Of a stretch of DNA of 41,617 nt, positions 1 to 41,617 are shown one piece after another (positions within the stretch are counted from its first letter, which is position 1; each line of letters opens with the position of its first letter). Below the pieces are notes generated by a model. That model was not told the DNA's origin. It saw only the letters and a list, made by a program, of their open reading frames with translations, and did not search any database. A program made the position numbers and the translations under genes. The DNA is from Atribacterota bacterium (GTDB lineage Bacteria; Atribacterota; Phoenicimicrobiia; Phoenicimicrobiales; Stramentimicrobiaceae), in contig JAQVGY010000005.1 of the NCBI GenBank assembly GCA_028696495.1, positions 1 through 41,617 of the forward strand, read 5' to 3'.

Positions 1-108
1 TTTTTTTATATCCCTTTTAACTTTACATAAGATATATTATCGGAAGTTATTTGTTTACCATTTATATATGTAATGAAAACCATCTTATATCTTAAAACCA
101 ATACCAAT

Positions 109-1071
109 TCAATAACCTTCTCTTCTCATTATATTCACTATATTTGCCACACAATTATTTAAATCTGAACATTCATCCAAATTTATCCAGTAATCTACCT
201 TTATCTGATTTTTAAACCAGCTTAGTTGTCTCTTGGCAAAATTACGCGTCTTCTTTTTAATCATCTCAATTGCTTCTTCTTTCGATATGTATCCCTGCAG
301 ATATGATAATATTTGTTTATAGCCCAGGCCTTGCATAGAATTAAATTCATTCAAATTACCATATTTATCTTTTAATATTTTTATTTCTTCTATTAACCCT
401 TGATTGATTATTTTATCAACACGTTCATCAATTTTTTGATAAAGGTTCTCTCTATTTCTATTAATACATATGATAAAATAATTATAATCTTTTCCATTTC
501 CATTTCTGCGCCTGTTATCGTCTATATGAAATTGTGATATTGGTTTGCCTGCAATGTAAAATACTTCCAAAGCTCTTACTATTCTCCTGGTATCATTGAT
601 ACTTATCTTTTTAGAGTATTCTAAATCATATTTCTTAAGCTTGTTATATAGGAAAGCATTACCCTTTTCCTCAATCAGTTCATATAATTCATCTCTAATT
701 TTCTTGTTTTGCCCTGGACCTTTAAATATTGGATTGATGAGTGATTTAATGTATAGCCCTGTTCCGCCTACGATAAGAGGTTTTTTATTTCTACTCAATA
801 TATCAGAAATACATTTTTCAGCCTGTTCGCTGTATTGTTTTACATCGAAGCCTTCCCCTGGTTCGATTAAATCAATACAATGATGTTTATATCTTTTTAA
901 TATATTATTTTTAGGTTTATCAGTGCCAATATCCATATATTTATATATTTGCATTGAATCGGCGGAAATTATTTCAATATTGGGAATTATCTGAACGATT
1001 TTAATAGATATCTCTGTTTTCCCAATGGCTGTTGGCCCTGTTAATATAGCAATTTTATTCTCGTTTGACAT
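109..1071 (-). CDS. miaA: tRNA dimethylallyltransferase
   Basis: 320-aa ORF; N-terminal P-loop AILTGPTAIGKTEIS and ISADSMQIYKYMDIGTDKP motif typical of MiaA; adjacent to miaB. Confidence 0.96.
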   Translation of the reverse strand: MSNENKIAILTGPTAIGKTEISIKIVQIIPNIEIISADSMQIYKYMDIGTDKPKNNILKRYKHHCIDLIEPGEGFDVKQYSEQAEKCISDILSRNKKPLIVGGTGLYIKSLINPIFKGPGQNKKIRDELYELIEEKGNAFLYNKLKKYDLEYSKKISINDTRRIVRALEVFYIAGKPISQFHIDDNRRRNGNGKDYNYFIICINRNRENLYQKIDERVDKIINQGLIEEIKILKDKYGNLNEFNSMQGLGYKQILSYLQGYISKEEAIEMIKKKTRNFAKRQLSWFKNQIKVDYWINLDECSDLNNCVANIVNIMRREGY

Positions 1072-2425
1072 AAATTAATTCTCCAAACAAGGTATAGGCA
1101 TCTGCCTTTTTCACTTTTACATAGACCAATTTGGCTATCAAACTATCATTATTAGAATAAGAGAAAACTGCAACTTTGTTGGTTCTTGTTTTACCCCAGT
1201 ATTGGTTTTCTATCCCTTTTTTAGACCTATTTTCTACCAGCACTTCAACTGTTTTACCAATCAGGCTCTGATTTATCCTGCTGCTTATTTCTTTTTGCAC
1301 TTCCATTAAAGCCCATAAACGTTTTTTCTTAGTTAAAAGAGGTATCTCTTCACCTAAGAAAGGTGACAAAGTATTTTCTCGATTAGAATAGATAAAAGTA
1401 TAGCAAGAATCGAATTGTATATTTTGGCAGGCTTTAATTGTCTCCTGAAAATCTTCTTCTGTCTCCCCGGGAAATCCAACCATTATGTCTGTGGTAATAC
1501 TGGCATCTGGCATGCATTTCCTAATATTGTTAATTATATTATAATATTGTTTCATATTATATTTTCTATTCATTTTATTTAAAATATTGTCTGACCCGGA
1601 TTGGAGAGGCAGATGGATATGTTCACAAATTTTGCTACCATCTTTAATTACTTTAATTAAATCAAGGTTAAAATCCTTAGGATGTGAAGTAGTAAATCTG
1701 ATTCTTTTAATTTCTTCTATCTTATTAATTTGGGAAAGCAAGTTTAAAAAATTATCCTTATTGCTTAATCCTTGCCCGTATGAATTTACGTTTTGACCCA
1801 ATAACATTATCTCTTTATATTTTTTACTGGCTAATTCTTCAATTTCATCTATTATCTCTTTTGCCGCCCTGCTCTCTTCAGGACCCCTGGTATAAGGAAC
1901 AATACAATATGAACAAAAATTATTGCATCCTTTCATAATCTGAATATATGCCGTTATTGGGCTATGGTGTTTTATCGGTTTGTTAGCTAATTTTAGCGGC
2001 TCTCTATTATCACAGAAGATAATAGTTTCTTTTCCTTCATTTTGCCGGTAAAGTTCCATAATTTCCCGGAAAGATGTAATTTGGGAAGGTCCAAATATGA
2101 TATCAATATAAGGTATTTTCTTTGCAATATTCTCTATCTCTTTTTGCGCAAGACAACCACAAATTCCAAAAACAACTTCCGGATTATCTTCCTTAATTTG
2201 ACTGACCCTGCCTGCCATGCTGTAAATTTTTTGCTCTACTTTTTTTCTAACACAACAAGTATTCAGGATAATCAGGTCAGCATTATTCAAATCCGGAGTC
2301 TTTTTATAATCCATCTCTTCGAGTTGACCTGCCAGATATTCAGAATCATTAACATTCATCTGGCAACCATATGTCTTAATGAAATAAGATAAAACTCTTT
2401 CCTTTTTTCCTTTTTTAAAAACCAT
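1055..2425 (-). CDS. miaB: tRNA-2-methylthio-N6-dimethylallyladenosine synthase (radical SAM methylthiotransferase)
   Basis: 456 aa; N-terminal KTYGCQMNVNDSE, radical SAM CxxxCxxC in GCNNFCSYCIVPYTRGPEESR; followed by miaA. Confidence 0.96.
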   Translation of the reverse strand: MVFKKGKKERVLSYFIKTYGCQMNVNDSEYLAGQLEEMDYKKTPDLNNADLIILNTCCVRKKVEQKIYSMAGRVSQIKEDNPEVVFGICGCLAQKEIENIAKKIPYIDIIFGPSQITSFREIMELYRQNEGKETIIFCDNREPLKLANKPIKHHSPITAYIQIMKGCNNFCSYCIVPYTRGPEESRAAKEIIDEIEELASKKYKEIMLLGQNVNSYGQGLSNKDNFLNLLSQINKIEEIKRIRFTTSHPKDFNLDLIKVIKDGSKICEHIHLPLQSGSDNILNKMNRKYNMKQYYNIINNIRKCMPDASITTDIMVGFPGETEEDFQETIKACQNIQFDSCYTFIYSNRENTLSPFLGEEIPLLTKKKRLWALMEVQKEISSRINQSLIGKTVEVLVENRSKKGIENQYWGKTRTNKVAVFSYSNNDSLIAKLVYVKVKKADAYTLFGELIYVKRE

Positions 2426-2550
2426 TGTTTCTAAAACTCCATTAAATGCGATATCGGTTCAAATAGCAAGGAACCTGTTGTTAATTTACATTATCATTTT
2501 ATATTTATCATAGCTATTATATCAAAATATATTTAAATAATTTAGGCAAT

Positions 2551-2588
2551 AAAAAAAGAAGGAGATATTTTAAGTATACCCCCTTCTT
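2551..2588 (-). terminator. Rho-independent terminator downstream of rny
   Basis: Minus-strand RNA AAGAAGGGGGTAT-acttaaa-ATATCTCCTTCTT-TTTTT: 13-bp stem allowing two G-U pairs, 7-nt loop, U-tract; 41 nt after the rny stop. Confidence 0.85.
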
Positions 2589-2628
2589 CTTAATTCCATT
2601 TAATAGTACTTGAAATCAAATTGAAAAC

Positions 2629-4170
2629 TTACTTTGCATATTCTACTGAACGTGTTTCACGGATAACATTAATCTTCACCTGACCAGGATAATCAATGTT
2701 TTTCTCAACTTTTTTAGATATATCCCTGGAAAGTTTTGTAGCCAGATAATCGTCAATTTCTAACGGATTAACTATTATCCTGATTTCACGACCAGCCTGA
2801 ATAGCATAAGATTTTTCAACTCCTTCAAATGAGTTAGCAATTTCTTCCAACTGTTGCAGTCTTTTAATATAAGTTTCCAGCATCTCCCTTCTTGCCCCAG
2901 GTCTGGAAGCAGAAATAGCATCTGCGGCTTGTATTAAAATTGCCTCGGCTGATTCAGGTTTTTCATCTTCATGATGTGCAGCTATAGCATTTATTACTTT
3001 GAGTGATTCTCCATTCTTCCTGGCAATATCTGCACCTATTAGCGCATGCGGCCCTTCGACTTCCATGTTAGCAGATTTTCCAATATCATGAAGAAGCCCG
3101 GCTCTTCTACTCAAACTTGAATTTAAGCCTAGCTCATCTGCCATCATCCCTGCAAAATATGCTACTTCTTTAGAATGTTGTAACACATTCTGTCCATAAC
3201 TTGTTCTGTATTTCAGTTTACCCAGGATGTTGATTAATTTTGGGTTCAAATTTCTTACATTTGTCTCAAATACAGCTTTTTCGCCCTCTTCTTTTATATT
3301 GTTTTCTACAATTTTTTTGGAAGATTCTATTACTTCTTCTATCCTGGCCGGTTGAATTCTACCATCTGTAATTAATTTTTCCAGTGCAATTCTTGCAATT
3401 TCACGTCTGACAGGATCAAAACCAGAAATAATAACTGCCTCTGGTGTATCATCAACAATAAGGTCAACCCCTGCTATCCTCTCAAAAGTCCTGATGTTTC
3501 TACCCTCCCTGCCAATTATGCGCCCCTTCATGTCTTCATTGGGAAGATGAACTACAGATATTGTCGACTCAACGGTATAATCAGAGGAATAACGTTGAAT
3601 TGCCATAGATAGAATGTTCTGTGCCTTCTTTTCACCCTCTTCTTTGGCTTTTTCTTCAATGTTTTTTATGATTTTCCCTGCTTCATGGTTTAACTCCTTT
3701 TCAAGAAGATTGAGCAACTCCTGTTTAGCCTCTTCGATATTTATCTTTGATATTCTCAGCAATTCGTCCCTTTGCTTCTGGTGGAGTTCATTGATTTCTT
3801 GTAATTTTTGTTCTACTTCTTTCTCTTGTGTATCAATCTGCTTCTGCTTACTCTCAATCACTTCTATTTTTTGCACTAAACTATTACTTTTTTTTATCAG
3901 CTGCTCATTTATACTTTCTAACTTATTCCTTTTTTGCTGGCATTCAATCTCGCTCTTCCTGATAATTTGATACGATTCTTCTTTTGCTTGCAATTGTGCC
4001 TCTTTTTTGATTGATTCAGCTTCTTTTTTGGAATTTTCAATTATCTTTTTACCACTTTCTTCACATGCAGACAATTTAGTCTTTGCTATATAATTGGCCA
4101 AGAAAAAGCCTAATGGTATTCCGATTAAAAAAATTAATATGGACAAAATATATATGTTAATGGCTTTCAC
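2629..4170 (-). CDS. rny: Ribonuclease Y
   Basis: 513 aa; N-terminal TM helix, long coiled coil, KH segment ([15 protein letters not shown]), HD motif ([12 protein letters not shown]). The annotated GTG start overlaps the Shine-Dalgarno (see finding). Confidence 0.95.
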
Positions 4171-4329
4171 CCCCTATTCAATTTAAAAGGTACAAAAAAA
4201 TGTTTACATAAATATTTAGCACTACAAATTATATTCAAAAACGTTATAATTTCTTCTTAGCACAACTATTCATCTAAAAAAAATAATGGCACAAAACACA
4301 AAAATATTTTAAGTACAATTAACTGTAAC

Positions 4330-4358
4330 ATTTTAACCTTTAATAAAATAAATGTCAA
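4330..4358 (-). promoter_or_regulatory. Sigma-A-like promoter for rny
   Basis: Minus strand TTGACA-N17-TAAAAT (-35 at 4353-4358, -10 at 4330-4335), in the recX-rny gap. Confidence 0.65.
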
Positions 4359-4383
4359 ATTGAACGAAAATGTGGTCTTTCAT

Positions 4384-5040
4384 CTATAATTCAGTATTTT
4401 CCGTTTCCAAAAATTCCTCATAAATTCTTTGAATTACTGTATTAGAAAAACCTTGCCTCTTCAATAAACTGATGATTTTCACAGGTTTTAATTCTATATT
4501 CTTCGAATGAAGAGAAAATTGTTTTTTCCTGATTAATTGCTTGGCTAATGCTAATTCGTCTTCATACTGTTCGAAAAATGAGTCAATGGCACTGTCAATT
4601 ATCTTTTTATCAATCCCCTTTTTAAATAATTCATTTCTCAGTTTTATCCTCCCGGCAGGTTTTTTGCCAACCTGGTATCTAATCCACTGGATAGCAAAAT
4701 CTCGGTCATTAATAAGGTTTTCTTCTTTCAGCCAATTGATGGTATTTTTTATTATATTTAATTGGTATTTTTTATTATATAATTTTTTTTCGATTTCCCA
4801 TTCGGAGCGGGGCCTATAAGAAAGAAATCTGATAGCTTCAATTTTAGCACTTGAAAGCATAGAATTTTGCTCAATAATTTCCAACATCTGCTCGGAGACT
4901 GTTTCTCCGATATGAAGATTTAAATCTTGGACAACACTATAGTCAATTTCAGCGAATAATTCACTATTTATATATAATTTTACTATATTGAGATTGTTTT
5001 TTTTAATCTTAATATCAGTTATTTGGTAATTTTTTGTCAT
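4384..5040 (-). CDS. recX: Regulatory protein RecX
   Basis: 218 aa; repeated RecX helical motifs ([42 protein letters not shown]); overlaps the recA 3' end by 26 nt. Confidence 0.9.
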
Positions 5041-6070
5041 CTGGAGAATTATTTTCTAAATTAGGAATGTTGGCAGATTTTAATATTTTCTGTTCTATTT
5101 CTTTTGCCAATTCTGGGTTTTCCGATAAAAATGTCTTTGTATTTTCCTTCCCCTGCCCCAGTTGCTTATCATTATAAGAAAACCAGGTACCTGATTTTTG
5201 TATTATCCCATACTGGTTTCCCAAATTTAATATATCTCCCTCTTTGGAAATGCCTTTACCAAAAATTATATCAAATTCAGCTTCCCTAAATGGTGGTGCC
5301 ATCTTATTTTTTACAACTTTAACCTTTACTTCTATTCCTATATTGGCTTCATTCTTTTTAATTGAAGCCCTCTTTCTGATATCCAATCTAATTGATGAAT
5401 AGAACTTCAACGCTCTTCCACCAGGTGTTGTCTCTGGATTTCCAAAGATAATACCTATCTTCTCTCTTATTTGATTAACAAATACTGTGGTAGTTCTAGA
5501 TTTATTAATGATTGCCGTTAGTTTTCTTAACGCCTGGGACATCAAACGGGCTTGTAAACCCATTGAAGCATCACCCATATCCCCTTCTATCTCAGCTTTG
5601 GGTACCAATGCGGCAACAGAATCGATAACGATAATATCCACAGCATTACTTCTCACTAAAGATTCAGTAATCTCCAGTGCCTGCTCTCCGGTATCCGGTT
5701 GAGCAATAATAAGTTCATCAATATTAATGCCAATATTTTTGGCATAAATTGGATCAAGTGCATGTTCTGCATCGATAAATGCTGCTATCCCCTTATTTTT
5801 CTGAGCTTCTGCTATCATATGTAAAGCCAGGGTAGTCTTTCCAGATGATTCCGGGCCATAGATTTCCACTATTCTTCCCCTTGGTACACCACCAATACCT
5901 AATGCTATATCGAGGGCCAGAGACCCGGTAGAAATAATATTACTGCCCGTAACTTTCGGGCGATCACCAAATTTCATGATAGAGCCTTTTCCAAAACGAT
6001 GCTCTATATTATCCATAGCCATTTTCAAAGCCTTCTCTCTTTCGGAAATATTGCTTTTGTCTTCTTTCAT
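5015..6070 (-). CDS. recA: Recombinase RecA
   Basis: 351 aa; Walker [48 protein letters not shown]. Confidence 0.99.
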
Positions 6071-6206
6071 AACTATTCTTACTCCTCTTTAACGAATTGT
6101 CTACGGCATTGTATAATATTGCCTTCATTCTTATTATAACTTATCTTTTAAAACCAGAATTTATCATTTTAGAATTGTATGGAAACCTGTCCTTTGAAAT
6201 CAAAGT

Positions 6207-6689
6207 TTAAGTTTGAGCCGTGAGTGGAAAACTTTTAATAATAGTATATATTGGTCCCTCTTTGAGCAACTGGCTCTCCATCAGTTCTATTGTCTTGACC
6301 GGCTCAGTTAAAGGATTAATCTTGATATTTTTTATACATTCACTCAATTGGTGTTGATGTTCTATGTATTTTATCCTTGCCAGGGTAATATGTGGCTTAA
6401 ATTGATTTTCTTTCTCATAGAATGGTTCTGATTTTAATTCCTTTTCAATAGATTGGTATATATTTGTGATTATATCATTCCCTTTTTCAATACCTATCCA
6501 GATAACTCTCGGTCTGCTAATATTGGGAAAAACACCTATATTTTTGGAAAGCTCTGCTCTAAAATGTTGATATTCTGTAGAAACATTTTGTAATATAGCT
6601 GAAGTTTTTTCAATTTCTTTACAGTTTAAATCACCTAAGAATTTTAAGGAAATATGTAGATTCTCCTTTTCCACAAATTTAACCTTCAT
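6207..6689 (-). CDS. thpR: RNA 2',3'-cyclic phosphodiesterase (2'-5' RNA ligase family); ORF is N-terminally truncated, homology extends to about 6793-6803
   Basis: Two HxT/S-type motifs (ENLHISLKFLG and KPHITLARI). In-frame upstream codons encode RTFIAINLNNEIKEYISKIQ, typical of the ThpR N-terminus. Confidence 0.85.
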   Translation of the reverse strand: MKVKFVEKENLHISLKFLGDLNCKEIEKTSAILQNVSTEYQHFRAELSKNIGVFPNISRPRVIWIGIEKGNDIITNIYQSIEKELKSEPFYEKENQFKPHITLARIKYIEHQHQLSECIKNIKINPLTEPVKTIELMESQLLKEGPIYTIIKSFPLTAQT

Positions 6690-6804
6690 TTTACAATAAT
6701 CTCTTGTCTGACCAATTTCTTTTTGTATTTTAGATATATATTCTTTAATTTCATTATTAAGGTTAATTGCGATAAAGGTTCTTTTTGTATCATTAATACT
6801 GATA

Positions 6805-7404
6805 TTATTTCTCCATTTTTTGTTTAATATAATTTTTGTTATGATAGCCTCTAATCTCTTTTTTGTATTGTTCTCTAACTCTATTAAGAAAAGAGATGTA
6901 TAATTCGGTTTGATAGTTTTGGTAAGTCCACTCCAGAGGATGGTAAGTAGAATTCATAAATCTGAGAGTAATTTCAGCATATATCCCTTGTTTGAGATAA
7001 ATGCGAGCAGGTCCATCTTTGGTACTTGCCAGGATAAACTTATTGAGTGTTACATAGCCCGGGTCAAGATTTACTTTCCTCTTATTTTCTATTACCTCAT
7101 CAAGACAATCACTTCTGGTACCAAATATTAATTCCCATTTATTACTGTTAATTTTTATACTACTCAACCGGCCGGGAAGGATTAATTTCTCAAAGGAAAC
7201 CAATTTTTGTTTCAGCCCATCTCCCATTTCATCTCGATAATAGCTGGTGTAGTCAAATGGCTGAAAATCACTTTCCATATCTATTTTGCCAAAATAATCA
7301 ATCAATAAATTCTTTGCTTCATAAAAAAGGTCATTATCGGCACTAATAATACTAAATATCAATTTAACCGGATTAGGCAGAAGTATCTTTCCCATTTTTT
7401 TCAA
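6805..7404 (-). CDS. DUF4416 family protein
   Basis: 199 aa; pattern KLIFSIISADNDLFYEAKNLLIDYFGKIDMES...FDYTSYYRDEMG resembles DUF4416. Confidence 0.75.
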   Translation of the reverse strand: MKKMGKILLPNPVKLIFSIISADNDLFYEAKNLLIDYFGKIDMESDFQPFDYTSYYRDEMGDGLKQKLVSFEKLILPGRLSSIKINSNKWELIFGTRSDCLDEVIENKRKVNLDPGYVTLNKFILASTKDGPARIYLKQGIYAEITLRFMNSTYHPLEWTYQNYQTELYISFLNRVREQYKKEIRGYHNKNYIKQKMEK

Positions 7405-7412
7405 ATCAATAA

Positions 7413-8234
7413 TTAATTATTTTCTGGCATTATTTGATAACCTATAAGACGATGATTATCTAAAGGCTGGGGTTCTAAGGCATTATCATTATATGAAACA
7501 TTAACACGATTTGGGCTGGTGGTTATTAGTGAAACCAGGCTATCTGATTTCACTGCAATTCTTTCTTCCGATGTAATAATTCCTTCAAATAAAACCTGGT
7601 CATCCTGTATTATTTTTATCCAGCTTGGCTCTTCAGCAATAAGCTCTATCGGCTTATAATCAGGTAATGGAGCTAAAATAACAACATCTTGAACTTCAGG
7701 GATTTCCTCTGATTCAATATTTTCTCTGGCTATCTCCAGCATCTCCTGTTCAATTGCTTTTTCCTGGAGAATATCCTCTTTTTCAACTAAAGAATTAGAA
7801 GGTTGCCTGAGTGTATGTATGAATTGGTTTAAGACAAAAAGGAAGCCACCTATTAAGAGTATAACCAGGGCTGCTTTGAATAAAGGAATAACATTGATTG
7901 ACTTTTTTTCTTTTTTTGCAGGCATTCTCTTTCTTTTTTGAGAAAAATATCTACCTGTCTTTCTTGTCTTTAATTGCGGTTCAGGTTCAGCTGGCTTGGA
8001 AACCTGTTCTGGTTTATCTAAAAGCTGGTCAATAAAGTCCTGGTCTATCTGAAGATAATTAGCATAGTTCCTTAAATAACCAACAAAGTATGTTTTTCCG
8101 GGAAGAACGCTCTCATCACCTTCTTCTATAGCAGTTAAATATTTTTTCCTAATTTTAAGAGATTGTTCTGCATCATCCAAAGAGATACCCAATTCAATTC
8201 TTTTATTCCTCAAGTATTCTCCTATTTCTTTCAT
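7413..8234 (-). CDS. RodZ-like protein (N-terminal HTH, single TM, C-terminal DUF4115-like domain)
   Basis: 273 aa; IGEYLRNKRIELGISLDDAEQSLKIRKKYLTAIEEGD, TM segment at about 125-150, C-terminal EPSWIKIIQDDQVLFEG. Confidence 0.8.
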   Translation of the reverse strand: MKEIGEYLRNKRIELGISLDDAEQSLKIRKKYLTAIEEGDESVLPGKTYFVGYLRNYANYLQIDQDFIDQLLDKPEQVSKPAEPEPQLKTRKTGRYFSQKRKRMPAKKEKKSINVIPLFKAALVILLIGGFLFVLNQFIHTLRQPSNSLVEKEDILQEKAIEQEMLEIARENIESEEIPEVQDVVILAPLPDYKPIELIAEEPSWIKIIQDDQVLFEGIITSEERIAVKSDSLVSLITTSPNRVNVSYNDNALEPQPLDNHRLIGYQIMPENN

Positions 8235-8411
8235 CTTTAATAGCTCCCCTACTGTTATTTATTGCCAGAGGCTTTGAGGTTTACGGTATTATCATATTTT
8301 TATCATTAAAATATCTTTATAATTATTATAAATTAGAAAGATTTAAACTATTATAAATAATAGCATAAAATATTTCCTATTTATACCATAATATTTTAAA
8401 TAAATAGATGG

Positions 8412-9356
8412 TTAAGATATTTCTTTCTCATAAGGAGTTCCGCTGGCAGCAGGCGCAGTAGCCCTGCCTATAGCACCAACCAGAACAAGTATCGCCAGCA
8501 GATAGGGTATCATATTAATAAACTGTACCGGTATAGTATAAACACCCTGTACTCTGATAGCTAAAGCCTCCCCGATGCCAAATAAAAGGGCTGCTGCAGC
8601 AGTTCCAAATGGTGTCCATTTACCAAATATCATTGCAGCTAAGGCAATAAAACCCCTGCCCCCGCTCATCTCTTTAACAAAAAAATGAGCCTGTTCAATA
8701 GACAGAACCGAACCGGCTAAGCCTGCTAAACCGCCAGATATCAACACAGCTATATACCTCATCTGCACCACGTTAATCCCTAAAGTATCTGCGGCTTGAG
8801 GGTATTCCCCGACTGAACGCAATCTTAGGCCAAAAGGTGTCCTGAATATTAAAATTTGGGAAATAATGATAATCACCAGGGTGATATATACAAGAGGAGA
8901 ATGGTGGGCAAAAATTACTATCAAACCTCTTACAAGTGATGAGGCTTCTCCTGGATTAGGAACTTTAAACCCCCATGTGGGAAGATTTTTTAAAGCCATT
9001 ATTTGGGTTTCATGAAACCAGAGCCAGCTTAGAAAAACCGTAATACCACTGGCAAAAAGATTAATTGCAACTCCGCTTACAATCTGATTAGCTTTGAAAG
9101 ATACTGAAACAATAGCATGTATTAAACCTAATAATATACCGATAATAACAGCAAATAAGATACCAAACCATACATTTTTTGTAAAATTAGTTCCAGCAAC
9201 TGCAATAAATGCACTGGTTAACATCATTCCTTCCAAACCTATATTTACCACACCGGACTTTTCAGAATAAACACCGCCCAATCCTGCTAAAGCCAGAGGA
9301 ATGGCAATTCTTATGGCAGAGGCAAAAAAGTCTGGACTAATAATACTACTGAACAT
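8412..9356 (-). CDS. Nucleoside ABC transporter permease (BPD_transp_2 family)
   Basis: 314 aa; multi-TM; EKSGVVNIGLEGMM and RSVGEYPQAADTLGI motifs; next to a second permease, ATPase and BMP protein. Confidence 0.9.
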   Translation of the reverse strand: MFSSIISPDFFASAIRIAIPLALAGLGGVYSEKSGVVNIGLEGMMLTSAFIAVAGTNFTKNVWFGILFAVIIGILLGLIHAIVSVSFKANQIVSGVAINLFASGITVFLSWLWFHETQIMALKNLPTWGFKVPNPGEASSLVRGLIVIFAHHSPLVYITLVIIIISQILIFRTPFGLRLRSVGEYPQAADTLGINVVQMRYIAVLISGGLAGLAGSVLSIEQAHFFVKEMSGGRGFIALAAMIFGKWTPFGTAAAALLFGIGEALAIRVQGVYTIPVQFINMIPYLLAILVLVGAIGRATAPAASGTPYEKEIS

Positions 9357-10486
9357 TATTCTGTTTTCCTCCTTAGGATTAGCCGTTTTATAATTTCATC
9401 AGAGATAACCACTAATATTACAATTACGGCTTGAATAACCATTATCAATTCTCTTGGTATCTTTCCTGCTGTGTATATATTCACCAAAGCACCACCATAA
9501 GAGAGGGTGCCGAATAAAATAGCCGCCAATACTACCCCCAGGGGGTGGTTCTTCCCTAAAAGAGCAACAGCAATGCCATTAAAACCTAAGCCCAGAAAAA
9601 GTTCCTGCCGCCAGCGAAATTTATAGCCCATTACCTCATTTGTTCCTACCAAACCGGCTAACGCCCCACTTATCATCATTGCCAGTATAATATTTTTAGC
9701 TATACTTATCCCGGCATATTCGGCAGCAGCACTATTGTACCCAACTGCCCTGATCTCATAACCCAGACTTGTTTTCCAAAGAATATAATATACTAAAATT
9801 GCAACAATAATCGCTAAAAAGAATGAGATATTTAAGGGATTATGCGAAGGAAAGGAAATATTTATTTTTGATAATAAAGGAGCAATCCTTGGTAACCGCG
9901 CTGCTTCTGCAATTTCACTGGTATGGGGGATCATCTGCGGCACTCCTGCCAGTCTCATCTCTTCAGTGGGAGGTGCCTTATATACTAATACTAAATAAAA
10001 AGTCAGTGAAGTAGCAATCCAGTTCATCATAATGGTTATAATAACTTCATGAATACCCTTCTTTGCCTTTAAAAAGCCTGGTAAGGCTGCCCAGAGAGCC
10101 CCACCTAATGCAGAGGCGGCAATAGTTATAGGTATCAGCAAGATAGCCGGTAGTTTAGCAAAGGTGAATCCAATATAAGCAGCTAAAAATGCACCTACAT
10201 AGACCTGCCCCTCTCCTCCTATATTAAACAAGCCACAACGAAAAGCAAAGGCTACAGCCAATCCGGTAAATATTAACGGCGTTGCCCTGAAGAGAACATT
10301 GCCCCACCCATCACGATTGCCTATAGCCAGACCGAACATCATCTTGTATACCTGAATAGGGTCTTCACCCATTAATAATATTACTATTGAACCTATAAAG
10401 AGAGCTCCTATAATAGCTATAATGGGAGTAATTCTTTCAATTATGGAGAAAAATAAATTACTTTTTTTTGATTTATCTCTATTCAA
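9356..10486 (-). CDS. Nucleoside ABC transporter permease (BPD_transp_2 family)
   Basis: 376 aa; FRCGLFNIGGEGQVYVGAF and IRAVGYNSAAAEYAGI motifs; one-base overlap with the downstream permease. Confidence 0.9.
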   Translation of the reverse strand: MNRDKSKKSNLFFSIIERITPIIAIIGALFIGSIVILLMGEDPIQVYKMMFGLAIGNRDGWGNVLFRATPLIFTGLAVAFAFRCGLFNIGGEGQVYVGAFLAAYIGFTFAKLPAILLIPITIAASALGGALWAALPGFLKAKKGIHEVIITIMMNWIATSLTFYLVLVYKAPPTEEMRLAGVPQMIPHTSEIAEAARLPRIAPLLSKINISFPSHNPLNISFFLAIIVAILVYYILWKTSLGYEIRAVGYNSAAAEYAGISIAKNIILAMMISGALAGLVGTNEVMGYKFRWRQELFLGLGFNGIAVALLGKNHPLGVVLAAILFGTLSYGGALVNIYTAGKIPRELIMVIQAVIVILVVISDEIIKRLILRRKTE

Positions 10487-10533
10487 AAAATATTCTCCTT
10501 ACCTGACTAATATAAATAATTGTCTCTTATAAT

Positions 10534-12048
10534 TTATTTATGAACACCGGTCATAAGTAAACCAAGCTTACCTCTATCGATATTCTTATTAACCATGATT
10601 TCCACAATTTTCCCCTCATAAATAACTGCTATTTCATCACTTAGAGATAAGATTTCATCTAATTCTGCCGAAATTAATAGTATCGCTTTCCCTTTGCTTC
10701 TCTCCTTTAAAATTTGTTTATGTACAAATTCAATTGAGCCAACATCCAGGCCTCTGGTGGGTTGTGCAGCAATTAGAAGGTTTGGTTCTCTTTCAAGTTC
10801 TCTTGCTACAATTACTTTTTGTTGATTACCGCCAGATAATGATTTTAATAAGTTTTCTTTAACAGCCGGCCTTATATCATAATCTTTAATCAATTTATTA
10901 GCGTATCCTCTAATTTCTGGAGGGTTTAAAAAACAACCTTTAACAAAAGGAGATTTATAATGGCTACCTAATACTAAGTTTTCTGCCACTGAATAATCAG
11001 CAATAAATCCTCTTTTACGTCTATCTTCTGGAATATGCGCAATATGCAATTCCCTTAATTTTCTGGGACTCAGTCCGGTTATATCTTTTTCATATAAATA
11101 CATTTTACCACCGGAAATTGGCTTCAATCCGGTGATGACTTCTACCAATTCAGTCTGACCATTTCCTTCTACTCCGGCAATTCCCAGTATCTGCCCTTCT
11201 TTAACTGTAAGGCTAATATCTTTTAGTACATGGTATTTGTGCTGGTTAAAGGCATTTACCTTCTCTAATCTCAAAACAGTCTTACCAATTGTTTGCTCTG
11301 CTTTACTTGTTGTCAATAATACCTCTCTGCCAACCATTAGTGTAGCTATCTCAGAGGTATTGGTCTGAGAGGTTACTTTGGTACCCACCATTTTCCCATC
11401 TCTCATTACCGTCACCCGGTCAGATAGAGCCATTACCTCATTTAGCTTGTGGGTTATAAAAACTATTGTTTTACCCTGTCCCTTTAAAGATTTTAATATT
11501 TTAAATAATTCTTCTACCTCTTGAGGAGTTAAAACAGCGGTTGGCTCATCTAATATCAGGATTTCGGCACCCCTGTAAAGTACCTTTATGATTTCAACTC
11601 TCTGTTGTATACCAACAGAAACATCCTCAATCTTAGCCCAGGGATCGATCTTAAAACCATATTTCTCGGAAAGCTCTTTGATATCACTGGCTGCTTTTTT
11701 TAAATCAATAAAAAAATAATTCCTTCTGGGTTCCATTCCCAGAATTACATTCTCTGCCACCGTCAAGGGAGGAACTAACATAAAATGCTGATGAACCATT
11801 CCAATCTTATTTTCTATTGCTATATTAGGATTATAAATATTGGTCTTTTGTCCATCAATAAAAATCTCTCCTTCATCTGCCTGGTATAAGCCATACAATA
11901 TACTCATCAAGGTGCTTTTCCCTGCCCCGTTCTCTCCTACTAAAGCATGAATTTCTCCCTTTTTAACTGAGAAGTTCACTTTATCGTTTGCCTTAACCAG
12001 TGGAAAAGTTTTTGAGATATCTTTCATTTCTATCAGATATTGAGCCAA
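10534..12048 (-). CDS. Nucleoside/sugar-type ABC transporter ATP-binding protein (two fused ABC domains)
   Basis: 504 aa; Walker A GENGAGKST, DEPTAVLTPQE, second half LSGGNQQKVIVARELEREPNLLIAAQPTRGLD. Confidence 0.93.
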   Translation of the reverse strand: MAQYLIEMKDISKTFPLVKANDKVNFSVKKGEIHALVGENGAGKSTLMSILYGLYQADEGEIFIDGQKTNIYNPNIAIENKIGMVHQHFMLVPPLTVAENVILGMEPRRNYFFIDLKKAASDIKELSEKYGFKIDPWAKIEDVSVGIQQRVEIIKVLYRGAEILILDEPTAVLTPQEVEELFKILKSLKGQGKTIVFITHKLNEVMALSDRVTVMRDGKMVGTKVTSQTNTSEIATLMVGREVLLTTSKAEQTIGKTVLRLEKVNAFNQHKYHVLKDISLTVKEGQILGIAGVEGNGQTELVEVITGLKPISGGKMYLYEKDITGLSPRKLRELHIAHIPEDRRKRGFIADYSVAENLVLGSHYKSPFVKGCFLNPPEIRGYANKLIKDYDIRPAVKENLLKSLSGGNQQKVIVARELEREPNLLIAAQPTRGLDVGSIEFVHKQILKERSKGKAILLISAELDEILSLSDEIAVIYEGKIVEIMVNKNIDRGKLGLLMTGVHK

Positions 12049-12087
12049 TTCTTCTCACCATAATCCTGCTAATATTTAATAAATAAT

Positions 12088-12139
12088 ATTAATCATCAGG
12101 AAATTAATATAATTAATATTATATTTCCTGATGATTAAT
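12088..12139 (-). repeat. 17-bp perfect inverted repeat / intercistronic hairpin between the BMP gene and the ABC ATPase gene
   Basis: ATTAATCATCAGGAAAT (12088-12104) and ATTTCCTGATGATTAAT (12123-12139); 18-nt loop; no clean U-tract after it. Confidence 0.85.
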
Positions 12140-12146
12140 TTATATT

Positions 12147-13202
12147 CTATATTTCGTGAGGTACTTCAATCTCTCCCTTTATAATTTTTGCCTTGGCTTC
12201 TTCAACTTTTTGTATCATTTCATCTGTTATCAGGTCTTTGTTGTAGTTATCCAAGGCATATCCCACTCCATTATATTCCACATCATTAATTACCACGGTG
12301 GTTGCTAAATCGAATAATCTAATTCCAGGTTCAAAAGTACCCTCTAAAATCGATTTGATGGTCAGATATACCGATACATCAACCTGTTTTAACATACTGG
12401 TCAACCCAAAATTCTCGCCAGTCTCTTCAATATGACCTAAATAGTTCTGATTAGAGTCTACCCCAATAACATATCTCTTTCTTTCTTTTGCTGCTTCATA
12501 AACACCTGCACCTGTTAAACCGGAGGCATGGTAAATAACATAGGCACCATTGTCATACTGTGACAAAGCCAGTTCTTTACCTTTCACTGGATCGGCAAAG
12601 GCTGTGGGAGTGTCTCCTGCGTAAGCTGATAGTATTTTACAATCGGGATAGGCATATTTAACACCTGCCTTATAGCCGGCTTCAAACTTTTGAATCAAGG
12701 GAACGTTCATTCCTCCTACATAACCTACTGTATCTTTTCCATCCTGAAGTGCCTTTAATCCTGCAATCATACCAACCAAAAAGGACCCCTCATGTTCTGC
12801 AAAACTTAAAGAAGTGACATTGGGTTTTCCCAGAACAATTCCATCAACAATGGCAAATTTAGTATTGGGAAAATCATCTGAAGCGGGCCCGATGCTGTCT
12901 TCAAATAAAAAGCCTACTCCGATAATAAGGTTATACCCAATACTGGCTAAATTTCTTACATTTACTTCTCTGTCTGCGTCTGCTCCCGGTTCAAGTTCGA
13001 TTCTCTTTATACCAAAATCCTGTGCAGCCCAACCTAATCCCCGTGAAGCCGAATCATTGAACGATTTATCCCCTTTACCACCAATATCAAATACCAGGCC
13101 TACAGTAAGATCACTCTGGGCAAAACCATTCATAGCTACCAGTGGAAATAATAGAATAGTAATTAGCAGCAAAATTATGATGTTTTTAAAATAAAATTTC
13201 AT
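12147..13202 (-). CDS. BMP-family ABC transporter substrate-binding protein (start reassigned from 13238 to the ATG at 13202)
   Basis: LTVGLVFDIGGKGDKSFNDSASRGL motif; ATG at 13202 follows AAGGAG, giving a signal peptide MKFYFKNIIILLLITILLFPLVAMNGFAQS. Confidence 0.92.
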   Translation of the reverse strand: MKFYFKNIIILLLITILLFPLVAMNGFAQSDLTVGLVFDIGGKGDKSFNDSASRGLGWAAQDFGIKRIELEPGADADREVNVRNLASIGYNLIIGVGFLFEDSIGPASDDFPNTKFAIVDGIVLGKPNVTSLSFAEHEGSFLVGMIAGLKALQDGKDTVGYVGGMNVPLIQKFEAGYKAGVKYAYPDCKILSAYAGDTPTAFADPVKGKELALSQYDNGAYVIYHASGLTGAGVYEAAKERKRYVIGVDSNQNYLGHIEETGENFGLTSMLKQVDVSVYLTIKSILEGTFEPGIRLFDLATTVVINDVEYNGVGYALDNYNKDLITDEMIQKVEEAKAKIIKGEIEVPHEI

Positions 13203-13477
13203 AGATTCTTTAGCTCCTTTCTTTAAATTTATTTTCAAGCCATCATTTTTATATCTATTTTGCCTTTATTTTGTCAGCAGCAGGTATAAATTCCCTCCTT
13301 TCTTCTTTAGATTAATTTAGTTCGAATACCATATTATTAATTATTTAGTAGTATAATAAAATATTGCAGATTTAGTACTATAACTACTATTATAATAATA
13401 CGTTCCCCTTCTTTATTCAATCAAAAATATTTTTGTGGTATCCAATCTGCATTAAACAATTATTCTAAGTAATAAAT

Positions 13478-15670
13478 TTAATTTTTGAAATCAGAAATAA
13501 AATCTTCTCTGGAAAACAGTATCTTTCTTGGATTGCGTCCATCATAGGGACCGACCAATCCCTTTTTTTCCATTAAATCAATCAAACGTGCAGCTCTGGT
13601 GTATCCAATCCTTAATTTTCTCTGTAAAATAGATATCGAAGCCTGATTATTATTAATAATTGTTTCCACAGCCTCTTCAAATAGTTCATCCTCTTCTTCG
13701 CCTTCCATATCTTTACTTTCCATGTCTTTTTGTTCTAAATGTTCAATAATATTTCCATTATAATCCGGAGAAGGATTATTTTTTACCAGAAATGCCACAA
13801 TCTCCTTAATTTCCCTTTCAGATACAAAAGCACCCTGTGCTCTTATAGGCTTGGAAGCATTTATAGGAGAAAAAAGCATATCTCCATTCCCCAGTAATTT
13901 TTCAGCACCATTTACATCCAGAATAGTCCTTGAATCAACCTGTGTAGATACTGCAAAGGCAATACGCGAGGGGAAATTCACCTTTATAGAACCGGTAATA
14001 ATATCGACAGAGGGCCTTTGGGTAGCAATGACAAGATGAATTCCGGTAGCTCTGGTCATCTGGGCTAATCTGCACAAAGCTTCTTCTACTTTCACCGGCG
14101 CAGAAAGCATCAAATCAGCTAATTCATCTATAATAATTACTATATAAGGTAAACTTGTTTCCTCTGGCTTTGTACTTTTAATATATTCATGGTATCCTTT
14201 TAAGTTGCGAACCCCAACTTCAGCAAATATTTTAAACCTTCTCTCCATTTCAGAAATTGCCCAATTGAGTACCTTATCAACTTTTTTAGTATTGGTAACA
14301 ATGGGGGAAATTAGATGTGGTATGCCATTATATATATTTAGCTCTACTCTTTTGGGGTCAATTATTAAAAATCTTACCATTTCGGGACCAAAACGATAAA
14401 CTAAACTCAAAATAATAGTGTTCAAACAAACACTTTTACCGGAACCTGTCGAACCAGCAATAAGCAGATGTGGTAATTCTACCAAATCTGCCATAATATT
14501 TTTCCCCCCGATATCTTTTCCCAGTACTATAGGCAGGATAAAAGAATTATCATGATAATCTCTGGATTCAATGATTTCTCTTAAGAAGACGGTATTTTTC
14601 TCTTTGTTTGGAACCTCGATACCGATGGCATTTTTACCGGGAATAGGAGTTTCAATTCTTACTGAGGGAGAGGCAAATGCTAAGGCAATATCATTACTGA
14701 GATTGGTAATTTTTGATACCTTCACTCCTGGGGCGGGCTGTATCTCGTATCTGGTAACAGTTGGTCCCTGAGTTGCTCCTATTACTTCACCCTGGATATT
14801 AAAATTATCCAATGTTCTCTGCAGCAAAGCAATATTTTCTCTGATTCTTTCCAGATTACGTTCCTTGAATTCTCTTTTTGGCTCATTTAATAGATTAACC
14901 GATGGTGCAGCATAGCTGTAAAGTAAACTTTTCCCTTCTTCTTCACTTCTAACTGGAAAATCTATCTTCCCTTGTACCGCTGCTGCTACCTTCTTTTCTT
15001 CTTTCGATGGGACAACTTTTTTAAATATTGGTTCGGCCTTTCTCTTTATTTTACTATCATCTGATGAATAAATCTTAATTGATTGCTTGCTCCCTTTTCT
15101 CTGTCTATTGCTTTCATCTTTTCTTTTAATAGATAAAAATGGTATTACCCTATGGAACACATTAACTATCCTTTTAGAAATGAGATTGGTGATGTAGAGA
15201 AAAGAAAGATCGGTTGCAAATAATAGTGCAATCAAACCCAGGGCGATGAGAAATAGGTAGGCACCGGTTAAACCGAAATAGTTATTTAAATGGCTTGCTA
15301 TATAATATCCATAAAGGCCGCCCCCTATTCCTTGTAGTGATAAAAAATAGGCATTCTCAATATATATTAATCTCAAATGGATAAAGGCTAATAATATCAG
15401 TAATAAAGAGGTGACCCCGAACATCCTATTATAAAAATTGGGAATATTAAAATTAGATAATAGGTGAATACCCTCAATCATTAAAAAAATGAAGATAAAG
15501 TATTTTCCAAGACCAATCAGTTTGTTGATAGTGTAGGTTAAATCATATAAAAAAGTATTTGTTTCTCCGGGAAATAATATTATATAAAGATAAAAAAGTG
15601 CAATAAAAATGAGGGAAATACCAACAATTCTTCTATTAATTGGTTGATTTTTTTTCTCAATTTTGGCCAT
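13478..15670 (-). CDS. ftsK: DNA translocase FtsK/SpoIIIE
   Basis: 730 aa; N-terminal TM helices, HLLIAGSTGSGKSVCLN Walker A, C-terminal gamma winged helix (ISILQRKLRIGYTRAARLIDLMEKKGLVG). Confidence 0.96.
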   Translation of the reverse strand: MAKIEKKNQPINRRIVGISLIFIALFYLYIILFPGETNTFLYDLTYTINKLIGLGKYFIFIFLMIEGIHLLSNFNIPNFYNRMFGVTSLLLILLAFIHLRLIYIENAYFLSLQGIGGGLYGYYIASHLNNYFGLTGAYLFLIALGLIALLFATDLSFLYITNLISKRIVNVFHRVIPFLSIKRKDESNRQRKGSKQSIKIYSSDDSKIKRKAEPIFKKVVPSKEEKKVAAAVQGKIDFPVRSEEEGKSLLYSYAAPSVNLLNEPKREFKERNLERIRENIALLQRTLDNFNIQGEVIGATQGPTVTRYEIQPAPGVKVSKITNLSNDIALAFASPSVRIETPIPGKNAIGIEVPNKEKNTVFLREIIESRDYHDNSFILPIVLGKDIGGKNIMADLVELPHLLIAGSTGSGKSVCLNTIILSLVYRFGPEMVRFLIIDPKRVELNIYNGIPHLISPIVTNTKKVDKVLNWAISEMERRFKIFAEVGVRNLKGYHEYIKSTKPEETSLPYIVIIIDELADLMLSAPVKVEEALCRLAQMTRATGIHLVIATQRPSVDIITGSIKVNFPSRIAFAVSTQVDSRTILDVNGAEKLLGNGDMLFSPINASKPIRAQGAFVSEREIKEIVAFLVKNNPSPDYNGNIIEHLEQKDMESKDMEGEEEDELFEEAVETIINNNQASISILQRKLRIGYTRAARLIDLMEKKGLVGPYDGRNPRKILFSREDFISDFKN

Positions 15671-15683
15671 TTTATTCCCTGTG

Positions 15684-16505
15684 TTATTTTTTAAGAAAGA
15701 TTACTATTATAGCTAAAATCCATAAGTAATAGCTAAAGAAGCGCAGCTTAAAATTAACCAGCATCCTGATAAAGAATCTCATAGCTAAACATCCGAAAAG
15801 AAAAGCAGCTAATCCTGAGATAAGCATAATATAAATATTAATATTTACATTTAGCTGGAATATTTCTTTAATTTTATATATTGAAGCACCCATAATAATG
15901 GGAATTGATAAGATGAAAGAATATTGTGCAGTAAATTCTCTTTCCAATCTCCTGGCTAAGCCCATCATTATGGTAAATCCGGCACGAGATATTCCAGGAA
16001 AAATGGCAAAGGCTTGCGCCAAACCAATAAATATGGCATCAACCCAATTAATCTCTTTTATAGTTTTGCTGCCCTCAATGAAAAATTTATCTGTTAAAAA
16101 AAGGCATATCCCTGTTGTCATCAGCATAAGGCCAATAAATAAGGAATTATCAAACATCTGTTCAATTGTATTTTGCAGCAGATAACCAATTAATGCCCCT
16201 GGTATGGTACTGAGTAATAATAACCAGGCATATTTACTGTTATTATCTTTTTTGACATAATCTAAAAATGATGGCCAGTGATTCAGTCTTAAAATACTTT
16301 TAATGAATGAATATATAATTTCTTTTATTTCTTTTCTGAATAAACAGATTACTGCAAGTGTTGTACAAAAATGAACAAATACCTCAAAAGCTACACCGGG
16401 TATTTTTATTCCTAAAAGATTTTGACTAATTCTAAGATGAGCGGAGCTACTGACCGGGAGGAATTCTGTTAACCCTTGTACAATACCAAGGATAACGTAG
16501 TACAT
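15684..16505 (-). CDS. uppP: Undecaprenyl-diphosphatase
   Basis: 273 aa; GLTEFLPVSSSAHL and PGISRAGFTIMMGL motifs (BacA/UppP). Confidence 0.95.
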   Translation of the reverse strand: MYYVILGIVQGLTEFLPVSSSAHLRISQNLLGIKIPGVAFEVFVHFCTTLAVICLFRKEIKEIIYSFIKSILRLNHWPSFLDYVKKDNNSKYAWLLLLSTIPGALIGYLLQNTIEQMFDNSLFIGLMLMTTGICLFLTDKFFIEGSKTIKEINWVDAIFIGLAQAFAIFPGISRAGFTIMMGLARRLEREFTAQYSFILSIPIIMGASIYKIKEIFQLNVNINIYIMLISGLAAFLFGCLAMRFFIRMLVNFKLRFFSYYLWILAIIVIFLKK

Positions 16506-16579
16506 CTATTCCCTCCCTCTTCTGTAAATATTAATGAATGTACCTTCATTATAATAGTGAATATTGCGGAGAAAAGCGC

Positions 16580-17056
16580 CTATTCGGTTGCTTTGATTCC
16601 GGTATGACCAAACCCACCTTCTCCTCTTTTAGTATTGTCCAGTTCTTCAATTTCCTTTAATATAGGCTGGCATACCTTTTGGATAACTAATTGAGCTATC
16701 CTATCCCCTCTATTTATATAAAAATTTTCTTTACCGTGGTTTATCAAAATAACTTTAATCACACCACGGTAATCAGCATCAATTGTTCCAGGTGTATTAA
16801 GCACTGTAATACCATGGGAATAAGCCAGACCGCTTCTGGGTCTTACCTGTGCTTCATAGCCTGGCGGAAGGGCAATTTTTATACCGGTGGAAACTAATTT
16901 TCGCTCACCCGGTCCAATCTCAATTACTTCATTTTGGGCAGAATGCAAATCAATGCCTGAAGCATATTTACTGGCAGCTTTTGGCAAAGGCAGACTTTCA
17001 CAACCCTTTTCCTTTTCGATTTTTATTTCAACTTTATCAATATCTCTATTATTCAT
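16580..17056 (-). CDS. dut: dUTP diphosphatase
   Basis: 158 aa; RPRSGLAYSHGI, NTPGTIDADYRGVIKVILIN, RGDRIAQLV, RGEGGFGHTG motifs. Confidence 0.97.
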   Translation of the reverse strand: MNNRDIDKVEIKIEKEKGCESLPLPKAASKYASGIDLHSAQNEVIEIGPGERKLVSTGIKIALPPGYEAQVRPRSGLAYSHGITVLNTPGTIDADYRGVIKVILINHGKENFYINRGDRIAQLVIQKVCQPILKEIEELDNTKRGEGGFGHTGIKATE

Positions 17057-17070
17057 TAGAAGATAGGTAC

Positions 17071-19248
17071 TTATTTAAAATTAGATCTTTTATTATAACG
17101 ATTCCTAAAATCTTTATCATTTTTTTCAGGTTTTGGCATCAATTCTTTCTTGCTCAGGTCGATCTTGCCCTGCTGGTCAATTCCAATAACCTTTACCTGA
17201 ATCTCATCATCCATATTTAAAACATCTTCTACTTTACCAACATGAGAATAAGATAGGTTTGATATATGTAAGAGCCCCTCTACCCCGGGAAGAATCTCTA
17301 CAAATGCCCCATATTTGGTTATTCTTTTCACCTTCCCATTATAAATCTCCCCGACTTTTACTTCCTTAACCAAACCTTCGATATGGTATTTAGCTCTCTC
17401 TATCTTTTCCATGCTATCAGCAGTAATAAAAATTTCACCATTATCTTTTATATCGATACAGGTGCCGGTCTCTTCAATTATCTTCTTTATGTTCTTGCCG
17501 CTTGGACCAATTATATTTCCAATCTTATCTGTGCTAACTTTTATAATAAGCATCTTAGGAACATAGTTAGACAGCTCTGCTTTTGGTTTGGAAATTGTTT
17601 TATTCATTTTTTCAAGTATATATAAGCGGCCTTTTCTTGACCTTTCGAAAATATCCCGCAATATATCAATAGATACACCATCTATTTTCAGGTCCATCTG
17701 AATTGCTGTTAAACCATCGGCTGAACCGGCTGCTTTAAAATCCATATCACCATAATGGTCCTCAATACCAAGAATATCGGTTAATATTTCATATTTATCA
17801 TCTTCTTTAACCAATCCCATGGCAACACCGGCTACCGGTTTACTTATGGGCACTCCTGCATCCATTAGAGATAAGCTGGCTCCACAAACACTAGCCATCG
17901 ATGATGAACCATTAGATTCCAGAATTTCAGATACCACACGAATAGTATAAGGAAATTCTATCTCTTCGGGAATTAGTGCTTTCACAGCCTTTTCAGCCAG
18001 GGCACCATGACCAATCTCTCTACGTGATTGAGACCTTCTCGGCTTGATATCTCCTACCGAGAAGGGTGGAAAATTGTAGTGTAAATAAAATTTACGGGTG
18101 GTATCCTCTTCCAGAGTATCTACAGACTGCTCATCCCTAACAGAACCCAGGGTAGTAATAACCAGAGCCTGTGTTTGCCCTCTGGTAAAGAGGGCACTTC
18201 CATGCACTCTCGGCAAAATACCTATTTCACATTCAATATTCCTAATCTCATCAGGTTTACGGTGATCCACTCTCAATCCCTTTTCAATAATCAAACCCCT
18301 CATTAATTCCTGGCATATGGAATCATATACTCCATTGATAAGGGAGACATTGAGTTCTTCATCACTACTCAGGTCATTATTTAATCTTGAGATGATTTCC
18401 TCTTTTAAATTTTCTAATCTTTCTTCTCTTTCGGCTTTATCTCTGGTAGTTAATGCGTTTTCTATCTGCTCGGAATAATCTTTTTTGATTAGCTCATAAA
18501 ACCTATTTTTTTCTTCCAACAAAGATTGTTCCAATTGCCAGGTTTGATTAATCTTCTCGGGATTTATCTCTTTAACAAATTCAATTTGCATTTCCACAAT
18601 TTTTTTAATCTCTGCCTGAGCCACCCCGATGGCTTCTATCACTATTTCCTCAGATAATTCCTTAGCTTCCCCTTCTAACATTATAACTGAGTCTTTTGTT
18701 CCAGCAACAACTATATTGAGTTCACAGTCAGCCAGCTCTTCTACCGTAGGATTTATTAAGAAATTACCTTCTGAATAGCCGACCCGTATTGCTGCAATTG
18801 GTTTATAAAAAGGAATATCAGAAATATAGAGGGCACATGATGCACCAATAATGGAAATAATATCTGGAAGGTTGCTCTGATCATAAGATAAGACCGAAGT
18901 GATTATCTGAACATCATTGCAGTATCCCTCAGGAAACAGGGGACGTATCGGTCTATCAATCAGTCTGGAAGTCAGGATGGCATTTTCGCTTGGTTTCCCT
19001 TCACGTTTAAAAAATCCGCCTGGTATTTTACCGGCAGCATAAAACTTCTCTTCATAATCTACAAGTAGAGGGAAAAAATCGGTCCCTTCCTTGGGTTCTT
19101 TTGAGGCAACTGCGGTAACAAGTACTACCGTTTCACCACAGGTTACAGTAACTGAGCCATTGGCCTGTTTTGCCAGTTTGCCTGTTTCTATTTTTACTTT
19201 CTTACCACCAACTTCTATTTCTTTACTATGGATAATTTTATCGGTCAT
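17071..19248 (-). CDS. pnp: Polyribonucleotide nucleotidyltransferase
   Basis: 725 aa; two RNase PH domains (FFKREGKPSENAILTSRLIDRPIRPLFP), KH (IGNIIGPSGKNIKKI), S1 (GAFVEILPGVEGLLHISNLS); follows rpsO. Confidence 0.98.
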   Translation of the reverse strand: MTDKIIHSKEIEVGGKKVKIETGKLAKQANGSVTVTCGETVVLVTAVASKEPKEGTDFFPLLVDYEEKFYAAGKIPGGFFKREGKPSENAILTSRLIDRPIRPLFPEGYCNDVQIITSVLSYDQSNLPDIISIIGASCALYISDIPFYKPIAAIRVGYSEGNFLINPTVEELADCELNIVVAGTKDSVIMLEGEAKELSEEIVIEAIGVAQAEIKKIVEMQIEFVKEINPEKINQTWQLEQSLLEEKNRFYELIKKDYSEQIENALTTRDKAEREERLENLKEEIISRLNNDLSSDEELNVSLINGVYDSICQELMRGLIIEKGLRVDHRKPDEIRNIECEIGILPRVHGSALFTRGQTQALVITTLGSVRDEQSVDTLEEDTTRKFYLHYNFPPFSVGDIKPRRSQSRREIGHGALAEKAVKALIPEEIEFPYTIRVVSEILESNGSSSMASVCGASLSLMDAGVPISKPVAGVAMGLVKEDDKYEILTDILGIEDHYGDMDFKAAGSADGLTAIQMDLKIDGVSIDILRDIFERSRKGRLYILEKMNKTISKPKAELSNYVPKMLIIKVSTDKIGNIIGPSGKNIKKIIEETGTCIDIKDNGEIFITADSMEKIERAKYHIEGLVKEVKVGEIYNGKVKRITKYGAFVEILPGVEGLLHISNLSYSHVGKVEDVLNMDDEIQVKVIGIDQQGKIDLSKKELMPKPEKNDKDFRNRYNKRSNFK

Positions 19249-19294
19249 AAATTAAGATATCTCCTTGAATAGGTATACATTATTTTAAATCTCA

Positions 19295-19561
19295 TTACTT
19301 TCTGAGATTCAATTGTTCAATTAATTTGCGATATTTTTCAACATCATTGCTCTTTAGATAATTTAGGAGATTTCTTCTTTTCCCAACCATTCTCAATAAT
19401 CCATATTTAGAATGCTTATCTTTCTTATTCTCATTTAGATGTTTGGTCAGGCTGTTTATTTTCTCAGTTAAAATAGCTACCTGAACCTCTGTTGAACCAG
19501 TATCCACATCATGGTGCTGGTATTCTTTTATTATTTTATTTTTTAATTCTTTCTTAACCAT
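19295..19561 (-). CDS. rpsO: 30S ribosomal protein S15
   Basis: 88 aa; [27 protein letters not shown] and [22 protein letters not shown]. Confidence 0.98.
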
Positions 19562-19777
19562 TTTTGCTAAACTCTCCTTCTGCCTAATGGTAATTCTATA
19601 TGCTAACTTTTTTAAATCATATATCTCTTAGTCAAATATGTTTGAATTTTTTCTTATTTCCTTTAACTAGTCTAAGCATGATGTCTGCGAGATTGGCAGG
19701 AAAGTAGGCTTTATAAATGGTATATCCTAAAATGGGGATTACTTCCTTCTTCAAACTCTTCTGCAATCTTACATCAT
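19562..19777 (-). promoter_or_regulatory. Structured 5' leader of rpsO; candidate S15-responsive or other cis-regulatory RNA
   Basis: Nested complementary segments: AUGAUGU(19777-19771)/ACAUCAU(19684-19678), AGAUUG(19769-19764)/CAAUCU(19695-19690), GGAAGUA(19746-19740)/UACUUUCC(19706-19699); two further hairpins before the AUG. Confidence 0.6.
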
Positions 19778-19783
19778 TTTAAT

Positions 19784-19812
19784 ATTTTATCACAATTAAG
19801 AAATTCATTCAA
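19784..19812 (-). promoter_or_regulatory. Sigma-A-like promoter for rpsO-pnp
   Basis: Minus strand TTGAAT (19812-19807) - N17 - TAAAAT (19789-19784). Confidence 0.6.
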
Positions 19813-20017
19813 ATATATTTTATAAAGTTCAATAATTAAAATTATATACCATTAAATAACAAATCAATCCATTGAAGAGACTTAGAATACCTAACTGAAG
19901 AAATAAATCTGTTTTTAATGGCAATTTGTAATATCTGCTCTTATATTTTATTAAATATCCATCTTTTTTTACTAAAAGATTCTTATGGTTTATTCCTTTT
20001 TTATCATGATATTTTGA

Positions 20018-21022
20018 CTAAATTTTATTGTTTTTGAAAAAAACACGGGCAACCAATTCATCTTTTCTGATTTGCTGAGTTAAGCTGGTAGTGTCGACAA
20101 ATTTTTGTTCATCTCTTATTCTTTTCAATAAAAAGGCGCGTATCTTTTTCTTGTATATATCTATTTCATAATTAAAGATGTGTGCTTCAACAGAAATCTC
20201 TTCTCTTATACTAATCATTTCATTTTGAAAAGTAGGTCTAAAACCAATATTTACCAAACCTTGATATTTTATTCCATCAATTTCTACCAGGGCAACATAT
20301 ACTCCGTTTTTGGGTAATAATTTTTCCGACGGAAATTTTATATTAGCAGTAGGAAAAGATAGAATATTTTTCCCTCTCTTGTGACCATGTACAACCTCTC
20401 CACCTATATAGTAGGGATAGCCTAACATGCGATTAGCCTTTTCTAAATCTCCTTCTCTTATAAGTTTTCTAATAAGTGTACTGCTGATTATTGTCCCATC
20501 ATCTGTTTTTACTGGCTCCAAAATAAAATGTTTAAAATTATAGTTTTTAGCTAACAATTTTATAAGATTTATATCACCTTTTTTTTGATAACCAAAATGG
20601 TAATTATATCCCACAAAAACGGCACCCATATGGAACTTATTTAATAAAACTTTTTTTATAAAATCCTCACCACTTACTTTCTTCAATTTTTCTGAAAAAT
20701 TAAGGACATAGACCTTGTTAATTCCCAAATCCTTTATATGTCTTACCTTTTCTTCTAATGTGGTAAGAAAATAGAGGTTATCAATTTTATTGACAATTAT
20801 CTCCGGATGAGGGTCCAGCAAAATAACAGAGCTCACGGCATTGTCTTTTTTTGCCATATCGACACATAAACTTAATATGGACTGATGTCCCAGATGAACT
20901 CCATCAAAGAATCCTAAAGCTATATATGATAATTTATTTTCACTATTGAAAAAATTATTATTAATAAAATAATCATATGATATATATTCCATGTTAGCCC
21001 TGTTTGCCTCGATTCTAACCAA
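20018..21022 (-). CDS. ribF: Bifunctional riboflavin kinase / FAD synthetase
   Basis: 334-aa ORF; ALGFFDGVHLGHQSIL, GYNYHFGYQKKGD, GKNILSFPTANIKFP motifs. True start may be the internal ATG (MEYISYDYF). Confidence 0.95.
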   Translation of the reverse strand: MVRIEANRANMEYISYDYFINNNFFNSENKLSYIALGFFDGVHLGHQSILSLCVDMAKKDNAVSSVILLDPHPEIIVNKIDNLYFLTTLEEKVRHIKDLGINKVYVLNFSEKLKKVSGEDFIKKVLLNKFHMGAVFVGYNYHFGYQKKGDINLIKLLAKNYNFKHFILEPVKTDDGTIISSTLIRKLIREGDLEKANRMLGYPYYIGGEVVHGHKRGKNILSFPTANIKFPSEKLLPKNGVYVALVEIDGIKYQGLVNIGFRPTFQNEMISIREEISVEAHIFNYEIDIYKKKIRAFLLKRIRDEQKFVDTTSLTQQIRKDELVARVFFKNNKI

Positions 21023-21092
21023 TGCTGCTTACAACTAATTGTTGTATTTATAATACTATTTAATAGAATTTTATTTTATAATTCGTCTTTCT

Positions 21093-21866
21093 TCAATTTA
21101 TTATTTTATCATCCAAAACTGTACTGGCAGATATTATCAAAGATGCCTGCTTTTCAGAGGGCAATTCCATAAATTCAGCAAGCGAGATAGACTGATTGAT
21201 AGAAATATTGCCAACCTTGACTCTTCTTAGATTAGAAAGATATGCACCAAATCCCAGATAATCACCGATATCATTACACAATGTTCTAATATAAGTCCCC
21301 TTGGAGCACTTTACTTTAAAAGAAATACTGGGATAAATATCCCATCTTACCTTCAATAGGGATAATTGATATATTTTTATTTTCCTTGGTTCAACTTTTA
21401 TTTTAATACCCTTTCTAGCTAAGCGATAAAGCGGCTTCCCCTTTGATTTTATTGCTGAATACATGGGAGGAGTCTGCCATATATCTCCTTGAAACTTTTC
21501 AAAAACACTCTCTATCTCATCCCGGGTTAATCTTTTTTGCTCTCTTTTTTTACTATTTATCCTTATTATTTTGCCGGTTAAATCCTGTGTATCGGTTGAA
21601 ATGCCCAGTATCATAGTAGCGGTGTATGTTTTATCAAGATTAGTAAAATAAACCGATTCTTTGGTACTACGGTTTAGGCATAAAACCAGTATTCCGGTAG
21701 CAAAGGGGTCCAATGTACCGGTATGCCCTGCTTTGTCTAATTTTAAAAGTTTTTTTATTTTAAAAACGGTCTTTGCCGAAGAAATTCCTTCAGGTTTATC
21801 AATAATCAGAATACCATTTTTCATCTTTAAAGGAGTGTCCTTAATAATAATATTAGTAAGTGGCAT
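21093..21866 (-). CDS. truB: tRNA pseudouridine(55) synthase
   Basis: GILIIDKPEGISSAKTV, GHTGTLDPFATGILVLCL motif, KCSKGTYIRTLCNDIG. Confidence 0.97.
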   Translation of the reverse strand: MPLTNIIIKDTPLKMKNGILIIDKPEGISSAKTVFKIKKLLKLDKAGHTGTLDPFATGILVLCLNRSTKESVYFTNLDKTYTATMILGISTDTQDLTGKIIRINSKKREQKRLTRDEIESVFEKFQGDIWQTPPMYSAIKSKGKPLYRLARKGIKIKVEPRKIKIYQLSLLKVRWDIYPSISFKVKCSKGTYIRTLCNDIGDYLGFGAYLSNLRRVKVGNISINQSISLAEFMELPSEKQASLIISASTVLDDKIIN

Positions 21867-21868
21867 TA

Positions 21869-22882
21869 TCAGGTATTAAGCGCTTTTATTAACCTGTCTA
21901 TTACTGTCTTTACAATATCATCTCTGTCCCCCTCTAATTGACAGCCAGCTGCATTGGGATGACCTCCACCACCAAATGTTCGTGCAAAAAGGTCGACGTT
22001 AAAATCATCTTTAGAACGGAAACTAATCTTAATCTTTCCCTCTATAATCTCCTTGAATAATACAGAAACCTGAACTTTTTTGATGGAAAGTATCTTATCG
22101 ACTATTCCTTCTGTTTCTTCTTCTTTAGCATTAGTTTCCTCAAACATCTCTCTGGTTACAATAGTCCAGGCAATATTTGAATTTGAATCAACCTCTGTTT
22201 TAAGAAGCGCGTCACCTAACAATCTAAGGGCAGATATTTCATTATTGCTATAAATTTGATTGGCAATTAAGTGGGGATTGGCACCGGATTTTACTAAAAC
22301 AAAAGCAGTATAAAAAGTTTCAGCCCTGGTATTGGCATATCGAAAAGAGCCAGTATCGGTAACAATTGCTGCAAACAAAGGGATGGCAATCTGTTCGGTT
22401 ATCTCACAATTCAGCTCTTTGCTCAATTGGAATATTATCTCCCCTACTGATGAAGAGCTAACATCGATATAGTTAATATGCCCGAATTTGGTGTTACTGG
22501 GGTGGTGGTCAATATTAACAATAAGACTAAATTTATCAGTTTTTACAGGAATATTGCCAATTCTTTCTAAATTACTGGAATCAAGGACTACCAATACCGA
22601 ATCATTTTCGATTTCTAATATGAATTCTTTATCGAGTTTAGCACTACAAATTATCTCTTCCACGCCTGGCATAAATTTATAGATATAGGGCACCTGGTCT
22701 TGATTAACAATTTTTACCTCTTTGCCCATCTGTTTTAAGATAAAGTAGAGGGCTAATTCAGAACCTAAGGCATCTCCATCTAAATTTGTATGTGAGGTAA
22801 TAATGAAATTATGGTATTTTTTAATTATTTTGGCAATTTTACTGATTTTCGTGTGTTGCATCCTGGCTTTCCCTGCCATCAC
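21869..22882 (-). CDS. nrnA: Bifunctional oligoribonuclease / PAP phosphatase (DHH-DHHA1)
   Basis: SHTNLDGDALGSELAL, NIDHHPSNTKFG, TDTGSFRYANT, GGGGHPNAAGCQ motifs. Confidence 0.93.
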   Translation of the reverse strand: MMAGKARMQHTKISKIAKIIKKYHNFIITSHTNLDGDALGSELALYFILKQMGKEVKIVNQDQVPYIYKFMPGVEEIICSAKLDKEFILEIENDSVLVVLDSSNLERIGNIPVKTDKFSLIVNIDHHPSNTKFGHINYIDVSSSSVGEIIFQLSKELNCEITEQIAIPLFAAIVTDTGSFRYANTRAETFYTAFVLVKSGANPHLIANQIYSNNEISALRLLGDALLKTEVDSNSNIAWTIVTREMFEETNAKEEETEGIVDKILSIKKVQVSVLFKEIIEGKIKISFRSKDDFNVDLFARTFGGGGHPNAAGCQLEGDRDDIVKTVIDRLIKALNT

Positions 22883-23231
22883 CTTCCCTGCCTAAATCCT
22901 CAATTTTCATCATAAGTTGATGTACTTTTTCCAACTCCTTATCGAAGTGAAAAGATATAGAGGGTGTAAAGCGATATCTTTTAAGCTCATGAGCTAATTC
23001 TGACCTGATAAAATTTGTAGCACTATAAAGACCCTTCAGACATTTTTCCTGTTCTTCTTTATTCCCCAATATAGAAATATATATTTTGGCATTATGCAGG
23101 TCATTGGATAGAGATATTCTGGTTACTGTGACAAATCCTATGCGGGGGTCTTTTGTTTTTCTATGAATTATATGGCTTATATTTCTTTTCAATACTTTTT
23201 CAAAATGTTTCTTTTTTTGTTCTAAAACCAT
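22839..23231 (-). CDS. rbfA: 30S ribosome-binding factor RbfA
   Basis: 130 aa; DPRIGFVTVTRISLSNDLHNAKIYISILG and FIRSELAHELKRYRFTPSISFHFD. Confidence 0.93.
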   Translation of the reverse strand: MVLEQKKKHFEKVLKRNISHIIHRKTKDPRIGFVTVTRISLSNDLHNAKIYISILGNKEEQEKCLKGLYSATNFIRSELAHELKRYRFTPSISFHFDKELEKVHQLMMKIEDLGREGDGRESQDATHENQ

Positions 23232-23271
23232 CTGCTTTGTCTAACCTTTTTATTCTTTATCTTTGTTTTGC

Positions 23272-23553
23272 CTAATTAATTGAAAACCAATAATCAAGTA
23301 ATTGTATTTCGGGTTGTATTTCGGTATGACTTATAATTTTTTCCATAATTCGGTCAATTAATCGACGATTATCATTGACACAGGCAATCCCTATAGTACT
23401 CTTTTTCCAGGAATTTTTTTGACCAATCTCGGCAATAGAAATATTATATCTCTTTCTTAATAAATTTGTATAACCTGCCAAAATTGTTCTTTTATCTTTT
23501 AAGGAGTGGCTATTTGGTAAATATAGGGATATTTTACAGATACCAATTAACAT
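23272..23553 (-). CDS. DUF503 (YlxP-like) family protein
   Basis: 93 aa; LPNSHSLKDKRTILAGYTNLLRKRYNISIAEIG pattern; between infB and rbfA as in many bacteria. Confidence 0.88.
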   Translation of the reverse strand: MLIGICKISLYLPNSHSLKDKRTILAGYTNLLRKRYNISIAEIGQKNSWKKSTIGIACVNDNRRLIDRIMEKIISHTEIQPEIQLLDYWFSIN

Positions 23554-23558
23554 TTTTC

Positions 23559-25493
23559 CTATTTAGTAACTTCTTGAAAATTATAAAAAACAATTCTATC
23601 CTGTACCTGAAAATCATCAAATTTCTCTATATGTATGCCACACTCATATCCAGAGCTGACTTCTTTAACATCATCTTTAAAGCGTCTTAAGGAGAAATCT
23701 TTTCCTTCATATATTTTTTCTTCTTTACGTATAACACGGATAGAATCTTTGGTTGAAATCTTTCCTTCAGTCACATAACATCCGGCAACAATACCAATCT
23801 TGGGTATTTTAAATATTTCCCTAACCTCTGCTTCTCCAGTTATTATTTCTTCTAATTTTGGCTTTAAATACCCTTTTAAGGCAGCTTTAACTTCATCGAT
23901 TAAATCATATATTATATTATAAGTTCTAACTTCAATCTCTTCATTTTTAGCCAGCTTCTGAGCATTTTGATCTTCTGCCACATTGAATCCGATAACCAGA
24001 GCATTGGACGCAGATGCTAACATAATGTCTGTTTCAGAAATTGTACCAATACCACCATGGATTATCTTTACTTCAACTTCTTCATTGCTCAGGGGGGATA
24101 AGGCCTCCATAATTGCATCTAAGGTTCCTTGAGTATCTGCCTTTAAGATAATATTTAATTCTTTGATTCTTCCTTTTTTCATTTCTTCAAACAAACTCTC
24201 TAAGGATACCCTCTCCTCTTCCTTCTTTTCCCTGCGCTTTTCTTCCAGCTCCCTCTCACCAATTATTATTTTAGCAAAATGATCACTCGCCACTACCTGG
24301 AATACATCACCGGCACCGGGCATTTTGTTAAAACCTGTTATCTCCACAGGGGTTGAGGGCCCGGCATAGGTAAGATGTTTGCCCATATCATCCATCATGC
24401 TTCTTACTTTTCCATATGCCTTCCCAACTACAAAATAATCACCTATTTTTAAATGACCATCTTGAATTAAAACAGTAGCCAAAATGCCTCTCCCTTTGTT
24501 CAGCTTGGTCTCTATTACCACCCCGGTAGCAGGCAGTTCGGGATTGGCTTTCAATTCTAACATCTCTGCCTGTAAGGAGATCAGTTCCAATAATTCCGTA
24601 ATACCCTTCTTCTGTAAGGCAGATATTTCAGCAAACAGGGTATCTCCACCCCATTCTTCTGGAACTAACTGGTATTTGGATAGTTCCTTTTTAACTTTAT
24701 CAATATTAGCAGTTGCTTTATCAATCTTATTGACGGCTACAATAATGGGGACATTGGCTGCTCGGGCATGATTAATCGCCTCCACCGTCTGAGGCATCAC
24801 TCCATCATCGGCAGCAACAACGAGTACCACTATATCAGTTGCTTTTACACCACGGGCTCTAATAGTGGTGAATGCTTCATGCCCCGGAGTATCAATAAAT
24901 ACAAATCTATTATCCTTCAGGTTGACCACATAGGCGCCAATATGCTGGGTAATACCCCCTGCTTCCTTTTTGGTAATATGTGATTTCCTGATTACATCAA
25001 GGAGGGTAGTTTTACCGTGATCTACATGACCAACAATGGTAATGACCGGCGATTTAACAGACAATGGGATTTCCACAGCATTACCTTTCTTTGCCTTAAT
25101 TATTCTCTTCAGATTGCTGGAGGGGTTTATTTCAATATTATTCTCATGACATATCTTTTCAACAATCTCCCATGGTAATTCCCTATCGATAGACTTTATC
25201 GTGCCTATTTTAGAGACTTGTTGCATAGCTTTTGATAATGGCAAATTGAGCTTTTCTGATAATTCCTTCAAGCTGGGTAACTTGTCTAATATGAGCACCC
25301 TTCTCTCCTCTTTTTCAGCTTCTTTTACTTTCTTTTTTTCCTCAGCAATAGCCTCTTTAATAATTTCAATTGTCTCCTCATCAAGTGTACTCATATGATT
25401 CTTAACATTGATACCTTCTTTTGTTAAAAAGCTAATAAGACTTTTAGCTGGAATCCTCAATTCTTCTGCTACTTCATATACTCTTTTTTTCAT
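23559..25493 (-). CDS. infB: Translation initiation factor IF-2
   Basis: 644 aa; [44 protein letters not shown]. Confidence 0.99.
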
Positions 25494-25573
25494 ACACCTT
25501 GACCTCCATCTCTACCGGATTGTTACCAGGGGTAAATACTTCTTTCTAATACTCTTAAATTTTGTTTAGCAGA

Positions 25574-25870
25574 TTAATTATCAACAAAATCCTTTTCTAT
25601 CAAATTAAACTTTTCTTCTAATTCTTTCACTATCGAGGGCAATATATCGAGCTTTAATGCCTTCCCCAATCTCTTTTTTTTAATAGCCTCTTGAAAACAT
25701 ATTTTATTATAACATAAATATGCCCCTCGGCCTGATTTCTTACCAGTCTCATCTATTTCAATTACACCCTCAGGCGTTCTGATAATTCTTAATAAATCCC
25801 TTTTCGGTTTTTTCCCCTGACACCCTATGCATGTCCTGTAAGGTATTTTTGTTAATTTTTTTTTCTTCAT
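25574..25870 (-). CDS. rnpM: YlxR/RnpM-family RNA-binding protein
   Basis: 98 aa; IPYRTCIGCQGKKPKRDLLRI and KKSGRGAYLCYN; between nusA and infB. Confidence 0.9.
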   Translation of the reverse strand: MKKKKLTKIPYRTCIGCQGKKPKRDLLRIIRTPEGVIEIDETGKKSGRGAYLCYNKICFQEAIKKKRLGKALKLDILPSIVKELEEKFNLIEKDFVDN

Positions 25871-25911
25871 ATTGTGAAAAGATTTACTTTTTTAACTTAA
25901 TATTTTTTACT

Positions 25912-27009
25912 TTATTCTAATTTACTTATATCTGTACCCGGCTCAATTTTATTCTCCTGCCTGTATTGCGATTCACTCTTAATATCAATCTTCCAGCCGG
26001 TTAATTTTGCAGCCAATCTGGCATTCTGCCCTTCTTTGCCAATTGACAGAGACAATAGTTGGTCATTAACCACAACCAGGGCTTTTTTCTCCTTTTCAAA
26101 TAGTTGCACCAGCAAAACCTTGGCCGGATTAAGAGAGTTGGCAATAAAAGTCTTATCATCTTCATCCCATTTAATTATATCTATTTTTTCCTCTTGTAAT
26201 TCAGTCATTATTGCTTTAATCCTGGAACCCCGGTCTCCAATACAGGAACCGATGGAGTCAACCATTTCGTCCCGGCAAGTAACAGCAATTTTTGATCTTT
26301 TCCCGGCCTCTCGGGCTATTTGTTTAATTTCTACTAATCCCTCATGGATTTCCGGAACTTCCAATTCAAATAATCTTTTAAGAAGATCTGGATGGGTTCG
26401 AGAAAGTATTATTCTGGGCCCCTTTGATGTTTTTTTAACTTCAACTACATAGAATTTCATTCTACTTCCCTTACTATATGATTCACCCCTCACCTGTTCA
26501 TTGGGTGGTAGAATTGCCTCGGCTTTACCCAAATCTATTATATAGTTATAGTGTTCCTGACGTTGAACAACCCCTGTTACAATATCTCTTACTTTATCAA
26601 TATATCTATCATAGACAGCCTTTCTCTCCGCTTCCCTTATCTTTTGAACAACAACCTGTTTGGCAGTCTGGGTAGCAATTCTACCGAACTCTTCAGGTGT
26701 TATCTCAATATCAATCTCATCTCCTAATTTAACAGTTCCCTTTTTATACTGTTGGGCTTGTTCTAAATCAATTTCCGAAGAAGGCTTATCTATTTTTTCA
26801 ACCACTGTCCTTTTAGATAATACCTGTACCCTTCCACTCTCTTTGTCAATAATTATCTCTACATTATCCTTCCCCTGAGCAAAGTTCTTCTTATAGGCAG
26901 AGACAAGAGATACTTCAATTGCATCCAATATAACTTCTTTGGGTATTCCTTTTTCTTTTTCTATTTCATCAAGTATTTTAACCAGATCAATATTCATCAT
27001 GTTAATCAA
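25912..27009 (-). CDS. nusA: Transcription termination/antitermination protein NusA (actual start probably the ATG at about 27000, after GGAGG)
   Basis: 365 aa; N-terminal domain, S1 (GVVQRQEHYNYIIDLGKAEAILP), KH (DSIGSCIGDRGSRIKAIMTEL; LSIGKEGQNARLAAKLTGWKIDI). Confidence 0.97.
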   Translation of the reverse strand: MINMMNIDLVKILDEIEKEKGIPKEVILDAIEVSLVSAYKKNFAQGKDNVEIIIDKESGRVQVLSKRTVVEKIDKPSSEIDLEQAQQYKKGTVKLGDEIDIEITPEEFGRIATQTAKQVVVQKIREAERKAVYDRYIDKVRDIVTGVVQRQEHYNYIIDLGKAEAILPPNEQVRGESYSKGSRMKFYVVEVKKTSKGPRIILSRTHPDLLKRLFELEVPEIHEGLVEIKQIAREAGKRSKIAVTCRDEMVDSIGSCIGDRGSRIKAIMTELQEEKIDIIKWDEDDKTFIANSLNPAKVLLVQLFEKEKKALVVVNDQLLSLSIGKEGQNARLAAKLTGWKIDIKSESQYRQENKIEPGTDISKLE

Positions 27010-27130
27010 CCTCCTCCCCGTTAATATGGAGAGCAGAATACTTTTTCCTTCTCTTTTATATATTTTATAATTTTCTATTTTATTAAATCTGAATGACAGG
27101 TTTTTTTACTGTAAAACAAACATACAAAAC

Positions 27131-27158
27131 AAAAGAGTGGTTCACAAACCACTCTTTT
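27131..27158 (-). terminator. Rho-independent terminator downstream of mtaB
   Basis: Perfect 12-bp stem AAAAGAGTGGTT-CACA-AACCACTCTTTT, followed on the minus strand by T-rich GTTTTGTATG. Confidence 0.88.
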
Positions 27159-27284
27159 CTACATTAAGATGTTTCTATAATTTATGATAATATTATAACA
27201 CAAAAATAAAAAATATCAAATTCTTAATTTTAAGCCCTATTTTTTACTTTAAATGGTCTGTCCTCCTGAGCAAAAATAGTAAAA

Positions 27285-28613
27285 TTATGAGGCAGGTTCA
27301 CCCACTGCATAGCTACCATTGGTTTGAACAATCTTTACCTTAACTACCTGCCCTTTTTCATAAGATGTATTATAAAGAAAGACTTTAACATAATTATCAG
27401 TCAAACCAGATGCAAAGCTCAACTCGTTTTCCTTCCCCAGAGACTCAATTAGAACATCCCTTTCTTTCCCCAGATTTTTCCCTATATATTCTCTGGTCAG
27501 CTGTTTGGATAAATCAATCAGTTGTTTGCTTCTCTCTTTTATGACCTTTTCCTCAACTGTATCTGACAAAAACGAAGCCAGATTGAATCTTCTTTCCGAA
27601 TAAGGGAAAACATGTACCTTGCTAAAGCCAATCTTCCTCACCATATTTAAAGTATTCTGAAAAGCTGTTTCATCTTCACCGGGGAATCCCACAATTATAT
27701 CTGTAGTGAGAGCTATATCGGGCATCTGTTCTTTCAGAGAATCGACAGTTCTATTGTATTGCTCTGAGGTGTATTTTCTATTCATGAGAGAGAGTATACG
27801 ATTATCACCACTCTGTAAGGGAATATGGAGATGATGGCAAAGTTCAGGATAACAATGAAAGGCATCGATAAGCTCTTTATCAACATAGGGCAGCTCTATT
27901 GAACTCAAACGAATTCTATCAATATTGGAAACCCGAACAATTTCAGAGATTAAATTTACCAGATTTATTTTACTATTATTTAAATCAGAACCGTAGCTGC
28001 CCAGATTGATACCCAATAAAACGACTTCTTTATACCCCTTGCCATCCAAATCCTCAATTTCAGATAATACCTGTTCAACAGACCTGCTTCTGGCACGACC
28101 CCTTAGATAGGGGATAATACAATAGCTGCAAAATTGATTACATCCATCCTGTATTTTTACAAGTCTTCGTATACGATTTGAGCTGCTAAAACATTTATTT
28201 TCAATATAATTTGTAATTTTATCGGCTGAACTGATAAAAATTTGTGGTTTTTCTTCCACAGGGGATAACTTTTTTATTATATTGAAAATATTTTCTTTAT
28301 AATAATTACCTGCAATTAAAGAAACATTATTACATTCTTTAATATCAATTAAATTAGACTGGACTGCACATCCTGTTGCAATAATGGTTGACATCGGGTT
28401 TAATCGAGCAGCTTTTCTTATCATCTGTTTTGATTTTCTTTCCGCTTCTCTGGTAACGGCACAGGTGTTTATTAAATAAATATCGGCAATTTCATCTAAT
28501 CCGACAGTCTTATAGCCATTTCTGATAAATAGTTGTCTCAGTGCCCCTGTTTCGTATTGATTTACCTTACAACCTATGGTTTTAAAACCTATCTTTTGCG
28601 TCACTTGAATCAC
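27285..28613 (-). CDS. mtaB: tRNA (N(6)-L-threonylcarbamoyladenosine(37)-C(2))-methylthiotransferase
   Basis: 442 aa; TIGCKVNQYETGALRQLF N-terminus typical of MtaB; GCNQFCSYCIIPYLRGRARSR radical SAM cluster; downstream of dnaJ. Confidence 0.93.
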   Translation of the reverse strand: MIQVTQKIGFKTIGCKVNQYETGALRQLFIRNGYKTVGLDEIADIYLINTCAVTREAERKSKQMIRKAARLNPMSTIIATGCAVQSNLIDIKECNNVSLIAGNYYKENIFNIIKKLSPVEEKPQIFISSADKITNYIENKCFSSSNRIRRLVKIQDGCNQFCSYCIIPYLRGRARSRSVEQVLSEIEDLDGKGYKEVVLLGINLGSYGSDLNNSKINLVNLISEIVRVSNIDRIRLSSIELPYVDKELIDAFHCYPELCHHLHIPLQSGDNRILSLMNRKYTSEQYNRTVDSLKEQMPDIALTTDIIVGFPGEDETAFQNTLNMVRKIGFSKVHVFPYSERRFNLASFLSDTVEEKVIKERSKQLIDLSKQLTREYIGKNLGKERDVLIESLGKENELSFASGLTDNYVKVFLYNTSYEKGQVVKVKIVQTNGSYAVGEPAS

Positions 28614-28617
28614 CGAT

Positions 28618-29769
28618 TTACTTTTTAGAGAAGGAGTCTCTTACCTTTTCAAAAAAGTTTTTCTCACCAATTTTTTCAATATCTTCACCCATTTCTTGAG
28701 CTAATTCATAAAATAGTCTTTTGGTCTTCTCATTCAATTTTTTAGGAATATTAACGATTACTCTGACTTTCTCATCTCCCCTATTTTTGGAACCAAGAAT
28801 ATAGGCACCCTTCCCTCTTAATCGGAAAACAGTATCACTCTGAGTCCCTGCCGGTATCCTCATCTTAACATTGCCTTCTAAAGTAGGTACAGTAGTCTCT
28901 CCGCCTAAAACTGCTTTAGGCAGACTAATCTTATGGTCACAGTATATATCTGCTCCACTTCGTTTGAACTGGGGATGGTCTTTAACATATAGGACTATAA
29001 ACAGGTCTCCGGAAGGACCACCATTTTCACCAGGCTCTCCCAAACCGGCCAGTCTGAGACGGTGCCCGCTCTCCACACCTGCCAGTATTTTCACATTTAT
29101 TGTTTTCCTCTTCTTTATTTTACCCAGGCCATGGCAGACATTACAGGGTGTCTCGATAATAGTACCTTCTCCCTTGCATCTGGGACAGGTTTGAATATTA
29201 ATAGTCTGACCAAAGATAGTATTTTGAGTAGTTCTCATCTCACCGCTTCCCTTGCAGACCGGGCATGTTTGCCTGGTAGTTCCATGCTCTGCCCCGCTCC
29301 CCTTACAATGGCTGCAATCTTCCCAGACTGGCACCTCAATCTTTTTTTCAGCCCCGAATGCTGCCTCTTTCAAAGTTATTTCAAGAGAATACCTTAAATT
29401 AGCCCCTTTTTTACTCCTATCTCTGCGATATGCTCTCCGGGTTCCTCCCCCAAAAAAGCTTTCAAAGACATCGCTAAAGCTGCCAAAATCATCCATGCCT
29501 TCGCCAAATATGTCTCTAAAATCAAATCCGGCACCAAAATCTGGAGTATCGGCTGTGCCATACTGGTCATATCTGGCCCTCTTTTCAGGGTCACTTAAGA
29601 TGGCATATGCCTCACCAATCTCTTTAAACTTTTTTTCTGCCTCTTCTTTACTATTGGGATTAGCATCTGGATGATATTTTAAAGCCAGCTTACGAAAAGC
29701 TTTCTTTATCTCATCCTGGCTGGCTTCTTTCTTTATTCCCAATATCTCATAATAATCCTTATTAGCCAA
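28618..29769 (-). CDS. dnaJ: Chaperone protein DnaJ
   Basis: J domain ([13 protein letters not shown]...HPDANP), four CxxCxGxG zinc motifs. Confidence 0.98.
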
Positions 29770-29812
29770 AATTATAAAACCTCTTTGTTATGTATAAGTC
29801 TATAATAAGTTT

Positions 29813-29866
29813 ATCTTGCTGAATTTCTGGATAATAGATATTTTGTTATCCAGAAATCAGCAAGAT
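29813..29866 (-). repeat. Long inverted repeat (hairpin) in the dnaK-dnaJ intercistronic region
   Basis: ATCTTGCTGAATTTCTGGATAA / TTATCCAGAAATCAGCAAGAT: 21 bp with one bulged A, 11-nt loop; no U-tract on the minus strand. Confidence 0.9.
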
Positions 29867-29914
29867 TTAAAAGTAACTATAGTTTCAATACTGTTTTTTT
29901 AAATTAAACAGTAA

Positions 29915-31855
29915 TTATTTAGAATTGTCTCCATCTTCTTCTTTATATTCGGCATCAAATACCTGCTCACCTTCTTTTGCATCACCCTGTGTATCTTCAG
30001 CCTGCTGGTCAGAAGAAGTGTCAGAATAAGTCTGCTGCTCTTGTTGTGTTGAAGACTGTTTGTAAATCTCCTCGGCAAGTCTATGTGAAGAGTTTGTCAG
30101 TTTTTCAATACCGGCCTTCATTTCCTCAACATTCTCTTCTTTAACTGCATTTCTCAATTGACTTATGTTTTCATTTATTTCGCTTTTCAAGCTTTCACTA
30201 ACCTTGTCTGCTGCGTCTTTAAGAGTTTTCTCAGTAGAATAAATCAAATTTTCTGCCTGGTTATGTACTTCTACTTTCTCTCTTTGCTTTGAATCTTCTT
30301 CGGCAAATTGCTCTGCTTCTTTGACCTTTTTCTGAATTTCCTCTTCGGTCAATCCACTGGAATGTTTAATGGTAATCTTTTGTTCTTTTCCAGTACCTTT
30401 ATCCTTAGCAGTTACTTTAAGAATACCATTGGCATCAATATCAAAAGCCACTTCTATCTGTGGCATTCCTCTGGGAGCAGGCGGGATTCCTACCAGCTGG
30501 AAACGCCCCAGGCTGGTATTGTCTTTAGCCAGAGATCTTTCTCCCTGCAGTACATTAATGTCGACAGCAGTCTGGTTATCAGATGCAGTGGAGAATATCT
30601 GGTTTCTGGATGCCGGGATGGTAGTATTCCTTTCAATTAATTTAGTAAAAACACCACCCAGAGTCTCTATACCCAGAGATAATGGTGTAACATCCAATAA
30701 CTGGATATCTTTTACTTCTCCCTTTAGTTTTCCACCCTGGATAGCCGCACCCATAGCTACCACCTCGTCAGGGTTAACTCCCTTATGAGGTTCTTTGCCA
30801 AAAATCTGTTTCACTATTTCATGTACTTTTGGCATTCTTGTTTGACCGCCTACCAGGATAACTTCATCGATATCATCTGCAGTCAGCTTTGCATCTTCCA
30901 ATGCCTTTTTACAGGGCTCTATTGTCCTGGATAGAATATCTTCGGTCAATTGCTCCAATTTGGCTCTGGTAAGAGTATAATTAAGGTGTTTCGGACCACT
31001 GGCATCTGCTGTGATAAAGGGCAGGTTTATATCAGTCTCCAGAGAAGAAGAAAGCTCACATTTTGCCTTTTCTGCTGCCTCTTTTAATCTCTGTAAAGCC
31101 ATCTGGTCTTTGCCTAAGTCAATACCCTGTTCCTTTTTAAAATTATCGATTAACCAGCTGACTACTCGCTGATCTAAGTCATCTCCTCCCAGGAAGGTAT
31201 CACCATTGGTTGACTTAACCTCAAAAACACCTTCTCCAATATCTAAAATGGAGATATCAAAAGTACCCCCGCCTAAGTCAAATACGGCGATTTTTTCATT
31301 TTTTTCTTTATCTAACCCATAAGCTAATGCTGCAGCAGTAGGTTCATTTATTATTCTCAATACATTCAAACCGGCTATTCTTCCCGCAGCTTTTGTCGCC
31401 TCCCTCTGATTGTCGTTAAAATAAGCAGGAACGGTAATTACTGCATCTTTAATCTCTTCTCCCAGATGATCTTCGGCTGCCTGTTTTAGTTTTTGTAATA
31501 CCATTGAAGATATTTCTTGAGGGCTATAAAATTTATCCTGAATCTTTATTCTTACATCTGTATGTTCCCCCTCTACAATATCATATGAGAGTACTTTTTT
31601 TATTTGCTGTACTTCAGGATCCGTAAAACGTCTCCCAATGAAACGTTTTACTGAATAGACCGTATTTTTAGAATTAGTCACTGCCTGCCTCTTCGCTAAC
31701 AGACCGACTAATCTTTCTCCTTTTTTGGTAAAAGCCACCATAGATGGTGTAGTTCTGCTGCCTTCTTTGTTCTCTATAATAACAGGTTTGCCACCCTCTA
31801 TAATGGCAACAACCGAATTTGTAGTTCCTAAATCAATTCCAACTGCTTTTGCCAT
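29915..31855 (-). CDS. dnaK: Chaperone protein DnaK (Hsp70)
   Basis: 646 aa; [33 protein letters not shown]. Confidence 0.99.
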
Positions 31856-31919
31856 AATTATTTTCCTCCATTTGTATCGTTTTTATTAATCTTATCATTT
31901 TTTTCCTTATAATCCTCTT

Positions 31920-32576
31920 TCAGGATTCAGTTTTTTTCTCGTTCTCCTTTTGTCTTTTAACAATTCCTTTGGAAACCTTAACCACAGAAGGTCTGATAAC
32001 TTTTGATTTTAAATAGTATCCTTTAACCAATTCTTCCGCGACGGTATCCTCAGGATATTTTTCAGAATCAACATTCATAATAGCTTCATGACAATAAGGG
32101 TCGAATTTTTCACCTATGGCCTTAATAGGTTTTAAACCCTCTTTTTCTAATATATTTCCAAAAAGTTTTAATATTTCTCTCAACCCTTCTTTAATATTCT
32201 CAATATTCTTTTCACCGGAGTGTGTATCAGTATAGGAAGAAGCCCTTTCTAAATTATCAATTACCGATAAGAGCTGACAGATTAAATCCTGTTTGGCATA
32301 TTCCATAAATTCCTGCTTTTTCTTCTCTTCTCTCTTCCGGTAGTTTTCAAAATCAGCTTGCATCCTTATTAGTTGTTCCTTATAGGATTTTTCACTTTCT
32401 TTTATTTTTTCAAGCTCTACTTCTTTTTCTTTAACATTTTCTTCAAGATTTTTCAGCCGTTCATTTTGTAGCGCAATCTCTTCTAAAAGCCCTGTTTTTT
32501 TCATCTTTTTGTGTTCTTCATTCTGGATATCAGGTGAAACACCTTCATCTTTTATTTGCTGTTCATTTTGTTCCAT
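31920..32576 (-). CDS. grpE: Nucleotide exchange factor GrpE
   Basis: 218 aa; coiled coil, RMQADFENYRKREEKKKQE, C-terminal GYYLKSKVIRPSVVKVSKG. Confidence 0.97.
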   Translation of the reverse strand: MEQNEQQIKDEGVSPDIQNEEHKKMKKTGLLEEIALQNERLKNLEENVKEKEVELEKIKESEKSYKEQLIRMQADFENYRKREEKKKQEFMEYAKQDLICQLLSVIDNLERASSYTDTHSGEKNIENIKEGLREILKLFGNILEKEGLKPIKAIGEKFDPYCHEAIMNVDSEKYPEDTVAEELVKGYYLKSKVIRPSVVKVSKGIVKRQKENEKKTES

Positions 32577-32651
32577 CGCTGACCTCTCCTGTTAAACATA
32601 TTTATATTTTTAATGTCTTTTAAGATAAATAAATCTTATTAATCGATTATG

Positions 32652-33680
32652 TTATTCAGATAGTATCTCACTCAACTGTTCGGCAATAAAGTCCAATACC
32701 GAAACCGATTTTGAATAATTCATCCTCGTTGGACCCAATACACTGATAGCACCTCTCAATTTTCCTTTCAGAAGATATTGTCTGGTAATTACACTGCAAT
32801 CCTCCATAACATCCTGTCCCAGCTCACTGCCAATAATAATATCAATCTGATTTTCGAGAATGGGTTTCCTCATGATTTTAATAAGATTCTCTTCCTCTTC
32901 AATAAAATCAAAGAAATAATTCAATTTTTCAATCTCTTTGAATTCAGGCTGTTTCAATATATAGCTGCGGTTACCAAGAAAAAGTCTTGTCTCATCCTCT
33001 GTAAAATCAAAACATTCCTCCATCAACTTCCAGATTGAGTCCAGAGTCTGATATTTAAAGTAATAATGATAAATTTGGTTTAACATCTCATCATTAACGA
33101 CTTCTAAACTCTTGCCATAGAATTCTTTTTTTATAATCTGAGAGATTGCTTCCAAATTTTCATCAGAAATAGTACAGTTGACCTTCATCATCTTCTGAAA
33201 AAATAAACCGCTGTTAGTTACCAGGGTCACTAAAATACGCTGGTTATCCAGGGTAACAAAATGGATATCTTTTAAGGTATCCTTTATCATATTAGGAGCC
33301 AAAACGACACCTAAATTATGAGTTAGTCTGGAGATTAATATGGAGGTAACCTTCATTATTTCATTGTAATCTCTCACAATTTTGTATTGTTCTCTTACCT
33401 CTTCTTTTTCTTCTTCACTCAGATGAACAACCTCTTTTTCCATTAGTTGATCTACGTAATAGCGATAGCCTTTATCAGTAGGTATACGCCCTGCTGAAGT
33501 GTGTGGCTTCATTAAGAACCCTTGTTTTTCCAACAGTTGCAGATCATTACGAACAGTTGCTGTGCTGATGCTCAAACCATAATATGCCACAATCATCTCA
33601 GAGCTAACCGGTTCTGCTTTGGTGATATAAAGATGCACCACAGCATTTAAAATAGTATTTATCCTATCGTTTATACTCAT
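32652..33680 (-). CDS. hrcA: Heat-inducible transcription repressor HrcA
   Basis: 342 aa; ISTATVRNDLQLLEKQGFLMKPHTSAGRIPTDKGYRYYVD; preceded by CIRCE. Confidence 0.98.
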   Translation of the reverse strand: MSINDRINTILNAVVHLYITKAEPVSSEMIVAYYGLSISTATVRNDLQLLEKQGFLMKPHTSAGRIPTDKGYRYYVDQLMEKEVVHLSEEEKEEVREQYKIVRDYNEIMKVTSILISRLTHNLGVVLAPNMIKDTLKDIHFVTLDNQRILVTLVTNSGLFFQKMMKVNCTISDENLEAISQIIKKEFYGKSLEVVNDEMLNQIYHYYFKYQTLDSIWKLMEECFDFTEDETRLFLGNRSYILKQPEFKEIEKLNYFFDFIEEEENLIKIMRKPILENQIDIIIGSELGQDVMEDCSVITRQYLLKGKLRGAISVLGPTRMNYSKSVSVLDFIAEQLSEILSE

Positions 33681-33694
33681 ATTTTTACCTCAGA

Positions 33695-33721
33695 TTAGCA
33701 CTCTAAGGTCGAGAGTGCTAA
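33695..33721. promoter_or_regulatory. CIRCE operator (HrcA binding site)
   Basis: Exact TTAGCACTC-N9-GAGTGCTAA. Confidence 0.98.
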
Positions 33722-33731
33722 TTTCTTTTTT

Positions 33732-33760
33732 ACAATATCACTGAACAGGCTTTTTGTCAA
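33732..33760 (-). promoter_or_regulatory. Sigma-A-like promoter of the hrcA-grpE-dnaK-dnaJ operon
   Basis: Minus strand TTGACA (33760-33755) - N17 - TATTGT (33737-33732), just upstream of CIRCE. Confidence 0.8.
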
Positions 33761-33803
33761 TAGTTTTATACCCATTATAAGACATCCTAATAGATAAAGA
33801 AAC

Positions 33804-34952
33804 TCAATCTAAAAATTCTGTAAAGACATTATTAGCCAGCAGAATACCCTTTTTAGTAAGTAGATAGTTGCTCCCATTATCTGCCAATAAACCCTGCTCC
33901 TGTAAAGTTTGTAATGGTGTGTAGAATACCTTTTCCACAGGGACCTTAAACTTTTTCCTGAAATCATCCTTGTTTAACCCTTCCATCATCCTCAATTTTA
34001 GAATTATTGTTTCAGCCATTCTTTCTTTCAAAGGAAGGATTTCCTGATATCGAATTGGTAAGATACCGCTTTCAAGAAGATTGATATACTGATTTAAGTC
34101 CCGGTAATTCTGATAACGTTTATTATCAAGATAGGAAGTTGCCCCGGCTCCAATGCCCAGATATGATTCGTTTTTCCAATATAGCTCATTATGAATACAT
34201 CTTTTCCCGGTTAAGGCAAAATTGGATATCTCATAATGTTCATAGCCATTCCCAGAAAATAAATCAATGGCACTCACAAAAAGTTTACTACAAAAATCAT
34301 CAGAGGGAAGTCTTGCCTTGCCTGATTCTATAAACTCGTAAAAGGGGGTACCCTGTTCAATAGTTAATGCGTAAAGAGATATGTGTTCCGGTCTGAGCAT
34401 CATTAACTCTTTTAATGTTTTCTCAAATTCTCTTTTGCTTAACCCGGGCAAACCAAACATCAGGTCAACATTGATATTATTAAACCCTGCATATCTCGCC
34501 AGTTGATATGTTTTCATAATATCTTCTTTGCTGTGGATTCTGCCAATCTTCTTCAATACCCTGTCATTAAAGGACTGTCCTCCTATGCTAATTCTATTTA
34601 CACCTGCCCGGAATATTGTTTTAATCTTATCACCATCTATCGTTCCGGGATTAACTTCTATTGTAATCTCTGCTTTTTCAGCAACAGAAAAATTATAAAA
34701 ACAGGAAGATAAAATTTCCTTCAGTTGCTCCCCTTCTAATACAGTGGGAGTGCCTCCACCCACATAGATTGAAATCAGCTCCATATCTTTGATTTTTCGA
34801 CCATAAATCTCAATCTCATTTATCAAAGCAGAAACATATCTTTCCTTCAACTCATCATCATGGCTCACAATGGAAAAAAAATCACAATAAGGGCATTTGG
34901 AAAGACAGAATGGTATATGGATATAGAGGCCTATTTTTTTATTAATACTCAT
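33804..34952 (-). CDS. hemW: Radical SAM heme chaperone HemW
   Basis: 382 aa; YIHIPFCLSKCPYCDFFS (CxxxCxxC), YVGGGTPTVL, GGQSFND. Confidence 0.93.
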   Translation of the reverse strand: MSINKKIGLYIHIPFCLSKCPYCDFFSIVSHDDELKERYVSALINEIEIYGRKIKDMELISIYVGGGTPTVLEGEQLKEILSSCFYNFSVAEKAEITIEVNPGTIDGDKIKTIFRAGVNRISIGGQSFNDRVLKKIGRIHSKEDIMKTYQLARYAGFNNINVDLMFGLPGLSKREFEKTLKELMMLRPEHISLYALTIEQGTPFYEFIESGKARLPSDDFCSKLFVSAIDLFSGNGYEHYEISNFALTGKRCIHNELYWKNESYLGIGAGATSYLDNKRYQNYRDLNQYINLLESGILPIRYQEILPLKERMAETIILKLRMMEGLNKDDFRKKFKVPVEKVFYTPLQTLQEQGLLADNGSNYLLTKKGILLANNVFTEFLD

Positions 34953-34970
34953 CGCAGATATTTAACTATT

Positions 34971-36785
34971 TCAATCAATCTTTAAAATACTCATAAATGC
35001 TTCCTGGGGAATCTCTACCTTTCCTATCCTTTTCATTCTTTTTTTACCTGCTTTCTGTTTTTCCAGTAGTTTTCTCTTCCTGGTAATATCCCCGCCATAG
35101 CATTTCGCTAAAACATTCTTCTTCAACGCCCTCACGGTAGAACGAGCAATAATTTTATGGTTTATTCTTGCCTGAATAGGTACTTCAAACAATTGATGCG
35201 GAATTGCTGTTTTCAGGTTATCTACCAGTTTTCTGGCTCGCTCATAAGCTTTATCCTTATGAGAAATAAAGGATAGATTGTCAACCACATCCTGATTGAC
35301 TAATATTTCAACTTTTATCAATGCTGAACTCTGGTAACCTATAATATGGTAGTCAATACTGGCATATCCCTTGCTGATTGATTTAATTCGGTCATAAAAA
35401 TCAAGCATGATTTCATTTAAAGGCAAATGGTATAATAATCGGGCTCTATCCTTATCCAGATATTCCAAATTCTTAAATATCCCTCTCCTGTCCTGTAACA
35501 GCTCCATTACTCCGCCCACAAATTGACTGGGAGAAATAAGAGTCAGTTCAATAAACGGCTCTTCAATAAAATCAATCAAATTGGTATCAGGTAATTCTGA
35601 GGGGTTATTAATCTCTACAACCTTCTTATCCTTCAAATGAACCCTATATAAAACGCTGGGAGTGGTGGCAATTAATTGAATTTTATACTCCCTTTCCAAT
35701 CTTTCCTGAATAATCTCCATATGCAGCAAACCAAGAAAGCCGCATCGAAAACCAAATCCAAGTGCAGGAGAGTTTTCGGCAATAAAGCTGATGGAAGAAT
35801 CGTTTAAGCTCAGTTTTTCCAGTGCATATTGCAGATTGGGGTAATCTTCATTTTCAACAGGATAGAAACTGCAAAATACAACAGGTGTAACCTTTTTATA
35901 ACCGGGGAGTTGCTGAGATGAGGGACGCTCAGCATCAGTAATAGTGTCACCGACTTTGGTCAAGCTAACATCCTTAAAACTTGCGGTCAGGTATCCTACT
36001 TCTCCAACAGAAAGCTGGTTTACACTCTTTCTTTTTGGAATAAAAATTCCCACTTCATTTACTTCGTAATTCTTTTTATTAGACATGGTCTGGATTTTCA
36101 TACCAGGTTTGACCAGACCATTGACAACTCTAATATAGACGATAGAGCCTTGATAGGGATTATAAACTGAATCAAAAATCAATGCCTGTAATGGTTCCTT
36201 AACACTACCTCCTGGATGAGGTATATACTCGATAACAGCTTCCAGCATCTCTCTTATGCCGGTACCATCTTTGGCACTGACCAGGAATATAGGGCTATTC
36301 TCCAATCCTTTAATCTTTCTAATCTCATTGCTAACTTTTTCAATATCAGCAGTGGGTAAATCAATCTTATTTATAACCGGTATTATGGACAGGTTATTTT
36401 CCATTGCCATCTGGACATTGGAAATAGTCTGGGCTTGAACCCCCTGTGCAGCATCGACTACCAGTAAAGCCCCTTCACAAGCTGCCAGGTTACGAGATAC
36501 CTCATAGGAAAAATCAACATGTCCGGGAGTGTCAATTAAATTGAAAACATACTGCCCTCCCTTTAAAGATTTATATATAATACGAACCGCCTTTGATTTT
36601 ATGGTAATACCTTTTTCCCTCTCTAAATCCATATTATCAAGAATCTGCTCTCTCTTTTCCCTCTGGCTGACTGTATCGGTTATTTCCAGAATGCGGTCTG
36701 CAATTGTTGATTTTCCATGATCAATATGGGCTATAATAGAGAAATTACGAATATCTTCAATTTTAATAGGTTGAATCATTTTCAT
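34971..36785 (-). CDS. lepA: Elongation factor 4 (LepA)
   Basis: 604 aa; [23 protein letters not shown]-terminal [23 protein letters not shown]. Confidence 0.98.
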
Positions 36786-38376
36786 CTATTTCCTTCATCT
36801 TTCTACTGCTAATTGCTTTAATAATCGGTCTGATATTTTTAAATTCAGGGATACCCATTATTATACCACTTAAATAATATACTATTATACCTGACAAACC
36901 AGAAACAAAGACCTGGCCAAATTGGAATATTTTCAGACTCATATTATATCTAAAATCAAAATAACGGGCAAATCCCCAGCAGGTTAAAGCCATTATCAGG
37001 CACGCCAGGATAGATTTTCCGGTAAATAGGAAGAGTCCCCTGTTATATATACCCTGAACTTTCTTATCTAAGGCAATACTTAAAATTATAAGATGCAATA
37101 TCGCTGAGATTGAGGTAGCCAATGCCAATCCCGCATGTGCCATAAAACGCACTAAAATTAAATCTAAAACAATATTGAAGATTACTACATAGATGCCTAT
37201 CTTCAGTGGTGTCCTGGTATCTTTCAAGGCATAGAATGAGCTTACTACCAATCTTAAAATAGCAGTAGCAAAAAGTCCTATAGAGTAACAAACCAGTGCC
37301 ACTTCAGTGATAGAGGTATCCTGAGAACTGAATAAACCATGCTGGTAAAATAATCGTACAACAGGATAACTGAGCACAATTAACCCAACTGTAGAAGGAA
37401 GAGTAAAAAAAGAGAGGAGCTTGTACCCAAAAGCAAAACTATCCTTCATTTTATCCATCTCACCCCTGGCAATATGTTGGGACAGTGTAGGAAGTATGGC
37501 AATAGATAGTGCTATGGCAAAAACACCAAGAGGAAACTGCATAAGCCGATTGGCATAATACAATGCTGATATACTTCCATGTGCCAGATATGATGCAATA
37601 ATGCGGTCGACAGCAAAATTAATTTTGTCAATTGCCAGCCCAAAAATTGCTGGAATCAACATCTGGAAGAGAATTCTTACTTCCCGGTCCTGAAGATTTA
37701 AGGTCCATTGATAATGGAACTTTTTCTTAATTAAAGAAGGGATGTGTATCAGCACCTGTACCAATCCCCCTACCATTACCCCTAATGACAGGCTATAAAT
37801 ACCGGCTTTGCCGGCAAAATAAAGAGCAAAGAGGATAATTCCTATATTTAGCATTGCAGGTGCTAAAGCCGGTATGAAAAATTCCTGATAAGAATTTAAA
37901 ATACCCATAAACAAAGCGGCTATAGAGGCAAACACAATATAAGGAAACATAATTCTGGTCAGCTGAACAGTCAGGAGGTATTTTTCTGGAGAGTGTTTAA
38001 ACCCGCTGGCCAGAAGACTTACTAAAAAAGGCGCTCCCCATATTCCCAGAGTTACGATAACTATCAGAGCTAAAATTAAAAGGTTTAAAACATTGCTGGC
38101 AAAGACATCTGCCCTTTTTTTATCCTGATTGGCTAAACATCCTGAAAAAATTGGAACAAAGGAAGTATTTAAAGCTCCCTCACCGATAATACTTCTTAAC
38201 AGGTTTGGAATCATAAATGCTATAAAAAAGGCATCTGTTTCAAAACCTGCTCCAAATTGATTGGAAATAACCATTTCTCTGCCCAACCCCAGAATCCGGC
38301 AAACCAGTGTTGCTGCCATCACTATACCGGTATATCTGGCAACCCGTAAATTGCTATTGGTCATTTTTGTCTCCAA
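36763..38376 (-). CDS. murJ: Lipid II flippase MurJ
   Basis: 537 aa; multi-[35 protein letters not shown] and [13 protein letters not shown]. Confidence 0.95.
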
Positions 38377-38422
38377 TTATCTCAGTTATTTATGAACTAT
38401 TTTATTTAAGCTTTTTTATTTC

Positions 38423-38451
38423 TTGATTTTAATTTGAAAAGATGGTAAAAT
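38423..38451 (+). promoter_or_regulatory. Sigma-A-like promoter for rpsT
   Basis: TTGATT (38423-38428) - N17 - TAAAAT (38446-38451). Confidence 0.65.
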
Positions 38452-38484
38452 TTACCAGCAAAATCTTTCAGAAAGGAAGCAATT

Positions 38485-38790
38485 ATGCCCATTATTAAGT
38501 CAGCAATAAAAAGAGTTAAAATTTCAGAAAAACAGCTTAAGCGAAATTCTGCTTATAAATCCAGAGTTAAGACATTTATCAAAAAGTTTGAAAATTCCTT
38601 AAACACTGAAGATAAAGATGCTATAGAACAACATTACCGTCAATGTGTTTCTGTTCTGGACAAAGCTGCTCAAAAAGGTATTCTGGCAAAAAATACGGTA
38701 TCCAGAAAAAAATCTTTACTGGCAAAAAAATTTAAACTTCATTCTTTAAATGCCCAGAGTGAAGCTGCTCAGAACCCTGAAAAGAAATAA
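38485..38790 (+). CDS. rpsT: 30S ribosomal protein S20
   Basis: 101 aa; MPIIKSAIKRVKISEKQLKRNSAYKSRVKTFIKKFE; preceded by GAAAGGA. Confidence 0.96.
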   Translation: MPIIKSAIKRVKISEKQLKRNSAYKSRVKTFIKKFENSLNTEDKDAIEQHYRQCVSVLDKAAQKGILAKNTVSRKKSLLAKKFKLHSLNAQSEAAQNPEKK

Positions 38791-38797
38791 ATTGGTC

Positions 38798-39811
38798 TCA
38801 TTTTATTATCTTTATAACTAATTGCTCAAGCACTATATCGGGAAGCAAACAACCTGTTTTAAGACTGATTTCAGCATCCAGCAAATAATGGAATGCTCTT
38901 TTTAATTCACCCATTTTGTACCTTTGAGATTGGGTGATTAACTTTTTTACCACAAAATAAGGGAGACTCTTATCTCCCTTATTTTTTTTGTAATTGTTAG
39001 GTGACAATTTTTTCTGAAAAATTAATCTTATCTGCCGATTAAGCATAGCCAGGATTTGTAAAGGATGGTATTCATTGCTATCCATTAACATTTTGAGCAA
39101 AGAAAGTGCTTTATCACCTTTGCGCTCCCCTACTGCATCGACAAAATCAAATATGTTCCCTTCCTGTATCCCATATATATTTTCAATGAGGACCTCTTTA
39201 TCTATTTTAATATTCGAGTCTCCTAAATAGCAGAATAATTTTTCCAGTTCATTGCTAATCAGGGCTAAATCATTTTCGGTTATTCTCTGCAGATAATAGA
39301 TTGCTTCCTCATCTATCTCAGTTTTTGCCTCCTGACATCGCATCTTTATCCACAGTCTGGTCTGAGATGCATTCATTTTGGGAAGGGAGACAATTGCTCC
39401 ATACTTTGTTATCTTTTCCATACTAAAATTGGAAGGTATACGCTTACCATTGGAGAAAAGCAATACCATTAAATTATTATAATTAAAGGACAGCCTGTCT
39501 ATCATAGAAATTAGTTTTTGCATTAGAGGACTTTTAATTTTTTCTAACTCTCTGATAACAATACATTGGACACCCACACCTAAAGGTAATGTTTGCAGTG
39601 AATTAACCAGACGGCTAAAATCTAATTTTTCACCATAGAATATTTCATAATTCACCAGCTTTTTTTGCCTGGAAAATTGTTCCCTGAGCTTATCTAAAAC
39701 AATTTTATGCAGATAGTCCTCTTCTCCATAAATTAGATAGATGGGTTTAATAATATTTCGCTCTATCTCTTTTATCATGGTATTATAATCAAGAATTCTT
39801 TGCTTTTCCAT
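38798..39811 (-). CDS. holA: DNA polymerase III subunit delta
   Basis: 337 aa; PIYLIYGEEDYLHKIVLDKL, LLKMLMDSNEYHPLQILAMLNRQIRLIFQ. Confidence 0.92.
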   Translation of the reverse strand: MEKQRILDYNTMIKEIERNIIKPIYLIYGEEDYLHKIVLDKLREQFSRQKKLVNYEIFYGEKLDFSRLVNSLQTLPLGVGVQCIVIRELEKIKSPLMQKLISMIDRLSFNYNNLMVLLFSNGKRIPSNFSMEKITKYGAIVSLPKMNASQTRLWIKMRCQEAKTEIDEEAIYYLQRITENDLALISNELEKLFCYLGDSNIKIDKEVLIENIYGIQEGNIFDFVDAVGERKGDKALSLLKMLMDSNEYHPLQILAMLNRQIRLIFQKKLSPNNYKKNKGDKSLPYFVVKKLITQSQRYKMGELKRAFHYLLDAEISLKTGCLLPDIVLEQLVIKIIK

Positions 39812-39824
39812 AATATTTCAGTCT

Positions 39825-41612
39825 CTACCTTAAAGTTTTTATTTTATATTTTTGACCATTACTATCGATTAAGACAGTTCCATTACAATCTGTTCTAAAC
39901 ACTCTCCGGCAACAACAATCCAATCTTTCTAAAATATCCTGATGGGGGTGGTTAAAGTTGTTTAAGCCCACTGAAATCACTGCTACTTCAGGATGAACCT
40001 TCTCCATAAAGCACTCAGTACTGGAGGTTATGCTTCCATGGTGAGCTACTTTCAATATATCACTTTTTAATAAATTATCCCAATTTAGCAGGTTAATCTC
40101 TGCTTTTTCTTCAATATCACCGGTAAACAGGAAGCTGGTGTTTTTATAAAGTAATTTTAACACAATTGAATGATTATTAAAATTACTTTCATTACCATAG
40201 ACAGGCAGATTCAAGGAATTAAGGACTATTATTTCCAAATCTGGTGCCAACCTGATAGTATCCCCTGTTCCTGGCTTATAATAATATATACTATCATCTC
40301 CCCTGATTAAAGAGAGAAACTCATTATAAATAGCACACTGAGTATTTATTCCGCTATCAACAACCATATCTACCTTCATCTCTTTGAGAACAGAAACCAG
40401 CCCTTTCAAATGGTCTAAATCAGGGTGGCTAAGAACCATCATATCTATACTGCCAATCCCCAGTCTTCTCAAATATGGTAGCACAACTTTTTTGCCAATA
40501 TCAAAATCATTATATGGCATCCCGCCCCCATCAATTAAAATATTTTTTTTCTCAGGTGTTTGAATCAGGATAGAATCTCCCTGCCCAACATTGATAAAAT
40601 GAACCGAGAGTGTATTTGCAGAAAAGATAGGTGGAATAATTAAAAATAGAACCAAAGATGTAACGATAGTCCAAAATAGTATCTTCTTTTTTACCATATT
40701 TAGCTCAGACCAGTAAGCAAGGGTTAAAGATAATAGGATGAGAAAAAAATAATAAAACAAAATTTGAAACATTTTCGGTTGTGCAATATATTGGAAGGCA
40801 AAGGGCAAAGAGGTAGACAACCTGGTTATAAATATCAATAATCTTATAAATACTCGATTTATTATGGCAAATACTCCCGCACAGGGTATAAATATAAAAG
40901 AAAAGAGGACTGAAATTATACCTAAAACCAAAATTATGCTGATCAGAGGCACAATGATTAGATTAGATAATAGGGCTATATTGGAAATCTTATAAAAAAA
41001 GTAGGCCGACAGAGGTGCCACACCTAACCAGGCAGCTGCGGAAACCGCTAATGGCTGAGAAATAAAAGAAGGCAGGAAGCTTATTCTCTCCTCAATTATT
41101 GGTTTAAGAAAAATAATAAAAAATGTTACTGTGAAAGATAATAAAAAACCAGCATCAAATAATAACAGAGGCTGATAAAAGAGTAATATTAATGCTGCCA
41201 AATAGAGGCTATTACTCAGATGATAAGGTCTATTGACATATCCTGCTATTAGCATTGTAGAAAACATAATAGTTGCCCTGCTTACTGAAGGCCGAAAACC
41301 GGCAATAGCAGCATATCCCAGCAAGAAAACAATAATAATAATGTAACTCCAATTTTTTCTACTGCCAAAAAATGGTATAAATTTAGAAACAAAGAAAAGA
41401 GCTGCCGCAATGATTCCCACATGTAAACCGGATATTGCCAGTATATGCATAACACCGGCATCTTGAAAAATAAGTTCCCATTGTGAAGGAATTTCTTTTC
41501 TATTACCTGTGATAATTGCCTTTATCAGTGTATTACAGGGATAATTAAATAGACTATCAATACTATTTTCTACTCTATTTCTCAGGTAATTAAGAAAATA
41601 AGCCAAACCCAA
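39825..41612 (-). CDS. comEC: ComEC/Rec2-family DNA uptake protein, 5'-truncated by the window edge
   Basis: Competence-domain TM region (HILAISGLHVGII) and C-terminal metallo-beta-lactamase domain (HFINVGQGDSILIQTP, LSHPDLDHLKGL, VAHHGS). Called TTG start is close to the edge; the gene likely extends beyond it. Confidence 0.93.
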   Translation of the reverse strand: MGLAYFLNYLRNRVENSIDSLFNYPCNTLIKAIITGNRKEIPSQWELIFQDAGVMHILAISGLHVGIIAAALFFVSKFIPFFGSRKNWSYIIIIVFLLGYAAIAGFRPSVSRATIMFSTMLIAGYVNRPYHLSNSLYLAALILLFYQPLLLFDAGFLLSFTVTFFIIFLKPIIEERISFLPSFISQPLAVSAAAWLGVAPLSAYFFYKISNIALLSNLIIVPLISIILVLGIISVLFSFIFIPCAGVFAIINRVFIRLLIFITRLSTSLPFAFQYIAQPKMFQILFYYFFLILLSLTLAYWSELNMVKKKILFWTIVTSLVLFLIIPPIFSANTLSVHFINVGQGDSILIQTPEKKNILIDGGGMPYNDFDIGKKVVLPYLRRLGIGSIDMMVLSHPDLDHLKGLVSVLKEMKVDMVVDSGINTQCAIYNEFLSLIRGDDSIYYYKPGTGDTIRLAPDLEIIVLNSLNLPVYGNESNFNNHSIVLKLLYKNTSFLFTGDIEEKAEINLLNWDNLLKSDILKVAHHGSITSSTECFMEKVHPEVAVISVGLNNFNHPHQDILERLDCCCRRVFRTDCNGTVLIDSNGQKYKIKTLR

Positions 41613-41617
41613 TTGCT

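Follow-up and report, generated by a model that had tools for sequence, protein, structure and literature searches.

In this Atribacterota bacterium, the rpsO-pnp mRNA very probably begins with a conserved structured RNA of ~105 nt, judged by sequence comparison among relatives. The element (positions 19668-19781, minus strand) was found in the window, the whole 41,617-nt stretch that was analysed, which comes from contig C47; the draft genome has 1.09 Mb and is about 90% complete. Its position suggests that it is probably a cis-regulator of rpsO, the gene for ribosomal protein S15, and the best reading, held with slightly better than even confidence, is a putative S15 autoregulatory leader that evolved independently. 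As such it represents one more variation on a familiar phenomenon and not a new kind of system. If this reading is true, S15 feedback would have yet another RNA solution, one that apparently arose independently.

The genes on the minus strand are arranged in the order infB-rbfA-nrnA-truB-ribF, leader, rpsO, pnp. The identities of ribF, rpsO and pnp are backed by NCBIfam, and the names infB, rbfA, nrnA and truB are a reading of the translations. The rpsO gene (19295-19561, minus strand) encodes an S15 protein of 88 amino acids (TIGR00952, 128.7 bits vs a cut-off of 63.65). Polynucleotide phosphorylase is encoded by pnp (17071-19248, minus strand; TIGR03591), 46 nt downstream of rpsO, and a terminator-like site was not found on the minus strand of the intergenic gap. 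The same holds for positions 19200-20050 on this strand, leader included, where no hairpin followed by a U-run was present. An intrinsic terminator, an attenuator and a terminator-type riboswitch in the leader were therefore rejected, and control of translation is likelier than attenuation.

The short, terminator-free gap is also what would be expected if the leader controlled pnp, through PNPase and/or RNase III acting on the 5' structure, with rpsO merely the first cistron. The autocontrol of E. coli pnp provides the analogy. This explanation is very unlikely, since the helices of the element are short and interrupted and do not form a long duplex of the RNase III type, and since the element lies directly ahead of rpsO and not of pnp.

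The promoter that the original prediction placed ahead of the leader, TTGAAT-N17-TAAAAT, is present at 19784-19812 (minus strand), also has an extended -10 (TGN) and is conserved in relatives. Transcription is predicted to start at about 19777. The same promoter is found 249-255 nt 5' of the rpsO start codon in all five same-genus genomes and 143-183 nt 5' of rpsO in three other genera, and the sister family has it ahead of rpsO in the form TTGAAGG...TTATGATAAAAT. In all 7 species with the element, it lies downstream of this conserved promoter, as expected for the 5' UTR of a transcript with this predicted start. This extended -10 promoter is retained at rpsO across the order (L011-L019 included), whereas the leaders that follow it are entirely different.

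Folding of the single sequence gives little indication of structure. The 216-nt leader folded alone reaches -32.6 kcal/mol vs -31.1 kcal/mol for shuffled sequence (z -0.40), which is not beyond chance and, by the refuting criterion given with the original prediction, would count against it; the 5' 115 nt folded alone have a z of -1.6. In a leader this AT-rich, the energy of one sequence is a weak test, and comparison was used for this reason. The genus alignment consists of this species and four others, with leaders of nearly equal length. In these five species, the RNAalifold consensus of the first ~105 nt (~120 columns) has an energy of -28.3 vs -10.7 +/- 2.9 for 200 column shuffles that preserve gaps and conservation classes (z -6.2, 0/200). 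Outside the element, the same five species show little signal: the z value is -0.9 in the promoter region and -1.55 in the stretch from the element to the start codon. When two species of a second genus are added, the 7-species alignments made with three aligners have z values of -6.4, -6.4 and -4.4. Seven sequences are all that is available for the element. The claim of a conserved structured RNA ahead of rpsO that begins at the predicted start and matches no Rfam family is well supported.

These alignments support the overall structure well, but not the exact helix registers. The fold would be a long imperfect hairpin composed of P1, a conserved core P2, P3 and an inner hairpin, and the complementary arms described earlier all lie where they had been placed. 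P1 pairs AUGAUGU (19771-19777) with ACAUCAU (19678-19684; all arms on the minus strand). In G009, a member of the second genus, different bases re-form P1 as GAUAGUG/CACUAUC, with the register shifted. Cognate arms reach -8.1 and -9.2 kcal/mol (the latter in G009), compared with -4.5 and -4.9 kcal/mol when the arms of L001 and G009 are exchanged. L004 has a weak P1 or none and G008 an imperfect one, and when the register of the first genus (g1) is imposed on P1, covariation over the 7 species is weak, being reached by 100 of 500 shuffles. Near the predicted transcription start, inside P1 (19769-19777), 6 of the 7 leaders open with a start triplet followed by a stop triplet (ATGATGTAA or GTGTAA), possibly by coincidence.

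P2, the conserved core, pairs AGAUUG (19764-19769) with CAAUCU (19690-19695). It is paired in 97-98% of cells and is nearly invariant, so its sequence is conserved too, and for most of its pairs covariation is therefore uninformative. The GU/AY pairs just outside P2 are kept in 7/7 species, with one pair changed on both sides. The register of P3 is ambiguous. Its 5' arm can be AGAGU (19755-19759), which is AAGGA in relatives and resembles a Shine-Dalgarno (SD) sequence, or it can be GGAAGUA (19740-19746), the arm originally proposed, whose use excludes AAGGA/UUUCC. The 3' arm, UACUUUCCU (19698-19706), is also the best anti-SD of this leader. The third helix as first drawn, GGAAGUA/UACUUUCC, fits the genus alignment, but AAGGA/UUUCC fits about equally well and shares the 3' strand. 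At alignment pair 27/87 (A4 alignment) within P3, GC, UA, AU and GU all occur. The inner hairpin P4, AUCC...GGAU (19724-19739), is present inside the element as claimed, and one of its C-G pairs becomes U-A in L004 and L005.

The 15-pair core, made up of P2, the outward GU/AY pairs and the inward P3 pairs, is paired in 91.4% of cells (reached by 14/500 shuffles), with both sides changed in 7 cells (5/500) and a covariation score matched by 9/500. Compensatory changes are present, but they are few. Sliding the partner strand by 1-3 columns lowers the pairing to 35-47%. These values bear on the explanation that the pairing is chance complementarity in AT-rich sequence, with blocks conserved for transcription start, ribosome loading or another cause. 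The single-sequence z of -0.40 and the near invariance of P2 would fit such an explanation, but the z values of the consensus fold, the rebuilding of P1 in G009 and the collapse of pairing from 91% upon sliding make it improbable.

The 3' part of the leader behaves differently from the element. The hairpins originally predicted near the SD, at 19676-19627 and 19623-19597, did not hold up, being mostly unpaired in sister species in the region whose consensus z is -1.55. The SD itself, AGAAGGAG (19574-19581, minus strand), is invariant in the 5 members of the genus. A few nucleotides 5' of it (region 19559-19592), ACCAU is likewise invariant in the genus and is complementary to the start region AUGGU. 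The hairpin that these two would form is seen in genus g1 and lost in g5 and g2, and it was rejected.

The distribution of the element was obtained with two covariance models, R1 and R2, which match this leader at 19668-19781 and 19667-19781. R1, trained on g1 alone, was run on 50 whole Atribacterota genomes. Beyond its training set it matches G008 (E 6e-7) and G009 (E 7e-7), both of genus g5, and the next best match has an E of 0.013. Because it was trained without the second genus, R1 predicted a position never shown to it, although conserved sequence blocks contribute to the match alongside structure. Significant R1 matches among the 50 genomes are confined to rpsO leaders, and the same is true of R2. 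Both g5 matches have the conserved promoter on their 5' side and the rpsO SD on their 3' side; G008, whose contig stops at the SD, also shows the end of ribF upstream. In genera g2-g4 of the family and in the sister family, neither model has a significant match, though the promoter is conserved. Pairings resembling P1 that were spotted by eye in L008 and L010 lacked support and were discarded. The relatives compared are Candidatus Atribacteria MAGs, and a scan of named genomes for further relatives returned only close relatives already in the comparison set. The absence of detectable matches in the other genera and the sister family makes this rpsO-pnp operon leader look young and lineage-specific.

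In G009, an insertion of several hundred nucleotides (L124, G009:C45, about 22600-22200) places the element about 560 nt from the start codon and roughly 540 nt from the SD. It contains repeats such as GTATACCGTATTACGTATAACG and GAGATTGCTTCGTC...CTCGCAATGACA. A stretch upstream of rpsO in L013, TTGCTTCGTC...TCGCAATGACA, resembles this insertion, which is missing from the sister species G008. In L009 (G005), which belongs to another genus of the family, the first 98 nt of the rpsO transcript form a different strong 5' hairpin (z -3.2, 0/200), with a similar promoter ahead and the same first bases, GAATGATGTA.

Rfam 15 was searched with all families, including the known leaders of S15 and other ribosomal proteins. 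No match reached the gathering score anywhere in the window, and below that score only chance matches occur within 19200-20020. This search, proposed with the original prediction, leaves the element as one previously unlisted.

A conserved 5' stem could also serve constitutively, stabilising the transcript or shielding its 5' end from decay without responding to a ligand. Consistent with this, the structure begins at the predicted transcription start, and in other genera of the family the promoter is retained ahead of different or shorter leaders, the L009 hairpin being of the kind expected if a 5' stem is all that matters. However, P2 and its flanks are conserved beyond the needs of a stem (26 invariant columns in the 7-species alignment), which suggests a protein or conformational partner, and the element is found at rpsO only. 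A purely protective stem is therefore considered unlikely.

In the preferred reading, that of an S15 leader, the first ~105 nt of the mRNA would act as a lineage-specific regulatory RNA from the transcription start onward. S15 present in excess over 16S rRNA would bind the element, and the translation of rpsO, and hence of pnp, would be lowered. In the free RNA, a pyrimidine strand would be tied up in P3. S15 would favour a conformer in which this strand, either the P3 3' strand or the UUCCUU after P1, is paired to the SD. This SD switch is doubtful and is the weakest step of the proposal, the anti-SD signal being modest. In this leader, UACUUUCCUG pairs with the SD at -10.5 kcal/mol. A scan of the element against the SD region gives the P3 3' strand (CUUUCCU) with the SD as the best duplex, with a five-species mean of -7.8 kcal/mol (4/200 column shuffles). 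The reversed 5' part, used as a control, gives -7.4 vs -7.8 for the true sequence, and thus the pyrimidine tract alone explains much of the signal. In L003, L005, G008 and G009, where the P3 3' strand is poorer, UUCCUU just 3' of P1 is the better anti-SD site, and each of the six leaders tested has its best anti-SD within the 3' half of the element.

S15 is, by a small margin, the favoured ligand, given the position of the element at rpsO, the known S15 leaders of other phyla and the ready emergence of S15 regulators (PMC5100602). S15 leaders are described as differing between phyla and arising easily (PMC4137082, PMC5100602, PMC7247131). The S15 of this lineage retains T21, G22, Q27, H41, D48 and S51 (numbering read by eye). 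Against an S15 leader, genera g2-g4 manage without a detectable element, and the G009 element is far from its SD. Known S15 leaders imitate the GU/GC stack or the three-way junction of 16S rRNA (PMC7247131, PMC4684408). Neither a conserved GU/GC stack nor a three-way or multi-stem junction was convincingly found in the consensus of the seven leaders. A G-U wobble at A4 columns 26/88 is kept in 6 of 7 sequences, with the neighbouring G-C in two only and the P3 register ambiguous.

The S15 loop at residues 50-53 (19403-19414, minus strand) reads HSKY, vs HSRR in the best-matching solved homologues. Among 19 relatives (L001-L019), HSKY occurs only in g1 and g5, the two element-bearing genera; the loop is HSKH in the other genera of the family and mostly HSKQ in the sister family. 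This co-occurrence may reflect common descent only, if g1 and g5 are sister genera. One specific version of the proposal would have the leader represent a new class in Atribacterota that responds to S15 while imitating neither known part of the rRNA site: an internal AAGGA would hold CUUUCCU in the ON state, S15 would free CUUUCCU to pair with the true SD, and the element would have co-evolved with the HSKY loop. In this full form the proposal is improbable. Because the element is evolutionarily shallow, occurring in two genera and undetected in the rest of the family, the gain of the regulator could be dated and could be tested against S15, a protein that itself differs between genera that have the element and those without it.

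Within the literature searched, no ribosomal protein leader of rpsO is named or described for the phylum Atribacterota. The S15 leaders validated in E. coli, Geobacillus, Thermus and Rhizobium radiobacter (PMC4137082, PMC4684408) are likewise structured 5' UTRs ahead of rpsO, and they share with this element a narrow, lineage-bound distribution and variable helices around a conserved core. The Atribacterota leaders differ in sequence and fold, and neither a pseudoknot nor a three-way junction nor a conserved GU/GC stack was detected in them. This candidate element is about 90-100 nt from the SD and not over it. A long spacer is nonetheless common to this element and the alphaproteobacterial S15 leader, where up to 400 nt separate the S15-binding helix from the RBS helix (PMC4137082). 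Leaders predicted in Actinobacteria, Chlamydia, Flavobacteria and archaea (PMC4137082, PMC7247131) were described for other phyla. The actinobacterial and chlamydial predictions place a helix over the RBS or start codon, whereas the present leader has no conserved helix near its SD. These predicted leaders also resemble the present one in their basis: they are comparative, are tied to a single gene, have a ligand assigned from position and, in some cases, come with limited sequence diversity, as here.
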